NCBI GenBank assembly: GCA_017552965.1
Contig: JAFZNQ010000010.1
Span: 1 to 64,000, forward strand
Reading direction: 5' to 3'
From: Abditibacteriota bacterium
GTDB lineage: Bacteria; Armatimonadota; UBA5829
DNA length: 64,000 bases
A program made the translations under genes and the position numbers. The notes under the pieces were generated by a model. That model saw nothing but the letters and a program-made list of their open reading frames with translations, had not been told where the DNA came from and did no database searches. This document shows, piece after piece, positions 1 through 64,000 of the stretch. Position 1 is the first letter of the stretch, and every line of letters starts with the position of its first letter.

Positions 1-1107
1 GTCTATGGAGTCTTCGCCGATAAACTGCTGACTGCCGGCGGAGTCCAGCTTGTACACCTTGACCTTGCCCTTGGGCAGAGGCATACCCATATTGTTTTCC
101 TTGGAGTTCATGAGCTCCATGGTCACCTTGACCTTGATATCGGTGCGGGTAGCAAAGCCGTTCTTGGCGGCCTCGGGGTCCAGATTGCGCACGTAGCCCC
201 AGCTCCTCTGAGAAGGCGAAAAGGTGAGCTTTTTCTCCACCTTGACGCCGTTGGCGGAAAGGAGAGCAAGCTGTTTGGACTCGTTGTTGAGGACGTCGGA
301 CTTTCTGTCCAGCTTGTAGAGATGATATTCAAAAAAGCTTTCTTCCTTGAAATCATTCCTCATGCCTTTTCTCACGGCGCCTCCGGCAGCGGAAGTCGTT
401 TCCATCATATCATAATTGAGCATTTCCTGAGGTCTCTCCACGTCGCCGGCAATGAGTGCGATCTGCGAATCCCTGAAATCGGCGCCGCATTTGTTGTCTA
501 TGGTCACCCAGCCGTTGATATCGGCCAGAGTGTCCGAGTTGTTCACCAGCAGGACGTAATCGCTGGACCAGGATATGCCCTGAGTGATATAGCTGAGCTC
601 ACAGGAATGGGACTTGCTCTCGGGACTGTCCACCAGCCAGCTCAGGGTAGGACGGGCTATAAGGCCTTCGGGGATCCTCTTGGTCTCCTTTATCTCGGGA
701 TGGATGACTATATTGCCGTCGTCCTTCTGCACGATGGTCCCGGCTCCTGAAGCGTTGCCGCCCACGCCGGGAGCGGATATAAGAGTTCCCTCGGTGCCGT
801 CTTCCAGGATCACTCGTTCGCCTATCAGCTTGTTGAGGATGGTAGCGGCATTCATCAGATCGTATCTGTAATTCTGTTCCAGGATATCGAAGGAATTGGC
901 GTCGGAAAGAGATTTGAAGAGCACGCTCTGAGGCTCTATTCTGGACGCCACGTCCGCAAAGGACACTGTGTCAATGCCCTTCTTGACGGTCACGCTGCGG
1001 ACGTCCTTTACCAGAGCATAGCCCTGATTGTAGATGGTGATCTCGGTCTGAGCATAGCAGAGGGCTGCCAGGGACAGAACGAATAAAGTCATTAATAGCT
1101 TTTTCAT
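1..1107 (-). CDS. DUF4139 domain protein, C-terminus beyond window
   Basis: This 369-residue fragment starts with a short signal peptide (MKKLLMTLFVLSLAALCYAQ) and continues as a predicted exported protein. Its last visible part, VYKLDSAGSQQFIGEDSID, matches the characteristic C-terminal stretch of DUF4139 proteins, which contain repeated beta strands; WSSDYVLLVNN in the middle is also typical. The family has no firmly assigned function. AGGAG lies 8 nt before the ATG, and the gene begins 2 nt after the stop of the upstream gene, so it is translated as the distal gene of a dapA-led operon. The C-terminus is cut by the window edge, so total length is unknown. Family assignment is confident; role is not known. 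Confidence 0.8.
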   Translation of the reverse strand, partial: MKKLLMTLFVLSLAALCYAQTEITIYNQGYALVKDVRSVTVKKGIDTVSFADVASRIEPQSVLFKSLSDANSFDILEQNYRYDLMNAATILNKLIGERVILEDGTEGTLISAPGVGGNASGAGTIVQKDDGNIVIHPEIKETKRIPEGLIARPTLSWLVDSPESKSHSCELSYITQGISWSSDYVLLVNNSDTLADINGWVTIDNKCGADFRDSQIALIAGDVERPQEMLNYDMMETTSAAGGAVRKGMRNDFKEESFFEYHLYKLDRKSDVLNNESKQLALLSANGVKVEKKLTFSPSQRSWGYVRNLDPEAAKNGFATRTDIKVKVTMELMNSKENNMGMPLPKGKVKVYKLDSAGSQQFIGEDSID

Positions 1108-1109
1108 CA

Positions 1110-2987
1110 CTATTTCTCCTTGTTGTCGAGATATATATCGTCCTTGACTATGTTGTTGGTCCTGATAATGATGGTATATGTTTCGGAGGTCAGATCGGGC
1201 TGCATATGTATCTCATAATCCACGTAGTCGCCCACGGATCTGGTCATATAGATGACCTGAGACGAGCGCTTTTGAGGCTGATAGTTGACGTTCTGACCGG
1301 AGATGGCCTTTTCCAGCAAGGCCCACTGCTCGTCGGACAGCCGGGCTGCGGATATCTTGCCCAGCACCATGGGCTGAGGCCCGACCCCATTGCCGCTCTG
1401 ATCGGGAACGGGAGATTTTTTGGCAGCAAGGAACTCTTCCTTTTGTTCATCGGAAAAGGAGCCCAGAAATCTGAGAACGTCCCTCTTGTTTCTCACCTCG
1501 CGGGTGTTGATGAGGTCCTGTCTTTTGCCGTTAGCGGCGCCCATATTGAACTGCTTGTTGAGCTGAGGGCTCAGAGACAGCTCATAATCTATCTGCAGAT
1601 CTGTCAGCCGGGCCATTTCTATGAGCACGTCCAGTGAATAGCCTCTCTGCATCTCTGCCATCTCTTCCCAGTAGTCCAGCCAGTCGGAGGCTATCTCGCC
1701 GGCCCGCAGCATATACCAGCGCCGGTCCTTCAGAGTCAGGATGTTATTGGATACGTCATAATCCAGATCGTAGTTGAGGCACAGCCTCAGGATGACGTCA
1801 GAAAAGGTCTCCGGTCTCGAGGAAACGTCTATGGCGCTGCGATAAAAACAGTCGGCCACCATGTTGACGCCGGCTCTGACAGAGGCTATCATCAGCACTT
1901 CGTTGAAGCTGACGCGTTTTTTCTTCAGCTCGGAGTATAGATCGATCTTTTTGTCAAAGCCCTCCCCCACCAGGCGGGAAGCGTCGATCTTTTTGGTGTC
2001 CACGTTGTTGGCGACAAATTTCAGCTGGGCTTCCATGCTGTCTGCCACGTCCTTGCGGTTCTTGCCGGCCTTGATGTCCAGCAGAGCATTGGCAATGACG
2101 TTGGTAAAACGGTTATCCGGATAGAGTATGTTGATCTCGGTCTTGGTGGCATAGTCGGCCAGCTCGCCCTCGGTGAGACCGCTGCCGAATTGCTGATCGG
2201 AGGAGAGCATCACGGACACTCTGCCCAGCACCGTCTCGGTGTCTATGGTGTCGTTTTCATCCGGAGCAGGCCTGTTGATGACTACCACCAGCTTTTCCGG
2301 ACTGTCAAAGATCTTCAGGTCTGTCTCCGGATCCAGCTCCTTGTAGGCCTTTGCAAGCTCGGACACTGCGCTCCTGGAGGCGTCCGGCAGATCGGAATAC
2401 TTGTACTTGGAGGTGTTGTCCCGGACCACGGCAGGCCCCAGGACCGGGTCGTCAAGCAAAGCGACAAGGGCCTTGCCAAAGGAGGTAGTGCCCAGCACGT
2501 AGCCGTAAGGGCAGGTCTCCCTGGCGTCTGCCGGGCTTTCCGAAGCGTATTTTTTGATCAGCTCCACACCCTTGGATCTTTTGGTGGCAGCCTCTTCGGC
2601 TTCTCTGGCCACCTCCTTCAGCACCAGCTCGGCCTCGTTTTTCATTTGCTCTTCGGACTGGGTAAAGAGGATGGTCTTTCCGCTGACGGTGTAAGAGAAA
2701 TTGAAGACTCTGCAGATGGTGTCCAGAAGCGCGTCCAAAGGCACGTTTTCCACGGACACAAAGGCTCTGCGGTCATACACGTTCCAGTCTTCGGCCCGGG
2801 TGCCGGCCGCTATTTCAAAGCCGGTCTTCTCGGACAGACGCTCGCATACTACGTAAAAACGTTCTCCGTTGAGACGCACGGTCACGGGAGCGTGTATGTC
2901 GGGCTCTGCGCCAAGCAGAGGGATACACGCCAGCAGGACCGGGATGAGCAGCAGGTATCTGGTCAGTATCAGAGAAGCTCGTTCCAT
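1110..2987 (-). CDS. Membrane-anchored protein with secretin/TonB short N-terminal-like domain
   Basis: A 625-residue protein with an N-terminal hydrophobic signal or anchor (LILTRYLLLIPVLLACIPLLGA). It is followed by a segment (about residues 30-110) that resembles the STN domain of secretins: a beta-rich module with a VPLDALLDTICRVFNFSY helix typical of such folds. A charged, helical middle follows (KNEAELVLKEVAREAEEA). No secretin pore domain is seen, so this is not a secretin itself. The longer frame runs back into dapA. I chose the ATG at 2987 because it immediately precedes the signal sequence and overlaps dapA by only 19 nt. Its position between dapA and a DUF4139 protein suggests an envelope role, which is inference. 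No precise function can be named. Confidence 0.6.
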   Translation of the reverse strand: MERASLILTRYLLLIPVLLACIPLLGAEPDIHAPVTVRLNGERFYVVCERLSEKTGFEIAAGTRAEDWNVYDRRAFVSVENVPLDALLDTICRVFNFSYTVSGKTILFTQSEEQMKNEAELVLKEVAREAEEAATKRSKGVELIKKYASESPADARETCPYGYVLGTTSFGKALVALLDDPVLGPAVVRDNTSKYKYSDLPDASRSAVSELAKAYKELDPETDLKIFDSPEKLVVVINRPAPDENDTIDTETVLGRVSVMLSSDQQFGSGLTEGELADYATKTEINILYPDNRFTNVIANALLDIKAGKNRKDVADSMEAQLKFVANNVDTKKIDASRLVGEGFDKKIDLYSELKKKRVSFNEVLMIASVRAGVNMVADCFYRSAIDVSSRPETFSDVILRLCLNYDLDYDVSNNILTLKDRRWYMLRAGEIASDWLDYWEEMAEMQRGYSLDVLIEMARLTDLQIDYELSLSPQLNKQFNMGAANGKRQDLINTREVRNKRDVLRFLGSFSDEQKEEFLAAKKSPVPDQSGNGVGPQPMVLGKISAARLSDEQWALLEKAISGQNVNYQPQKRSSQVIYMTRSVGDYVDYEIHMQPDLTSETYTIIIRTNNIVKDDIYLDNKEK

Positions 2988-4012
2988 AAGCTGTCCTGTT
3001 CGATCCGCTGAAATACGTCCACGCCGTAAAAATCGCATATGGGAGAGAGCAGACCGGGATCGTTGTCCTTGACGGATGTGATGGCGGCTCTCACCACTCC
3101 GAGAGCTTTGGCGCTCATTTTTCCGAGAGGCGGTCTGGCAGGGCCCGAAGGCATGCCCAGCACGTTCATCAGCATCTTGGTAGGCAGAGGATTTCTGTAT
3201 TTGTCTATGACCTTCACGGGACCGTAGCCCGGAATGCTGCGCTCGTTCTCAACAGCCAGACCTACTATGTCGTGAAGAGGCATAAGAGCCTTGTTGAGCT
3301 TTTCGGCACCGGCTTTGTCTCCGGACATGGCGAGAGAGACCATTTTTGCCATAGCTCCGGGAGCCACGTTGGACACCACCGATATGACGCCGTTGCACCT
3401 GATATCCGGGTCCAGTATCAGATCGCAGGTGAGGCCGTCATCGCCGCTGATGATGGAAAAATCATCGCCGCACAGTCTGCGGGTCATCTTCATGTTTTCC
3501 TTGTTGCCGGAGGCCTCCTTCACCGTGTTCACGTTCCCGTATCTGGCAGAAAGAAGGGCTATATCCGGAGGCAGGAGACAGGTGCCGGTCCTGCCTGGCA
3601 CCAGATAAGGGATACACTCCACCCCGGGCATGGCTTCGGCTATCCTGCCGTAGTATTCCTCTCTCAGCTCCGAAGACGAAGGTCCGTTGTAGTAGCAGTC
3701 CACCAGCAGCAGACCATCGGCGCCGGATTCTGCGGCGTGTCTGCAGCTGGAGATGGCTTCCTGAGTGCAGTTGCTTCCGGTCCCTGCGATGACTCCCACC
3801 TTTCCCTTGCAGACTCTGATGGTCTCGGCTATGATCTTGTTGTGTTCATCCCAAGTCAAACTCGGAGATTCCCCGGTAGTGCCCACGGCTACTATACCGG
3901 TGATCCCCTGCTCTATTTGAAAAGCGGCGTTTCTGAGCAAGCCTTCCCAATCTATGCTTCCGTCAGAATGAAAAGGCGTGACCGCTGCAGTCCAGGTATT
4001 GTTTATCTTCAT
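2969..4012 (-). CDS. dapA: 4-hydroxy-tetrahydrodipicolinate synthase family protein
   Basis: A DHDPS/N-acetylneuraminate lyase superfamily aldolase, expected to condense pyruvate with aspartate semialdehyde in the lysine/diaminopimelate pathway. Seen directly: the GTTGESPSLT loop (residues 44-53), the catalytic Tyr136 and Arg141 in PYLVPGRTG, and the Schiff-base Lys165 in VKEASGN. At 347 residues it is about 50 longer than usual DapA, because of a C-terminal extension after the barrel. The ATG has GGGAGG 7 nt upstream and its own promoter, so it is transcribed apart from the glycosidase operon behind it. lysA lies elsewhere in the window, which supports a DAP role. Another aldolase of this superfamily (for example a sugar-acid aldolase) is possible, but the DapA-type Tyr and Arg argue for DapA. 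Confidence 0.85.
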   Translation of the reverse strand: MKINNTWTAAVTPFHSDGSIDWEGLLRNAAFQIEQGITGIVAVGTTGESPSLTWDEHNKIIAETIRVCKGKVGVIAGTGSNCTQEAISSCRHAAESGADGLLLVDCYYNGPSSSELREEYYGRIAEAMPGVECIPYLVPGRTGTCLLPPDIALLSARYGNVNTVKEASGNKENMKMTRRLCGDDFSIISGDDGLTCDLILDPDIRCNGVISVVSNVAPGAMAKMVSLAMSGDKAGAEKLNKALMPLHDIVGLAVENERSIPGYGPVKVIDKYRNPLPTKMLMNVLGMPSGPARPPLGKMSAKALGVVRAAITSVKDNDPGLLSPICDFYGVDVFQRIEQDSLWNELL

Positions 4013-4040
4013 GGAAAGCCTCCCTTGATCTCACATAAAG

Positions 4041-4070
4041 ATTATATCAGTTTTTCCTGTTTGTTGTAAA
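4041..4070 (-). promoter_or_regulatory. Promoter of dapA
   Basis: On the minus strand TTTACA and TATAAT are separated by 18 nt (or TTACAA with 17), with TGA before the -10 giving an extended -10. It lies about 30 nt upstream of the dapA start. Confidence 0.75.
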
Positions 4071-4074
4071 GCAA

Positions 4075-4096
4075 AGGCGCCGTCATCCGGGCGCCT
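4075..4096 (-). terminator. Terminator after the beta-mannosidase operon
   Basis: A 7-bp stem AGGCGCC/GGCGCCT with an 8-nt loop is followed on the minus strand by TTGCTTT. It separates the galM/GH2 operon from dapA. Confidence 0.6.
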
Positions 4097-4126
4097 CTGC
4101 GCGCCGGGGTCAGGACTCCGGCAGCC

Positions 4127-6595
4127 TCAATCCAGGCCCTTGAGCCGCCTGTAGGTGTCCGACAGAGTCCTGATCACGGGCTCTCTGCGGCATCTTACCT
4201 TTTTGGGCACTCCGGGCAGGAGGTCGAACATATTGTCATCCACACCCTCCTGAGCCTCAAAATCGAGACACACTTTCCAGACGAAGACTGGGCTCTCCAG
4301 AGTGCACTCCCCGTCTGAGTATTTGACGTCGATAACGGGCTTCTCGGGCACAAAGCAGTCGAAGCGGCGGAGCAGCAGTCTGTTCTGAGAAACGTCTCCC
4401 TCGCCGGACCTCAGTACGGCATAGACGTCGGCTCCGTCGGAAGTCCACTCGTCAACGACAGTCTTTCCGTTGGGCGCCACCGACACGGGTCTTTCGCTGC
4501 TTGTCAGCCTGTCTGCCGGCTCGAACCTGCCGTATTCGGCAACCCCTTCGAAGGCCCGGTCCGTATCGTTGACGGCCACTATCATCACCCTGTCGCCCCT
4601 GATCACCGGGAATACGGCTATGGGACTGAAGGCGTTGCGCACAGGATAATAGGACAGCCTTTTATCCAGAGCATAATCCACGATGGTCCAGCTGTGTACG
4701 GCATTCCAGGAATCGTTGTACATCCAGAAAATGGCGCTGGAGGAGTCGAACCTGCGGCTCCTGAAGTTGGATATATATTCATACAGCCCCTCGGCCTGAA
4801 GAGCGTTGGAGAAATATATATAGTCCTCTACAGGCATGTCGTTGGGCTCCAGACCTGTCCATTTGCGGACAAAGGCTCTGGAGCTGCCGGCATCCGAAGC
4901 GGACAGTGAGTTCTCGTGATGTATCCAGCCTCTTTTGCCCAGACCTATCTCCGAAGGAGGGAGATATTTGCTCATGGCGTACACGGTGGAAGCCGAGAGA
5001 ATGCCCCCTTCGTTGGGGAAGCGGCATTGCATATCCCTGTACTGCCAGTAATCTGTGGCTTTCGCAGGATCCAGTATGCTCACTGCCCAGGGATGCTGGT
5101 CTCCGGTATACTCGCTGTTGTGGTCGGTGAGATACTCCGAATAGGGACTGGAAGGCCAGTAGGGCCGGGAGGGGTCCTCCGCCTCTATGATGTTCCTGAG
5201 CCTCTGATGGAATATACTGTAGTCGGGTATATGGGTCCTTTCCATTACGAAAGGCACGTTGCACAACCACTCCAGCTCGTTGTTGCCGCACCAGATACAC
5301 AGCGAGGCGTGCTCGCTGAGCTCCCGCACCTGATATTCGGCTTCTTTCATCACTTCGCTGACAAAGCCCCAGTCGTCGCCGGGATACTGAGAGCAGGCAA
5401 AGATGAAATCATGCCATATGATGATGCCTTCCTCGTCGCAGCAGCTCAGGAGGTCATGGTCGGCGTAATAGCCGCCGCCCCACACTCTCAGGGTGTTGAA
5501 GTTGGCCTCGGCAGCCAGCTTCACGTTTTTCCGGGTGTGCTCCGGGGTTATCCTGGCGCCTATGATATCCTGAGGCACCCAGTTGCCGCCCTTGGCAAAG
5601 AAGGGCTCGTTGTTGACTCTGAGGATAAAATAGTTGCCCTTTTCGGGATGGGGCGATCTGTCCAGCTCCACCCGTCTGAGGCCTATGCGCTTGGTCTCTT
5701 CCCAGGCGGGTCTGCCGTCAGCCTCCACGGCAATATCCAGAGTGTAGAGATATTGCTTGTCGGAAGGTCTGGGATACCACAATTCCGGATCCTTTACCTC
5801 TATATCCAGAGAGTACTCCCCTGTCCCTTCGTCAAAGGTCACTTCCTTTGTGTATTCCTTCCCGTCCAGAGAGGCTGTGATCCTGCCCCTGCAGCTTTGC
5901 TTTGCATTGACAAAGCAGCGCACGGTCACCAGGGCCGACTTCAGGTCCGAAGCCACACTGCTCCGCACGGAGCTCTGAGTGACAAATATATCGTCGGACT
6001 GCTCGATGCGCACGGATCTCCAGAGGCCCACGTTCACCAGATGGGGGTTCCAGTCCCAGGAAAACTGATACTGAGGCTTGCGGATCCAGGCTCTGTTGGT
6101 GAGAAAGTCCGACTCGCTGTACACGTATTTATGGGATTTGTCGTAGGCGGGCAGCATGCCGGCGTCTATACGGACTCCCAGCACGTTCCTGCCCTCCTTC
6201 AGCAGACCGGTGATATCGGCTGCAAAGGGCCTGAAGCAGTTGTTGTGCTCGCCTATCTCCTGTCCGTTGATGAAAAACAGCGCGTGAGTATCCACTCCCT
6301 CGCACACTATCCGGGCGTATTTTTTGATGTCGCCGGCAGAAAGACAGAACTCCTTTCTGTACACCCATATATCCTGCTCCACCCATCTGTTGTCCAGTGA
6401 GTTCTCGTTCAGACGGCAGTCACCGATGATGCCGGCCTTTTCCAGATCAAGATGGATCTCTCCGGGGACGGTGGCGGGTATGAAGCCATGAGCATCGCAA
6501 TCCGTGCCCACGTAGGATCTCCAGTTGTCCGGCTGTCCCCAAAAATTGCGTATCTGCCAATCGCTGCCGTCCAGTACAAGATTTGCTGCCATCAT
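4127..6595 (-). CDS. GH2 beta-mannosidase, paralogue B
   Basis: An 822-residue glycoside hydrolase family 2 enzyme of the beta-mannosidase type. It is expected to release mannose from the non-reducing end of beta-mannosides by a retaining mechanism. Residues 1-200 form the sugar-binding jelly roll (WVEQDIWVYRKEF), then an immunoglobulin-like domain, then the TIM barrel. The acid/base is Glu440 in WCGNNELEW and the likely nucleophile Glu529 in FPNEGG. There is no signal peptide, so it should act in the cytoplasm on imported oligosaccharides. Its ATG overlaps the stop of the preceding paralogue (ATGA), showing translational coupling. The two paralogues share domain order and keep the acid/base at the same residue number. 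Confidence 0.9.
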   Translation of the reverse strand: MMAANLVLDGSDWQIRNFWGQPDNWRSYVGTDCDAHGFIPATVPGEIHLDLEKAGIIGDCRLNENSLDNRWVEQDIWVYRKEFCLSAGDIKKYARIVCEGVDTHALFFINGQEIGEHNNCFRPFAADITGLLKEGRNVLGVRIDAGMLPAYDKSHKYVYSESDFLTNRAWIRKPQYQFSWDWNPHLVNVGLWRSVRIEQSDDIFVTQSSVRSSVASDLKSALVTVRCFVNAKQSCRGRITASLDGKEYTKEVTFDEGTGEYSLDIEVKDPELWYPRPSDKQYLYTLDIAVEADGRPAWEETKRIGLRRVELDRSPHPEKGNYFILRVNNEPFFAKGGNWVPQDIIGARITPEHTRKNVKLAAEANFNTLRVWGGGYYADHDLLSCCDEEGIIIWHDFIFACSQYPGDDWGFVSEVMKEAEYQVRELSEHASLCIWCGNNELEWLCNVPFVMERTHIPDYSIFHQRLRNIIEAEDPSRPYWPSSPYSEYLTDHNSEYTGDQHPWAVSILDPAKATDYWQYRDMQCRFPNEGGILSASTVYAMSKYLPPSEIGLGKRGWIHHENSLSASDAGSSRAFVRKWTGLEPNDMPVEDYIYFSNALQAEGLYEYISNFRSRRFDSSSAIFWMYNDSWNAVHSWTIVDYALDKRLSYYPVRNAFSPIAVFPVIRGDRVMIVAVNDTDRAFEGVAEYGRFEPADRLTSSERPVSVAPNGKTVVDEWTSDGADVYAVLRSGEGDVSQNRLLLRRFDCFVPEKPVIDVKYSDGECTLESPVFVWKVCLDFEAQEGVDDNMFDLLPGVPKKVRCRREPVIRTLSDTYRRLKGLD

Positions 6596-9021
6596 CTGAC
6601 CTCCTTGTTTTCGGATATGATCTGTGAGCCGAATCTGATGCCCCGGGTGTCCGGCTTGCCCTTGCAGGTCACTTCATAGGGTATGCCCGGCAGCAGATCG
6701 AACATATTGTCCTCTGCCTCCAGCTCTGCAGGCAGATACACCTTCCAGACCCAGGAAGGCGAGCAGAATACCAGCTTGTCCCCCCTGACTGCTATATCCA
6801 CAGAGGGCTTGCCCATGTCCAGCTCGCACTGCCTGCTGAAGGTCAGTGTGTTCTGACAGCCCGTTTCCTGCAGTATGGTATATACTGCGCGGCTGTCATT
6901 GTACCATTCGTCAATGACGGTCTTGCCTTTGGCAGGGACCATAAAGGTCACGTCTTTTCTGCTCTCCGTTTTGGACGGATTGAACACGCCATAGGCGAGA
7001 TGACCGAAGAAATCGCAGGTGGTGTCATTGACTGCGACGATCCTGACCATGCCATCCTGAAGCACCGGGAACACGGACACGTGTTCAAAGGCTCTCCTGA
7101 CGGGATGATAGGCCTGCCGCCTGTTGAGATAGTAGTCCACTATGGTCCAGCTGCGGCAGGCAGTCCAGGAATCGTTGTACATCCAGAAGACGGCGCTGGC
7201 CGAATCAAACATGCGGGCCCGGAAATTGGATATATACGTATAGAGGGCGTCGCTCTGGACCGCACCCGAGAGGATACCGTAATCCTCAAGAGGGATGCTG
7301 TCCGCTTCGAGACCGGTCCAGTATTTCAAAAAGGCCGGCTCCTTGAAGCCGAAGGAGTTGTCGTGGAGGATCATATCCCGGGAAAAAGCGGAGAGCTGAT
7401 CCTCGGGTATATATTTCCTGAGGGAATCTATGTCCGACAGGCACAGCACGCCGCCCTCGTTGGGGAAGCGGCAGTCATAATCCCTGTATTTGTGATAATT
7501 GTAAAAATCGCCTCCGCCCAGAGACACGTCCCAGGGGTGCTGGTCGCCCGTGGTAAAATCATTGGGGTCGGCGCTGTGCTCGCTGAAAGGACTGGAGGGC
7601 CAATAGGGCTTGGTGGGGTCCTCCGCGTCTATGATCATGGGCATCTTTTTCAGATAGATAGCGGCATCGGGTGCTGTGAAGCGGGTGGTAAGCCAGTCCA
7701 GCTCATTGTTGCCGCACCAGACTCCCAGACTGGGATGGTTGGACAATTCTCTCACCTGATACTTCAGCTCCTCTGTGACGTTTGCCATGAAGTCCCTGTC
7801 CTCGGCGGGATACTGGGCGCAGGCAAAAATGGCGTCATGCCACACCAATAGCCCCATCTCGTCACAGCAGTCCAGCAGCTCATGGTCGGCATAATAGCCG
7901 CCGCCCCATATGCGCAGCAGATTGAAATTGGCTTCTTTGGCCAGAGAGACGCATTTTCTGATGCGGTCCCGGTCCACCGCTGCGCCTATCATATCCTGAG
8001 GCACCCAGTTGCCGCCCTTGGCAAAAAAGGGCTCCCCGTTTACGTGGAGGACAAAATAATCCCCCTTGACGGGATGGGGCGACCGGTCGATGGTCACCTT
8101 GCGTATGCCGGTCTTCCTCGTGTCGGATATGACTGTCTCGTCGGTGGACACGGACGTGGTCACATCGTACAGAGGCTGCCTGGTGTCCGGGGCGGGATAC
8201 CACAGATGCGGGTCTTTGATGACCAGCAGTACGGAATACTTGTTCGTCCCCGGGGCAAACTCATATTCGGCCCGGGCGGAGACGCCCTCGGTCTCTGCGG
8301 ACAGAGTTCCTTTGACCGGCTTGTCCAGACGATTGACCACGAAAGCGTTGACCTGCACCAGACCGGTCCTGCAGTCCTCTGACAGATCCACGTTCATGCT
8401 GATCTGATCGAGAAAAATGTCGTCGGATATTTCCAGCCTGACGCTCTTCCATATGCCCACGTTCACCAGATGAGGGTTCCAGTCCCAGGAAAACTGATAC
8501 TGGGGCTTGCGGATCCAGGATCTGTTGGTAGAGGCGTCATGCATGGAGCCGCAATACTTCCGGGTCTTGTCATAAGAAAAATATACGCCCGAGTCTATCC
8601 TGACAGCCAGCAGGTTTTTCCCCGGCTTCAGCTTGCCCGATACGTCGGCATAGCAGGGACAGAAGCAATTGTTGTGAAAGGCCACCTGCTCTCCGTTGAG
8701 ATAAATGAAGGCGTGCGTGTCAAGGCCTTCAAACACAAAGCGGGCAAAGCCGGCAGCCTGGGCTTCGGTGACCTCAAAGGTCTTGCGGTACACCCATACC
8801 ATTTCCTCCACCCAGCGGTGCTTTCTCACGTTGTCTCCGTAATAAGGATCAGGCAGACGGCCGATCCTCTGGAGATCCAGGTGTATGTCGCCGGGCACCT
8901 GAGCCGGCATATAGCCTTCGGTGCTGCTGTCGGGCCACACTGCGCCGCGCCAGCTGCCGTACTGGCCGTCATAATAATTGACGATCCAGTCCGAGCCGTC
9001 AAAGGGAATGGAGCTAATCAT
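6592..9021 (-). CDS. GH2 beta-mannosidase, paralogue A
   Basis: A GH2 beta-mannosidase-type enzyme of 809 residues, the tandem sister of the next gene. It has the jelly-roll domain (WVEEMVWVYRKTF), immunoglobulin-like domain and TIM barrel. The acid/base is Glu440 in WCGNNELDW and the candidate nucleophile Glu522 in FPNEGG. No signal peptide is seen, so it should be cytoplasmic. The frame extends 45 nt further into galM, but I chose the ATG at 9021 because the protein then begins MISSIPFDGSDW, aligning with MMAANLVLDGSDW of the paralogue, and it overlaps galM by only 8 nt. The pair probably arose by tandem duplication and may split linkage or chain-length preference; that is inference. Confidence 0.9.
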   Translation of the reverse strand: MISSIPFDGSDWIVNYYDGQYGSWRGAVWPDSSTEGYMPAQVPGDIHLDLQRIGRLPDPYYGDNVRKHRWVEEMVWVYRKTFEVTEAQAAGFARFVFEGLDTHAFIYLNGEQVAFHNNCFCPCYADVSGKLKPGKNLLAVRIDSGVYFSYDKTRKYCGSMHDASTNRSWIRKPQYQFSWDWNPHLVNVGIWKSVRLEISDDIFLDQISMNVDLSEDCRTGLVQVNAFVVNRLDKPVKGTLSAETEGVSARAEYEFAPGTNKYSVLLVIKDPHLWYPAPDTRQPLYDVTTSVSTDETVISDTRKTGIRKVTIDRSPHPVKGDYFVLHVNGEPFFAKGGNWVPQDMIGAAVDRDRIRKCVSLAKEANFNLLRIWGGGYYADHELLDCCDEMGLLVWHDAIFACAQYPAEDRDFMANVTEELKYQVRELSNHPSLGVWCGNNELDWLTTRFTAPDAAIYLKKMPMIIDAEDPTKPYWPSSPFSEHSADPNDFTTGDQHPWDVSLGGGDFYNYHKYRDYDCRFPNEGGVLCLSDIDSLRKYIPEDQLSAFSRDMILHDNSFGFKEPAFLKYWTGLEADSIPLEDYGILSGAVQSDALYTYISNFRARMFDSASAVFWMYNDSWTACRSWTIVDYYLNRRQAYHPVRRAFEHVSVFPVLQDGMVRIVAVNDTTCDFFGHLAYGVFNPSKTESRKDVTFMVPAKGKTVIDEWYNDSRAVYTILQETGCQNTLTFSRQCELDMGKPSVDIAVRGDKLVFCSPSWVWKVYLPAELEAEDNMFDLLPGIPYEVTCKGKPDTRGIRFGSQIISENKEVR

Positions 9022-10057
9022 CTTCTCTGTCACCTGCCGTAAACGAAAATTCGGTGTGGGTATCATATTCCTCTCCCGGCATCAGCGCGCAGGAGGGGTA
9101 ATCACTGTGGTTGGGGCTGTCGGGCCAGAACTGGGTCTCCAGGCACAGGGCCTGATGCTTCACCAGAGGCATACCGTACTTGCCCAGGGGCTCGCAGAGC
9201 ATGTTGGACGTATAGAGCTGTATACCGGGCAGATCCGTGGACACGGTCATGGTGATATCCGTCTCCGGACAGAACACCACCGCAGCCTTTTTCCACGAAC
9301 GGTCCGTCCCCAGTATGTAGTTGTGGTCGTAGCCTCCCCCCACCACCGAGAGCTGAGGGTCGTCCTCGTCTATATCGCATCCTATGGCCTTGGGCAGGGT
9401 AAAGTCAAAGACTGTGTCCTTTACGCTCTCTCTTTTCAGAGGGATGAAGCTTTCGTCCACCGGCAGCCATTCGCCGGCGAAGATCTGCAGGCTGTGCTCC
9501 AGGCAATCGCCCCTCCCCGCCAGGTTGAAATAGCTGTGATTGGTGAGATTGCATATGGTGGGCTTGTCCGTCACCGCATGATATCTTATGTCCAGAGCGC
9601 TGTCGGTCAGAGTAAAGGTCACGTTGACGCAGAGCTCTCCGGGGTAGCCCTGGTCTCCGTCGGGAGACACGTAGTTCAGAGTCAGCGACGGAGCGTCTCC
9701 GTCCTTCAGCTCCTCCAGCTCCCACACCTGCCGGGAAAATCCCTTGACGCCTCCGTGGATATGACATCCCGTGGACTCTTCGTTGCGGTCCAGACTATAA
9801 TCGGAGCCCCCCACGGAAAATCTGCCTTCGGCAATGCGGTTGGCATAGCGTCCGATGGTCGCTCCCTGACTGGAATTGCCCTCCACGTAGCCCTGCAGGC
9901 TGTCATAGCCCAGGATCACGTCCACACCCTTTACCTTCAGGGATACGAGGGTGGCGCCGTAGCTGATGATACCGGCTTCCATCATACCCGCAGACAGGGT
10001 ATATATGAATACAGGCTCTTCCGTGACGAGCCTGCCATACTGCTCTTTCTTTATCAA
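9014..10057 (-). CDS. galM: Aldose 1-epimerase (mutarotase)
   Basis: A galactose mutarotase family protein that interconverts alpha and beta anomers of hexoses released by the glycosidases encoded behind it. Family motifs seen: IGRYANRIA, HIHGG, NLTNHSYFNLAG (catalytic His) and LETQFWPDSPN near the C-terminus (catalytic Glu). No signal peptide, so cytoplasmic. The frame opens at a GTG at 10069 without a Shine-Dalgarno. The TTG at 10057 has GAGG 6 nt upstream and yields MIKKEQYGRL, so I prefer it; length is then 347, normal for GalM. It is the first gene of a three-gene operon with two beta-mannosidases, divergent from the UPF0210 gene. Confidence 0.88.
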   Translation of the reverse strand: MIKKEQYGRLVTEEPVFIYTLSAGMMEAGIISYGATLVSLKVKGVDVILGYDSLQGYVEGNSSQGATIGRYANRIAEGRFSVGGSDYSLDRNEESTGCHIHGGVKGFSRQVWELEELKDGDAPSLTLNYVSPDGDQGYPGELCVNVTFTLTDSALDIRYHAVTDKPTICNLTNHSYFNLAGRGDCLEHSLQIFAGEWLPVDESFIPLKRESVKDTVFDFTLPKAIGCDIDEDDPQLSVVGGGYDHNYILGTDRSWKKAAVVFCPETDITMTVSTDLPGIQLYTSNMLCEPLGKYGMPLVKHQALCLETQFWPDSPNHSDYPSCALMPGEEYDTHTEFSFTAGDREDD

Positions 10058-10099
10058 AACGCACCTCACAAATATGGATTGGATATATTGCTCGCTTTT

Positions 10100-10105
10100 A
10101 TTATA
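10100..10105 (-). promoter_or_regulatory. -10 element of the galM operon
   Basis: TATAAT on the minus strand with an upstream TGA (extended -10). No good -35 is seen at the proper distance. Confidence 0.5.
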
Positions 10106-10147
10106 TCACATATCTGCCCCGTCATAGGGCCGTCCGTCCCGGAAAAA

Positions 10148-10176
10148 TTGATTATACTCCCCTGTAATGATATAAT
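10148..10176 (+). promoter_or_regulatory. Promoter of the UPF0210 gene
   Basis: TTGATT and TATAAT separated by exactly 17 nt, with TGA before the -10. It lies 27 nt upstream of the start codon and diverges from the galM promoter. Confidence 0.8.
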
Positions 10177-10202
10177 TATTATGAATTTAGAAGGAGACCC
10201 AC

Positions 10203-11573
10203 ATGATTGCGACTGTTGACATAATGTCCACCATCCAGATGATCCAGAACGAAAAGCTGGACGTAAGAGCGGTAAACATGGGTATCGATCTCTTTGACTG
10301 TTCCGACAGAGATATCAATACCGCCTGCAGGCTCATGAGAGAAAAGATAGTCAGACTGGCGGAGCCTCTCCCCAGGATATGCGATCATATCTCACGCAAA
10401 TACGGCATCCCCGTGGTAAACCGGCGGGTGGCTGTGAGCCCAGTGGCAGACGTGCTCAGCGGACACGGCATAGACGAGCTGGCCAAGTTTGCCGACACCA
10501 TGAACTCCGCCGCAGAGGAAGCCGGCATCGATATCATAGGCGGCTACAGCGCCATGGTGCAGAAGGGCATGACAGACACTGACAAGGCTCTCATAGAGTC
10601 CCTGCCCCGGGTGCTGTCGGAGACAGGCAGGCTCTGCTCCTCCGTCAACGCCGCCTCCACCAAGGCCGGCATCAACGTTGACGCTCTGATCCTCCTGGGG
10701 CACACTCTGAAGGAAATAGCCCAAAGGACCGAGAAGGACGACGGCTTTGGCTGCTGCAAGCTGAGTATATTTGCCAACATGCCTGAGGACAACCCCTTTA
10801 TGTCCGGAGCCTACAAGGGTATCGGCGAGCCCGAGACCGTCATCAACATAGGCGTATCCGGACCGGGAGTAGTCAAGAGAGCTATCGAAAGAGCTGTCTC
10901 CAGGTCCGAGGAAGTGGACCTGGCAGCCATTGCCGAGGAGATCAAATACACCGCATACAGAGTCACCAAGGTGGGCGAGATGCTGGGCAGAGAGGTAGCC
11001 AAGGAAATAGGCGCCGAGTTCGGCATAGTGGACCTGTCTCTGGCTCCCACCCCTGCCGTAGGAGATTCTGTAGGAGAGATATTTGAGGCCATGGGCATCA
11101 GCCATATAGGCGGCCCCGGCAACACTGCCGCTCTGGCTCTCCTCAACGACGCGGTAAAGAAGGGAGGCACCTTTGCTTCCGGCTCCGTGGGAGGTCTTTC
11201 GGGCGCCTTTATACCCGTTGCAGAGGATTCCGCTCTTGCCGGCGCAGCCGAGGAGGGCTGGCTGAGCATCGAAAAGCTGGAAGCAATGACCAGCGTGTGC
11301 AGCGTGGGTCTGGATATGATAGCGGTGCCCGGCTACACCAGCCCCGAGACCCTCACGGCCATATGTATGGACGAGCTGGCTATAGGCGTCATCAACCGCA
11401 AGACCACCTCAGTGAGGATCATCCCCGTCCCCGGCAAGAAGCCCGGCGACAGAGCTGTCTTCGGAGGTCTGTTCGGCGAATCGCCGGTGATGGACATCAA
11501 AAACAACACCTCCTCCGTGTTTGTCCGGCACGGCGGCAGGATCCCCGCTCCCCTTACGAGCCTGAACAACTGA
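10203..11573 (+). CDS. UPF0210/DUF711 family protein
   Basis: A 456-residue member of the UPF0210 (DUF711, 'PFL family') proteins. These conserved cytoplasmic proteins have a fold related to pyruvate formate-lyase but no known reaction and no glycyl radical motif. The opening (TIQMIQNEKLDVRAVNMGI) and the GGPGNTAALALLNDAVKKGG segment are typical, and the length matches the family. AAGGAGA precedes the ATG by 6 nt. In many bacteria an ACT-domain protein lies directly upstream; here galM diverges instead. The next gene, lplA, starts 16 nt after the stop and is probably co-transcribed. Role unknown. Confidence 0.88.
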   Translation: MIATVDIMSTIQMIQNEKLDVRAVNMGIDLFDCSDRDINTACRLMREKIVRLAEPLPRICDHISRKYGIPVVNRRVAVSPVADVLSGHGIDELAKFADTMNSAAEEAGIDIIGGYSAMVQKGMTDTDKALIESLPRVLSETGRLCSSVNAASTKAGINVDALILLGHTLKEIAQRTEKDDGFGCCKLSIFANMPEDNPFMSGAYKGIGEPETVINIGVSGPGVVKRAIERAVSRSEEVDLAAIAEEIKYTAYRVTKVGEMLGREVAKEIGAEFGIVDLSLAPTPAVGDSVGEIFEAMGISHIGGPGNTAALALLNDAVKKGGTFASGSVGGLSGAFIPVAEDSALAGAAEEGWLSIEKLEAMTSVCSVGLDMIAVPGYTSPETLTAICMDELAIGVINRKTTSVRIIPVPGKKPGDRAVFGGLFGESPVMDIKNNTSSVFVRHGGRIPAPLTSLNN

Positions 11574-11589
11574 CGGGAGCCCGCCGTTT

Positions 11590-12585
11590 ATGCTGTATAT
11601 CTACAACACTTCCACAGACCCTTATTTCAACATGGCATGTGAGGAATATCTGCTGACGGAGTTCCGTCCGGGAGAGGCCGTGTTCATGCTCTGGCAGAAC
11701 AGCCCCGCCATCATAGTAGGCAAGAACCAGAACACTCTGGAGGAGATCAACTCCTCATACATAGAGGAGACGGGCATCCCGGTAGTCAGAAGGCTTTCCG
11801 GCGGCGGCTGCGTGTATCATGATCTGGGCAACCTGAATTTTACGGTCATCACCGATTATGCCGACGGCTTTTTTGACTCTTTGGACATGTTCACCCGTCC
11901 CGTCACAGGAGTTCTGGAAGACCTGGGCATCAAGGCAGAGCTCAGGGGGAGAAACGATATTTCCATCGAAGGACGCAAGTTTTCCGGCAATTCCCAGACT
12001 GTGATAGGCGGCAGGATACTGCATCACGGCACCATCATGCTGGACGTGAACACAGACGCTCTCGCCAAAGCTCTCTCCGTCCCCAGGGCAAAGATAGAGA
12101 GCAAGGGCATCAAAAGCGTCAGAAAGAGAGTGACCAACATCAACGCCCATCTCCCGGAGCCTGTCACTCCCGCCGGGTTTGCCTCTCTGCTGCGCAGCAA
12201 AATGACCGAGTCGTACCCTCTGGAGGACTATTCCTTCAGTCCTGAAGACACGGCATGCATCATCCGGCTGCGGGACGCCAAATACAGGACATTTGAATGG
12301 AATTACGGTCAGTCCCCCTCCTTTTCGTACACCAGACAGATCAAGCTGACCGCCGGGCTCATCAGATTTTCCTTCAACACGGAGGGGTCTGTCATCACTG
12401 AAGCCGCCATTACCGGCGACTTTTTCGGCGTGGAAGACATAGGGGGACTGTGCCGGGCACTGCAGGGCGTCCGGTTTACTCCCGAGGCTCTGACAAGGGC
12501 CCTGCTTGCCGCGGATACGGAGAGATATATCAGATTTTTGACAGACGCCGATATCCCGGAGCTATGCCGGGCGCTGTTTGAATGA
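11590..12585 (+). CDS. lplA: Lipoate-protein ligase A
   Basis: Attaches free lipoate via lipoyl-AMP to E2 subunits or to the glycine cleavage H protein. Seen: RRLSGGGCVYHDLGNLNF (about residues 71-88), the lipoyl-AMP-binding loop typical of LplA, KFSGNSQ with the conserved Lys, and HHGTIMLDV. The C-terminal third is the small accessory domain, so the 331-residue protein is the complete two-domain form. No lipoyl protein is encoded in this window. It follows the UPF0210 gene by 16 nt and probably shares its promoter. Confidence 0.9.
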   Translation: MLYIYNTSTDPYFNMACEEYLLTEFRPGEAVFMLWQNSPAIIVGKNQNTLEEINSSYIEETGIPVVRRLSGGGCVYHDLGNLNFTVITDYADGFFDSLDMFTRPVTGVLEDLGIKAELRGRNDISIEGRKFSGNSQTVIGGRILHHGTIMLDVNTDALAKALSVPRAKIESKGIKSVRKRVTNINAHLPEPVTPAGFASLLRSKMTESYPLEDYSFSPEDTACIIRLRDAKYRTFEWNYGQSPSFSYTRQIKLTAGLIRFSFNTEGSVITEAAITGDFFGVEDIGGLCRALQGVRFTPEALTRALLAADTERYIRFLTDADIPELCRALFE

Positions 12586-12613
12586 CGGTCCTTATAAAAA
12601 TCTATAGATTTTT

Positions 12614-12651
12614 TTGACATTCATGCAGACGCCGCTCCATAATGGTATAAT
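12614..12651 (+). promoter_or_regulatory. Promoter region of the glycyl radical enzyme operon
   Basis: TTGACA at 12614 pairs with CATAAT at 12638 (18-nt spacer). A second, extended -10 (TGGTATAAT) overlaps at 12643-12651, but TTGACA is 26 nt from it, so that one must act without this -35. Either could serve the four-gene operon. Confidence 0.6.
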
Positions 12652-12705
12652 ATATACGATATGGGTGTCGGCTCTGCATCCGGCGCTATGTTTTCGGAGA
12701 AGTAT

Positions 12706-15315
12706 ATGAAAATCATTCTGATCACATTTATCCTGACGCTTTCTGCCGTCCTTCCCTGCTTTGCGTACATCATACCCAACGCCAAGTACCCTTCGGAGGA
12801 CGTGATCCTGGCTCAGGTCATAGCCGACAGCTCCTACGGCATCATCCCCGGGGGCGCCGCCGACTGCACCGAAGGGCTGAAGACAGCCATACGCGACTGC
12901 GAAGAGATGGGCGGCGGCACCGTGTTCCTGCCCGCAGGGGAATATCTGGTGACAGGGCCCGTGTGCATTCCGTCCACTGTGGTCCTTCGGGGCGACTGGA
13001 CCGACCCGCTGAACAACAAAAAAGACAGAGATCCCGGCACTGTGATCATAGCAAAGCCTGCCCCAAAGGCGCTCGGCAGATCGCCATATGACGGAGCCTT
13101 GTTCATAGTGGAGGCCAGCGCGGGCCTCATGGGCCTCACCTTCTGGTATCCCGAGCAAAACAGCGCTGCCCCCGTGGCCTTCGGTCCCACCGTCTGCGTC
13201 AAGCCCGAGGACGACGACTACGTCACCACCAACGTGTACAGACCCAAAAAGATAGTCTCCTGCGCCACTCTGAAGGATCTGACTCTCATCAACTCCTACA
13301 GAGGCATCAACGCCGAATACAGCCACGAACTGTGTCAGCTGGAGACCATAAGGGTCTGCGGCCTGGATTACGGCATCAAAATGTCCAACTCCACCGACGT
13401 GGGCTACAGCGCCGACATATTCATCAGCCCCGACGTATGGCTTCGGGCCGGCAAGTATTCCTGCCCGGATCCTGTGAGCCTCAAATACTATTGCAGGGAA
13501 AATACGGAAGCGCTGGTCCTGGGATGGCTGGATGACGAGACCCTCTCCGACATCAGGATCAACGGCTGCAATCTGGGCATACACTTTCTGGATCAGGGCT
13601 TTTGGGGGCTCTTTTACGACGTGGAGGTGACTGACACCCACACCGCCGTTCTCTGCGAGAACCTGAACACCTGGGCCGGCGCGGTCATGTCCCGGGGCGT
13701 ACTTTCCGGCGACGATTATGCGGTCAAATGCGACTCAGTGACCGGAGTCCTCAAGCTCTGCGGCTTCACTCTGAAAGGCAAGACCGAAGGAAAAAGGCTG
13801 CGCATCAACGACGCTCCTGTGACAGAGACTCTCACTCCCCGCACACACTTCCGTCCGGAGCCCAGGCTCTTTGAGCCGGACCTGAAGTCTGCGGACAAGA
13901 CCCATACCGACATATCCGGTCCCCTGCAGAGGTCTCTCGATGAAGCCGCGAGCGCAGGCGGAGGGATAGTGGCTCTGCCTCCCGGCATATTCAGCCTCTA
14001 TAAGCCCATCACCGTGCCCGAAGGCGTACTCCTGACCGGCAGCTCCTGTATATTCATGAAGGACACCACCGATTTCTGCGGTGGCACCGTGATCCTGAGC
14101 TATGTGACCGACGGATATTCTGTGGCTCTCAAAAAGAACGCCGGCGTCAACGGCATGAGGTTTTTCTGCCCCTGCTTTGACAGTGTGACGGCTCTCGGAC
14201 ATATAGAAGCCGGCTCTCCCGAGACCGGGACCTGCTGCATCAAGGGTCTCTCGGACGGAGTGTACGTCACCAACAGCGTGGTGACCGCCGCCTTTACGGG
14301 CATAGATTTCAGAGGCTGCGACCGTCACTACATCAAGAAGGTCTTCGGAGTATGCTATCTGTCCATGATCGCTGCCGGTGGCAAAAACGGCAGCATAGAG
14401 GGAGTGCTGGCCAATATGCACTTCAGCCAGAGGCATTGCCTCAATCAGTTTTTTGATCCGGCAAAAGCCGACCCAGAGCGCAACTGGTATATGCTGGGCA
14501 ACCACATCAGAGACCTGAACCTCAGGCCCCATTGCACTACCGTCAGGATCGAGGACGCAGACAGGGAGCAGATACTCAATCTGTTCATGTACAGTCCATG
14601 CCATCTGATAGACACCAAAAACAGCACCGGCACCTATATCAACGTGTCCTCCGACTTCATGTACGGATATCAGCTGCTGTTTGACCGGAGCCGCGTCCGG
14701 GTCGTCAACTCCCTGAGGTCCTGCGGGGGCTCTGTGTCTGTCACCGACTCGGACGTCAGGATCACGAACCGCATCGCCATCAGCAATATGACCGAGCTGG
14801 ACTATGACTCAACGAAAAGCCCGGTGGACTCCTACCGCTACACGGACAAGATACCTCTCTGCGACTGCGAGACCCTGGACGGCACCAGCCTGGTGTCTCT
14901 GACGGACGACAATCAATACGTGACAGAAGGGTCTCACGCATGGCTCAGGACCGGCTGCAACAAGGACGACAATTATCTGGTGTCGGTGAGATTCCCCGAT
15001 ACGGATATCTCTTCCGTGTGGCCCGAGGGACGGCTCCATATCAGCATATACGTCAACGACTATCACAATATCATCTGGGGCGGCCAGATCCAACTGTGCT
15101 CCGGAGGCAAGCAGCACGAGCAGATGCTGTGCTGGTCTCTGCCCGTGTTCCTGCTCAACAAGGGCTGGAACGAGGTGTATCTGCCCTTTGACAGCGCAGT
15201 GCCCGCGGGAGCTCCCTTCGAGCCGGATCACGCCAACTTTATCACCATGTATTCTTATTTCGGCGAGAACTATGACAACGTATTTGCCATAGACAATATA
15301 TTTGCCTGCAAATAG
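12706..15315 (+). CDS. Secreted protein with two pectin-lyase-like beta-helix domains
   Basis: An 869-residue exported protein with a signal peptide (MKIILITFILTLSAVLPCFA). Two copies of the pectate-lyase-3/GH55-like start motif are visible, each a run of small residues then a strand: GGGTVFLPAGEYLVTGPV (about 65-85) and GGGIVALPPGIFSLYKPI (about 415-435). Each opens a parallel beta helix. The last 150 residues form a separate beta-sandwich-like domain. Such proteins are usually polysaccharide lyases or hydrolases, but no catalytic residues can be assigned. The frame extends 15 codons upstream; the ATG at 12706 is preferred because GGAGAAG precedes it and the signal peptide starts there. First gene of the operon with the glycyl radical enzyme. 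Confidence 0.75.
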   Translation: MKIILITFILTLSAVLPCFAYIIPNAKYPSEDVILAQVIADSSYGIIPGGAADCTEGLKTAIRDCEEMGGGTVFLPAGEYLVTGPVCIPSTVVLRGDWTDPLNNKKDRDPGTVIIAKPAPKALGRSPYDGALFIVEASAGLMGLTFWYPEQNSAAPVAFGPTVCVKPEDDDYVTTNVYRPKKIVSCATLKDLTLINSYRGINAEYSHELCQLETIRVCGLDYGIKMSNSTDVGYSADIFISPDVWLRAGKYSCPDPVSLKYYCRENTEALVLGWLDDETLSDIRINGCNLGIHFLDQGFWGLFYDVEVTDTHTAVLCENLNTWAGAVMSRGVLSGDDYAVKCDSVTGVLKLCGFTLKGKTEGKRLRINDAPVTETLTPRTHFRPEPRLFEPDLKSADKTHTDISGPLQRSLDEAASAGGGIVALPPGIFSLYKPITVPEGVLLTGSSCIFMKDTTDFCGGTVILSYVTDGYSVALKKNAGVNGMRFFCPCFDSVTALGHIEAGSPETGTCCIKGLSDGVYVTNSVVTAAFTGIDFRGCDRHYIKKVFGVCYLSMIAAGGKNGSIEGVLANMHFSQRHCLNQFFDPAKADPERNWYMLGNHIRDLNLRPHCTTVRIEDADREQILNLFMYSPCHLIDTKNSTGTYINVSSDFMYGYQLLFDRSRVRVVNSLRSCGGSVSVTDSDVRITNRIAISNMTELDYDSTKSPVDSYRYTDKIPLCDCETLDGTSLVSLTDDNQYVTEGSHAWLRTGCNKDDNYLVSVRFPDTDISSVWPEGRLHISIYVNDYHNIIWGGQIQLCSGGKQHEQMLCWSLPVFLLNKGWNEVYLPFDSAVPAGAPFEPDHANFITMYSYFGENYDNVFAIDNIFACK

Positions 15316-15323
15316 AGACCGAT

Positions 15324-16235
15324 ATGAGCATACCGACAAGGCCCCGGATCAGAAAACACGGGACGGTGAAGCTGCATACGGTGGAGACCACTCCCATAGT
15401 ATTCGGAGACAGGCTGTACAGATTCGAATACGTCCGCCCGGCAGATCTCAACCCGGCCAACCGGGAGCGCCGGTCGCATTTTCACTTTGTGGATCTCAGG
15501 ACCGGTCAGGCCACGCCGCCCTTTGCCTATGACCATCATATGGGATCAGCCTATACGGACGGCGGCGTCATGTATGCCGTGGGCGCGGCAGGCTGCTGCG
15601 GAAGCGACACCCTGCATATATTCAGGTCCGGGGATCTGCGGGAGTGGGAGCTGTGGGGCGAGCTGTCCCTGCCGGGACATGAGATATACAACACAGGCAT
15701 ATGCAAGAGAGACGGAGCCTATACTCTGCTCTACGAGATCGGGGCGCCCCCTGAGGAAGCGGGAAATCCCTTTACCTTCAGGTTCGCCCGATCGGAGGAT
15801 CTGTCCCGATGGACCACCCTGCCCCGGGAGTATGTGTTCCAAAAGGACCGCTACGCGGGAGGTCCGGCCATCTATTACACGGGTGACGGCTATTATTACG
15901 TACTGTATCTGGAGGAATATCCGGGTCCCTGCTACGCCAACTGCATAGCCAGATCCCGGGACCTGATCCAATGGGAATACAGCAAGCTCAATCCCGTGCT
16001 GATGTTTGACGAATACTCAGACAAGCTGATAGCCGACCCTTTTCTCACCGTCGAAGAACAAAGGGTGATAGACGGCGCCACGGACGTCAACAACAGCGAT
16101 ATGGAGATATGCGAATGGAACGGCAGGACCATCATATATTACAGCTGGGGGGATCAGCAGGGCCATGAGTTTTTGGCCGAAGCCTCCTGGGAAGGGACCG
16201 TGAGGGACTTTCTTGAAAGCTGGTTTCAGAAATAA
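15324..16235 (+). CDS. Beta-propeller glycosidase-like protein (GH43/GH130-like)
   Basis: A 303-residue protein without a signal peptide. It has repeated blade-like stretches, including HIFRSGDLREWELWG, RFARSEDLSRWTTL and CIARSRDLIQWEYS. The recurring 'S-x-DL-x-x-W' motif is typical of five-bladed propellers of GH43, GH32 and GH130 families. Acidic residues that could be catalytic are present (EIYNTGICKRDG, LIADPFLTVEEQ), but the triad cannot be fixed. It starts 8 nt after the lyase-fold gene and should act in the cytoplasm, for example as a hydrolase or phosphorylase for imported oligosaccharide. A non-enzymatic role is possible. Confidence 0.6.
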   Translation: MSIPTRPRIRKHGTVKLHTVETTPIVFGDRLYRFEYVRPADLNPANRERRSHFHFVDLRTGQATPPFAYDHHMGSAYTDGGVMYAVGAAGCCGSDTLHIFRSGDLREWELWGELSLPGHEIYNTGICKRDGAYTLLYEIGAPPEEAGNPFTFRFARSEDLSRWTTLPREYVFQKDRYAGGPAIYYTGDGYYYVLYLEEYPGPCYANCIARSRDLIQWEYSKLNPVLMFDEYSDKLIADPFLTVEEQRVIDGATDVNNSDMEICEWNGRTIIYYSWGDQQGHEFLAEASWEGTVRDFLESWFQK

Positions 16236-16270
16236 TCAATAATTCAGGATATACATTCAGGGAGGACATT

Positions 16271-18541
16271 ATGTACGAGCTTTCCGACAGGATCCAGAGA
16301 CTCCGCGAAGAAGCGGTCAACAGCAAAACCTACATGAAAAACTGGGGCTTGCAGCGCCACCTGTACTATACTTTGGGCGCCTGTGAAGCCAGACTGAGAG
16401 GCGAGACCAACACGGAGATAGTCGCCTCCGGCATGACCAGGACCATAGACAGCTTTACTCCCGTGATAATCCCCGGAGAGATACTGGTTGGCTTTACCAT
16501 CGGAGAAGGAGAGCACTACTTCATACCTCAGGAAGAGACGGCCTGCCGTCGGGCTCTGACGGACAACGGCGCCACCCCCGAAGACATCGAGAAATTCCTG
16601 GCCTTCGTCAAGGAGCCTCCCGCCAATCCTGTCCCTGACCCGGAGCCCGACCTGACCGAGGAAGAGATCCGCACTCAGCAGGATCACACTGCCCTGGGCT
16701 GGTGCTGCTCTCAGAACCACTCGGTCATCGCCTACAAAAAGATCCTTGAAAAGGGCTACGAAGGCATGCTCCGGGAAGTGGAAGAAGGCGAGAAAAAGAA
16801 CGGCCCCCTGCCCATTTACCGAGCTATGAAGCGCATCTGCCTCTCCGCCTGCGATCTGGGCAAAAGATATGCCGACAAGGCCCGGGAGCTGCTGCAACAG
16901 GCCGACTCCGATCACGAAAAGGCAGATCTGGAAGCCATTATCCGGATCTGCGACAGAGTCCCCCGTCATCCGGCGACCTCCTTCATAGAAGCGGCTCAGT
17001 CCCTGCTCTTCGCTCATATACTGAACACCTGGGAGGACGACGTCAACGCCAACTCTCTGGGGCGTCTGGATCAGATACTCTATCCCTACTACGCGGCCGA
17101 CAGAGAAAAAGGCATACTCACCGACCGGGAGGCATTTGAGATCATCTGCGCCCTGTGGATCAAGCTCTACAGGGACTATGACGTTCAGCAGTCCTGTATA
17201 GGCGGCACGGACGCCGAAGGCAATAGCCAGGTCAATCCCCTGTCTTATCTTATGCTGGACGCCACCGAAGCCCTGGGCTTCGTGAGGTGTCTCTCCGTCC
17301 GGTATTCTGCCCGGACAGAGAAGGAGTTCCTGAGAAGGGCTCTGGAGGTCACCGCAAACGTGGGAAAGGGCGTGCCCTTCTTCTTCAACGACGACGTGAT
17401 GATCCCCGCGCTGGAATACAAAAAGATCCCTCATGAGGACGCCTGCGGATACACACAGATAGGCTGTGTGGAGACTGTCATCCCCGGCAAATCCAACCCC
17501 CACGCCGTCAGCGGACAGATCAACGTGCTGAAGACCATAGAATACATACTCTGCGACGGCTATAATATGAATCGTCCCGAGCTCAAAAGCGGTCTTTCTC
17601 TGGGCGACTACGAGTCCCTGGACACCTATGAGAGCTTTTGCGAGGCGGTAAAAAAGCAGATGGCCTACATGTTCGACCAGAGCTGCATCAAGATCAAAAA
17701 GACAGCCGACGCCTGGGTCCACGTGTTCCCCCGCCCCTACAAATCCCTGTTGACTGAGGGCTGCATCGAAAGAGGCCTTGATTTTAACAACAAGGGCGCT
17801 CTCTATGATTATTATCAGGTGTGCATATGCGGCATACCCAACCTGGCAGACTCCCTGACAGTCATCAAAAAATTCGTCTATGACGACAAGCGCTACACAC
17901 TGACAGAGCTGAAGGAGATCCTCCTTGGCAACTTTGCCGACGAAGCCGTCAGACAGGAATTCGTGCGCAAGGCACCCAAGTACGGCAACGACATCGAAGA
18001 GGTGGACAGTCTGGCTGCCCGCATCACCGATTATGCCTGCGACCTGCTGGAAGAATATTCGGACAAGTATCACATGTCCTACCACGCTCAGCCCTTCACC
18101 TTCCTGTGGATGATCGACCACGGACACGCCACCGCAGCCTCACCCGACGGCCGCCGGGCGGGCGAGCCTCTGGCCTACAGCTGCTCCGCCATGCAGGGCA
18201 GAGACCACAAAGGTCTCACCGCCCTGCTCAACTCCATATGCGGACTGCCGGGCAAAAAGGCCCCGGGGACCATTTCGGCCATCGTGGAGACCGACCCCAA
18301 GCTGTTCAGCAGCCACAATATCGACCTTATGACAGACACCCTCATAGCCGCAGGCAAAAAGGGTCTCTCCAACGTGCAATTCAACATAGTGGACGCCGAT
18401 ACCCTCATTGACGCCCAGAAGCATCCGGAGCACTACAGCAATCTGGCCGTGAGAGTGTCCGGCTTCAGCCAGAAGTTCAATCTGCTGTCGCCGGAATTGC
18501 AGAACCATATCATAGGAAGAACCAAACACCAATGTCTGTAA
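16271..18541 (+). CDS. Glycyl radical enzyme 1 (CVE-type, substrate unknown)
   Basis: A 756-residue member of the pyruvate formate-lyase/glycerol dehydratase superfamily. The thiyl-radical Cys is Cys399 in IGCVETVIPGK and the glycyl radical is Gly731 in VRVSGFSQKF, followed by the conserved SPELQNHIIGRTKH tail. The CVE motif marks dehydratase/lyase-type members; true pyruvate formate-lyases have Cys-Cys. The Asp found 14 residues after the Cys in diol dehydratases is absent here (Val413 by simple counting). The RVSGF form is unusual, since most have RVxGY. Its cognate activase overlaps the last 10 nt. GGAGGACATT precedes the ATG. Cytoplasmic, oxygen-sensitive by family. The substrate may be a product of the preceding lyase and propeller proteins, which is inference. 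Confidence 0.9.
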   Translation: MYELSDRIQRLREEAVNSKTYMKNWGLQRHLYYTLGACEARLRGETNTEIVASGMTRTIDSFTPVIIPGEILVGFTIGEGEHYFIPQEETACRRALTDNGATPEDIEKFLAFVKEPPANPVPDPEPDLTEEEIRTQQDHTALGWCCSQNHSVIAYKKILEKGYEGMLREVEEGEKKNGPLPIYRAMKRICLSACDLGKRYADKARELLQQADSDHEKADLEAIIRICDRVPRHPATSFIEAAQSLLFAHILNTWEDDVNANSLGRLDQILYPYYAADREKGILTDREAFEIICALWIKLYRDYDVQQSCIGGTDAEGNSQVNPLSYLMLDATEALGFVRCLSVRYSARTEKEFLRRALEVTANVGKGVPFFFNDDVMIPALEYKKIPHEDACGYTQIGCVETVIPGKSNPHAVSGQINVLKTIEYILCDGYNMNRPELKSGLSLGDYESLDTYESFCEAVKKQMAYMFDQSCIKIKKTADAWVHVFPRPYKSLLTEGCIERGLDFNNKGALYDYYQVCICGIPNLADSLTVIKKFVYDDKRYTLTELKEILLGNFADEAVRQEFVRKAPKYGNDIEEVDSLAARITDYACDLLEEYSDKYHMSYHAQPFTFLWMIDHGHATAASPDGRRAGEPLAYSCSAMQGRDHKGLTALLNSICGLPGKKAPGTISAIVETDPKLFSSHNIDLMTDTLIAAGKKGLSNVQFNIVDADTLIDAQKHPEHYSNLAVRVSGFSQKFNLLSPELQNHIIGRTKHQCL

Positions 18542-19443
18542 CAGGCTGTATATCCAATATATCCAGAGCTTCTGTTCACGACGGTCCGGGCATACGAACC
18601 GTCGTGTATTTCAAGGGCTGCTCTCTCAGATGCCGCTGGTGTCACAATCCGGAGACCCAGCAGACCCTGCAGGACATCATGTATGCCCCTGTCAAATGCA
18701 TAGGGTGCGGCAGATGTGTCGCAGTGTGTCCCGATCACCACAAGGCGGGAGAGCAAAAGATGGTCTTTCTCAGGGAGGGCTGTCTCAGGTGCGGCAAATG
18801 CGCCGAGGTATGCCCCTCCGAAGCCTTGTCCGTCAGCGGCAGTCCCGCAGACGGCGAAGAGGTGATAAAGGAAGTGCTGAAGGACAAGCTGTATTATCGG
18901 GAAAGCGGAGGCGGAGTGACTCTGTCCGGAGGCGAATGCCTGCTGCAGCCGGACTTTGCCGCATATATACTTTCCCGGTGCAAAGAGGAGGATATATCCA
19001 CCTGTGTGGAAACGGCCCTCTGTGTAGCTCCCGAGGCCATCGACAGGGTCCTGCCTTACACGGATCTGTTTTTGACGGACCTGAAGATCCCGGACCCCAA
19101 AAAGCACGCCGTATATACGGGCAGGGACAACAGCCTCATCATTGCCAATCTCCGCTCACTGGCCCCCCGGGCCAGGGTGCTGGCGCGCATTCCCCTCATC
19201 CCCGGAGTCAACGATTCCGAAGAGGACAAGGAGGGCTTTGGGGAGATCCTGTCCGGTCTCCGGGACAGCCTGACCGGCGTGGAGGTCCTGAGATACAACT
19301 CCATGGCCGAGTCCAAATATATACTTGCCGGCAGAGAATATTCCGGCTTTGGCGAAGCTCAGACCGATGAAGCCATGCTGGAGTTTTGCGACTCCCTTCA
19401 GAGCCGGTTGCCGGAGGGCCCACGGGTATATACGGTGATATGA
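18532..19443 (+). CDS. Glycyl radical enzyme activase (radical SAM)
   Basis: The activating enzyme that uses S-adenosylmethionine and a [4Fe-4S] cluster to create the glycyl radical on its partner. The radical SAM motif CSLRCRWC (Cys-x3-Cys-x2-Cys) lies near residue 30, preceded by the family signature VHDGPGIRTVVYFKG. Two ferredoxin-type clusters follow (CIGCGRCVAVCP and CLRCGKCAEVCP), as in activases of dehydratase-type glycyl radical enzymes. SGGGVTLSGGE is the SAM-binding GGE region. Length 303 is normal. The ATG overlaps the end of the glycyl radical enzyme by 10 nt, so the two are co-translated. A perfect terminator follows 3 nt after the stop. Confidence 0.92.
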   Translation: MSVTGCISNISRASVHDGPGIRTVVYFKGCSLRCRWCHNPETQQTLQDIMYAPVKCIGCGRCVAVCPDHHKAGEQKMVFLREGCLRCGKCAEVCPSEALSVSGSPADGEEVIKEVLKDKLYYRESGGGVTLSGGECLLQPDFAAYILSRCKEEDISTCVETALCVAPEAIDRVLPYTDLFLTDLKIPDPKKHAVYTGRDNSLIIANLRSLAPRARVLARIPLIPGVNDSEEDKEGFGEILSGLRDSLTGVEVLRYNSMAESKYILAGREYSGFGEAQTDEAMLEFCDSLQSRLPEGPRVYTVI

Positions 19444-19445
19444 CC

Positions 19446-19486
19446 AAAGCTCCCGGATCCGCAGGGATCCGGGAGCTTTTTTGTCC
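19446..19486. terminator. Bidirectional intrinsic terminator
   Basis: A perfect 15-bp stem (19446-19460 with 19465-19479) closes a 4-nt loop. A T-rich tail follows on the plus strand, and the A-run at the left arm gives a tail on the minus strand. It lies between the convergent activase and pyridoxamine kinase genes. Confidence 0.9.
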
Positions 19487-19493
19487 TGCGACT

Positions 19494-20321
19494 CTATTTC
19501 ATATTGATGAGATGGGGAATAGTCGCCTCAAAGTCCACTCCGTACCAGGGTTCCTCCGGGTTCTTCATGGTGACCTCAATGGTATAGGCTGTATAGTCAG
19601 CCGCTATCCTGACAGCGTCCCGCCAATCCAGTCCTTTCATGATCTCTCCCACGCACACGGAGGCAAACAGGTCTCCCGTCCCGTGGTAAGAGGCGTCTAT
19701 CCGGCGGTGAGGATAATAATACCAGCTGCCGTCGAAGCTGTCGTAGCCGGCCACACCGGTGACGCCCTCTTCAAAGGACACGCCGGTCAGCAGGGTCACT
19801 CCGGACCCAAAGCCGCTCAGGGCCAGCAGCAGGTCCCTGATATACTCCTTGTCGTACTCGGTCCTGTATTCCCTGCCGGTCATAAAGCAAGCCTCGGTGA
19901 TGTTGGGGGCGATGATATCCGCAGAGGCGCACAGCTCGGTGTTTTTGCGGGCATAATCCATATCAAAGGCAGGATACAGCTTGCCGTTGTCGGCCATGAC
20001 CGGATCCACGAAGACTACCGTGTCATCATTCCTCAGATCACCTATGAGCTGCCTGAGCAGGTCTATCTGCTCAATGGTCCCCAGATAGCCGGTGTATATA
20101 CCGTCAAAACGCACCTTCTCATCCAGCCAGTGTCTGGTGAAGGGCTCCAGGGTATCCGAGAGGTCCCTGACCACAAAGTTTTTGAACATGGTGTGCGTAG
20201 ACAAAACAGCCGTAGGCAGGATCACAGTCTCGGAGCCCAGGGCCGAAATGACCGGCAGAGCGATAGTCAGGGAACACTTGCCCAGACAGGAGATATCCTG
20301 CACCGATAATACTCTCTTCAT
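19494..20321 (-). CDS. pdxK: Pyridoxal/pyridoxamine kinase
   Basis: A ribokinase-like kinase that phosphorylates pyridoxal, pyridoxine or pyridoxamine in the vitamin B6 salvage pathway. The start KRVLSVQDISCLGKCS, the DPVMADNGKLY segment (about residues 106-116) and GTGDLFASV near the C-terminus (catalytic Asp in the anion hole) match bacterial PdxY/PdxK (COG2240). Length 275 is normal. I chose the ATG at 20321, which has AAAGGA upstream, over an in-frame one 10 codons earlier. It stands alone, with its own promoter and a palindrome in the leader. PdxY versus PdxK cannot be told from sequence. Confidence 0.82.
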   Translation of the reverse strand: MKRVLSVQDISCLGKCSLTIALPVISALGSETVILPTAVLSTHTMFKNFVVRDLSDTLEPFTRHWLDEKVRFDGIYTGYLGTIEQIDLLRQLIGDLRNDDTVVFVDPVMADNGKLYPAFDMDYARKNTELCASADIIAPNITEACFMTGREYRTEYDKEYIRDLLLALSGFGSGVTLLTGVSFEEGVTGVAGYDSFDGSWYYYPHRRIDASYHGTGDLFASVCVGEIMKGLDWRDAVRIAADYTAYTIEVTMKNPEEPWYGVDFEATIPHLINMK

Positions 20322-20336
20322 GATGATTCCTTTCTG

Positions 20337-20351
20337 GTGTATTTGATACAC
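20337..20351. promoter_or_regulatory. Palindrome in the pdxK leader
   Basis: GTGTAT-TTG-ATACAC, a perfect 6-bp inverted repeat between the -10 and the Shine-Dalgarno of pdxK. It has the size of a repressor half-site pair; no regulator is encoded nearby. Confidence 0.5.
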
Positions 20352-20370
20352 TTCCGTAGTACCATTACTG

Positions 20371-20399
20371 ATTATAGCAGTATTTACCTACTCAGTCAA
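20371..20399 (-). promoter_or_regulatory. Promoter of pdxK
   Basis: TTGACT and TATAAT with exactly 17 nt between them, and TGC before the -10. It lies about 50 nt upstream of the start codon. Confidence 0.85.
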
Positions 20400-20421
20400 T
20401 AGGATTATCGAAACGCAAATA

Positions 20422-20448
20422 GCAGCCGCGGCCAAAAGCTGCGGCTGC
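20422..20448 (-). terminator. Terminator after the secreted GH2 gene
   Basis: An 8-bp stem GCAGCCGC/GCGGCTGC, extended by a G-U and two more pairs, is followed on the minus strand by TATTTGCGTTT. It lies 18 nt after the GH2 stop. Confidence 0.7.
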
Positions 20449-20465
20449 CATGCTCCCGTAAATCT

Positions 20466-23400
20466 TTACTCTCTGTCCAGGGACACGGTCACCGTCTGCC
20501 AGAACTGAGGATCATTGCATTCAAAGTTGCCCATGAACTGGTATTCTCCGCTGCCCTGAGCCACCTTTACCAGCAGTCTGTTCCACCCCTGCTTCAGGAG
20601 CAGACGGGTCTCAAAGCCAAAGTATTCCGGAGCGCAGGAGTGGATCCTGGCGTCTTCAAAGACGGGAGACCCGTTGAGAAACACCTTGCAGCCGTCGTCG
20701 CTGCAGCCCACCAGATAGAGCTTGGGGGCGTCGGGATCCAGCAATATCTCGTCGAGAGCTCTGGGAGAATGGATCCAGAGGGACAGGTAGGACGCGCAGT
20801 CCTCATTGGTTCCGTCCAGATCAAACTTCAGTGAATCCCGGTCTGCGGATATAGTCTTCCAGCCTTCCGCCGGGTCGTCAAAAGCTACGTATTCTGTCTG
20901 CATGGCCTCCTCGAAGGTCTTGGCAGGGAATATGGCGCTCTGCTTCATTTTGCGGATGACGCCCAGAGAGGAGCAGGCAGAATCCGTGTCTTCGTCATTG
21001 TCCCTCAGCACGATGCCCAGATATGCAGCCAGACCGGCAGTCATGGCGGCCATATCCCCCGAGTATTCCGAGCTCATGGAGCACAGATATATATCTCCTC
21101 TGTCCTTCTTTAGCCTGACAAGGGCGGAGGCGTCCGGCTTGTATTCCCGCTCCGAACGGTAGAGGGAGCCGGTCTTGATGTTTTCCGGCTCGTAGTTCCA
21201 GCGGCGCCAATCGGCCCCGGAGGGGTCTATGAGCCTTTCGCCCTTCTTCAGCGCCTCCCCTCCTATGCCGTATTTCATGATCATCTGATTGGAGGACTGA
21301 GTAAAGTAGAGCAGTCTGTTGGGCAAAACGTCCGACACCAGAGACGTGGACTCTCTCTGGACATAGTCTGCAGAAACAGGCAGCAGCTTGTTGACGTATG
21401 GCAGAGACTCCTCCGTAAAGCCCCAGATGAGCACGGGCTTGCCGCCGGAGGAGTATTCCGTGACCAGGGAAGCTATCTCCGGATAATTCTTGGCGTCTAT
21501 CCCGGTCCCGTCCACCAACAGCAGCTCGCCCATATCCTCCACGGGCCAGCCGGCAAACCTGAGAGTATTCACCATCCGGGAGCTCTCCTGCGCATAGGCT
21601 ACCTGCAGGATATGAGGCTCCTCTGCCTCCGCCGACGCGCTTTTGGGTATTTCCGTATACGGGAAGTCCTTTGTGTCTCCCGTATAGGCAGCCTTTACCG
21701 CATCAAACAGAGGCCAGGGCTCATAGAGAGGCAGGTTGGGATCGTAGCCGGGATTCAGGGTGGTACAATAAGGGCCCAGGCGCTGAGGCTGCGCTCCGTG
21801 CTGGCCGTCTCTCTGTTTTGCGAAGAATATACCGTCAGTGAGAGCCGGCTCCCGGGAGGTATCCTCCATACCCAGAGCCAGAGGCTTCAGTCCGTACCAT
21901 ACCATGTTGAAGACCGATGCATAGGCAGCGTTGTTAGCCAGCTGCCTGTTGACCAGATGGTCATAAGCCTCGCAGGCCAGAGCCTCCATACGCCTCTGCT
22001 GATCGATATACACGGTATCCCCGTACCATTCCAGATCCCGGGGCGTGCCGTAATAGGCCGCTCCGGACTCTCCCACTCCCCAGGGACCGCCCTTGGCAGC
22101 CGCTTTTTTGCAGGAGTCCATATCGGCATAGTGGAGCATATCCACCGGGATATAGCCGTCCAGATCTCCGCTGCCGTCTGCGGATATCCAGTCTCTTGTG
22201 GGGTCCAGCCTGCGGATAATGTCGGTCAATGAGCACAGACGCTTCACTATATCTGCTTTTTCCTCCGGCTCATACATATAGGCGCAGGGCACGCTTTCGT
22301 TTTCCACGCTCCAGCCAAAGACGGAAGGATGATTCCTGTCCCTTGTGACCAGCTTTTCAATATGGGAGGCAAATCTCTCCCAGGTCTCATTCTCCAGGAA
22401 GTTGAAGGCGCAATGGCTGTCCCATATACCGCTTTCGTCCAGCACGGCTATACCCATCTCGTCAGCCACGTCCAGATAGAATTCGGGATAAGGCTGAGCA
22501 TGGAGCCTGACCGCATTGCCGCCGGCGTCCTTGATGGCAGTAAACCAGGCCCGGGCGTATCGGCGGGTCAGCTGAGGGATGCCCATAAAGTGCCAGGAAT
22601 CCCCTTTCAATACCACCTTTTCACCGTTGAGATACAGGCTGTCCCCAACGATGTCAAAGCTTCTGTATCCGAAACGCCGGGAAAGGGAATCGCAGGTCCT
22701 GCCCTCCACGCTCAGAGAAACGGAAGCCAGATACAATACGGGATGGTCCATGGACCACTTTTCGAGACCAGACGCGTCTGCGTAGAGCACCGCCTCTTCA
22801 GAGCTGCCGGGCTCCAGCTCCACCTCGACAGACCCGAAGGCCCCGGCTCTGGACCCGGCGCGTCCCCGGTCTTCGGAGGAATCGCCGCCGACCCAATCAA
22901 AGATGCTGCCGGCGACACGGATACGTTTTTTGGCGCCTGTCCGGTTCACCAGAGTGACCAGCGCTTTTACCCTATCCGTATCCGGCTCGGGAATGACAAA
23001 CACGTCCCGGCAGGCTACGGGATTTTCCGAGGTAATATACACGTCCTGCCAGACGCCTGCTATATGCATGCCCCAGAAGGAGCCTGTGGGATAGGTGTAG
23101 TCTCCCCCCTTACTCTTCTTGTTCATCACGGAGCTCTTGCGGACACGGAGCCGCAGGGTGTTGTCTCCGTCCCAGCGGACATAGGGCGTGATGTCGAAGC
23201 GGAAGGGCAAAAACGAGTCAAAGCCTTCGCCGGCCTTGCTGCCGTTCACATACACTTCAAAGGGGCCGGCCACAGCCTTGAACTCCGCATATATCACCCT
23301 GCCCCGCCACAGCGAAGACAGGCGAAAGCTGCGGGTCATATAGCCGCACATATACCTGTCCCAATCGGCAGGATATGAAGGATAGCAGCGAAAATCGCCT

Positions 23401-23666
23401 CCTCTGCCCTGGGAATAGGAGTTCACGTTCCAGGGCGAGGGTATGGATATAGGGACCCGGGAAGAAGAGGCCTGCTCATAAGAAGCCTCCGGGTCCTCGC
23501 TGCCCCGGAACTCCCATTCCCCGTTCAGGCACATTTCTCCTCTGACGGGTATATCCCGTGCTTCCAGGATCCCCTTGTCGGGGGCAAAATCGCCCGGGAA
23601 GAGGTGAGCGGCAAATACAGGGCTGACCAGTGCCAGCAAAAGAGCTATCATATAGAGTTTTTTCAT
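20466..23666 (-). CDS. Secreted GH2 family glycoside hydrolase
   Basis: A 1066-residue GH2 enzyme with a clear signal peptide (MKKLYMIALLLALVSPVFA), so it acts outside the cytoplasm, unlike the beta-mannosidases. The domain order is jelly roll (NGEWEFRG...MTRSFRLSSLW), Ig-like, TIM barrel, then a long C-terminal region ending in a further sugar-binding-like beta sandwich. Acid/base Glu457 (GWSVENES) and nucleophile Glu533 (GVGESGA) are both present, so it is probably active. Specificity (galactosidase, glucuronidase or mannosidase) cannot be assigned. The frame extends 20 codons upstream; the ATG at 23666 begins the signal peptide and has GGAGAA upstream. Confidence 0.88.
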   Translation of the reverse strand: MKKLYMIALLLALVSPVFAAHLFPGDFAPDKGILEARDIPVRGEMCLNGEWEFRGSEDPEASYEQASSSRVPISIPSPWNVNSYSQGRGGDFRCYPSYPADWDRYMCGYMTRSFRLSSLWRGRVIYAEFKAVAGPFEVYVNGSKAGEGFDSFLPFRFDITPYVRWDGDNTLRLRVRKSSVMNKKSKGGDYTYPTGSFWGMHIAGVWQDVYITSENPVACRDVFVIPEPDTDRVKALVTLVNRTGAKKRIRVAGSIFDWVGGDSSEDRGRAGSRAGAFGSVEVELEPGSSEEAVLYADASGLEKWSMDHPVLYLASVSLSVEGRTCDSLSRRFGYRSFDIVGDSLYLNGEKVVLKGDSWHFMGIPQLTRRYARAWFTAIKDAGGNAVRLHAQPYPEFYLDVADEMGIAVLDESGIWDSHCAFNFLENETWERFASHIEKLVTRDRNHPSVFGWSVENESVPCAYMYEPEEKADIVKRLCSLTDIIRRLDPTRDWISADGSGDLDGYIPVDMLHYADMDSCKKAAAKGGPWGVGESGAAYYGTPRDLEWYGDTVYIDQQRRMEALACEAYDHLVNRQLANNAAYASVFNMVWYGLKPLALGMEDTSREPALTDGIFFAKQRDGQHGAQPQRLGPYCTTLNPGYDPNLPLYEPWPLFDAVKAAYTGDTKDFPYTEIPKSASAEAEEPHILQVAYAQESSRMVNTLRFAGWPVEDMGELLLVDGTGIDAKNYPEIASLVTEYSSGGKPVLIWGFTEESLPYVNKLLPVSADYVQRESTSLVSDVLPNRLLYFTQSSNQMIMKYGIGGEALKKGERLIDPSGADWRRWNYEPENIKTGSLYRSEREYKPDASALVRLKKDRGDIYLCSMSSEYSGDMAAMTAGLAAYLGIVLRDNDEDTDSACSSLGVIRKMKQSAIFPAKTFEEAMQTEYVAFDDPAEGWKTISADRDSLKFDLDGTNEDCASYLSLWIHSPRALDEILLDPDAPKLYLVGCSDDGCKVFLNGSPVFEDARIHSCAPEYFGFETRLLLKQGWNRLLVKVAQGSGEYQFMGNFECNDPQFWQTVTVSLDRE

Positions 23667-24048
23667 GATATGGGTTCTCCGAAAGATATACACTATATTG
23701 TAGCACATATGGAAGAGAATAGGCATATGGTCATATGTTTTTTAAGAGCAGCCATTTGCAGGTAGCCAAAAATGGGCGTCATCCTGCCCCCCAAAAGCCC
23801 TTTCCCTCCTGTTTTAGCAAGATCCCGCCTGTGGATAAATCTTCCGGGCCTGTTGACAGCCTGTGGATAAGACGCAAGAACCTGTGGAAAACCTCCGCTA
23901 TCCTGTGCATAACCACGCATTCCTGTGGATAAACGCCGGTTTGCCTGTGGATATCCTGTGGATACAACTGTTTGCTGCCACAGATGCATCCTGACCGGCC
24001 CCAAAGCCCCACACGCCCGGATGCACTCCTGCCCTGTGCGCGGCGCAC

Positions 24049-24078
24049 TTGAAAAGAGAGGCTTCGATATAGTATAAT
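24049..24078 (+). promoter_or_regulatory. Promoter of rfbD-ileS
   Basis: TTGAAA at 24049 and TATAAT at 24073 are 18 nt apart. A second TATAAT at 24089 overlaps the AT-rich tract. The promoter lies inside the candidate origin region. Confidence 0.65.
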
Positions 24079-24109
24079 TAATATTGATTATAATAGATAT
24101 ATACTATAT
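24067..24109. repeat. 10-bp inverted repeat in AT-rich tract
   Basis: Arms ATATAGTATA (24067-24076) and TATACTATAT (24100-24109) flank 23 nt of AT-rich sequence just upstream of the rfbD Shine-Dalgarno. Could be an operator, the unwinding element of an origin, or chance in AT-rich DNA. Confidence 0.6.
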
Positions 24110-24124
24110 TAACGAGGTGATAAT

Positions 24125-25000
24125 ATGCGCGTCTTGCTCACCGGCGCTGCCGGTATGCTTGGCATGCAGCTTATTATTAAGCTTCTCAGCCGCAACCACC
24201 ACATCATTCCTACGGACTACAAGGGGCTCCACAACGTGATCAACGTGGATATATGCAATTCCGAGCAGGTCTTCGCCATATTTGAGAAGACCAGTCCCGA
24301 TTTCGTGATCCACACGGCAGCCCTGACCGACATTGACAAGTGTACTCTGGAGCCGGATCTGGCATACAGAGTCAACGTCCAGGGAACGTGGAACGTAGCG
24401 GCTGCGGCGGCCAGGCATGACGTGCCCATAGTGTTCATCAGCACCGACAACGTGTTTGACGGCATGAAAAACGGCCCCTACACCGAGTACGACAGGCCCA
24501 ACCCGCTCAACACCTATGGTCAGAGCAAGCTGGCGGCGGAGTATCACATCAGGAATCTGACGCGCAAGTATTTTATCATCCGCACCTCATGGCTGTTTTC
24601 GGAAAAAGGCAAGAACATGCCTCTCTTTATCCTGGACACCGCCATGAAGCAGCACAACATACACATAGCCGCGGACCAGATAGCTTCGCCCACCTACGCC
24701 AAGGACCTGGCAGAATTCATAGCAGACCTGCCCGACAATTACCTCTACGGTACTTATCATTTTACCAACAAGGGCTCCTGCTCCTGGTACGAGCTGGCAA
24801 AGGACATCCTGTCCCTTGCAGGCATCAGCGGCGTCACGGTCACTCCCGTGGCCTCCAACGAGTACAAGTCGCCTACCAGAAAGCCCAGGGCTTCCGTGCT
24901 CAGACATTACAATCTCGAAATGCAAAACAAAGACAATATCAGGCATTACAAGGATGCACTTAAGGAGTTTATATCAGAATGGATTACAGCAAAACAGTAA
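24125..25000 (+). CDS. rfbD: dTDP-4-dehydrorhamnose reductase
   Basis: An extended short-chain dehydrogenase (RmlD/RfbD) for the last step of dTDP-L-rhamnose synthesis, reducing the 4-keto group with NAD(P)H. Seen: the nucleotide loop GAAGMLG (residues 7-13), HTAALTDIDKC, STDNVFDG and the catalytic YGQSK (Tyr-x3-Lys, about 128-132). At 291 residues it is complete. No other rml gene is present, so rhamnose synthesis must rely on genes elsewhere. Its end overlaps the ileS start by 22 nt, so the two are co-transcribed. GAGGTG precedes the ATG. A MAT2B-like or other NAD-sugar reductase is less likely. Confidence 0.85.
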   Translation: MRVLLTGAAGMLGMQLIIKLLSRNHHIIPTDYKGLHNVINVDICNSEQVFAIFEKTSPDFVIHTAALTDIDKCTLEPDLAYRVNVQGTWNVAAAAARHDVPIVFISTDNVFDGMKNGPYTEYDRPNPLNTYGQSKLAAEYHIRNLTRKYFIIRTSWLFSEKGKNMPLFILDTAMKQHNIHIAADQIASPTYAKDLAEFIADLPDNYLYGTYHFTNKGSCSWYELAKDILSLAGISGVTVTPVASNEYKSPTRKPRASVLRHYNLEMQNKDNIRHYKDALKEFISEWITAKQ

Positions 25001-27711
25001 ATCTTCCCAAGACCGATTTTCCCATGAAGGCCAACCTGCCTGTCCGCGAAACGGAATACGAAAAGTACTGGGAAGAGAATGACATATACCAAAAGGCCCT
25101 GGACAAGGCGTCAAAAGGCACCTTTGTCCTGCATGACGGCCCCCCCTACTCCAACGGAGAGATACACACAGGCCACGCTCTCAACAAGATCCTGAAGGAC
25201 ATCATAGTCCGCTATATGCTCATGCAGGGCAAGCGGTCCGACTATTATCCCGGCTGGGACAATCACGGACTGCCCATCGAAAACAAGGTGTCGGAGCAGT
25301 TTGCCAAGAAAAAGATAGTCCCCGACACGGTGCAGATGAGAAAAGCCTGCCGCGAATATGCCGCCAAATGGATCGACATTCAGCGGGAAGGCTTCAAAAG
25401 GCTGGGTATATTTGCCCATTGGGACAACCCCTACCTGACCATGACCAACATATACGAGGCCACCATCATCAAGGTGTTCGGCGAGCTGGTGGAAGATGGC
25501 TATATATACAGAGGCCTGCGGCCTATCCATTGGTGCATCAACTGTGAGACAGCCCTGGCGGACGCAGAGATAGAATACGCGGATCACTCCTCGGATTCCA
25601 TATACGTCAGGTTCCCTCTTGCATCTGACCCCAAAGGACTCCTGAAGAGCGACAAGCCCATATACGTCATCATATGGACCACCACTCCCTGGACCATTCC
25701 CTCCAACCTGGCGGTGGCCATCCATCCCGATTATGACTATGTGCTCGCAGAGACAGACGACAGCTGCTATCTGCTGGCTCGGGATCTGGCAGAAAAGGCC
25801 TTTGGCGAGATAGGCATATCCGACTACAAAGAGACTGCCCTCTTCAAGGGCTCCGATCTCTACGGAGTGGAATTCAGACATCCCATCTACGACCGCAGAT
25901 CCCCGGTCCTCCTGGCAGACTACGTCACCCTGGAAGACGGCACCGGCGTCGTACACACGGCTCCCGGCCACGGCAAGGAAGACTTTGAGACCGGCAAACG
26001 CTACGGCCTCGAGGTGCTGAACCCCGTGAACGGCAAGGGCTGCTACACGGCAGAGGCCCCGGGCTTTGAGGGAATGCACGTATTCAGACACGGCAACGCA
26101 GCCGTTCTGGAAAAGCTGACTGAGGTGGGCGCCCTGCTGAAAAGCCAGACCATCACTCACTCCTATCCCCATTGCTGGCGCTGTCACAAGCCTGTGATTT
26201 TCAGGACCACGCCCCAGTGGTTCATGTCTCTGGACCACAAGGAGCTGAGACAAAGGATCCTCGAGGCCATCAAAAAGGTGGAGTTCTTCCCGAAGGAAGC
26301 CGAAAACAGGCTTACTGCCATGATGACCAACGCTCCGGACTGGTGTCTGTCCAGACAGCGCTCCTGGGGCGTAGGCATACCCGTGCTCTATTGCAGCGAC
26401 TGCAATGAAGCGGTGCTGGACAAGAGCGTCATAGACAAGGTGTATGAGGACGCTCTCCAAAACAGCTCCGACTCCTGGTTTGAAAAGGCGCCTGAGTTCT
26501 TCCTGCCGGAGGGCTACAGATGCCCCAAATGCGGCGGCACTCATTTCATCAAGGAAAAGGACGTGCTGGACGTATGGTTTGATTCCGGCTCCTCCTGCAG
26601 AGCGGTGCTGGACAACTTTGAGCACATATCCTTCCCTGCCGACATGTATCTGGAAGGCTCCGACCAGCACAGAGGCTGGTTCAACAAGTCTATTGTAGTG
26701 GGAGTCGCCACCAGAGGCGAAAGCCCCTTCAGGCAGCTGGTGAGCCACGGCTTTGTGCTGGACAAGGACGGCAAGGCCATGAGCAAATCCCTGGGCAACA
26801 CCATCCCGCCCAAGGATATCATCAACAACATGGGAGCAGACGTGCTGAGGATATATATCGCCACCTGCGACTACGCCGACGATATACGCATAGGCCAGGA
26901 GATGCTCAAAAACGCAGCCGACGGCTACAGACGCATCAGAAACACCTTCCGGTTCATGCTGGGCAATCTGTCGGACTTCGACCCTGCTGCCGACGCTGTG
27001 CCTTATGACAAGCTCTACGACATAGACAAATATGCTCTCGCCAGGACGCAGGAGCTGATCCGGGATGTCACCGAAGCCTACAACGGCTACGAGTTCCACA
27101 AGGCAGTCAAGGCCATCATCAACTTCTGTTCGGTGGATATGAGCAGCCTGTATCTGGACGTGCTCAAGGACAGGCTCTACACCTCCGGCAAAGACTGGCC
27201 CATCAGGCGCTCCGCCCAGACCGGTCTCTACCACGTGCTGAAGACACTGGTCAGACTGACCGCCCCTGTGATACCCCACACCTCCGAAGAGGTATGGCAG
27301 TTCATGCAGGACTCCTCAAAGGAAGAGTCGGTGTTTTTGGCAGACTTTCCTGTGGTAAGCGAGGATATGCTCTACGCCGACAATCGCTGGAGCGAGATCC
27401 TGGCCGTGAGAGACCGGGTCTTTGCCAAGCTGGAAGATGCCAAGACCAACGGGATCATCGCAAAGCCCATCGAAGCCAAGGTCACACTGCACCTTCCGAA
27501 GGATCTCATAGACCTGCTGCCCACAGAGCCGGCGGAGCTGGCCAGCTATTTCATAGTATCTCAGGTGGAGCTGCAGGAAGGCGAAGGCGATATCGTCATC
27601 GAAAAAGCCGTGGGAGAAAAATGCGAGCGCTGCTGGCTGGTCATGAAAGACGTGGGATCGGATCCGGAGCACCCGGGTCTGTGTTCCCGCTGTGCCGAAG
27701 CGGTAAAATGA
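24979..27711 (+). CDS. ileS: Isoleucyl-tRNA synthetase
   Basis: A class I synthetase charging tRNA-Ile, with editing of misactivated valine. The HIGH motif is present as HTGHA (near residue 60), the editing domain has WTTTPWTIPSNLAVA, and the KMSKS loop appears as AMSKSLGN (about 604-610). The C-terminal zinc finger has four Cys: CERC and CSRC. At 910 residues it is full length. It starts inside rfbD. The opening LPKTDFPMKANLPVRE is a normal bacterial IleS N-terminus. A hairpin terminator follows the stop, separating it from lspA. Confidence 0.97.
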   Translation: MDYSKTVNLPKTDFPMKANLPVRETEYEKYWEENDIYQKALDKASKGTFVLHDGPPYSNGEIHTGHALNKILKDIIVRYMLMQGKRSDYYPGWDNHGLPIENKVSEQFAKKKIVPDTVQMRKACREYAAKWIDIQREGFKRLGIFAHWDNPYLTMTNIYEATIIKVFGELVEDGYIYRGLRPIHWCINCETALADAEIEYADHSSDSIYVRFPLASDPKGLLKSDKPIYVIIWTTTPWTIPSNLAVAIHPDYDYVLAETDDSCYLLARDLAEKAFGEIGISDYKETALFKGSDLYGVEFRHPIYDRRSPVLLADYVTLEDGTGVVHTAPGHGKEDFETGKRYGLEVLNPVNGKGCYTAEAPGFEGMHVFRHGNAAVLEKLTEVGALLKSQTITHSYPHCWRCHKPVIFRTTPQWFMSLDHKELRQRILEAIKKVEFFPKEAENRLTAMMTNAPDWCLSRQRSWGVGIPVLYCSDCNEAVLDKSVIDKVYEDALQNSSDSWFEKAPEFFLPEGYRCPKCGGTHFIKEKDVLDVWFDSGSSCRAVLDNFEHISFPADMYLEGSDQHRGWFNKSIVVGVATRGESPFRQLVSHGFVLDKDGKAMSKSLGNTIPPKDIINNMGADVLRIYIATCDYADDIRIGQEMLKNAADGYRRIRNTFRFMLGNLSDFDPAADAVPYDKLYDIDKYALARTQELIRDVTEAYNGYEFHKAVKAIINFCSVDMSSLYLDVLKDRLYTSGKDWPIRRSAQTGLYHVLKTLVRLTAPVIPHTSEEVWQFMQDSSKEESVFLADFPVVSEDMLYADNRWSEILAVRDRVFAKLEDAKTNGIIAKPIEAKVTLHLPKDLIDLLPTEPAELASYFIVSQVELQEGEGDIVIEKAVGEKCERCWLVMKDVGSDPEHPGLCSRCAEAVK

Positions 27712-27717
27712 GTTTTA

Positions 27718-27747
27718 GCGGCAGATATCTATCTGCCGCATCTTTTT
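27718..27747 (+). terminator. Terminator-like hairpin between ileS and lspA
   Basis: A perfect 10-bp stem GCGGCAGATA/TATCTGCCGC with a tight loop is followed by a T5 run ending 3 nt before the lspA ATG. It could end ileS transcripts or, if read through, control lspA. Confidence 0.7.
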
Positions 27748-27750
27748 GTT

Positions 27751-28233
27751 ATGCACCGAAATCTGAAACTGCTTATATTGACCGCCCTTGCCGCAGCTGC
27801 CGCGGATCTCGCTGTCAAGCTTGTTGTCCTCAGTCAGCTCCGCGACAGGTCCATAGACGTGATACCCGGCTTTTTTTCTCTCACCCTGTCCTTCAATTAC
27901 GGGGCGGCCTTTGGGATACTCAAAGGCAATATCTGGCCGGTGGTATTCATATTTGCCCTGATGCTGGCAGCAGGCATCAGCTACAGGACCAAGCTCACCA
28001 GATCCCGGGGACTGTCCATAGCCTTCGGACTGGTGCTGGGAGGCGGAGCCGCCAATCTGGCAGACCGTCTGCTGATAGCTCCCAGGGGCTCGGTCACGGA
28101 TTTTCTCGACTTTCACATAGCCCACAGCGATGCTGTGCTGGCATATCCCACCTTCAACGTGGCTGACGCTTGCATCGTCGTAGGATGCATAGCCATCATC
28201 TATCTGTACAGATTCATCAAGGAGGACAGCTGA
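27751..28233 (+). CDS. lspA: Lipoprotein signal peptidase (signal peptidase II)
   Basis: An aspartic protease of the inner membrane that removes signal peptides from diacylated prolipoproteins. Four hydrophobic segments are visible, with the conserved NYGAAFGIL and the two catalytic Asp in NLADRL and FNVADA. Length 160 is typical. It abuts lgt, the enzyme acting just before it in lipoprotein maturation (stop and start touch). No Shine-Dalgarno precedes the ATG, and no alternative in-frame ATG, GTG or TTG lies upstream before a stop at 27709, so the start is probably correct but weakly initiated. Confidence 0.9.
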   Translation: MHRNLKLLILTALAAAAADLAVKLVVLSQLRDRSIDVIPGFFSLTLSFNYGAAFGILKGNIWPVVFIFALMLAAGISYRTKLTRSRGLSIAFGLVLGGGAANLADRLLIAPRGSVTDFLDFHIAHSDAVLAYPTFNVADACIVVGCIAIIYLYRFIKEDS

Positions 28234-28983
28234 TTGCATTCGGTATTGTGTACACTGGGAGGCATCAATGTATACAGCTACGGCCTGATGATAGATATAG
28301 GCGTGATATGCGCCTATATCCTGATGCTCCGCCGCCGCCATATATACAAGATCCCCGCCAACTGCATACTGGACATAGTCATCATTCTGACTGCCGCCGG
28401 CATGATAGGCGCCAGGCTGCTGTACGTAGCCCTGTATCATGACGAATTTCATTCTCTGAAGGACCTGTTTTCCGTGTGGAACGGAGGCCTCAGCTTTCAC
28501 GGAGGCCTTTTGCTGGGTCTTTTGTGCGTGTGGCTGTATTGCAAATACAGGCGGCTGCGCTTTCTCACAGCCCTTGATATGCTGAGCCCGGCTCTGTGCG
28601 TGGCCTATGCCTACGGCCGTATAGGCTGCTTTCTAAACGGCTGCTGCTACGGCAAATTCTCCGATTCGTTCATAGCGTGCCCTATGCTCACCCACGAAGG
28701 GCTCAGGACCTGCATCCCCACTCAGCTCATATCCTCAGCCTGCGGCTTCGGGATATGCTGCATCCTCATAGCGCTGCAAAAGTATTTTACCCGGGAAGGT
28801 CAGCAGCTCTCCTGCTTTTTGGCTCTCTTCGGGCTGTACCGCTTTGTGGTGGAGTTCTTCAGATATTACCCCTCTGACGCCTACTTGGGCGCCTTGACCC
28901 AGGGCCAGTATATCAGCCTTGTGATGATCGCCGCCGGCATTACGGCAGGCGTGCTGCTCAACAAAAAAGGCAAGCCTCAGTAA
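28234..28983 (+). CDS. lgt: Prolipoprotein diacylglyceryl transferase
   Basis: Transfers a diacylglyceryl group from phosphatidylglycerol to the lipobox Cys in the inner membrane. Family motifs seen: GGLSFHGG, YGRIGCFLNGCCYG (signature with the essential Arg) and FGLYRFVVEFFR. Seven membrane segments are plausible; the length of 249 is near normal. It starts with TTG, directly after the lspA stop. AAGGAGGA lies 8 nt upstream, which is a strong reason to accept this start. It forms an operon with lspA and ends in a terminator. The giant barrel-like gene converges on it. Confidence 0.93.
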   Translation: MHSVLCTLGGINVYSYGLMIDIGVICAYILMLRRRHIYKIPANCILDIVIILTAAGMIGARLLYVALYHDEFHSLKDLFSVWNGGLSFHGGLLLGLLCVWLYCKYRRLRFLTALDMLSPALCVAYAYGRIGCFLNGCCYGKFSDSFIACPMLTHEGLRTCIPTQLISSACGFGICCILIALQKYFTREGQQLSCFLALFGLYRFVVEFFRYYPSDAYLGALTQGQYISLVMIAAGITAGVLLNKKGKPQ

Positions 28984-29000
28984 GGCTTGCCTTTATTTTT
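28966..29000. terminator. Bidirectional terminator after lgt
   Basis: A 12-bp stem AAAGGCAAGCCT/AGGCTTGCCTTT with a 5-nt loop is flanked by T-rich sequence on one side and A-rich on the other. It serves lgt on the plus strand and the convergent barrel-like gene on the minus strand. Confidence 0.85.
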
Positions 29001-29007
29001 TAGTCTG

Positions 29008-32000
29008 TCAGAAGCTGGTCCTGAAGTTCAGCATCACGTTCTCGGGCTGCAGATTGGTCTGCTGCACACCGTTCACCAAAGCAGTAGCCTTGCTGGCGGA
29101 TATGCCCAGGAAACCGTCGGAGCTGATCTTGCGCTCATAAGACACGTTGTAGGAAAAATCTACCTCGTCTTCATCCATATTCCTTCTGTCGGTAGTGATA
29201 CCGCCCTCTATGGTCCACTTGCCTTCCCGATCCTTTCTGGTACCGGAAAGACCGAACTTCAATACTTCCTCGCTCTTGGTCAGCTGATTGGCATTGTTCA
29301 GGTTGTTGAAGGTATATTTCAGCGTCAGGTCATTGTAGGCGTTCAGCTTGTGGGTCAGACCGAACTCCTTGGTCTTCACAGGGATAAAGGACTTCTGGTC
29401 GGTCCAGTTTCCGTCCACCTTGTTGTAGAGAGCGCTGAGCTTGTCATTCAGGGCATAGGACATATTGAGCCTGTCCGTATCGCCACGGACGCCGTTGGTC
29501 TGAGTGGTGGTATTGTCTTCATACTTCACACTGATTGGCGTACCGAATACCTTCTCGTTGACATAAGAGAGCTTTTCGTTCTCGATGTAGTAGGACTTGT
29601 GATTGGCCTCCAGGATATTGCTCCGTTCCATGAGGAACTTGCCGTTTAAAAGGTCGGCAGTGAAGCTGTAGCCTGCATCATACTTGTCATTGATAAGCTT
29701 GACCTTTTTGGTGTCATACTTATAATTGACGGCCATATCCTTCACGAATTTGTCCGAGAACAGCCTGGGCAGCTTGCCCGTGACAGTCAGATACTGCACG
29801 TCCGTATCGTTGCCGTCGCCTCCCAGCTTCTGATCCACCGAATAATTGACGGCGAAGTTGTCGTTGACGGAGTATATGACTCCGTACTTCAGCCTGTTCT
29901 CATCCTGAATGGTGTTGTAGTCGGTGACTCCGTAGCCAAAGGTAAGAGCTATCTTGTCGGTGATCTTCTGATGAGCATACAGGTCGTACTTGGTAAAGGC
30001 GCTGGCGCCGTGATCAAAGTCGTTGGACTGATAGTCCAGGTTCAATACGAACTTCTGGCTCTGATCGGACTTCAGGCTGACGTCCAGTATCTCCTGATCG
30101 ATAGGTCTCCTGTTGCCGTCCAGATACGAATTGGTATAGTACTGACTGTAAAAGCTGATGTTCTTGAACTTGCCCAGATCCAGGATCTTGTTCATCCTGG
30201 CGATCTTGGTCTTGTTGTCCACAAAGTTCACGCCGCCGGCGCTCTCGGTGTAATCATTGGAGAACCAATAAGCGTTGAACTTGTCGTTGGGCTTGTAGGT
30301 GACGTCGTACAGCAGCTTGCCGATATCCTGATCGGTGACAGCCTTTTTGGCGTCCACCAGATAGGCGTTGACGTCCAGAGTCTGGTTGGTCTTGCCCATC
30401 TTGAGATTCAGGTCGTATTCGGTCCTCTTGAACCCCTTGTTTGCCTGCTGATTGGCTCTGTCGGCATCGTAGAGGTCCAATACTCTGGTAAAGGCATCGT
30501 CAAAGTCCATGTAGCGTCTGGCAAAAGACACCTTGGGCGAAGCGTAATTGAAATAATTCCGCTTGTACCCGGAGCCGGTGACGCTGTCATATATACTGTC
30601 GTCCGAATACCTGAAGTATCCCAGCTTGGTGGTGGTCTCCAGGCCGTACACGCTCCTGCGCATACCGTACTGGTTGTTGTAGCCGCCTATCTCCTGAGGA
30701 GTCAGAGCATACAGCCTCCTGAATTCGGAGTCTATGTCATCCTTGCGGTACCACAGCTTGTAGGTCTTGTTGTTGTAGCCCAGGTTGATCATATCCAGAC
30801 CGGCATTGCCGGCGGACTTGTCCCTGATGGTGCTCTTTGCAAAGGTCAGGGCGCTGTCGGGGGACAGCACGTACTTGCTGTAGATGAGGGACCTGTCCAG
30901 CCCGGACATGTTGTTCCAGGAAGCCCTGTCCTGATCGGATACGCTGTTCATATCCGTATTATAGTCAAACATCTTCTTCACGTAGCCCGTCAGCCTGTTC
31001 TTCTCGTTGGCATCGAGAGCATACATGCGGTTGAAGTCGCCCTTGCTGGACACGGAAGCGTAGCCCATCTCCAGGTTCTTGTAGGCCAGATTGACCATGC
31101 TGGTGTCCAGAGAAGCGCCGTTTTGCCTCAGCTTGGACATATAGAAGGTCTGCCACAGAGGAGCCTCTGCGGTAGAAGTATTGTACTTCAGGCTCAGGCC
31201 CGTGCGCTTCATGCCGTCTTCCAGGGAATACTGCCCCTTGTCGCCCTCTCTCAGGCTGCCGTAACGCCCGAAGCCCTCGTCTATGCTCCTGGACAGATAG
31301 TCCAGCTGGAACTTGGCTCCTGCCAGACTCAGAGTCCTATTGGAGATATCCTTGCCGTTGTTGGATATCTTGTTGTCGGCATAGGCCAGATCGGCAAAAT
31401 TGACGAACTTGTAGTTGAAAGCCATGGCGGTCCTATCAAGACCGGCCTCAGCCTTCATGGCGCCCTTGTCGGCCTCTCTCAGGCTGTCATAACGGGCGAA
31501 AGCGCCGCCGTAGCTGTTCTTGCTGTAGCTGAACTGCATGCGGTCGTTGTTGAAGCCTATGGCAGTGGATTCCACCTTGTCGTTGGCGTCCTTCACGGAG
31601 CTGTAGGCCATGGAAAGGCTGCCCAGGTTGTTGAAGCTGTAATTCAGACCCAGGTTGTTCCTCTTCAGACCCTTCTCTGCCAGCATCTGGCCCAGCAGAG
31701 AGCCGTCTATGCCGGAATTGGCGGCCAGATATGCATCTCCGGCAAAGGTGGAGTCGATCTCCTGATAGCCGGCGGTGATGGAGCCGCTCTTGCCCAGATT
31801 GAGGGTGAGATTGTGCACGTTGAAATCGCCGGATCTCTGAGCGTCGGTGTTATTGAGAGTGTTGTTGTAATAATAACTGTTGAAGCTCAGGATACCGCCA
31901 AGGCTGGACTTGATGTTGGTGCCATAGGTCATGTCGCCGGTCATGGCGTCGGTAGTGTTGAAGCCCAGAGCCATGCTCAGCGAGTTGTTGCCTCCGGAAA

Positions 32001-32367
32001 AATCCAGGAACGGAAGGGTGGCAGAGGTCACTGCGGCGCTCTTGGCGACACCGGGCTTGTAGTAGTAGTCCACGGATACGAAGTCGCCCTTCTCCAGCTT
32101 TTTGGAGAAGGTCAGCACCGAGGTGGCGTAGTCTATGGTGTACTCATATTTGGACTTGCTGAGGGGGACGCCGTTCAGATACACGTTTTCCGTATCTGCC
32201 AGAATGCCTCCCATTGCAAGATTGATGGTCGTGCCGTTGGCTTTTACGGTCAGGTATTCACGGTTGATCTTATAATCGTCCACGTCCGCATATGACGGAA
32301 CGGCAGAAGCGAATACTCCTGCTATCACCAAAACCAATATTAAGCTGTTAAGAAGATTGCGCATCAT
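29008..32367 (-). CDS. Giant secreted beta-barrel-like protein with internal repeats
   Basis: A 1119-residue exported protein. The signal peptide is NLLNSLILVLVIAGVFASA, and the chain is dominated by alternating strands ending in FRTSF, a C-terminal Phe as used for outer-membrane barrel assembly. Length suggests a very large barrel. Residues about 290-650 hold a degenerate repeat: F-x-R-x3-L at 290, 366, 445, 549 and 626, each followed by G-[LMF]-x-R. I start it at the ATG at 32367, not at the GTG at 32376, because AAGGAG is then at proper spacing. It has its own promoter. I recognise no family; a porin, surface or TamB-partner role is speculative. Confidence 0.8.
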   Translation of the reverse strand: MMRNLLNSLILVLVIAGVFASAVPSYADVDDYKINREYLTVKANGTTINLAMGGILADTENVYLNGVPLSKSKYEYTIDYATSVLTFSKKLEKGDFVSVDYYYKPGVAKSAAVTSATLPFLDFSGGNNSLSMALGFNTTDAMTGDMTYGTNIKSSLGGILSFNSYYYNNTLNNTDAQRSGDFNVHNLTLNLGKSGSITAGYQEIDSTFAGDAYLAANSGIDGSLLGQMLAEKGLKRNNLGLNYSFNNLGSLSMAYSSVKDANDKVESTAIGFNNDRMQFSYSKNSYGGAFARYDSLREADKGAMKAEAGLDRTAMAFNYKFVNFADLAYADNKISNNGKDISNRTLSLAGAKFQLDYLSRSIDEGFGRYGSLREGDKGQYSLEDGMKRTGLSLKYNTSTAEAPLWQTFYMSKLRQNGASLDTSMVNLAYKNLEMGYASVSSKGDFNRMYALDANEKNRLTGYVKKMFDYNTDMNSVSDQDRASWNNMSGLDRSLIYSKYVLSPDSALTFAKSTIRDKSAGNAGLDMINLGYNNKTYKLWYRKDDIDSEFRRLYALTPQEIGGYNNQYGMRRSVYGLETTTKLGYFRYSDDSIYDSVTGSGYKRNYFNYASPKVSFARRYMDFDDAFTRVLDLYDADRANQQANKGFKRTEYDLNLKMGKTNQTLDVNAYLVDAKKAVTDQDIGKLLYDVTYKPNDKFNAYWFSNDYTESAGGVNFVDNKTKIARMNKILDLGKFKNISFYSQYYTNSYLDGNRRPIDQEILDVSLKSDQSQKFVLNLDYQSNDFDHGASAFTKYDLYAHQKITDKIALTFGYGVTDYNTIQDENRLKYGVIYSVNDNFAVNYSVDQKLGGDGNDTDVQYLTVTGKLPRLFSDKFVKDMAVNYKYDTKKVKLINDKYDAGYSFTADLLNGKFLMERSNILEANHKSYYIENEKLSYVNEKVFGTPISVKYEDNTTTQTNGVRGDTDRLNMSYALNDKLSALYNKVDGNWTDQKSFIPVKTKEFGLTHKLNAYNDLTLKYTFNNLNNANQLTKSEEVLKFGLSGTRKDREGKWTIEGGITTDRRNMDEDEVDFSYNVSYERKISSDGFLGISASKATALVNGVQQTNLQPENVMLNFRTSF

Positions 32368-32402
32368 GATGATCACACTCCTTAGACACTTTATTCATAT
32401 AT

Positions 32403-32432
32403 ATTATATCACGATATATATGCAACAATCAA
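32403..32432 (-). promoter_or_regulatory. Promoter of the barrel-like gene
   Basis: TTGATT and TATAAT with 18 nt between, TGA before the -10. It lies about 35 nt upstream of the ATG. Confidence 0.75.
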
Positions 32433-32484
32433 CCCTTTGCACTATATTCTAATAATAATACGGATATCCCCGAAAAAAAGTTTC

Positions 32485-32832
32485 TCACAGCAGGGCTGTG
32501 ATCCTGTTTTTTTCGTCCACCAGCACCGCTTTGCGCTCCACGGGCTCGTCCGTCAGGCAAAAGGCGCAGATGATCACCTTGTCGCCGACCCTGTTCTTCA
32601 GGGCTGCGGCGCCGTTGAGGCATATCATGCCGCTATTCGCAGGTCCCTCTATACAATAGGTCTCCAGCCTTTCTCCGTTGGAGACGTTCCACACGTGGAC
32701 CAGCTCGCCGTCCCGGAGATCCGCGGCGTCCATGAGGGTCTTGTCAATGGTGATGCTGCCCACGTAATCCACGTCGCACTCCGTGATAGTGGCCCTGTGT
32801 ATCTTGCTCTTGCATATATTCAGTAGTTTCAT
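32485..32832 (-). CDS. panD: Aspartate 1-decarboxylase
   Basis: Makes beta-alanine from aspartate for pantothenate and CoA synthesis. It is made as an inactive proenzyme. Self-cleavage at Gly25-Ser26 in YVGSITID produces the pyruvoyl cofactor on the new N-terminal Ser. Also seen: NICKSKIHRATITECD at the start, NVSNGERLETY and NGAAAL of the family. Length 115 is typical. No panB or panC is nearby, so it stands alone. Its promoter diverges from that of lepB. Confidence 0.95.
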   Translation of the reverse strand: MKLLNICKSKIHRATITECDVDYVGSITIDKTLMDAADLRDGELVHVWNVSNGERLETYCIEGPANSGMICLNGAAALKNRVGDKVIICAFCLTDEPVERKAVLVDEKNRITALL

Positions 32833-32863
32833 AGTAAAATCGCCCCTTTCAGGCCTCTATATG

Positions 32864-32892
32864 ATTTTATCATGTCCGGGACGAAATGTAAA
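32864..32892 (-). promoter_or_regulatory. Promoter of panD
   Basis: TTTACA and TAAAAT separated by 17 nt, with TGA before the -10. The start codon is about 30 nt downstream. Confidence 0.75.
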
Positions 32893-32920
32893 GCGGCGTC
32901 TGTCTTTTTTGCCGGGGGTA

Positions 32921-32929
32921 TGGTATAAT
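32921..32929 (+). promoter_or_regulatory. Extended -10 of lepB
   Basis: TGGTATAAT 31 nt upstream of the lepB ATG; no good -35 is seen 17 nt upstream (TGTCTT at 32901). Confidence 0.65.
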
Positions 32930-32959
32930 ATATTTGCATCACTACAAACGGAGTCCGGA

Positions 32960-33934
32960 ATGAGTTTTACCGAAAAGCTTGCAGGCATGAGTATAGTCAA
33001 CGTGATATTTCTCAGCATTATACTCATCATCATCAGAGTCTTACTCAGGGATACCACCAATCCCGTATTGAAGCAGGTGGCCGAATTTGCCGAATCCCTT
33101 GCTTTTGCATTTCTGCTGGTATTTCTTATCATCAGGCCGTTTTTTATCCAGTCCTTCTACATCCCTTCCGCATCCATGAGGCCCGGACTTCTGGAGAACG
33201 ACCACATAGTGGCCAACAAGTTCATCTATTTCTTCAAGGAGCCCTCCTTCGGCGACGTAGTCATCTTCAAGGCGCCCAACGAGGCGGTCATAGACAAGGC
33301 CTCCTACAAGCCGTACACCGTCCCCCGGGACAAATTCCGCAGGTTCATGGACGTGATCACCAACAAGGACACACGCCTGGACTTCATCAAGAGAGTCATC
33401 GGCGAGCCCGGCGACGAGGTCCGCATCACTCCCGGCTTCATACTCACAGCCAAGTCCTCCTATTATCCCGAGGGCGTCATATTTCACCGTGACCTCCGGG
33501 ACCGGCTCTCGGTCTTTGCCAAGCCCGGCAGGGACGGCAAGATAAAGCTCACCAAAAGCGCCGTGCTGATGGACGGCGAAAAGCTGGACACCGACAAGGT
33601 CAAGGAAGCCCTGCGTCTGGGCAAGAACGACAGATTTGACATACATCCCGGCACCGTGTACCGCAACGGCAAGGCGCTGGACGAGCCCTACACCGCCGAG
33701 GATCCCGAGCTCCCCTATCCCATCACCGGCCTGAAGACCATCAAGCCAGAATGGATCGTCAAGAAAAAGGACGAGACCTGGGTAAAGGTGCCGGAGGGCA
33801 AATATCTGGTCATGGGAGACAACCGCAACGATTCCTTTGACGCCCGCTTCTGGGGCCTTCTGGACCGGGACAGCATCAAGGGCAAGGCTCTCTTCCTCTT
33901 TTGGCCTCTGAACCGCATCAAGCTGGTCAAATAG
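32960..33934 (+). CDS. lepB: Signal peptidase I
   Basis: Serine protease of the inner membrane that cleaves signal peptides of exported proteins. Two hydrophobic N-terminal segments (about 11-30 and 46-66) precede the catalytic Ser72 in YIPSASMRPG. The general base is Lys144 in KRVIGEPGDEV. MGDNRNDSFDAR is the conserved box D region. At 324 residues it is larger than most, because of inserted sequence (about 155-240) between the lysine and the last box. The frame runs far upstream; the ATG at 32960 is preferred, with GGAG 6 nt before it and the conserved N-terminus directly after. It heads an operon with two small membrane proteins. Confidence 0.93.
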   Translation: MSFTEKLAGMSIVNVIFLSIILIIIRVLLRDTTNPVLKQVAEFAESLAFAFLLVFLIIRPFFIQSFYIPSASMRPGLLENDHIVANKFIYFFKEPSFGDVVIFKAPNEAVIDKASYKPYTVPRDKFRRFMDVITNKDTRLDFIKRVIGEPGDEVRITPGFILTAKSSYYPEGVIFHRDLRDRLSVFAKPGRDGKIKLTKSAVLMDGEKLDTDKVKEALRLGKNDRFDIHPGTVYRNGKALDEPYTAEDPELPYPITGLKTIKPEWIVKKKDETWVKVPEGKYLVMGDNRNDSFDARFWGLLDRDSIKGKALFLFWPLNRIKLVK

Positions 33935-33943
33935 GAGCCCGTC

Positions 33944-34420
33944 GTGAAACTCTCGGACATAGCCTCTCTGGCCACCAGGCTCTTTTGCATATTTTCCTCC
34001 ATCGAGGTCCTGAAGCAGCTGCTGGACACGGTGATATTCGTGGGATCCGTCAGACTGTCCTCTCTGCTTGCGCCCATCTGCCTGAATATTATAGAGCTCG
34101 CGCTTTTGGCAGTGCTCTTCAGATACAGCCTTGCTCTGGGCAAATTCATAGCCGGAGGCAAGTCGGAGCAGACCCTCTCCGACAGGCTGCTGGGGGCATA
34201 CACGGCCAAGCTGGCCCTCTTTATCACCGGGATCATCATCATATATTCCAGCCTGATATCCGTGTTCAGACACGTTGCCAACAGCCTGACCGGCGAAATG
34301 CTCTATTCAGCCCATTCCGTGGCTTCTGCGGGCAGCACGGAGTTTTTCGCCGCGTTTATATTCATCGTTCTCGGCGCAGCCTTCATCTTTACGGCGGTCA
34401 AAACGGGCGGTGACAAATGA
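33944..34420 (+). CDS. Small membrane protein, unrecognised (lepB operon)
   Basis: I do not recognise this 158-residue protein. It has three to four hydrophobic stretches (about 35-65, 88-112 and 135-152), so it should be a multi-pass inner-membrane protein. It starts with GTG, with AGGAG 6 nt upstream, 9 nt after the lepB stop. Its last codons overlap the ATG of the next membrane gene (ATGA). The tight three-gene order suggests a link to protein export or to a membrane process tied to LepB, but this rests on context alone. Confidence 0.7.
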   Translation: MKLSDIASLATRLFCIFSSIEVLKQLLDTVIFVGSVRLSSLLAPICLNIIELALLAVLFRYSLALGKFIAGGKSEQTLSDRLLGAYTAKLALFITGIIIIYSSLISVFRHVANSLTGEMLYSAHSVASAGSTEFFAAFIFIVLGAAFIFTAVKTGGDK

Positions 34421-34821
34421 AGTCTTCCGCCTTTTACTCCATCCTCTGCGGCATCGGTTCGCTGATGGCCATCCACCAGCTGTTTTGCGTGGTGTGCCTG
34501 GTGTTCTCCGCCAACGAGACGGATTTTGTCAATCCCCTCATATGCGCCGCCGTTTATATGCTGCTGCTCATATTCGCAGGGCCCATCTCCCGGGCTGCCG
34601 CCGGGACAAAGCCCCGTCTGGATCCCGTGGCTTTTCTGTGCTCCTTCTGCGCCACCGCCTGCGTCTATATCTTCACCGGCAAGGTCCGGCAGATCATACT
34701 TATCGCCCGGCATGATTCCCTGGGACTTTCGGACCCCTGCATCAACACGGGCGTCGCAGTGTATGCCCTGATCATTTACTTCGTAGTTTTTCTCATTTTT
34801 CGCAAAATCCTCAAAAAGTAG
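34417..34821 (+). CDS. Small membrane protein, unrecognised (lepB operon)
   Basis: A 134-residue protein without a recognised family. Four hydrophobic segments are visible (about 8-30, 42-60, 68-88 and 108-130), and the C-terminus is basic (FRKILKK), so it should sit in the inner membrane with the tail inside. It begins in the ATGA overlap with the preceding gene. It resembles that neighbour in size and topology but no clear sequence repeat is seen. The gdhA promoter starts 2 nt after its stop. Confidence 0.7.
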   Translation: MKSSAFYSILCGIGSLMAIHQLFCVVCLVFSANETDFVNPLICAAVYMLLLIFAGPISRAAAGTKPRLDPVAFLCSFCATACVYIFTGKVRQIILIARHDSLGLSDPCINTGVAVYALIIYFVVFLIFRKILKK

Positions 34822-34822
34822 A

Positions 34823-34851
34823 TTGACACCCCCGCCTCCCGGTGGTATAAT
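34823..34851 (+). promoter_or_regulatory. Strong promoter of gdhA
   Basis: TTGACA and TATAAT are both perfect, with exactly 17 nt between them and TGG before the -10. This is the closest consensus promoter in the window, which fits a highly expressed ammonium-assimilation gene. Confidence 0.9.
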
Positions 34852-34905
34852 ATAGTTTGTGAGTTTTTTTACGAAAAGACTTAACATATTTTCAAGGAGA
34901 CGAAG

Positions 34906-36156
34906 ATGTCAAACGACTACAATCCCTTCAAAGTAGCCCAGGCACAGCTTGACAAAGCCTGTGCAGCCTTAGGTCTGGATGAAGGCACCCACCAGATGCT
35001 CCGCAATCCTATGAGAGAATACCACTTCACCATTCCCGTCAAGATGGACGACGGCACGGTCAAGGTGTTCCAGGGATTCAGAGTTCAGTACAACGATGCG
35101 CGCGGTCCCAACAAGGGCGGAATCCGCTTCCATCCCTCCGAGACCATAGACACGGTCAGAGCGCTTGCCGCTTGGATGACCTGGAAGACCTCCGTCGTGG
35201 ATATCCCTCTCGGCGGCGGCAAGGGCGGCGTCATCTGCAACCCCAAAGAGATGTCCGAGGGTGAGCTGGAGCGCCTGTCCCGCGGCTGGATGAGAGTCAT
35301 GGCCTACAACCTGGGCAGCAAGAAAGATGTTCCCGCTCCCGACGTTTACACCACCGGCCAGATCATGTGCTGGATGATGGATGAATATGAGACTATCAAG
35401 GGTCATGCCGAGCCCGGCGTTATCACCGGCAAGCCCCTGGGCAACGGCGGTTCCGCAGGACGCGGCGACGCTACCGCCCGCGGCGGCGTGTACTGCGCCA
35501 GAGAAGCTGCCAAGAAGCTCGGTATCGATCTGAAGGGCGCCACCGTAGCCATCCAGGGCTTCGGCAACGCCGGCCAGTTTGCTGCCACTCTGATCGAAAG
35601 CATTTGCGGTTCCAAGGTCGTTGCAGCCTGCGACACCAAGGCCTCCATTTACAATCCCGACGGCATCGACGCTCAGGATCTGGTCAACTACAAGCTGGCC
35701 AACAAGTCCCTGAAGGGCTATCCCAAGGCCAAGGAGATCTCCCAGGCCGAGCTGCTGGCTCTGGACGTAGACGTTCTGATCCCCGCTGCTCTGGAGAACA
35801 CCCTGACTGCGGACAACGCCGCTCAGGTCAAGGCCAAGATGATCCTCGAGCTGGCCAACGGTCCCACCACTCCCGAAGCTGACGTCATCCTGGACAAGAA
35901 CGGCGTATTCGTAGTACCCGACTTCCTGTGCAACGCCGGCGGCGTGACCGTATCCTACTTCGAGAACGTTCAGAACGAGTACAACTACTACTGGACCGAA
36001 GAAGAGGTACAGGAGAAACTGGACCAGAAGATGACCGCTGCCTTCAACGCAGTGTATGACATGCACGTTGCCAAGAACGTGGACATGAGAGAAGCCGCAT
36101 ACCTGGTAGCCGTCAAGCGCGTAGCCGATGCTATGAAGCTCAGAGGCTGGGTGTGA
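34906..36156 (+). CDS. gdhA: Glutamate dehydrogenase (Glu/Leu/Phe/Val dehydrogenase family)
   Basis: Interconverts glutamate and 2-oxoglutarate plus ammonia with NAD(P)H. Seen: the substrate-binding GGIRFHPS, the catalytic Lys in PLGGGKGGVICNP, the DVPAPDVYTT segment and the dinucleotide fold GFGNAGQFAA (about residues 210-219). C-terminal PDFLCNAGGVTVSYFEN is typical. Length 416 matches the hexameric small form. AAGGAGA precedes the ATG. Codon choice is rich in frequent codons, and the promoter is near consensus, so strong expression is expected. Cofactor preference cannot be read from sequence. Confidence 0.95.
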   Translation: MSNDYNPFKVAQAQLDKACAALGLDEGTHQMLRNPMREYHFTIPVKMDDGTVKVFQGFRVQYNDARGPNKGGIRFHPSETIDTVRALAAWMTWKTSVVDIPLGGGKGGVICNPKEMSEGELERLSRGWMRVMAYNLGSKKDVPAPDVYTTGQIMCWMMDEYETIKGHAEPGVITGKPLGNGGSAGRGDATARGGVYCAREAAKKLGIDLKGATVAIQGFGNAGQFAATLIESICGSKVVAACDTKASIYNPDGIDAQDLVNYKLANKSLKGYPKAKEISQAELLALDVDVLIPAALENTLTADNAAQVKAKMILELANGPTTPEADVILDKNGVFVVPDFLCNAGGVTVSYFENVQNEYNYYWTEEEVQEKLDQKMTAAFNAVYDMHVAKNVDMREAAYLVAVKRVADAMKLRGWV

Positions 36157-36172
36157 TCTCAGCGTAAATAAC

Positions 36173-36206
36173 AGGGGCAATACTTCGCGTACTGCCCCTT
36201 TTTTTT
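36173..36206 (+). terminator. Terminator of gdhA
   Basis: A stem of 7 plus 3 bp with one mismatch (AGGGGCA/TGCCCCT) and a 5-nt loop, followed by eight T. It overlaps the end of the convergent small membrane protein gene. Confidence 0.88.
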
Positions 36207-36660
36207 AGAACTGAAACGGCATCCTGCCAGACCGTCTGTCCAGCAGATCTATGAGCTTGCGCAGATTGTCTGAGCCCAGAAGGATATAGTTCAGGGCCAA
36301 TGAGCGGCCCCCTTCTCCCTTCGGCGGCTCAAGGCCCGAGAGACGGACCCCGTCATACCGGGTATAGGCTGTCAGACCGTAGGTCTTCTCTCCGCCCTTG
36401 TTCGTCACAACGACCGAGTCCTCCCGCAGCTCTATCTCTGAGAAAAACAGCGGGAAATAGCCGCGGATGCAGACTATATAAAAGGCCAGCCACAGGGCGA
36501 ACACCACGGACATGAGTATCCTGACGGGCAGATTGGCCTCAGGGCGGCCAAAGCAGCCAAAGCATGCCAGCAGCATATACAAAAACTGCAGGCCGCAGGC
36601 CAGAAGCAACAGGTGCAGAGTGATGCCCAAAGCGGGCCTTCGGGGCAGACGGAATATCAT
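36205..36660 (-). CDS. Small membrane protein with two N-terminal segments, unrecognised
   Basis: A 151-residue protein with two hydrophobic segments (about 12-33 and 46-68) and a soluble C-terminal half. The order of strands in that half (SEIELREDSVVVTNKGG) recalls bacterial PH-like domains of YdbS/YdjH-type membrane proteins, but the match is only by shape. It converges on gdhA and starts with ATG preceded by GAGGGA. Function unknown. Confidence 0.6.
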   Translation of the reverse strand: MIFRLPRRPALGITLHLLLLACGLQFLYMLLACFGCFGRPEANLPVRILMSVVFALWLAFYIVCIRGYFPLFFSEIELREDSVVVTNKGGEKTYGLTAYTRYDGVRLSGLEPPKGEGGRSLALNYILLGSDNLRKLIDLLDRRSGRMPFQF

Positions 36661-36720
36661 AGGTCCCTCAACAAAACGAATTCAAATATATTATATCTTA
36701 TTTACAACGGATTAGCAAAC

Positions 36721-37119
36721 ATGAAGACTATCACCATCAGGACAGACAAGAGGCAGCAGTTCGTGGACATCACCCGGGAGGTCAGACAGGCTGTGGCCGA
36801 GTCCGGCGTCAAAGAAGGCGTAGCCGTGGTATTCACCCCTCACACCACCGCCGGCGTCACCATCAACGAGAACGCCGACCCCGACGTACTGCGGGACCTC
36901 GCGCTCACCTATTCGTCGGTGTTCCCCGACAGAGCCGACTATCTCCACTGCGAAGGCAATTCCGACGCTCACATGAAGAGCTCGGTCACTGGCTGTCAGA
37001 CCACTCTGATCATATCCGGAGGCTCGGTGGTGCTGGGAGTATGGCAAAACGTGTATTTTTGCGAGTTTGACGGACCCCGGACCCGCAAGGTGTACGTGCA
37101 GACGGCAGGCGACAAATGA
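36721..37119 (+). CDS. YjbQ/UPF0047 family protein
   Basis: A 132-residue member of the YjbQ family (secondary thiamine-phosphate synthase-like), small soluble proteins with a trimeric fold. The family hallmarks are present: FTPHTTAGVTINENADPDV with two conserved His and an acidic site, and NSDAHMKSSVTG with the second His pair. The in vivo role is not settled; weak thiamine-phosphate synthase activity is reported for E. coli YjbQ. The longer frame starts 36 codons earlier, but family alignment and length favour this ATG. It overlaps ispH by ATGA. Confidence 0.85.
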   Translation: MKTITIRTDKRQQFVDITREVRQAVAESGVKEGVAVVFTPHTTAGVTINENADPDVLRDLALTYSSVFPDRADYLHCEGNSDAHMKSSVTGCQTTLIISGGSVVLGVWQNVYFCEFDGPRTRKVYVQTAGDK

Positions 37120-37958
37120 AGGTCATCATCAGTGAGAACTCCGGCTTTTGCTTCGGAGTGGAGAGAGCCATGAAGCTCACCGCCGGCACCCTGAAGGACA
37201 ATTCGGGCGTCCGCATCGCCACCTACGGTCCCCTGATACACAATCCTCAGGTAGTGTCCCTGCTGGAGGAAAAAGGGGCCAAGGTCATCCAAAAGACCGA
37301 CACCGAGTTCAACACGGACATCCTCATCATGCCCTCCCACGGCGCTCCGAAGGAGATATACGCCAAATGCAGTGAAAAGGACATTCGCATAGTGGACGCC
37401 ACCTGCCCCTTCGTCAAGGACGTGCACAACAAGGTCCGGGAGTTCATCAGGCAGAATATGTGCGTGGTGATCATAGGCGACGCCAATCACACGGAGATCA
37501 AGGGGGTAGTCAGCTGGGCCGACAACCAGTGTGTGGTGATAGGCTCCGAAAGCGATATAGACAAATACGATTTTTCCGATAAGGACGTGGGCATAGTCAG
37601 CCAGACCACCAACAGCGAAGAATACTTTGCCAACCTGGCCGACAGGATAGTCAAAAAGGCCAGGAGCGCCGTGGTCCAGAACACCATCTGCTCCGCCACC
37701 CGCAACAGACAGGACTCGGCCATAGCTCTCGCCAGAGAGACCGACGCCATGGTGGTCATAGGCGGCAAGAACTCAGCCAATACCAAAAGGCTGTATCAGC
37801 TGTGCAGAGAGGCCAATCCCAACACCTATCACATAGAGACCGCCGAAGAGCTGAAGAGCGAATGGTTTGACTCCTCGCATACGGTAGCCCTCACGGCAGG
37901 CGCCTCCACTCCCGCCTGGATAATATCGGAGGTGGCCGAAAAGCTCTCGGAGATGTAA
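37116..37958 (+). CDS. ispH: 4-hydroxy-3-methylbut-2-enyl diphosphate reductase
   Basis: The last step of the MEP isoprenoid pathway, converting HMBPP to IPP and DMAPP with a [4Fe-4S] cluster. The three cluster Cys are visible: Cys12 (NSGFCFGVERA), Cys97 (DATCPFV) and Cys192 (NTICSATRNRQ). The catalytic Glu127 lies in HTEIKG, and SHGAP is present. Length 280 is typical for the short bacterial form without S1 domains. It overlaps the YjbQ gene and is followed by a terminator. Cytoplasmic, oxygen-sensitive. Confidence 0.97.
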   Translation: MKVIISENSGFCFGVERAMKLTAGTLKDNSGVRIATYGPLIHNPQVVSLLEEKGAKVIQKTDTEFNTDILIMPSHGAPKEIYAKCSEKDIRIVDATCPFVKDVHNKVREFIRQNMCVVIIGDANHTEIKGVVSWADNQCVVIGSESDIDKYDFSDKDVGIVSQTTNSEEYFANLADRIVKKARSAVVQNTICSATRNRQDSAIALARETDAMVVIGGKNSANTKRLYQLCREANPNTYHIETAEELKSEWFDSSHTVALTAGASTPAWIISEVAEKLSEM

Positions 37959-37963
37959 AAAAC

Positions 37964-37991
37964 AGCGCGGCTGTCGCCGCGCTTATTTTTT
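37964..37991 (+). terminator. Terminator of ispH
   Basis: An 8-bp stem AGCGCGGC/GCCGCGCT with a 4-nt loop, followed by TATTTTTTG. It lies between ispH and the convergent fucose-isomerase-like gene. Confidence 0.88.
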
Positions 37992-37992
37992 G

Positions 37993-39456
37993 TTAAAACG
38001 GGTTTTCCCCGGCATACAGACACTCCCTGGGATAGCTGATGTCCGTGACTCCCAGCAGCTTTACTGCCTCGAACAGGGTGGAGGCTGCGTGGTCAAAGGC
38101 TATGGCCGAGTGATGAGGATAGCCCTTCTCCACCAGCACGTTTCTGTAGAAGCGGCTCATGCCGGGAACGGCGATGACGCCGGTGCTGCCAAAGGTACGC
38201 GGCTCTATATCCAGCACGCTGCCCTGGGCTATATAGCTCATGAGACGGCTTTCGATGTCCCCCTGCAGTCTGAACAGGGTCACCTTGCCGGGCTTCAGCT
38301 TGCCCTCTATGGTCCCTCTGGTGATGTCGGGCTCCGTGTCGGGCTCCAGATTGTTCTTCATGATCTTCTGATACTTCATGGAATAGTTTTCCATGCACGA
38401 AGAACAGGTGTTGCCACAGTGGAAGCCCATAAACAGATCCCGGGCCCGGCAGCCGGCCAGATCCCTGCCCTCGGCCATATCGGGAGGGACGGTGTTGTTG
38501 ATATCCAGTATGGTGGCAGGCTTCAGTGTAGCCAGCTGGCACATATACTCGGACAAAGCGCCGAACATATCCACTTCGCAGGCTACGGGTATCCCACGCA
38601 TAGCCAGCCGGGAATTCACGTAGCAGGGCACAAAGCCAAAGAACTCCTCAAAGGAGGGCCAGCATTTGTTGGCAAACACGCCGAAGCTGCGGGTGCCCAG
38701 ATTCTCTTCCATGAATTTGGTCAGAGCTATCTCAAATCTGGCCAGCCGTGACAGCACGCCCGGATAATTGTTGCCTGCTCCCAGCTCCGCTGCCATATCC
38801 TTTTCGATGGCGTCTGCCTCGGCAGTGGACACGTTGTTATAATAATACAGCAGATCCAGCTCGCTGTTTTCCATGACTTCGACGCCCAGCTTATACAGGG
38901 GGCCGATAGGCGCGTTGCAGGCATAAAAATCCTGAGGCCTGGGGCCAAAGCCGAATATCTTCAGGCCCCTGATGCCCAGCAACACTCTGGCTATGGGAAC
39001 GAAGCCAAGGATCATATCGGCCACTTCGCCGGGAAGCCCCACGGGCTCCTTGGGGATGTAGGCCCTGACGCCTCTCAGCTTCAGATTGTAGGAAGCGTTC
39101 AGCAGTCCGCAAAAGGCGTCGCCTCTCAGGTCCTCCAGTCCGTCGGAGGTCTCCTCGGCAGCGGCGCAAAACATCACCGGGCCGTCAAACTCCCGGGCAA
39201 ATATGGTCTCGGGGCCTTCCGGACCAAAGTTGCCCAGATATACCACAGCGCAATTGGCGCCGGCGGCTCTGGCTTCGTCAAGAGCCTTCAGGGTGTCGTC
39301 CTCGTGCTCTATGATGGTATTCAGGCGGCATATGTCAAACCCCTTCTCTCCGAGGGACCGGCATACTCCGTCAAGTCTGGACCGGGTAAGAGATTGGGCA
39401 AAGCAGTCTCTGCTCACTCCCACCACGCACATTTTTACATCGGGTGTGTTGATCAT
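37993..39456 (-). CDS. L-fucose/L-arabinose isomerase family protein
   Basis: A 487-residue protein of the fucose/arabinose isomerase-like superfamily, expected to interconvert an aldose and a ketose with a divalent metal. Seen: an N-terminal Rossmann-like half (AVVYLGNFGPEGPETIFA), CWPSFEEFFG, and the conserved CEVDMFGALSEYM segment with the metal-binding acidic residues (about 289-301). C-terminal FHCGNTCSSCMENYS contains several Cys. It is not close enough to FucI or AraA to name the sugar; many such proteins lie in gut glycan operons. GGAGATAC precedes the ATG. Confidence 0.75.
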   Translation of the reverse strand: MINTPDVKMCVVGVSRDCFAQSLTRSRLDGVCRSLGEKGFDICRLNTIIEHEDDTLKALDEARAAGANCAVVYLGNFGPEGPETIFAREFDGPVMFCAAAEETSDGLEDLRGDAFCGLLNASYNLKLRGVRAYIPKEPVGLPGEVADMILGFVPIARVLLGIRGLKIFGFGPRPQDFYACNAPIGPLYKLGVEVMENSELDLLYYYNNVSTAEADAIEKDMAAELGAGNNYPGVLSRLARFEIALTKFMEENLGTRSFGVFANKCWPSFEEFFGFVPCYVNSRLAMRGIPVACEVDMFGALSEYMCQLATLKPATILDINNTVPPDMAEGRDLAGCRARDLFMGFHCGNTCSSCMENYSMKYQKIMKNNLEPDTEPDITRGTIEGKLKPGKVTLFRLQGDIESRLMSYIAQGSVLDIEPRTFGSTGVIAVPGMSRFYRNVLVEKGYPHHSAIAFDHAASTLFEAVKLLGVTDISYPRECLYAGENPF

Positions 39457-39479
39457 GATAGTATCTCCGCATACTATAA

Positions 39480-39502
39480 GGCTGCCGACGCAGTCGGCAG
39501 CC
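39480..39502 (-). terminator. Hairpin after nfu
   Basis: A perfect 10-bp stem GGCTGCCGAC/GTCGGCAGCC with a 3-nt loop lies 7 nt after the nfu stop. The downstream sequence (TTATAGTAT) is only partly T-rich, so termination may be incomplete. Confidence 0.5.
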
Positions 39503-39508
39503 CATGGG

Positions 39509-39745
39509 TCAAAAGTCCACGTTCTCGATCCCCTTGACTTCGGGGACCACTTCGGTGATCACATTCTCGACAATGCTCTGCAGAGTCATTGCCGCGTGAG
39601 GACAGCCGTGGCAGGCTCCGTGGAGCTTGACCTTGACGATGTCGTCAACGACCTCCACAAATTCTATGTCACCGCCGTCCGCCTGCAGGTTGGGCCTGAT
39701 GGCCTCGATGCATTCTTTTACTTTGCTGATAGCTTCCTCGGTCAT
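39509..39745 (-). CDS. NifU C-terminal (Nfu) Fe-S scaffold protein
   Basis: A 78-residue Nfu-domain protein, which carries or transfers Fe-S clusters to target proteins. The cluster site CHGC (Cys-x2-Cys) lies at about residues 45-48 in HGACHGCPHAA. RPNLQADGGDIEFVEV is the family signature. AAGGAG precedes the ATG at 39745. It starts 10 nt after the iscU stop, so IscU and Nfu are co-expressed as partners. Confidence 0.9.
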   Translation of the reverse strand: MTEEAISKVKECIEAIRPNLQADGGDIEFVEVVDDIVKVKLHGACHGCPHAAMTLQSIVENVITEVVPEVKGIENVDF

Positions 39746-39755
39746 GATAATCTCC

Positions 39756-40193
39756 TTATTTATCCTTGTGTTCCACAGGGCAGGCATGCTCCTCTTCGGG
39801 CAGGTCCAGCCCCTTGCCGGTAGTCTTTTCCAAATAATCGCTGATGGCCTTTTTGATGGCCTGCTCCGCCAGCACCGAGCAGTGCATTTTTACCTTGGGA
39901 AGCCCTCCCAGGGCCTCTGCCACTGCAGCATTGGTGAGGGTAAGAGCCTCGTCGATGGTCTTGCCCTTGATCATCTCGGTGGACATGGAGCTGGTGGCTA
40001 TAGCGGCTCCGCAGCCAAAGGTCTTGAACTTCACGTCAGTGATGACTCCGTCCTCCACCTTGATGAACATCTTCATGATATCACCGCACACGGGATTGCC
40101 TACGGTGCCCACTCCGTCGGGGTCTTCTATCTCCCCCACGTTGCGGGGATTCATGAAGTGCTCCATGACTTTGTTTGAATATTTTTCAGGCAT
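39756..40193 (-). CDS. iscU: Iron-sulfur cluster scaffold IscU/NifU N-terminal
   Basis: Assembles [2Fe-2S] clusters from sulfur given by a cysteine desulfurase. The three ligand Cys are in NPVCGDIM, FGCGAAIA and KMHCSVLA. The N-terminus (MPEKYSNKVMEHFMNPRNVGE) is of the NifU-like type. At 145 residues it has a short C-terminal tail with a further Cys and His. No cysteine desulfurase is adjacent. It follows mdh directly (0 nt gap). The many Fe-S enzymes around it (NadA, RlmN, IspH, glycyl radical activase) would need it. Confidence 0.93.
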   Translation of the reverse strand: MPEKYSNKVMEHFMNPRNVGEIEDPDGVGTVGNPVCGDIMKMFIKVEDGVITDVKFKTFGCGAAIATSSMSTEMIKGKTIDEALTLTNAAVAEALGGLPKVKMHCSVLAEQAIKKAISDYLEKTTGKGLDLPEEEHACPVEHKDK

Positions 40194-41180
40194 TTATCCT
40201 AACAGCTCCTTCGCAGTATCTGCCTCTTCCTTGATCTCCTCAAAGGATCTCATCATCTCGGTCCGGAGCCCGTCGTCTATGTCGAGCCCCTGAACGATCT
40301 CATATTTGCCGTCCCTGCACACCACGGGGAAGCCGTACACGTAGCCTTCGGGAATACCGTAGCTGCCGTCGGACATGACGCCCATGGTGACCCAGTCGCC
40401 TTCGGGGGTACCGAAGTACCAGTTTTTCATATGGCAAATGGCGGCATTGGCGGCAGAGCCTGCCGAGGATGCTCCCCGGAGCTCCAGTATCTCCTGACCC
40501 CTGGCCTTGACCCTGGGGATAAACTCATTGCTGACCCAGTCTCCGTCCACCACTCCGGACACCTTTTTTCCGTGGAATTCGCAGTTGGAAATATCGGGGA
40601 CCTGACTCTTGGAATGATTGCCCCATATGGTCATCTTCTTGATGTCTCTGGGATGACAGCCTGCCTTGTGGGACAAAAGGCCTATGGCCCTGTTGTGGTC
40701 AAGGCGCAGCATGGCAGTAAAATTCTCTTTGGTCAGGTCCGGGGCGTTCTGAATGGCTATGTAGCAGTTGGTATTCACCGGATTGCCCACTACCAGCACC
40801 TTCACGTCCCGCTTGGCGTTGTCATTGATGGCCTTGCCCTGAGTCTTGAATATGGCGATATTGGCGCCCAGCAGATCCCTGCGCTCCATTCCCTGAGTCC
40901 GGGGGCGGGAGCCTACGAGAAACACGGCGTCGCTGTCTTTGAAGGCCTCGTCGGTATCGGTGGTGATGACTGTCTTTGCCAGGGTATCAAAAGCGCAGTC
41001 GTCCAGCTCATACTGGAGTCCGGTGAGCCTTTTGACAATGGCTTCCATATCGAGATCCAAAAGCCTCAGCTCCACGGAACGGTTTTTCCCGAAGAGCTCT
41101 CCGGCGGCTATTCTGAACGCAAGAGCATAACCTATCTGGCCGGCAGCGCCGGTGATCGTAACAACTAACGGTTTTGACAT
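40194..41180 (-). CDS. mdh: Malate dehydrogenase
   Basis: NAD-dependent interconversion of malate and oxaloacetate. The dinucleotide loop GAAGQIGYALA (residues 11-21), SRPRTQGMERRDLL (substrate Arg), GNPVNTNCYI, LDHNRA and catalytic His in WGNHSKSQVP all match the group of malate dehydrogenases with long subunits (about 328 residues). Cytoplasmic. The gene lies between trpS and iscU in a compact minus-strand operon. AGGGTG precedes the ATG. Confidence 0.95.
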   Translation of the reverse strand: MSKPLVVTITGAAGQIGYALAFRIAAGELFGKNRSVELRLLDLDMEAIVKRLTGLQYELDDCAFDTLAKTVITTDTDEAFKDSDAVFLVGSRPRTQGMERRDLLGANIAIFKTQGKAINDNAKRDVKVLVVGNPVNTNCYIAIQNAPDLTKENFTAMLRLDHNRAIGLLSHKAGCHPRDIKKMTIWGNHSKSQVPDISNCEFHGKKVSGVVDGDWVSNEFIPRVKARGQEILELRGASSAGSAANAAICHMKNWYFGTPEGDWVTMGVMSDGSYGIPEGYVYGFPVVCRDGKYEIVQGLDIDDGLRTEMMRSFEEIKEEADTAKELLG

Positions 41181-41190
41181 TTATAACACC

Positions 41191-42183
41191 CTAATCTTTC
41201 ATGTTCATTGCCGAACGAACTTCTTTCATAGTCTCGGCGGCGGTGGCAGAAGCCTTTTCTGCGCCGTCGGCCAGAGCCTTCCGAACATAATCCATATTAT
41301 CAGCCAGCTCGCTTCGACGCTCTCTGATAGGCCTCAGCCTTTCGTTCAAAATCTCGGCAAGCTGTTTCTTGCATTGCATACAGCCCATGTGCCCGGCAGC
41401 GCACTCGTTTCTGAGCTGCGCGTCATTGTCGGGCCTGTATATATTCAGCATAGCGCACACGGCGCAACCGTCGGGATGACCCGGATCGTCCTTTCTGATC
41501 TTCACGGGATCCGTGAACATGCTCCGCACCTTTTGCCAGGTAGTATCGGCGTCGTCGGACACGTATATGGCGTTGTCATAGCTCTTGCTCATCTTGCGGC
41601 CGTCCAGTCCGGGCATGGCGGGTATAGAGGTCATGAGGCCGGCGCATTCCGGAAACACGTCTCCGTAATGGACGTTGAACCTGCGTCCTATCTCCCTGCA
41701 CAGCTCCAGATGGGGCAGCTGATCCCTGCCCACAGGCACCACGTCGGCCTTGTAGATCAGGATGTCGGCGCTCATGAGCACGGGATAGCCCATCAGACCA
41801 TAGCTGGCCTGCTCGCCGCCCAGCACGTTGTCCTTTTTTTCCTTGAAGGTAGGGACCCGCTCCAGCCATGAGATAGGCGTGATCATACTCAGCAAAAGAT
41901 GCAGCTCGGCGTGCTCCTTCACGTCCGACTGGACGAAAAAGGCGCACTTGTCCGGATCCAGCCCCGCTGCCAGCACGTCCAGAGCGACCTCCTCTCTGTA
42001 ATCGGCTATGCGCTCGGTGTTGGCATACAGAGTGGTCAGAGAGTGCCAATCGGCTATGAACAGATAGCTGTCATATTCATCCTGATATTTGACCCAGTTG
42101 CTGATGGCTCCCTCCAGGTTGCCTATATGGGGAATGCCCGTAGGCTGCATTCCGGAGAGCATGCGTTTTTTGTGTGAACTCAT
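41191..42183 (-). CDS. trpS: Tryptophanyl-tRNA synthetase, possible Fe-S form
   Basis: Class I synthetase for tRNA-Trp. HIGN (residues 19-22) and KMSKS (197-201) are both present; QPTGIPHIGN is the family start. Length 330 is typical. The C-terminal part has Cys240, Cys243, Cys261, Cys268 and Cys271. The pattern Cys-x20-Cys-x6-Cys-x2-Cys nearly equals the Cys-x22-Cys-x6-Cys-x2-Cys that binds a [4Fe-4S] cluster in the Thermotoga enzyme. It lies 13 nt after the M50 protease gene and 10 nt before mdh. Confidence 0.95.
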   Translation of the reverse strand: MSSHKKRMLSGMQPTGIPHIGNLEGAISNWVKYQDEYDSYLFIADWHSLTTLYANTERIADYREEVALDVLAAGLDPDKCAFFVQSDVKEHAELHLLLSMITPISWLERVPTFKEKKDNVLGGEQASYGLMGYPVLMSADILIYKADVVPVGRDQLPHLELCREIGRRFNVHYGDVFPECAGLMTSIPAMPGLDGRKMSKSYDNAIYVSDDADTTWQKVRSMFTDPVKIRKDDPGHPDGCAVCAMLNIYRPDNDAQLRNECAAGHMGCMQCKKQLAEILNERLRPIRERRSELADNMDYVRKALADGAEKASATAAETMKEVRSAMNMKD

Positions 42184-42196
42184 TAATACTGTCCTT

Positions 42197-42823
42197 TCAA
42201 ATCCCGACGAACAGACGGACCAGCATCTCCATGGGAATGGTGATGAGCACCTTCAGCGGGCTGTACAAAAAGCCGAGAAACGCTATGAACACTATGAGAT
42301 AATACTTCTGCATAAATATCATATAGCGGTTGGCCGCATTGTAGCTCATAAAGCCCAGGAGCAGTCTGGAGCCGTCCAGCGGATATATAGGTATCAAGTT
42401 AAATATAGCCAGAGACACGTTTACAGAGACGAGAATGATAAAGAAGGCCAGCGCCGAATGGGGCAGGCTGTCGATACACAGCCGCACCAGCAGTCCGGCA
42501 GCAAAGGCGGTCAGCAGATTGGCTGTGATCCCCGCCGCGGACACCAGCATCTCGTCTCTGCGGGGATTCCGCAGGTTCTGGGTGTTCACCGGCACCGGCT
42601 TGCCCCAGGCGAGGCCAAAGCCGGCAAAGGCCATAAACACGAGAAATATGGCGCCCACCGCATCCAGATGCTTGGCAGGATTCAGAGTCAGCCTGCCTTG
42701 CAGCTTGGCGGTGCTGTCGCCGCACTTGTAAGCCACGTATGCGTGGGCAAACTCGTGAACGCTGAAGCCTATCAAAAGGGCTATGAGAAAATAGATGCCC
42801 CTTTGCAAAAAATTCATTTCCAT
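42197..42823 (-). CDS. Site-2 protease family (M50) membrane metalloprotease
   Basis: A 208-residue M50 zinc protease, a small cytoplasm-facing type without PDZ domain. The zinc motif HEFAH is at residues 23-27, and the third ligand lies in NLIPIYPLDGSR. Four to five hydrophobic segments fit a polytopic inner-membrane protein. Its substrate is unknown; anti-sigma factors or membrane peptides are usual. The start lies 1 nt after the lysA stop. Confidence 0.88.
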   Translation of the reverse strand: MEMNFLQRGIYFLIALLIGFSVHEFAHAYVAYKCGDSTAKLQGRLTLNPAKHLDAVGAIFLVFMAFAGFGLAWGKPVPVNTQNLRNPRRDEMLVSAAGITANLLTAFAAGLLVRLCIDSLPHSALAFFIILVSVNVSLAIFNLIPIYPLDGSRLLLGFMSYNAANRYMIFMQKYYLIVFIAFLGFLYSPLKVLITIPMEMLVRLFVGI

Positions 42824-42824
42824 A

Positions 42825-44129
42825 TCAGATCACGTCGCACTTTACCAGGTCCTCGAGAGTCTCCCTTCTCGACACCAGCCTGGCGCTGCCGCCGCTGACA
42901 AACACCACGGCAGGCCGCATGAACCTGTTGTAATTGGACGCCATACTGTGGCCGTAGGCTCCCGTAGTCTGGACAGCCATTATGTCGCCCCACTCTGCCT
43001 TTTGCAGCAGGATGTCGGCAAACAGACAGTCTGTCTCGCAGTGTCTGCCGGACACGGTGCAGAGGGTGTCCTTGGGCCTGTCGGCCCGGTTTGCTATCAT
43101 AGCGGTATATTTGGCATCATAAAGAGCCGGCCTGGGATTGTCGGAGAGACCTCCGTCCACCGGCACGTATATTCTGGAAAAAGGCTCCTCGGCCAGAGAG
43201 ACCTGCTTGGGAAGACCCACCGTATAGAGGGTGGTCCCCGCCTCGGCGACTATGGAACGGCCGGGCTCCACCAGCAAATGAGGCAGAGGGACAGACCGGG
43301 AGGAAAAAGCCTTTTTGACTCCGTCTGTGACAATCGCGGCAAATGCTTCGATGGACAGAGGCTTGTCCTCCTCTGTATATCTCACTCCCAGACCGCCGCC
43401 CAGGTCCATATACTCCGGGGCTGCGCCGGTCTCCCCCAGGATAGCGGCGCAGAAGTCCGCCACTACGGGAGCGACCGCCCTGAAGGGCTCTGCATCCAGG
43501 AGCTGACTGCCTATATGACTGTGGATACCCTTGAAGACCAGGCTGTCCTTGGCAAGGACTTTCCTGATGGCCTCCATGGCTTCGCCCGACTTGATGTTGA
43601 AGCCGAACTTCGAGTCCTCCTGTCCGGTGGCTATCATGGTGTGGGTGTGAGGATTCACGCCGGGATTGCATCTGACCAGCACCTGAGTCTTTTTGCCGGC
43701 CTTGCGGGATTTTTCTGCCAACTGCTCGATCTCCATAAACGAATCGCATACGACCTTGACGCCATAACGGACTGCGTCGGAGAGCTCGGCCTCCGTCTTG
43801 AAATTGCCGTGGAGCAGGATCTTGACCGGCTCGCAGCCGGCCAGTATGGCCGTGTAGAGCTCTCCCTGCGAAGCGGCGTCCAGCCACATGCCTTCTTCCC
43901 TGACCAGACGGCACATACCCACCAGAGTAAAAGCCTTGCTGGCGTAGGCCACGTCGGCCTCGGGATATTCGGACTTGAAGGCCTGCACGTAGCGGCGGCA
44001 GTTGGACCGGAGCATGTCCTCATCCATGACGTAAAGAGGCGTACCGAACTCCCGGGCGAGCTCCACTGTATCGCACCCGTTTATTTCCAGATGACCCTTG
44101 CTGTTGATGGTCTGATTGTCAAAAAGCAT
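42825..44129 (-). CDS. lysA: Diaminopimelate decarboxylase
   Basis: PLP-dependent last step of lysine synthesis. The PLP lysine is in AYASKAF (about residue 64), HSHIGSQ and GGGLGVRY bind the phosphate, and EPGRSIV is the conserved loop. CESGDxF-type Cys appears as CETDCLF and the second-site Tyr as TTGAYGHSMASNYN. Length 434 is typical. GAGGAAA precedes the ATG. With dapA in the window it supports a complete DAP route. Confidence 0.95.
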   Translation of the reverse strand: MLFDNQTINSKGHLEINGCDTVELAREFGTPLYVMDEDMLRSNCRRYVQAFKSEYPEADVAYASKAFTLVGMCRLVREEGMWLDAASQGELYTAILAGCEPVKILLHGNFKTEAELSDAVRYGVKVVCDSFMEIEQLAEKSRKAGKKTQVLVRCNPGVNPHTHTMIATGQEDSKFGFNIKSGEAMEAIRKVLAKDSLVFKGIHSHIGSQLLDAEPFRAVAPVVADFCAAILGETGAAPEYMDLGGGLGVRYTEEDKPLSIEAFAAIVTDGVKKAFSSRSVPLPHLLVEPGRSIVAEAGTTLYTVGLPKQVSLAEEPFSRIYVPVDGGLSDNPRPALYDAKYTAMIANRADRPKDTLCTVSGRHCETDCLFADILLQKAEWGDIMAVQTTGAYGHSMASNYNRFMRPAVVFVSGGSARLVSRRETLEDLVKCDVI

Positions 44130-44186
44130 ATATATGTTTCCTCTTAGTCAGCCCGCGCGTTCAGGTCTGCGCGGAGTCTCCATGAT

Positions 44187-45617
44187 CTATTCGTACAGTT
44201 TTTTGCTGATCTTGTATTCCTCGGGTATATCCACAGGATATTTGCCGTTGAGACAGGCGGCGCAGCAGGTATGCTCGGCGTCGCCGCCCACTGCCTTGAA
44301 GAGGCCCTCCATGGACAGATAGCCCAGACTGTCGGCGCCTATGTGCCTGCGTATCTCCTCCAGGCTCATCCTTGTGGCGATCAGCTCATCTCTGTTGCAG
44401 GTATCTATGCCGTAGAAGCAGGGATACAGATACATGGGACAGGCTATCCTGACGTGTACCTCTTTGGCTCCGGCGCCTCTTATAAGGTCGATGGTGGGGC
44501 CTATGGTGGTCCCTCTGACTATACTGTCGTCCACCATGACCACCTTTTTGCCTTCCAACAGCTCCTTGAGTGGGATCAGCTTCATCTTCACGGCGTTTTC
44601 TCTCATGCTCTGATGAGGTCTGATAAAGGTCCTGTGGATGTAGTGATTCTTGACGATGGCCTGCGCAAAGGGCACTCCGCTGGCTTCCGCCAGACCTACA
44701 GCCGCCTGCACGCCAGTATTGGGGATGGGAAACACCAGGTCGCAGCCGTCAATGGGACATTCCTTAGCCAGCTCCTCGCCCATCCTCTTTCTGGCCAGAT
44801 GGACCGGTATGCCGTTCAGATTGCTGTCGGGACGGGCTATGTACACGTATTCAAATATACAGAGGGCGTTCCCCTGTTTGGGCTGCCCAGCCACAGAAGA
44901 AACACCTTGCTTGTTCAGGGTGACTATCTCGCCGGGCTCCAGCTCTCTGACCACGCTGCCGCCTATGGTGCTGAAGGAGCAGGACTCCGACGCGATGGCG
45001 GGAGTACCGTCGTCCAGCCTGCCCAGGGACAGAGGTCTGATACCCTTGGGGTCCTTGAAGCCGATGACTTCATTCTTGGTGAGCACCACGGCCGCGTAGG
45101 CTCCCTTCACCACGCCCATAGCCTGACTGATGGCTTCCTGTATGGTGGGCTTGTCGGAAAGAGATATGAGTCTGAGCAGCACCTCCGAATCAGAGGTGGT
45201 GTCAAAGTCTATGCCCTTGGTCTTCAGCATCTCCCGTATCTCTGCTGTATTGACCATATCGCCGTTGTGGGCCAGAGCTATCTCACCGTATCGGGTGTAG
45301 GCCACCATGGGCTGTATGTTTCTCTTGACGCTGGCTCCGGTGGCGGAATATCTGGTGTGACAGATGGCGGCGTAGCCCTTCAGCTCTCTCAGATTCTGCT
45401 CGGTAAAGATCTGATTGACCAGCCCCTGCTCTCTGTGCATGAATATCTCATGACCGTCTGTGGTAGCGATGCCGGCGCTCTCCTGTCCTCTGTGCTGCAG
45501 AGCAAAAATGCCGAAAAAGGCTATGCGCGATATTTCCTTTGCATCCCCGGGACCGAAAATGCCGAATATGCCGCACTCGTCGTTGACTTCATTTTTGATC
45601 TGGAAAGGATAGCTCAT
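44187..45617 (-). CDS. purF: Amidophosphoribosyltransferase (Fe-S type)
   Basis: First committed step of purine synthesis, making phosphoribosylamine from PRPP and glutamine. A 14-residue propeptide precedes the catalytic Cys15 (NDECGIFGIFG), which must be exposed by cleavage, as in Bacillus. The PRPP loop is VVMVDDSIVRGTT. Cys residues near ALCIFEY, YLYPCFYG and TCCAACLN match the ligands of the Bacillus-type [4Fe-4S] cluster. Length 476 is normal. I start it at the ATG at 45617, as the frame upstream has no family similarity. First gene of a long minus-strand operon. Confidence 0.95.
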   Translation of the reverse strand: MSYPFQIKNEVNDECGIFGIFGPGDAKEISRIAFFGIFALQHRGQESAGIATTDGHEIFMHREQGLVNQIFTEQNLRELKGYAAICHTRYSATGASVKRNIQPMVAYTRYGEIALAHNGDMVNTAEIREMLKTKGIDFDTTSDSEVLLRLISLSDKPTIQEAISQAMGVVKGAYAAVVLTKNEVIGFKDPKGIRPLSLGRLDDGTPAIASESCSFSTIGGSVVRELEPGEIVTLNKQGVSSVAGQPKQGNALCIFEYVYIARPDSNLNGIPVHLARKRMGEELAKECPIDGCDLVFPIPNTGVQAAVGLAEASGVPFAQAIVKNHYIHRTFIRPHQSMRENAVKMKLIPLKELLEGKKVVMVDDSIVRGTTIGPTIDLIRGAGAKEVHVRIACPMYLYPCFYGIDTCNRDELIATRMSLEEIRRHIGADSLGYLSMEGLFKAVGGDAEHTCCAACLNGKYPVDIPEEYKISKKLYE

Positions 45618-45677
45618 ATTTCTTACCTCTGATATTACTGGGCAAACCCTCAAATCACCACTGTTCACCCATTATAA

Positions 45678-45706
45678 ACTATACCATTTCATAGTAAATT
45701 ATTCAA
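45678..45706 (-). promoter_or_regulatory. Promoter of the purF operon
   Basis: TTGAAT and TATAGT with exactly 17 nt between them, TGG before the -10. It lies about 60 nt upstream of the start codon. No hairpin is obvious in the leader. Confidence 0.8.
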
Positions 45707-45833
45707 GAGATAAGGGCCTTGCCACAGGGCAAATCGGCAAAAAAGCCCCCCTGTCGCTGTCTTCTGTGGAAAAAGCGCCCCAAGGCGCAGCCCGCTGCAG
45801 CCCGTATATCCACACAAACGCCTCGAAATGGAG

Positions 45834-45839
45834 TATAAT
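45834..45839 (+). promoter_or_regulatory. -10 element of nadE
   Basis: TATAAT 33 nt upstream of the nadE ATG; no matching -35 is seen. Confidence 0.5.
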
Positions 45840-45872
45840 AGTAATGGTGAATAAACAACAAGGACACTCGTT

Positions 45873-47390
45873 ATGAACATCAAGCTGTACGCCGCGCAGA
45901 CCAAGCCTGCTCCCGGCGCATTAAAGGACAACACAGACAACATATTGCGCCACATAGCCGACGCCAAAAAGGCAGGCGCCGATATTATAGCCTTTTCCTA
46001 CGGCTCTCTCACAGGCCTCAACATGAAAGGCCTCATGGAAAACAGTCAGTTCGTGGAATCGGTCCAGGGATACAATGACCTCATCAAGGCGGCCGCCGGG
46101 GATATCCGCATCCTGCTGCCCACGGTCATACCTGAGGGCGAGGCGTGCATGTATTACTATAAGGACGAGGAGATCGTATTTCCCGTCAGCATGGACGAGA
46201 ACTTCAACAATGACGCGGAGCGCATAGTCATCAACGGCACGGAGATATCGGTGAATCCGGATATCCCCGATTCGGAGCTGTGCATCTTCACTGCCCCCAT
46301 CGTCTTCAGCAAGGAGATAGACTTTGAGAGCCTGCTGATGCAGCTTTTGGCCGGCTTTGACAAGACGGTGCTGTGTCTCAACTCCGTGGGCTTTTCCAAC
46401 GGAGCCGTATTCGTCGGATCCTCCTTTGGGGTGTCCGAAGAAAAGCTGTTCTACAGAGAAGAGAGCTTTTGCGAAAAGGGCGCTTTGCTGGATCTGTCCG
46501 ACAAGGCCGGCGCCCCCATATATGACAAAAAGTCCGGCATAGAGGCAGTCTTCAAAGCCATTTGCATGTCCATATCAGCTTTTGTGGAGTCTGCAGGCTT
46601 CCCCGGCGTCTGCCTGGGCATGTCGGGAGGCATAGACTCTGCCGTAGTCGGCGCTCTGGCAGTCAACGCTCTGGGAGCCGACCGGGTCCGCTGCCTCATC
46701 ATGCCCTCCGAGTTCTCCTCTGCGGCCACCATGGGCGACGCTGAAGTGATCTGCCGCAGGCTGAACGTCCGGTACGACGTCATCGATATCAAGCCCCTGG
46801 TGGAGAGCTACGTCCACTCGCTGGCTCCCGTCTTTGGAGGCAGCCTGAAGGAGATCACTATGGAGAATCTCCAGGCGAGGACCAGAGGCATGCTCAACAT
46901 GGCTCTCTCCAACGATCAGGGGCACGCGGTCCTGGTGACGGGCAACAAGAGTGAGCTGGCCATGGGATATGCCACCATGTACGGAGACACGGCAGGAGCC
47001 CTGGCGCCCATCATGGACCTCTACAAGCACGAGGTCTATGAGCTGGCAGACTACATCAACCGTATCAGCAAGACGGAGGTCATCCCCCAGACTATCATCG
47101 ACCGGGCTCCCTCTGCCGAGCTGAGGCCCAACCAGAAGGACAGCGATACCCTGCCGGACTACAAGATACTGGACGCTCTGCTCTATATGCTCATCGAAGA
47201 AAACGCTACTGTCAGGGAGGCTGCCGAAGAGACGGGCGCCGACATAGCCCTGGCAGAAAAGGTGTTCGGCATGTTGTGCCGGGCAGAATTCAAGAGGCAC
47301 CAGTATCCGCTGGGCGTCATAGTGTCCAAGTCCAGCTTCGGCTTTGATGCCTATTGGGATTATCCCATCATGAACAAATACAGACCATGA
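45873..47390 (+). CDS. nadE: NAD synthetase with degenerate glutaminase domain
   Basis: Makes NAD from deamido-NAD. The 505-residue protein has the two-domain layout of glutamine-dependent NadE. The C-terminal synthetase domain is intact: the ATP loop SGGIDS (residues 251-256), GNKSELAMGYATMYGD and the SAELRPNQKD segment. The N-terminal nitrilase-like domain has lost its catalytic set: the usual FPELALTG glutamate is replaced (FSYGSLTG, Tyr43), and the ICEDLW cysteine segment is missing, with a shortened loop. It probably uses free ammonia. nadA and nadC lie 3 kb away on the other strand. Confidence 0.9.
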   Translation: MNIKLYAAQTKPAPGALKDNTDNILRHIADAKKAGADIIAFSYGSLTGLNMKGLMENSQFVESVQGYNDLIKAAAGDIRILLPTVIPEGEACMYYYKDEEIVFPVSMDENFNNDAERIVINGTEISVNPDIPDSELCIFTAPIVFSKEIDFESLLMQLLAGFDKTVLCLNSVGFSNGAVFVGSSFGVSEEKLFYREESFCEKGALLDLSDKAGAPIYDKKSGIEAVFKAICMSISAFVESAGFPGVCLGMSGGIDSAVVGALAVNALGADRVRCLIMPSEFSSAATMGDAEVICRRLNVRYDVIDIKPLVESYVHSLAPVFGGSLKEITMENLQARTRGMLNMALSNDQGHAVLVTGNKSELAMGYATMYGDTAGALAPIMDLYKHEVYELADYINRISKTEVIPQTIIDRAPSAELRPNQKDSDTLPDYKILDALLYMLIEENATVREAAEETGADIALAEKVFGMLCRAEFKRHQYPLGVIVSKSSFGFDAYWDYPIMNKYRP

Positions 47391-48103
47391 AGACGCTGAG
47401 GGTATTATTAGCGCTCTTGCTGCCGGCAGTACTGTGCACCGTTCTGCTCACCGGCTGCGACCCCATCAAGAGCCGCATAGAACACGAGATAGTCAAAGCG
47501 GTCAGCGAACGGTTTGCCCCTGCGGACTCGTACAAATGCCGCATTTCCGGCAAGCTGACCGACTGGCTGAAGGGCAAGGTATCCAGAGTGGAGCTCACCG
47601 GCATCAACGTCAGATACGAAGGCGTCACCTACAGCAAGCTGAACGTGGCGGTGACCAACGTGGTCTACAACCCGGTCAAGAAGAAGATCACCTCCTGCGA
47701 CACAGGCACATTTACGGCCACCATATCGGAAAAGGAGGTCAACGCTCTCGCAGACGGCAAGATCACTGCGCTGGACACTTCGGAGATAATCATCGGCAAG
47801 GACAGCCTGACCGTATCCGGCAAGAAAAAGATGCTGGCAGTCACGGTCAAGGCCTCTGCAGAAGGGAACGTGAGCGTCAAAAGAGGCTGCGAATTGTGGT
47901 TCGACACTCAGAAGATCGATATATCGGGCATGTCCGTCAAGCTGCCCGGCTGGACAAAGGACCGCATCAGCAAGATGATCAATCCCGTGTACACCATGGA
48001 CACCTCCGCCAACGGCCTGTATCTCACAGGCGCCTCCTGTTCCCCGGGGGCCGTAGTGGTCACAGGCAGGATCAGCCCCGACGGGCTGATGGCATCCCAA
48101 TAA
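47387..48103 (+). CDS. DUF2993-like lipoprotein
   Basis: A 238-residue predicted lipoprotein. The signal ends in the lipobox LLTGC (Cys about 22), so it is anchored in a membrane by lipid and processed by Lgt and LspA encoded in this window. The rest is beta-rich with VSRVELTGINVRYEGVTYSKL, like the DUF2993/LmeA family of proteins with a lipid-binding tubular fold. Its role may be phospholipid or envelope-related; that is inference from the family. The ATG overlaps the nadE stop. Confidence 0.75.
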   Translation: MKTLRVLLALLLPAVLCTVLLTGCDPIKSRIEHEIVKAVSERFAPADSYKCRISGKLTDWLKGKVSRVELTGINVRYEGVTYSKLNVAVTNVVYNPVKKKITSCDTGTFTATISEKEVNALADGKITALDTSEIIIGKDSLTVSGKKKMLAVTVKASAEGNVSVKRGCELWFDTQKIDISGMSVKLPGWTKDRISKMINPVYTMDTSANGLYLTGASCSPGAVVVTGRISPDGLMASQ

Positions 48104-48107
48104 ACCC

Positions 48108-48142
48108 AAGGGCTCCGGCAAGACCGGAGCCCTTTATCTTTT
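48108..48142 (+). terminator. Terminator of nadE-lipoprotein operon
   Basis: An 11-bp stem AAGGGCTCCGG/CCGGAGCCCTT with a 5-nt loop and a TATCTTTT tail. It separates the convergent rbsK gene. Confidence 0.85.
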
Positions 48143-48156
48143 GAGTAATATAAGGC

Positions 48157-49038
48157 CTATCTGTGAGCGCGGATGAATGCGTCCGTCTCCTCCCCCGTGG
48201 GCATGGCAGCCTGAGCGCCCTCCCGGGTCACCGCAAGGGCAGCCGCTGCCACAGCTCTGTGTACAGCCTCTCTCACGTCCATCCCCTTAGCCAGGGACGC
48301 CGCCAGGACTCCGTTGAAGCAGTCTCCGGCTCCCACTGTGTCCACAGCCCTGACCTTGTATGCAGGCACTGTGTAGCTCTCGTCGGGCGAGATCACTCTT
48401 GCTCCCCTGCTCCCGAGGGTATTGACCACCAGGCTCACGCCGGCTTCGAAGAGCTCTGCGGGAGTCTTGCCTATCCGGTCCAGCTCATGCTCGTTGGGGG
48501 TGATGATATCGGTATAGCGGAGCAGCTCCGGCGGGATAGCGGCGGCGGGCGCGGGGTTGAGTATCACGGTCATATTCTTTGACTTGGCCTTGCGGCAGGC
48601 ATAGACCACCGTGTCCATGGGTATCTCCAGCTGCAGGAGCAATATGCCGCCCTCCTCAAAGCAGGAGTCAGCTGCGTCTATATCCTCCGGAGACAGCAGG
48701 CTGTTGGCTCCGGCAGCCACTCCGATGGAGTTCTCGCCGTTCTCATCCACAAATATGAGAGCCACGCCGCTGTGAACGGGCTTGCGGACTATGCAGTCCG
48801 TCTGCATGCCCTCCCGCACAAAAGAGTCTGTCAGAGTATCGCCAAAGGAGTCGTTGCCCAGAGCAGTCACAAAGGCGGTAGCAGCGCCCTGTCGGACGCA
48901 GGCTACAGCCTGATTGGCGCCCTTGCCTCCCAGGGTCACCCGAAAACCCGAGCCTACCACGGTCTCCCCGGGTCCGGGGATGGACGGCACCAGCGCAGTC
49001 ATGTCCGTGTTGCTGGAGCCTACTACGAGTATCTTCAT
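48157..49038 (-). CDS. rbsK: Ribokinase
   Basis: Phosphorylates ribose to ribose-5-phosphate. The PfkB family signatures are seen: GGKGANQAVA (about residues 37-46) and the C-terminal DTVGAGDCFNG with the catalytic Asp. NTLGSRGARVI precedes them. Length 293 is normal. The ATG overlaps the corA stop (ATGA), an unusual pairing. It may serve ribose or deoxyribose from nucleoside breakdown. No ribose transporter is adjacent. Confidence 0.92.
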   Translation of the reverse strand: MKILVVGSSNTDMTALVPSIPGPGETVVGSGFRVTLGGKGANQAVACVRQGAATAFVTALGNDSFGDTLTDSFVREGMQTDCIVRKPVHSGVALIFVDENGENSIGVAAGANSLLSPEDIDAADSCFEEGGILLLQLEIPMDTVVYACRKAKSKNMTVILNPAPAAAIPPELLRYTDIITPNEHELDRIGKTPAELFEAGVSLVVNTLGSRGARVISPDESYTVPAYKVRAVDTVGAGDCFNGVLAASLAKGMDVREAVHRAVAAAALAVTREGAQAAMPTGEETDAFIRAHR

Positions 49039-50051
49039 TTTTTATCCTTGTTGCGCTTGAGAAATCTCAAGCGGCTTCTCTTGGGCTCGCCTTCCTCTTC
49101 GCCTATATTGCGTATGCAGAACCAGATGATATAGCCTATGGCGGTCAGCCCCACTATAAAGAGAGGGTAGCTCACCGTCCAGGGCAGCGCTCTGGTAAAA
49201 TTGGTGTATTCACTCATGCCGCCAATGGAAGCCAGTATGTTGAGGGGCGTGAACACCAGAGTGATGAGAGTGAGCTTTTTCATGAGAATGGCCAGATTGT
49301 TGTTGACGATGGACACTCTCGCATCGGACATGCCGGTGAGAATGCTGGAGTACATATCCACCAGCTTTTCACACTGCTTGTTCTCGATGATCATATCGTC
49401 CAGAAACTCTTCTTCTTCCTCGGTAAAGCCCAGCTTCACCGTGTTCATCTTCAGCTTGTTGAGCAGCATGGTGTTGGACTGGACGGCGCTCTGATAATAC
49501 ACCAGACTTTTTTGCAGCTCAAACATACTGGAGAGTGACTTGTTGCCCAGGCTGTGCTCTATGTTTTTCTCGATGGAGTTGGACACCTGATTGATCAGCT
49601 TGATGTTCCGCAGGAACTGGTTGATGCTGTGATACAGTATGCTGAGAAAGACGCCGTTCACAGTGTCGGACCTGCCGGCGGACTTGTTCAGGTTAAACAG
49701 AGGCAGAGACTCGTTCTGCACTATGATCAGGCTGTTTTCGAAGACAAACACTCCGATGGACGAGACGCTGAACTCCCAGCTCAGGTCCTTGAAGCCCTTC
49801 GGTCTCTTGATGATGGCCGCTTTGTGATTGGGCTCGAATTCCAGACGGGCTATCTCGTCGTTGTCCAGAGCCGAATTGAGGGTGTGCTCGTCTATGGACA
49901 TGGTATTCACCAGGTAGCTGAGTATGTCCTCCGAAGGCTTGGTATAGACTACTACGCTGGGCGAATTGGACTGCGCTCCCGAGTTGTTCTCCACGGCTTC
50001 GAGCTTGCCGTTGGAGACCTTGTATTCTACGGTATTGTCATTGTGGATCAT
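49035..50051 (-). CDS. corA: CorA family magnesium transporter
   Basis: Pentameric channel for Mg2+ (or Co2+) in the inner membrane. A large cytoplasmic funnel (residues 1-270) ends in two membrane helices (about 262-285 and 294-315). The usual GMN signature loop is GMS here (IGGMSEYTNF), as in a subset of CorA homologues, so transport is still expected. The tail is strongly basic (KRSRLRFLKRNKDKK). GGAGG precedes the ATG. A long structured leader lies upstream. Confidence 0.88.
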   Translation of the reverse strand: MIHNDNTVEYKVSNGKLEAVENNSGAQSNSPSVVVYTKPSEDILSYLVNTMSIDEHTLNSALDNDEIARLEFEPNHKAAIIKRPKGFKDLSWEFSVSSIGVFVFENSLIIVQNESLPLFNLNKSAGRSDTVNGVFLSILYHSINQFLRNIKLINQVSNSIEKNIEHSLGNKSLSSMFELQKSLVYYQSAVQSNTMLLNKLKMNTVKLGFTEEEEEFLDDMIIENKQCEKLVDMYSSILTGMSDARVSIVNNNLAILMKKLTLITLVFTPLNILASIGGMSEYTNFTRALPWTVSYPLFIVGLTAIGYIIWFCIRNIGEEEGEPKRSRLRFLKRNKDKK

Positions 50052-50347
50052 ATATTCCTCCCGTACAGACTTTTTTCAGGTGACTGTGCCGTGGCACAAA
50101 AAGCTGCTCCCCAAGCAGCTGTCACCTTTGAAAGTAGAGGTACGGTCGGTATATTTTATGGATAAAAAACATAGAGCCCTGCTCCCATTTTCTCTGCGCG
50201 AACGCAGGCAAAGTAAAAAGAACTACAAGGCGTCAGGATGCCGATGCCTTAGTTGCAACAAGCACCCTGTAATTCGGAGATTATAGAGTGCTTATAGAGT
50301 TAGATTGATGATAGTCGTCCATTAAAAAGTCCGTTGATGTTTTTTAC
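50052..50347 (-). ncRNA. Structured 5' leader of corA, unidentified (possible riboswitch/attenuator)
   Basis: About 295 nt of noncoding sequence separate the promoter from corA. On the transcript it can form: a 6-bp stem (50260-50265 with 50288-50293); a 9-bp bulged stem (50221-50231 with 50246-50254); a CUGCG-UUCG-CGCAG tetraloop hairpin (50194-50207); and, enclosed by a 7-bp stem (50078-50084 with 50121-50127), two hairpins at 50085-50098 and 50102-50120. The last (AGCTGCT/AGCAGCT) is followed by five U on the transcript, like an intrinsic terminator. A direct repeat TTATAGAGT occurs at 50281 and 50292. It does not match the M-box or other riboswitches I know. Confidence 0.5.
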
Positions 50348-50353
50348 AATTTA

Positions 50354-50382
50354 ATTATATCACACGGCTTGGGATATGACAA
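50354..50382 (-). promoter_or_regulatory. Promoter of corA
   Basis: TTGTCA and TATAAT with exactly 17 nt between, TGA before the -10. It places transcription start near 50347, about 295 nt before the corA ATG. Confidence 0.8.
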
Positions 50383-50387
50383 GGGGT

Positions 50388-51227
50388 CTATCCGTCCAGA
50401 TCCAGACTTATATCCGCAGCTTTGACCGAATGGGTCAGAGCCCCCACGGAAATAATGTCCACTCCGGTCTCGGCTATCTCCTTCACGGTGCGGAGATTCA
50501 CCCCGCCGGAGGCCTCGGTAAGGACCCGGCCGTCTATGGCGATCACGGCCTTTCGCATATCCTCTATGGAAAAGTTGTCCAGCATGATGATATGGGCGCC
50601 GGAAGCCAGGGCTTCGTCCAGCTGCTCCGGACTCTTGATCTCCACCTCTATCTTCAGAGTGTGAGCCGCCTGCCTGCGGACCGCTTCCACCGCTGCGGTG
50701 ATGCCCCCGGCGGCGGCTATGTGATTGTCCTTGATGAGGATGCCGTCGGAAAGGCCTGTCCTGTGATTGACTCCTCCGCCGCATCTGACCGCGTATTTTT
50801 CGAACATCCTCAGCAAAGGGGTGGTCTTGCGCGTATCCACTATGCGGGCCTTCGTGTGAGAGACCGCCTCCACAAAGGCTGAGGTCATGGTGGCGATACC
50901 GGACATCCGCTGCAAAAAGTTCAGGGCTATCCTTTCGGCGGTCAGCACGCTGATGGCGGGACCTTCAATGAGGGCCACGGCGCTGCCATAGGTCAGCCTG
51001 TCTCCGTCCCGGGCGGCAGGCGTGAACCTGATGGAGCTGTCGGTAATGTCAAAGGCAGCCCGGGCTACCTCGAGGCCCGAGAGGACAAAATCCTCCTTTG
51101 CCCAGAGCCTCCCGCTGCAGGATGCAGCGGGATCCTGGGTAAATATGCTGGTGATATCTCCGTAGGGCGAATCCTCCCGGAGAGCTTCCTTTACTTTGTC
51201 ATAGATATAATTCTTGTCGAGATACAT
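50388..51227 (-). CDS. nadC: Nicotinate-nucleotide diphosphorylase (carboxylating)
   Basis: Quinolinate phosphoribosyltransferase for de novo NAD synthesis. Family motifs: NFLQRMSGIAT, DTRKTTPLLR (PRPP/quinolinate Arg and Lys), GGGVNHRTGLSD and KDNHI (catalytic Lys and His). Length 279 is typical. Soluble enzyme. It starts 2 nt after the nadA stop, forming a nadA-nadC unit downstream of rlmN. Confidence 0.95.
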   Translation of the reverse strand: MYLDKNYIYDKVKEALREDSPYGDITSIFTQDPAASCSGRLWAKEDFVLSGLEVARAAFDITDSSIRFTPAARDGDRLTYGSAVALIEGPAISVLTAERIALNFLQRMSGIATMTSAFVEAVSHTKARIVDTRKTTPLLRMFEKYAVRCGGGVNHRTGLSDGILIKDNHIAAAGGITAAVEAVRRQAAHTLKIEVEIKSPEQLDEALASGAHIIMLDNFSIEDMRKAVIAIDGRVLTEASGGVNLRTVKEIAETGVDIISVGALTHSVKAADISLDLDG

Positions 51228-51229
51228 GG

Positions 51230-52123
51230 CTAATACCTGATCATCTTTTCCAGAGCGCTCTTGGCCGAGGCTATCACTTCGTCGGACAGCCGGATCTCAT
51301 GGGTCATGGTCTCCAGGCAGCGGAGCAGCTTCTCGGGAGTATTCTTCTTCATGTTCGGGCATATATTGACCGGATTGGGATTGATGAACTCCTTGTCCGG
51401 GTTGTGCTTTCTGAACTGGTGTATGAGGCCCCGCTCGGTGCATATGATGAACCGCTTGTTCTCCGAAGCAGTGATCTCCCTGATCATGCCGCTGGTGGAG
51501 GCTATGATATCGGCCAGCTCCAGCACGTCTCCGGGGCACTCGGGGTGCGCTACCACCAGAGCGTCGGGGTTTTCGCGCTTTGCCCGGACCACGTCTGTGG
51601 AGAGTATCCTGTTGTGCACGGGGCAGCAGCCGTTCCAGCATATGACTTCCTTGTCGGGCACCATGCTCTGCACGTAGGCTCCCAGATGTCTGTCAGGCAC
51701 AAACAGTACCCGGTCCGAATCCATGCCTGCCACCACTCTGACCGCATTGGCGGAGGTGCAGATGATGTCGGACTCGGATTTGATCTCGGCAGTGGTATTC
51801 ACGTAGGCCACCACGGGCACGCCGGGATACATGGACTTGAAGCGTCTCAGCTCGTCGCCTGTAATGGTGTCTGCCATGGGACAGCCGGCATTTTCATCGG
51901 GGATAAGGACCGTCTTCCCGGGAGAAAGTATCTTGGCGGTCTCCGCCATAAAATGGACTCCGCAGAACACTATCACGTCTGCGTCGGTGCCGGCGGCGAT
52001 CCTGGAGAGCTCCAGACTGTCACCGGTATAATCGGCCAGCTCCTGTATCTCGACGGGGGTATAGTTGTGCCCCAGTATGACTGCGTTTTTCTCTTTTTTC
52101 AGCTGTTTGATCTTTTCAATCAT
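51230..52123 (-). CDS. nadA: Quinolinate synthase
   Basis: Condenses iminoaspartate with dihydroxyacetone phosphate using a [4Fe-4S] cluster. Seen: GHNYTPVEIQELADYTGDSL, the FCGVHFMAETAKIL segment, the Cys in PDENAGCPMAD, the Cys in CWNGCCPVHNR and a third in NICPNMKK, giving the three ligands. Length 297 is the short bacterial form. nadC follows; no nadB (aspartate oxidase) is in the window, as in many anaerobes that use aspartate dehydrogenase. It lies 12 nt after rlmN. Confidence 0.95.
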   Translation of the reverse strand: MIEKIKQLKKEKNAVILGHNYTPVEIQELADYTGDSLELSRIAAGTDADVIVFCGVHFMAETAKILSPGKTVLIPDENAGCPMADTITGDELRRFKSMYPGVPVVAYVNTTAEIKSESDIICTSANAVRVVAGMDSDRVLFVPDRHLGAYVQSMVPDKEVICWNGCCPVHNRILSTDVVRAKRENPDALVVAHPECPGDVLELADIIASTSGMIREITASENKRFIICTERGLIHQFRKHNPDKEFINPNPVNICPNMKKNTPEKLLRCLETMTHEIRLSDEVIASAKSALEKMIRY

Positions 52124-52135
52124 ATCTTATCTCCT

Positions 52136-53152
52136 CTATGGCTTTGACATATTTCTGAGCTGACCGCAGGCGGCTCCCTTTTTGGAGCCCCGCTCCAGCC
52201 TTTGGGTCACGGGAACGCCCCGCTCCCCGAGTATGGCGGCAAATGAGCTGACGGTCCGTCCGGAGGGCCTCCGGAAAGGCTTCCCCTCCACCGGATTGTA
52301 GGGAATGAGATTGACGTGGGCCTTCAGCCTGCGGGCGATGCCTGCCAGGGCCTCCGCCGCTTCCCCGGAAGTATTGACCCCGTCCAGCAGCAGATATTCC
52401 AGTGTGATGCGTCTGCCGGTCCTTTCAAAATAGTAAGCGCAGGCCGACTCTATATCCTCCAGAGTGTTGCGCCGCGCTATGGGTATCAGCTGCTGCCTCT
52501 GTTCCTGAAAAGGCGAATGCAGAGACAGAGCCAGGGTAAATTCAGGCTGCAGGTCTGCCAGACGCCTGATACCCGACACTATCCCGGAGGTGGACACTGT
52601 GATACGCCTCTGGCTTATCCCAAGACGCTTGTTGATGACGCCGCAGGCCCGGGTCACCTGCTCAATGTTGTGCAGGGGCTCCCCTATGCCCATAAACACC
52701 ACGTGACTGATCCTCTCCCCGGTCTCCCTCTCCACAAAGAGTATCTGATTCACTATCTCTCCGCAGGTCAGGTTTCTCACGAAGCCGTTCAGGCAAGAAG
52801 CGCAAAAAGCGCAGCCCACTGCGCACCCCACCTGAGTGGATACGCACACGGAGCGCCTGTCACTGTAGGGCAGATACACGCACTCGATAAGAGCGCCGTC
52901 TCCCAGACGCAGCAGATATTTGCAGGTGCCGTCGTCAGCCTCTGTCCTGTCTGCGCACTCCGGCGTCTCCAGGTCCAGACTGTCCTTCAGAGATTCCCTG
53001 AGCCCCTTGGGCAGATTGGTCATCTCGTCAAAGGAAGCAGCCTTGTGACCATAGACCCAGTCCCTCAGCTGACCTGCCCTGAAAGAGGGAGCCTGCAGCT
53101 CTGCCAGCAGAGCGGCCGTCTCCTCTTCGGAAAGGGAATGGTATTTCAGCAA
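52136..53152 (-). CDS. rlmN: 23S rRNA (adenine-2503-C2)-methyltransferase
   Basis: Radical SAM enzyme that methylates A2503 of 23S rRNA (and adenosine 37 of some tRNAs). CAVGCAFC (Cys-x3-Cys-x2-Cys) is the cluster motif, GIGEPLHN the SAM loop, and AACGQLR the C-terminal catalytic Cys. Length 338 is typical. The frame continues 147 codons upstream, but that part runs across the glycyl radical enzyme gene and has no family similarity. I therefore start at the TTG at 53152, which yields MLKYHSLSEEE. GGAGAAAGGA lies upstream. Confidence 0.9.
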   Translation of the reverse strand: MLKYHSLSEEETAALLAELQAPSFRAGQLRDWVYGHKAASFDEMTNLPKGLRESLKDSLDLETPECADRTEADDGTCKYLLRLGDGALIECVYLPYSDRRSVCVSTQVGCAVGCAFCASCLNGFVRNLTCGEIVNQILFVERETGERISHVVFMGIGEPLHNIEQVTRACGVINKRLGISQRRITVSTSGIVSGIRRLADLQPEFTLALSLHSPFQEQRQQLIPIARRNTLEDIESACAYYFERTGRRITLEYLLLDGVNTSGEAAEALAGIARRLKAHVNLIPYNPVEGKPFRRPSGRTVSSFAAILGERGVPVTQRLERGSKKGAACGQLRNMSKP

Positions 53153-55212
53153 AGCGAGTGTTCCTTTCTCCTGATCACCTCGTCCTGCATGTTGGGAGGC
53201 AGATTGACAAAATAGTCGGAATAGCCGGCCACCCTGACTACCAGATCGCCGTGCCTTTCGGGATGAGCCTGAGCATCCTTCAGCTCCGCCAGACTGGTGA
53301 TATTGATCTGTATCTCCATTCCTCCCCGCAGCAGATAGGCCTTGACCAGAGCCTTCAGGGACGAGGCGGCCTTGTCCGGAGACAGGTTGTCCCGGGAAAA
53401 CTTGATGTTCTGCACCAGCCCGCCTATCATGGGGGAATGATCCCATTTGGTGGTGGACTTGATGGAGGCGGTAGGCCCCTTGATATCCCGTCCCTGGGCA
53501 GAGCCGGCGCCATCCGCAAAGGCAGTCCCCGAAAGGCGTCCGTCGGGAGTAGCCATGGTCTGGCTTCCCAGACGAGCGTGGTTGATCCAGCAAAAGGTCC
53601 CGGGCACGTATTCATGGCCGCCCACCCTGTAGCTGCGGGACAATCGGGCTTCCCGTTCAAAGAGCCGGCCGGCTATGGAGTCCACCTCGTCGTCATCATT
53701 GCCGTATTTGGGCAGAGACAGGATATATGCCAGCAGCGCGTCATATCCCTTGAAGTCTGCCTCGAGAGCGGCGTAGAGCTCCGTGAAGTCCAGGCGCCTT
53801 TCTTTGTATATGAGTCTGTCCACGGCGTATATGGCGTCGGCCACGTTGGCCGTGCCCACGAAAGAGTTTTCCACCCAATTGTATCTGGCCCCTTCGCAGT
53901 CGTAGTCCTTGCCAGTCTCCAGACAATCCCGGGTAAAACAGCTGACCAGAGGCTCCAGGCCCCACTGTTTGCGGGCTTCCCAGGCGGCGTCCATGGCTGC
54001 CGCGGCGCCGCTCACCTGCTTGTCCAGAGAGACAAAGTATCTCTCGGTCAATTCTTCTATATCCGCAGGCGGGTCCTGTCTGGCCTCCTTCAGCACGTCC
54101 AGCAGAGCCTGGCTGCAATTGAAATAGGGGCTGGCCACATACACGTTGGCGCAGCCGGCAGGCATGATCTCCACACAGGTAGAATTCATCCATTCCCGGG
54201 CGTCGGCGTCGCTGACCCCGTTTTTCACAAGGCCCTCGTGAATGACGTTGTCGTTGAAAAAGGAAGGACAGCCCACCCCTTCCAGCTCCAGTCTGCAGCA
54301 GAAGTCCATGAGTTCTTCGGGAGCGTCCTGAGTCCAGGCCAGACCTATGGTGGGATACACCAGGCGGCTCCTGACTCTGGCCGCTATGGCCAGATAGGTG
54401 ATATCGTTGCACACATAGCCCTCTGCGTCGGGGCCGCCCACTATCACGGACAGGGCCAGACCGGGAGCGCATATGTTGTTCAGCTGCAGGTAGTAATGAC
54501 ACAGCAGATCAAAGGCCTCCTCCGAAGTAAGAATGCCCTTCGCCGTATCCCTCAGATAAAAATCTATGAGGCTCCTGTCCAGCCTGCAGCAGGTGACCAG
54601 ATTGTGATCCTCGCCGTACCAGATGCACACCTGGGCAAAAAAGAGCAGCTGCAGAGCCTGATAAAAGGTGTGGGGAGGCTCGCTGATGATGCTCTCACAG
54701 TTCTCGGCCTGCCGATGCATACCCAGCTCCCTGCATTTGCGGGCGGTCTTGCGGATATATTCGCCAATGCCTGCCAAAGCCCTTTCGCAGCCGGTGTAAA
54801 AGTCCGAAGGGCCGTTGGTCTCGGCGCAGGCCCGGATATAGCCCGCCATATCCCTGAGACCCAGGTCCAGCAGCCTTTTGTAGTCCGGGTTGATGTGGCC
54901 GTTGTCCCCTCCGGGCCAGGGAGGCATATCCCTGCAGGCCTCTGCGGCCTCGCCTTCGGGCACCCCGGGCTCGTTGTTGAAGGCCGGGCACCCAACTATG
55001 AGCTCCCGGGGGTCGATATCCGGCTCCATGGCAGAGAGCCTGCCATAGCACCGTTCGCCTCTCCATATGGCATGGGACGCGCCCCTGCTTCTGAGGCGGC
55101 TCTCCGCGTCGGCAAGGACGAATTCGCCCACGCCTCTGGGTCTGTAAAACAGCTTCAGCCTGTCCTTGGCAAGGCTCTTGTAATCATCCGTCAGCTGAAA
55201 GTCAAAATTCAT
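53146..55212 (-). CDS. Glycyl radical enzyme 2 (CVE-type), no adjacent activase
   Basis: A 688-residue glycyl radical enzyme, shorter than the first. Catalytic Cys346 is in NSTCVEIMPAG and the glycyl radical Gly663 in VVRVAGYSDYF. The CVE motif again points to a dehydratase or lyase rather than pyruvate formate-lyase. No activase is adjacent; the one at 18532 could serve both. It overlaps the GH42-like gene by 11 nt and rlmN by 7 nt. The context of glycosidases suggests a sugar- or polyol-derived substrate, which is inference. The two enzymes share fold and motifs but differ widely in sequence. Confidence 0.88.
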   Translation of the reverse strand: MNFDFQLTDDYKSLAKDRLKLFYRPRGVGEFVLADAESRLRSRGASHAIWRGERCYGRLSAMEPDIDPRELIVGCPAFNNEPGVPEGEAAEACRDMPPWPGGDNGHINPDYKRLLDLGLRDMAGYIRACAETNGPSDFYTGCERALAGIGEYIRKTARKCRELGMHRQAENCESIISEPPHTFYQALQLLFFAQVCIWYGEDHNLVTCCRLDRSLIDFYLRDTAKGILTSEEAFDLLCHYYLQLNNICAPGLALSVIVGGPDAEGYVCNDITYLAIAARVRSRLVYPTIGLAWTQDAPEELMDFCCRLELEGVGCPSFFNDNVIHEGLVKNGVSDADAREWMNSTCVEIMPAGCANVYVASPYFNCSQALLDVLKEARQDPPADIEELTERYFVSLDKQVSGAAAAMDAAWEARKQWGLEPLVSCFTRDCLETGKDYDCEGARYNWVENSFVGTANVADAIYAVDRLIYKERRLDFTELYAALEADFKGYDALLAYILSLPKYGNDDDEVDSIAGRLFEREARLSRSYRVGGHEYVPGTFCWINHARLGSQTMATPDGRLSGTAFADGAGSAQGRDIKGPTASIKSTTKWDHSPMIGGLVQNIKFSRDNLSPDKAASSLKALVKAYLLRGGMEIQINITSLAELKDAQAHPERHGDLVVRVAGYSDYFVNLPPNMQDEVIRRKEHSLC

Positions 55213-57652
55213 GTTTTATCCTCACGATGCAGCTGGTGTCAAAGCTGCCTATATCCACTCCTCCGTCGGCGGTCCGGACTTCCGAGACTACGCCGTCCCT
55301 GACCACGGTCACTCCCTTCCCGGAGCCGGTTATGGTCAGGCTGAAGGAGCCTGTCTTCCTCTGATTCACAAAATAATACACTGTTTCGCCGCCGCCCTGC
55401 CAGCGGGTGGCGCTGAGATACCGGTTGTCCGTCTCAAAGGGGAGCCTTATCCCCCGGGCCTTCAGCTCCCGAAGGAGCAGCAGGGAGGCTTCGCAGAGGA
55501 CCCCGCTGCGCTCGGGCGTCTCCTCTCCCCACAGGAACAGGGGCGGCGTATTGCCGGCGTGTGTGTCCCTGATGAGCTCGCCGCAGTATTCCGAGCCGTA
55601 GTCTCTCGCCGGAGCCACGGAGCCGCCGGAGTATGGCGCTCCCGTATCGGAGCATCGGGCGAATTCGCCTCCGAAAAACAGCCTGTCGCTGCGCTTTTGC
55701 AGGGCCTCCCCGGCCCGGGAAGAGATATAGGGACAGTGTGGGACCAGTATCAGCTTGTAGTCGTCCAGCAGGTCCGGGTTTTTCTCTATCTCCGCAAGGC
55801 TTACCACGTCCACGTTCACCAGACAGGACTTGAGTATCTTGTACCAGCCCATAAAGCTGAAGGGGCTGTTCTTATAGCCCTCGGCATCGTCGGAGGTGGC
55901 GGGCAGCGCGGTGTGTATGATAGCCGCTTCCTTCGGAGCCTTCTTGTCCTCCAGTGTCCGGATACCCTCCGCTGCCATCTCGTTGATGCGCCGCAGCCCG
56001 TCTATGGGCACATGATTTTTGTAGCTGTAATCATCGGTGAGATGCCACAGGTCCCAGCCGCAATACACCAGTCCCCGTGCCCCCGAGGCAACGGCGTTCT
56101 GAGCCATTTTGTTGATATGCCATTCGCCGATATGCACTCCGGAGGTAAAGTCCACCAGATCCACGGCCCACATAGGCTTGCGGTATTTGCGGGCTGTATC
56201 CAGAGCGCAGGTGATGCGGTAGTCGTCTCCGTCGGCGGAGCACACCTGCATCCCTATCTCATCCACAGAGCCGCTGTTCATCAGCACTCTGTCCAGACTG
56301 ATGGCGCCGGCGGCTATGCTGTCCCACTCCACTCCCCAGGCAAAAGAATTGGTGAGATAAGACACTGTCCTTCTGCCATAGGAGTTTTGCTTGTACAGGC
56401 TGTGGGTATGGTTGATCCAATAAGCCGCGTGCTCATACCAAAAACGGGTCCAGTCCCCCACCGCAGCATTCCCGTTAGAGTAAGCCCTGTCCTTCGGCAG
56501 GTTTTCTATCATGCATTCCCCGTTTGCATATTCATGCCGGGGCTCCTTGCCGGACCATATGACGGTCCCCCACTCGGACAAAGGCTTGGCCAGCTCCTCG
56601 CCCTCCGGGGACCTGAAGGACAGGTTCCGATAGCGGACCCTGCCGTGGCCTGCCAGCTGCAGCTGGATGGTCACATAGGCCGAGTCGGCCGGCGCGGTGA
56701 TGCTGCAGGATATGGTGTGCCAGTCGGTATCACTGCGTTTTTCGTAGGGAGACCCTCTGAAGCCCGTAAAGCCCGTGTTGTCCCCGTTGGCAAAGTTCAG
56801 CTCTGCGTAGGCGCCTCCACCCAGGCCCTCGGTTTTCACGTCAAAGGACAGGGTGTACGCGTCTCCTCCCCGGACGGGGATGAGCTGCGGAGCGTTACCC
56901 TCACCGCCCAGCAGCGGACCGGAAACATAGGACGCCTGGCAGTCTCCGTATGCGGCGTCCGTCACTATGGACTGGCCTTTGCTGCCGGCAATGCCGTTGC
57001 CGGATATCTGCACTCTGGGGACCTCCACGGCCTCAAAGGACGGAAAATCGCTGCCCCAGGCCTTGTTGAGAGCCGAAATGGACTTGTATTTGTTGCGAAG
57101 CCAGGTCTTAAAGGCGTCCGTATCCGTCTTGCCATAGCGTTCGTAAGTATTGAACCACCATTCGGCTCCGGGATGTACGTAAGAGACCCGTTTTTCGGGA
57201 TCGATCTCATCCAGATGCTTCATCCACTCCCGGACCAGTATCTCCAGCTCCCGGTTGAACACCGGGGAGGCTATGGAGGGCTGAGGCGACGGAACGCCGG
57301 CAATATTGGCTATGGTCTCGCCGGCAGCCGAGCATTTTTCCGAGAGCCAGGGAGCCGAGGAGTGATACAAAGGATTCACCTCACAGATGATGCTCCCTCC
57401 AAGCCCCAGACTGCGTAGCTGTTGGACCTGAGCGTCGAGAAAGTCAAAGGTCAGAGTGTCTTCCTGCGTTCTCACGAACCAGTTGCTGCTGGCGGCATAG
57501 GTGATAGAGTTGGCCCCGGAGACAGGTATCTCATCATTGTCGTCGGCGGGATAAAAACGTATGGGATACAGGTCAAACCAGCTGACGACGGGCTCGGCCC
57601 ACGCCGCGGAAAAGGCGGCAAGCAAGAACAAGGCAATGAGAACTAATCGCAT
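55202..57652 (-). CDS. Secreted GH42-like glycosidase with embedded carbohydrate-binding module
   Basis: An 816-residue exported protein with signal MRLVLIALFLLAAFSAAWA. The TIM-barrel part resembles GH42 beta-galactosidases: WLRNKYKSISALNKAWGSDF is the family helix. About residues 230-350 hold an inserted beta-sandwich, resembling a CBM4/9-type module (SFDVKTEGLGGGAYAEL). The barrel continues after it, and a Rossmann-like trimerisation-type domain (KLILVPHCPYISSRAGEAL) ends the chain. Catalytic Glu assignment is unclear. I chose the ATG at 57652, with GAGG upstream, as it begins the signal peptide. Overlaps the GH2 gene by 10 nt. Confidence 0.75.
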   Translation of the reverse strand: MRLVLIALFLLAAFSAAWAEPVVSWFDLYPIRFYPADDNDEIPVSGANSITYAASSNWFVRTQEDTLTFDFLDAQVQQLRSLGLGGSIICEVNPLYHSSAPWLSEKCSAAGETIANIAGVPSPQPSIASPVFNRELEILVREWMKHLDEIDPEKRVSYVHPGAEWWFNTYERYGKTDTDAFKTWLRNKYKSISALNKAWGSDFPSFEAVEVPRVQISGNGIAGSKGQSIVTDAAYGDCQASYVSGPLLGGEGNAPQLIPVRGGDAYTLSFDVKTEGLGGGAYAELNFANGDNTGFTGFRGSPYEKRSDTDWHTISCSITAPADSAYVTIQLQLAGHGRVRYRNLSFRSPEGEELAKPLSEWGTVIWSGKEPRHEYANGECMIENLPKDRAYSNGNAAVGDWTRFWYEHAAYWINHTHSLYKQNSYGRRTVSYLTNSFAWGVEWDSIAAGAISLDRVLMNSGSVDEIGMQVCSADGDDYRITCALDTARKYRKPMWAVDLVDFTSGVHIGEWHINKMAQNAVASGARGLVYCGWDLWHLTDDYSYKNHVPIDGLRRINEMAAEGIRTLEDKKAPKEAAIIHTALPATSDDAEGYKNSPFSFMGWYKILKSCLVNVDVVSLAEIEKNPDLLDDYKLILVPHCPYISSRAGEALQKRSDRLFFGGEFARCSDTGAPYSGGSVAPARDYGSEYCGELIRDTHAGNTPPLFLWGEETPERSGVLCEASLLLLRELKARGIRLPFETDNRYLSATRWQGGGETVYYFVNQRKTGSFSLTITGSGKGVTVVRDGVVSEVRTADGGVDIGSFDTSCIVRIKHEF

Positions 57653-59595
57653 AATTCCTCCGGCGTCCTGCGGAACACCAAGCCCAGAGACAGGGCGGCA
57701 GGCTTCAGATTTCTGTGATAGTCTATGACCGAGGTGTTGCAGGGACAGGGATACAGGTCGTGGCCCATCCACACCATAAAGCCGCCGCAGGCCGGGAACC
57801 GCTTTTTGGTCTCCCGGGCTGCGATATAGAGCAGCTGGGCCTGACGGCGCTGGCTCCAGATGACGTATTCCTCCGGAGAAACCGGCTGTCTCCCGTGCTC
57901 CCGTTCAAACTCCGCCGTTTCCAGCCACCAGTGATAGGGTCTGGCCCAAAAGACGCTGTCGTTGGCCACCGGCATGGAGGGGGCGCCTCCTGCGTATCGG
58001 GCTATCACCTCTATGGAGGAAGCCCCGGGCGCTCCCGTCTCAGACCTGAACATGGCGTCATCCCGGGCAAAATAGTCCGCCCAGTCGTCTATGCTGTCGG
58101 CCTTCCAGGGGCCGTGCACGTTCTCGTTGACGCCCTTCCCTCTGTTGGAGTCATCCACAGTGAAGGAAGGCCCCGTAGGCGAGCCGGTGATGAATCTGTG
58201 ACAGGGGTCCTCTCTGCATGCGGTATCCTGCAATCGCTTCAGCAGGGGGTGCTCGTCGCTGCAGGGTCTCATCCTGCCGGACAGATGGCTGTCCGTAAAT
58301 AGCTCATTGCCTCCGCTCCACAGGAGGAGCGACGGGTGATGGCACCGTCTGTCTATATAGCTCACGAATATCCGGTCCATCTCGTCGGCAAAGTCCTTGT
58401 CGTAGGGAGGCGTGTTGTCCAGAGCCGAGCTGCTCATGGGCAGCTCCTGCCACACCAGTATGCCGGCCTCGTCGCAGAGGTCGTAAAAGTCTTCCGTCCC
58501 CAGGACCCCTACTCCGTTGACCCTGAATATGTTTACTCCCAGGTCCTTGTATATGCGGACAAGCTCCGCGTAGTCCTCCCGGGTGCAGTCGGCAAAATTG
58601 TGATAGGGAGGCACCCAGTTGAAGCCCTGCAAAAAGGTATCTCTGCCGTTGATGGAGCACAGCCACTTGCCGGAGGAAGGAGAAGCCCCCGCCGTGCGCT
58701 TCCACTCGATGTGTCTGAAGCCTACCCTTTTCGTCACGGTTTCGTCTATGGCGTCAAAGGAGACCTCTGCGGTATAGAGTGTCTGCGAGCCCGCCCCGTT
58801 CACGTCCCACAGCTCCGCGGGAATGTCGATGAAGGCGCGGGTCCACAGCTCGCCATCCGCGGCGCAGGTCTCACTGAATATCACTCTGTCGCCGTCCCTG
58901 ACGGCTATCCGGGCGTCGCCCCTGTAAGGGGATGAAAACCGGGCGGAGACTGTGAGGATGCCCCTGCCGGTCTCCGGGTCCGCGTCGGCAAACATCCTGC
59001 AGCAGGTCACGTGACCGCCGCAGGTCTCGGTGATATAGGTCTTATCCCACACTCCGGTCTGGACGAACCTGCAGGTCCAGTCCCAGCCGTAGTAAAAACG
59101 GGTCTTGGGCGCGGTGATCTCCGAGGTCCTGCCAAACTGGCCCAGCCACTTGGGAGCCTCCAGAAAGACTATGGTCAGCCTGTTGGAGCCCTCCTTCCAC
59201 TCTGTAATGGGAAATCTGACCGGCAAAAAGGAGTTGGCAAAGGAGCCTATCAGAGCTCCGTTGAAATACACCTCTCCCTTGTAGTCCAGTCCTTCTGACA
59301 CAAAGGCGTATTCCCTGCCGGCGGAAAACAGGTCGCCGGGTATCTCACAGGTGAACATCCAGTGCCGGTGCTCCACCCACTCGGACCGGCGGTGATCCAG
59401 GCCCACGTTCCAGTCGCCGATGACCGAGTTGTCCCTGAGGACCTTTTGCACCGAGCAGGGAATGCGGCATTCCATGGCCGGCGCCTCACAGGTGGAAGCG
59501 ACTCCGGTCTCCGCGGACCGGACCATCCGCCACACCTCCGGAGTCCATCCGGACAACTGCCACGCGTATTGAGACAGATCGTGTATACGTTTCAT
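57643..59595 (-). CDS. GH2 family glycosidase (beta-mannosidase-like, short)
   Basis: A 650-residue GH2 enzyme without signal peptide, thus cytoplasmic. Jelly-roll (VEHRHWMFTCEIPG), Ig-like and TIM-barrel domains are present, but the usual C-terminal Ig domains are missing, making it about 170 residues shorter than the mannosidases at 4-9 kb. Acid/base Glu431 (LLWSGGNELF) and nucleophile Glu519 (FRSETGAPG) are both kept. The beta-mannosidase type is likely by motif, but the specificity is open. It starts the operon with the GH42-like and second glycyl radical genes. Confidence 0.82.
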   Translation of the reverse strand: MKRIHDLSQYAWQLSGWTPEVWRMVRSAETGVASTCEAPAMECRIPCSVQKVLRDNSVIGDWNVGLDHRRSEWVEHRHWMFTCEIPGDLFSAGREYAFVSEGLDYKGEVYFNGALIGSFANSFLPVRFPITEWKEGSNRLTIVFLEAPKWLGQFGRTSEITAPKTRFYYGWDWTCRFVQTGVWDKTYITETCGGHVTCCRMFADADPETGRGILTVSARFSSPYRGDARIAVRDGDRVIFSETCAADGELWTRAFIDIPAELWDVNGAGSQTLYTAEVSFDAIDETVTKRVGFRHIEWKRTAGASPSSGKWLCSINGRDTFLQGFNWVPPYHNFADCTREDYAELVRIYKDLGVNIFRVNGVGVLGTEDFYDLCDEAGILVWQELPMSSSALDNTPPYDKDFADEMDRIFVSYIDRRCHHPSLLLWSGGNELFTDSHLSGRMRPCSDEHPLLKRLQDTACREDPCHRFITGSPTGPSFTVDDSNRGKGVNENVHGPWKADSIDDWADYFARDDAMFRSETGAPGASSIEVIARYAGGAPSMPVANDSVFWARPYHWWLETAEFEREHGRQPVSPEEYVIWSQRRQAQLLYIAARETKKRFPACGGFMVWMGHDLYPCPCNTSVIDYHRNLKPAALSLGLVFRRTPEELCD

Positions 59596-59615
59596 CGGGT
59601 CGTCCTATAAATAAG

Positions 59616-59645
59616 CAAGCCATTTGCCCCGGGGCAAACGGCTTG
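59616..59645 (-). terminator. Terminator of thrS
   Basis: A long stem CAAGCC-TTTGCCCC/GGGGCAAA-GGCTTG with one mismatch and almost no loop, followed on the minus strand by CTTATTTAT. It lies 12 nt after thrS and 20 nt before the GH2 start. Confidence 0.75.
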
Positions 59646-59657
59646 ACTGATCCAATA

Positions 59658-61367
59658 TTACTTGTCCTCTGCAAGCAGCGCCAGCAGCCCGTCCATATCG
59701 TAGGCTCCGATATCGCCGTCCTTTCTGGTGCGGACGGACACGGTGCCCGCTTCCATATCCCTGTCGCCCACGATGAGCATGTAGGGTATCTTTTCGGTCT
59801 GGCAGGTCTTGATCTTGGCCTTGAGGGGCTCGTTCATATCGTAGAGGCTGCATCTGTAGCCCTTTTTCTTCAGGGCGTCGCAGATATTGCGGCAGTATTC
59901 CACGTTGTTGTCCGTGATGGGACACACGCCGATCTGCACCGGAGACAGCCACAGAGGGAAGGCTCCGGCATAGTGCTCTATGAGGATGCCGAAAAATCTT
60001 TCCAGCGAGCCGAAGAGGGCTCTGTGGATCATGATGGGCCTGTGCATCTCGCCGTCCTGCCCCACGTAGTTGATGTCAAACCGTTCGGGCTCGTTGAAGT
60101 CTATCTGCACGGTGGAGCACTGCCACATGCGTCCGATGGCGTCCTTGATCTTGACGTCGATCTTGGGGCCGTAGAAGGCGCCGCCGCCCTCGTCTATGCT
60201 GTAGGCCAGATTCTCGGTCTCCAGAGCGGTCTTGATGGCGGAGGTGGCCTCCTCCCATATCTCGTCGCTGCCCACCGCTTTCTGAGGCTTGGTGGACAGG
60301 AATATCTCGTATTCGGTGAAGTCGAACTTGCGGAATATGTTGAAGATAAAGCTCATGATGCGCTGTATCTCCTGATCCAGCTGCTCCCGGGTACACAGGA
60401 TATGGGCATCATCCTGAGTGAAGCCCCTTACTCTCATGAGGCCGTGGAGCACGCCGGACTTTTCGTATCTGTACACGGTGCCCATCTCGGCCCATCTGAT
60501 GGGCATCTCTCTGTAGCTCCGCACCTTGCTCTTGTATATGAGCAGATGGAAGGGACAATTCATGGGCTTCAGCTGATAATCGTTGTCATCGATCTTCATG
60601 GGGCTGAACATGTTTTCCGTGTAAAAATCCAGATGGCCGGAGGTCTTCCACAGGTCTCTCAGGGCAATATGGGGAGTGACCACCAGCTCGTAGCCGTTGG
60701 CCAGATGCTCATCCTTCCAGTAGTCTTCTATAAGCTTGCGGATGAGAGCGCCCTTGGGATGCCAGAACACCAGACCGGAGCCAGCCTCTTCCTGTATGGA
60801 AAACAGGTCCAGCTCTCTGCCCAGCTTGCGGTGATCCCGTCTCTCTGCTTCTTCCAGCTTTTGCAGATACTCGGCCAGCTCGTCCTTGGAGCCAAAGGCG
60901 GTGCCGTAGATGCGGGAGAGCATCTTGTTCTTCTCGTCTCCCCGCCAATAGGCGCCTGCGACGCTCATGAGCTTGAAGGCCTTGATGCGGCCGGCGTGAT
61001 CCAGGTGAGGACCGCGGCACAGATCCAGAAAGCCGTCCAGCTCATAGGTAGAGATGGTCTCGTCCTCGGGGATGCCCTCTATGAGCTCCAACTTGTAGGG
61101 CTCGTCCTTGAAGAGCTCCAGAGCCTCGGCCTTGGTGACCTCTCTGCGGACAAAGGGAGCCCGGGACTTGATGATCTTTTTCATCTCCTTGGTGATGAGC
61201 TCCAGATCCTCGGGAGTAAAGGGCTTTTCGACGTCAAAGTCGTAATAAAAACCGTTTTCGATGGAGGGACCAATGGCGATCTTGACGCCGCCGAAGAGCT
61301 TTTTGACAGCGGCAGCCATCACGTGTGACGTGGAATGGCGCAGCATTGAGATATCAATATTTTCCAT
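59658..61367 (-). CDS. thrS: Threonyl-tRNA synthetase lacking TGS domain
   Basis: Class II synthetase for tRNA-Thr. Editing domain ([17 protein letters not shown]), catalytic core ([10 protein letters not shown] with zinc Cys, [17 protein letters not shown]) and C-terminal anticodon-binding domain ([11 protein letters not shown]) are all present. The N-terminal TGS domain of usual bacterial enzymes (about 60 residues) is missing: the editing domain begins 12 residues after the start. The frame opens at a TTG at 61385; the ATG at 61367 has AAGG upstream and is preferred, giving 569 residues. Confidence 0.95.
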
Positions 61368-61398
61368 ACATATACCTTCGAGCAATTAATACACTTAT

Positions 61399-61404
61399 AT
61401 TATA
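61399..61404 (-). promoter_or_regulatory. -10 element of thrS
   Basis: TATAAT 32 nt upstream of the ATG on the minus strand. The -35 region coincides with the T-tail of the preceding terminator and is not clear. Confidence 0.45.
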
Positions 61405-61418
61405 CATCAAACCGGGGC

Positions 61419-61478
61419 AAAATAAAAGACACGGCGGCTCCCGGCGCAAGGAATAAAGGCGCCGGCGCGCGCCGTGTC
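61419..61478 (-). terminator. Terminator after the GH123-like gene
   Basis: A 9-bp outer stem GACACGGCG/CGCCGTGTC encloses an inner GGCGC/GCGCC stem, followed on the minus strand by TTTTATTTT. It separates the GH123-like gene from thrS. Confidence 0.88.
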
Positions 61479-61490
61479 AGGTTGTCCGGA

Positions 61491-63113
61491 CTAAGGGACC
61501 AGCTCCTCCAGCAGGGCCTTGCGCACCTTGTGGATGAAGCCGGGGTCTCTGGGAAACTCGGCGTAGTCGATGATGTCCTTCAACAAGGGCGAAGCCTTGT
61601 CCACTCCCAGATTGGTGAAGAGGTCAAAGTCCTCCAGCAGCTCTCTGAACACCTCCCACCGGAGGGAGTCCACCGGACCGTCGAGGGAGGGATAGACCTC
61701 AAAGGCGTCACCCATGGGGAGCCCGGGATAGAAATCATTGGTCTGGTCCGCATAGGGGTCTATCTGTATCCGGTTTCTGTCCACTCCGAACCTGTACCAG
61801 TAGTTGTAGCCCCATTGCAGGAAGCCCAGAGCGTTCAGCTTGTACATGGCGGCGCCCAGCATTCGCTCCTTCCACAGAGGGGTATCCAGAAATCTGTTGA
61901 CGTGCCTGCCCTTGGGCCCGCAGCAGTAATACACCCAGTGAGGCATGCCGGCGGCGATAAAGTCCGGAGCGGAGCTGACGGAGGATATGGGCATATCCAC
62001 TCCAGCTTCCCTTGCTATGTTGATGTCGGACAGAGCGTCCATGGTCTTCATCCAGGGAGCGATCCCCCGTATCATATCCCGGGCCTTTTTGTAGTTGGCC
62101 AGATGCTCGTCGCCGTGAGGCTCGTCGGACATGTGATACCAGATGTTGTCAAATATGCCTCTTTCCTCGGCCCAGGCCTTCAGAGCGGGAAGGAACTGAG
62201 AGAGGAACTCTCTGTATTCGTCGCCGGTGGCGTCGGACTCGGGATCGAATATGTAGCTGTATTCGTCGGAGGGGTCGGCGTAGATGCGTATGGGATGGGC
62301 GCAGCCCCACTGAGTGAAGAAATGCACGCATTCAAAGGAATAGAGGCCGCACTTGTGGGCCAGCTCCACGTATTTGTCCGCCAGAGTGAAGTCAAAGGCG
62401 TAGGTGTGAGGCGACGTGCGCTCTACTCCCACCAGCTGATTGGGCCTCTTGATGCCGTCCAGCGGAGGGGTAAAGAGAGGCAGATATATGATGGTGTTGC
62501 CGTGGTCGGAATAGTTCTGCATATATTTTTCGCAGATGGGCCAGAACTCGTCGGTGAAGGGCTCCACCCTGTAATAGTCCGCCAGGGAATCGCAGTAGAA
62601 CCAGTGAAGGCAGTTGACCGTCTTTTTCTGCGCCACTGTAAAGTCCGCCACGTTGATGTCCACGGAGGTGCAGAGCTCCCACTTGCTGTCGTCTTCTCCC
62701 AGCCTGTTGCAGACACACTCCACCAGGTTCGGGCAGCTGCCGGCAGGGTGATCTGCGGGGATGTAGCTGTTGATCCAGAAGGCCCTGTTGCTGAAGGGAT
62801 AGACCACCACCTCGTCTTCGTCAATGAGAGGATCGGGCAGCAGGCCGGGGATGAGCCCCAGGCCGTCCAGCTCTTCGGGCTCCGTATAGACCGTGTGGGC
62901 CTTGCCGAAGACCAGCTGCTCCAGCCTGACCCGGGTCACCAGGTCAGACTTGACGCCGAGCTTGCATTTGACGGGAAACGTGGTATCGTTGTAGAGCATC
63001 ACCTGCCAGTTGACGTTTTCGTTGCGGGCAGCGTAGATGTCATAAAAACCGACGCGGCTGCCGTCGTAGGACGGGAAGATGCGCGTGGTGGAATTCACTA
63101 TAAAGAGCTTCAT
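61491..63113 (-). CDS. GH123-like glycosidase (DUF4091)
   Basis: A 540-residue enzyme resembling GH123 beta-N-acetylgalactosaminidases (DUF4091 family), which use substrate-assisted catalysis with an adjacent Asp-Glu pair. The pair is Asp330-Glu331 in YHMSDEPHG. FLQWGYNYWYRFG near residue 435 is a family hallmark. N-terminal residues 1-150 form a beta-sandwich. No signal peptide, so cytoplasmic. Alone with its own promoter and terminator, it suggests use of N-acetylhexosamine glycans. GGAGG precedes the ATG. Activity is predicted by family only. Confidence 0.8.
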   Translation of the reverse strand: MKLFIVNSTTRIFPSYDGSRVGFYDIYAARNENVNWQVMLYNDTTFPVKCKLGVKSDLVTRVRLEQLVFGKAHTVYTEPEELDGLGLIPGLLPDPLIDEDEVVVYPFSNRAFWINSYIPADHPAGSCPNLVECVCNRLGEDDSKWELCTSVDINVADFTVAQKKTVNCLHWFYCDSLADYYRVEPFTDEFWPICEKYMQNYSDHGNTIIYLPLFTPPLDGIKRPNQLVGVERTSPHTYAFDFTLADKYVELAHKCGLYSFECVHFFTQWGCAHPIRIYADPSDEYSYIFDPESDATGDEYREFLSQFLPALKAWAEERGIFDNIWYHMSDEPHGDEHLANYKKARDMIRGIAPWMKTMDALSDINIAREAGVDMPISSVSSAPDFIAAGMPHWVYYCCGPKGRHVNRFLDTPLWKERMLGAAMYKLNALGFLQWGYNYWYRFGVDRNRIQIDPYADQTNDFYPGLPMGDAFEVYPSLDGPVDSLRWEVFRELLEDFDLFTNLGVDKASPLLKDIIDYAEFPRDPGFIHKVRKALLEELVP

Positions 63114-63142
63114 GTGATGTGCCTCCGGTTGTTTCTTTTTTT

Positions 63143-63171
63143 ATTATATCAACTCGCGGGTATTTATTCAA
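63143..63171 (-). promoter_or_regulatory. Promoter of the GH123-like gene
   Basis: TTGAAT and TATAAT with exactly 17 nt between, TGA before the -10; 30 nt upstream of the start. Confidence 0.85.
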
Positions 63172-63244
63172 CAATCGCCCTCCGGGTTTCGTTCCCCAAA
63201 AACGGCCTTTCCTCCGTCCCGGCGGAACTATCCGCAGACCGGTG

Positions 63245-63253
63245 TGGTATAAT
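63245..63253 (+). promoter_or_regulatory. Extended -10 of the small membrane protein gene
   Basis: TGGTATAAT 33 nt upstream of the ATG at 63287; no matching -35. Confidence 0.55.
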
Positions 63254-63286
63254 AGTCAGTGGAGAAAAGCAAAAGGAGAAGACTCT

Positions 63287-63532
63287 ATGTTGTTTGATGA
63301 CGAAACCGAAGATCTGCTGCTCCTGTATTTATTGACGAAAGACCGAAAAAAGAAGAAAAAAAGCGGAGGCGGCGGAAGCTGCTGCGCTCTGACGGCTCTG
63401 TGCGTGCTGCTGGCGCTGGCCGGCGCAGCCTGCTGCGGCGCGGCCCTCCTCAGGCACCGGGCCGACATTCACGCGCCTGCTGCAGTGACCTCTCACGTCC
63501 AGAACTCCCCGGCCATGCATGCCCGGGAATAA
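63287..63532 (+). CDS. Small single-pass membrane protein, unrecognised
   Basis: An 81-residue protein. An acidic N-terminus (LFDDETEDLLLLYLL) is followed by a lysine run (residues 19-25), a glycine run with two Cys (GGGGSCC), and one hydrophobic segment (about 33-54, with further Cys) before a polar tail. By charge the Lys-rich part should be cytoplasmic. AAGGAGA lies 6 nt before the ATG. The frame runs 56 codons upstream, but the -10 element and the Shine-Dalgarno favour this start. It lies just before sepF, with no known role. Confidence 0.6.
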   Translation: MLFDDETEDLLLLYLLTKDRKKKKKSGGGGSCCALTALCVLLALAGAACCGAALLRHRADIHAPAAVTSHVQNSPAMHARE

Positions 63533-63596
63533 CGGACACCGCGGTCTCTCCGAAAAGAGAAAAAGGAGTCCCCTCTTTATTTACGCGCCCGAAATA

Positions 63597-63605
63597 TGAT
63601 ATAAT
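63597..63605 (+). promoter_or_regulatory. Extended -10 of sepF
   Basis: TGATATAAT about 50 nt upstream of the sepF ATG; a second TATAAT overlaps at 63605. The -35 (TTATTT at 63577) is poor. Confidence 0.55.
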
Positions 63606-63616
63606 ATAATTGACTA

Positions 63617-63650
63617 ATTCATCAAAGGAACACATTCATCAAAGGAACAC
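63617..63650 (+). repeat. Tandem 17-bp duplication carrying the sepF Shine-Dalgarno
   Basis: ATTCATCAAAGGAACAC is repeated twice without gap (63617-63633 and 63634-63650). Each copy has AAAGGA; only the second is at the right distance from the ATG at 63655. Confidence 0.9.
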
Positions 63651-63654
63651 AAAC

Positions 63655-64000
63655 ATGGGTAACTCAAAGCCAAATACCTTTTTTGATCTGATGACCCTAT
63701 TCGGCGGCTCCAGACGCAATGACGCCGATGCGGATTATGATGACGAGGACGAGATATACGAAGACGAAGCGGACTATGACGAGGAAGAGGAAGAGCCCCG
63801 ACAGTCCCGCTTTGTCACCAAGACCAATTCCACCAAACGCACCGTGTCCGTGTGGCAGACCGTGAGGACCGAAAAGGACGCCAAGCTGGTGGCAGACGGT
63901 CTGAAGCAGGGCCGGGAGCAGATCATCAGCTTTGATCTGAACAAGGAATCTCTGCCCGAGCAAAACAACATCCTGCAGTTTTTATGCGGGGTGATATACG
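63655..64000 (+). CDS. sepF: Cell division protein SepF, C-terminus beyond window
   Basis: SepF bundles FtsZ filaments and tethers the Z-ring to the membrane. The 115 visible residues show a very acidic linker (about 18-48, rich in Asp and Glu) and the start of the core domain, with VSVWQTVRTEKDAKLVADG and QIISFDLNKE matching the SepF fold (DUF552). The extreme N-terminus is not clearly the usual membrane-binding helix. AAAGGA is duplicated upstream. The gene is cut by the window edge before the final strands of the domain. Confidence 0.88.
   Translation, partial: MGNSKPNTFFDLMTLFGGSRRNDADADYDDEDEIYEDEADYDEEEEEPRQSRFVTKTNSTKRTVSVWQTVRTEKDAKLVADGLKQGREQIISFDLNKESLPEQNNILQFLCGVIY

Follow-up and report, generated by a model that had tools for sequence, protein, structure and literature searches.

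A unidirectional, helically phased array of probable DnaA boxes away from the inferred replication origin of an Abditibacteriota draft genome

Results

The locus and its genes

The window analyzed is a stretch of 64,000 nucleotides that covers positions 1-64000 of the 68.8-kb contig C10 in genome G000, a 2.78-Mb draft in 138 contigs that is 97% complete and whose contig order is not derivable. The closest named relative found was the rumen Abditibacteriota MAG RGIG3508, with 67% identity in IleS. The box array described here lies between two genes that diverge, as an earlier note on this DNA had reported: a glycoside hydrolase family 2 (GH2) gene on the minus strand (open reading frame 20466..23726, with the true start probably at the ATG near 23666), and rmlD on the plus strand (24125..25000; dTDP-4-dehydrorhamnose reductase family), which is followed by ileS, lspA and lgt. 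A near-consensus sigma-70 promoter (TTGAAA-18-TATAAT, 11/12) is predicted on the plus strand at 24049-24078, about 85 bp downstream of the array, and is probably that of rmlD. Elsewhere in the window, a PFL-like glycyl radical enzyme is paired with its own radical-SAM activase (16271-19443), and the minus strand at 29008-32376 encodes a large protein, possibly a beta-barrel of the outer membrane, which has a signal-like start and contains many repeated blocks.

A phased array of direct repeats

Seven TGTGGATAA-type boxes and one weak copy occupy 23830-23965, all on the plus strand, in agreement with the earlier note. The sequence occurs without mismatch at 23830, 23862 and 23924, and with one mismatch at 23883 (TGTGGAAAA), 23904 (TGTGCATAA), 23946 (TGTGGATAT) and 23957 (TGTGGATAC), and the weak copy at 23851 reads TGTTGACAG. 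The start-to-start spacings of 21, 11, 21, 21, 20, 22 and 11 nt were correct as given. Inspection of the flanking bases revealed that CC precedes every copy, so that the repeated unit is the 11-mer CCTGTGGATAA and all copies start with CCTGTG. Counted in this way, boxes 1 (23828..23838), 2 (23860..23870) and 5 (23922..23932) are perfect, the weak box (23849..23859) is CCTGTTGACAG, and boxes 3 (23881..23891), 4 (23902..23912), 6 (23944..23954) and 7 (23955..23965) are CCTGTGGAAAA, CCTGTGCATAA, CCTGTGGATAT and CCTGTGGATAC, respectively.

The window contains 30 matches to the box with at most one mismatch, where 9.5 +/- 3.0 would be expected. The largest group within 140 bp held seven of them, versus one or two in 300 windows simulated with a first-order Markov model. 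When the box starts were placed on a 10.5-bp helical period, the mean resultant length was R = 0.966, a value reached by none of 20,000 sets of random spacings of similar total length (P < 5e-5), which bears out the proposal that the boxes lie on the same helix face. The array is therefore not a product of chance, since simulated windows contain no more than two boxes per 140 bp and the starts share the 10.5-bp phase. Nor is it a plain tandem duplication, because conservation is confined to the 11-mer and the spacers bear no relation to one another. The same CCTGTGG-type 11-mer is found in the inferred origin of G000 and in a cluster upstream of hrcA, both described below, and because it is shared with the genome's own inferred origin, the repeats are very probably DnaA boxes. 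Their layout appears suited to cooperative binding on one face. As an above-chance DnaA-box cluster, the array has one property of an oriC, and in a genome-wide scan it was the tightest direct box group.

Anatomy, GC skew and conservation

The array had been put forward as a candidate oriC followed by an AT-rich tract. The tract is real (24073-24112, 92.5% AT), but it starts 107 bp past the last box, beyond a stretch of 70-77% GC, and coincides with the predicted rmlD promoter region. Beside the array boxes we found neither an adjoining AT-rich unwinding element nor a TAG/TAA run of the DnaA-trio type.

At an origin, the strand-corrected skew should go from negative to positive. To the left and to the right of the array, the raw GC skew of C10 was negative. 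The strand-corrected third-position (GC3) skew, in a group of genomes where GC skew is weak, was -301 to the left and -413 to the right and fell steadily along the contig. No reversal or minimum was seen at the array, the sign being the same on both sides across the 68.8 kb of C10. Because the corrected skew falls through the whole contig, both flanks are apparently parts of a single replichore. The skew minimum postulated for this site thus lies elsewhere, as far as a draft of 138 contigs allows.

The rmlD-ileS pair is syntenic in most relatives. A box cluster upstream of it was absent in all 17 relatives that were readable there, ranging from the same genus (G001) to the same phylum; the locus is missing from the assembly of the closest relative, the sister species G002. 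In the readable relatives the array does not hold a conserved position or gene context, and the cluster that does sits before recF. As for G001 itself, its HrcA is only 39% identical (C34:2360-3355, locus L129, on a contig that is apparently very AT-rich) and its IleS 67% identical, a mismatch that may reflect a wrong bin, a wrong genus or a replaced gene.

A recF-linked origin and a displaced dnaA

Neither dnaA nor dnaN is near the array, as had been noted: dnaA is on C39 (24966, with argJ about 10 bp further downstream) and dnaN on C99. G000 encodes one ordinary DnaA, with a normal domain IV and the recognition motif GGKDHTTV. No box cluster was found beside its dnaA on C39, and an origin beside dnaN was rejected since no box cluster was present there either.

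A screen of relatives for boxes in the neighborhood of dnaA and recF showed a cluster directly after dnaA and before recF in 10 genomes of this family and its sisters (f1-f3), namely G003, G004, G008, G011-G015 and G018, and more weakly G001. The usual pattern, relative to the recF match, is plus-strand boxes near -210 and often also -185, and minus-strand boxes near -109, -63 and -54. The cluster stays with dnaA in G009 and G005, where recF is gone; it stays with recF, in the same pattern, in G006, where dnaA is gone; and part of the pattern precedes recF in G010. In G000, the box scan detected opposed groups upstream of recF at C4:103974-104227 (loci L264 and L279), with plus-strand boxes at 103974, 104020, 104032 and 104050 followed by minus-strand boxes at 104069-104165. 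An AT tract of 92-92.5% AT begins at 104167, directly beside the last box, and recF (104228) follows immediately. Because this arrangement matches the dnaA-cluster-recF origin of the family, C4:103974-104227 is the probable oriC of G000, from which dnaA would have moved away. The suggestion of an origin away from dnaA therefore seems to hold for this genome, but at the recF-linked site on C4 and not at the array. A Fimbriimonas genome (phylum Armatimonadetes) also has dnaA, dnaN and recF scattered, with a jagged skew (PMC4072686).

On C4, the raw cumulative skew is lowest at about 92-96 kb and the corrected skew at about 88 kb, rising through 104 kb, so that the inferred origin is about 10-16 kb from the skew minimum. 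Skew being weak in the group, this is supporting, not decisive, evidence. Origin mapping by skew was also attempted in a complete relative (G019), whose sampled skew was weak and jagged and whose box cluster at 1781.9 kb lies well apart from both dnaA (1588 kb) and recF (2565 kb). Family f4 carries a conserved palindromic box pair, TTTTCCACAGCCTGTGGAAAA (G019 C1:1781.9 kb; counterparts L178-L180), in the vicinity of acpS and of an nnrD-like gene for NAD(P)HX repair and near neither dnaA nor recF; the AT skew shifts close to this pair.

Other box clusters

A genome scan for paired direct boxes, proposed earlier as a check, returned only two dense groups outside the C4 origin. The array was one of them. 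The other group consists of six opposed boxes in the intergenic region upstream of hrcA (C4:65922-66102; locus L021 5923-6110), 38 kb from the inferred oriC, and has a recognizable counterpart upstream of hrcA in G002 (L128). As an oriC it was rejected, its AT tract being weaker (75%) and the corrected skew continuing to fall past the cluster (left -187, right -41), and it is regarded as a second cluster outside the origin.

G039 and G099, which belong to a distant family of the phylum, have a dnaA-linked origin of about 14 boxes as well as small direct arrays elsewhere, each of three boxes at 21/11-nt spacing. One three-box match (C1:899820 and C126:22262) lies within an open reading frame, may be coding and was left out of these satellite clusters. 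In another family of the phylum, G037 has a 15-box cluster far from dnaA (C55:7708-7864, locus L054), which is either an origin that has moved or a further array outside the origin.

Discussion

A non-origin cluster is the simplest account of the array, because skew, conservation and anatomy all speak against an oriC there and a better origin exists. We consider it probable, though well short of certain, that the array is a DnaA-box cluster outside the origin on which a head-to-tail DnaA filament forms, titrating DnaA, acting on the rmlD-ileS-lspA-lgt promoter, or both. With several DnaA boxes outside oriC it would be a DBC-like cluster, an assignment conditional on the inferred oriC being right. 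DnaA would bind the high-affinity CCTGTGGATAA boxes and polymerize head to tail over about 140 bp, as the boxes have the same direction, lie on one helix face and are separated by one, two or three helical turns; boxes in directional or direct repeat are known to favor head-to-tail oligomers of ATP-DnaA (PMC10316083). The filament would not open the DNA, there being no adjoining unwinding element. It would instead keep DnaA away from oriC by titration, in the manner of the B. subtilis DBCs or E. coli datA, and from its place upstream of the rmlD promoter it may also tune transcription of rmlD-ileS-lspA-lgt. Titration of DnaA by the chromosome is described for E. coli (PMC12371093), and in B. 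subtilis removal of all six DBCs outside oriC leads to early initiation (PMC5295017). A far bolder version, to which we give very little credence, is that such a phased, unidirectional filament site was gained in this lineage with the departure of dnaA, replaces local dnaA-oriC coupling as the control of initiation in this bacterium and couples initiator availability to the envelope/lipoprotein operon rmlD-ileS-lspA-lgt.

The array could also serve mainly in transcriptional control, DnaA or its nucleotide state regulating rmlD-ileS-lspA-lgt or the GH2 gene and titration being a side effect. DnaA is also a transcription factor at box arrays, binding upstream of sda and other genes (PMC4447404), and the location between divergent genes, a short distance upstream of a near-consensus promoter, is consistent with such a role. 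However, no boxes precede the syntenic rmlD-ileS in the readable relatives, so that DnaA regulation of the operon would be lineage-specific. In addition, most DnaA-regulated promoters need fewer than seven boxes, and we therefore regard this explanation as unlikely.

Less likely still, the repeats bind another protein that happens to prefer TGTGGATAA-like DNA, or represent the functionless remains of a tandem repeat. DnaA binding is here a prediction from sequence, and the units are near 21 nt, as such a repeat might be. Against this, conservation is limited to the 11-mer, the spacers being different, and the 11-mer is shared with the origin candidate of G000. A mobile-element origin and an RNA element were both rejected, as no match was found in phage or plasmid collections and no Rfam family was matched. 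That the array is the chromosomal oriC, or half of a split origin, moved from dnaA is very improbable: the tight direct grouping, the helical phase, the downstream AT-rich tract and the lack of a cluster beside dnaA would fit, but the skew does not reverse, the readable relatives have no such array, the AT-rich tract sits behind GC-rich DNA and overlaps a promoter with no trio run by the boxes, and C4 offers a conserved recF-linked cluster with an adjoining AT tract.

To our knowledge, non-origin DnaA arrays have been described in few phyla. The present case shows that in a draft genome a strong DnaA-box array can pass for oriC. It also indicates a better origin for a little-studied Abditibacteriota-related family, namely a set of boxes that lies between dnaA and recF and that dnaA has left in G000. 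A regularly phased non-origin array would also allow a clean test of DnaA titration beyond model organisms.

Among known systems, the array resembles the oriC of Thermotoga maritima (PMC10316083) and, within its own phylum, the dnaA-linked origin in family f17, in both of which DnaA boxes form direct repeats spaced by roughly one or two turns of the helix. Unlike these direct-repeat origins, the array is without an adjoining unwinding element, a skew reversal or a dnaA, recF or dnaN neighbor, and a better candidate lies elsewhere. E. coli datA is likewise a non-origin group of high-affinity DnaA boxes, which lowers active DnaA (PMC5295017), but datA needs IHF and stimulates ATP hydrolysis, its box arrangement differs, and no homology is claimed. 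The array, known from its sequence, differs from the B. subtilis DBCs in its single direction, its strict 10.5-bp phase, the organism and the loci, and it shares with them the occurrence of several box clusters off oriC, for which DnaA binding and a brake on initiation have been proposed in B. subtilis (PMC5295017).
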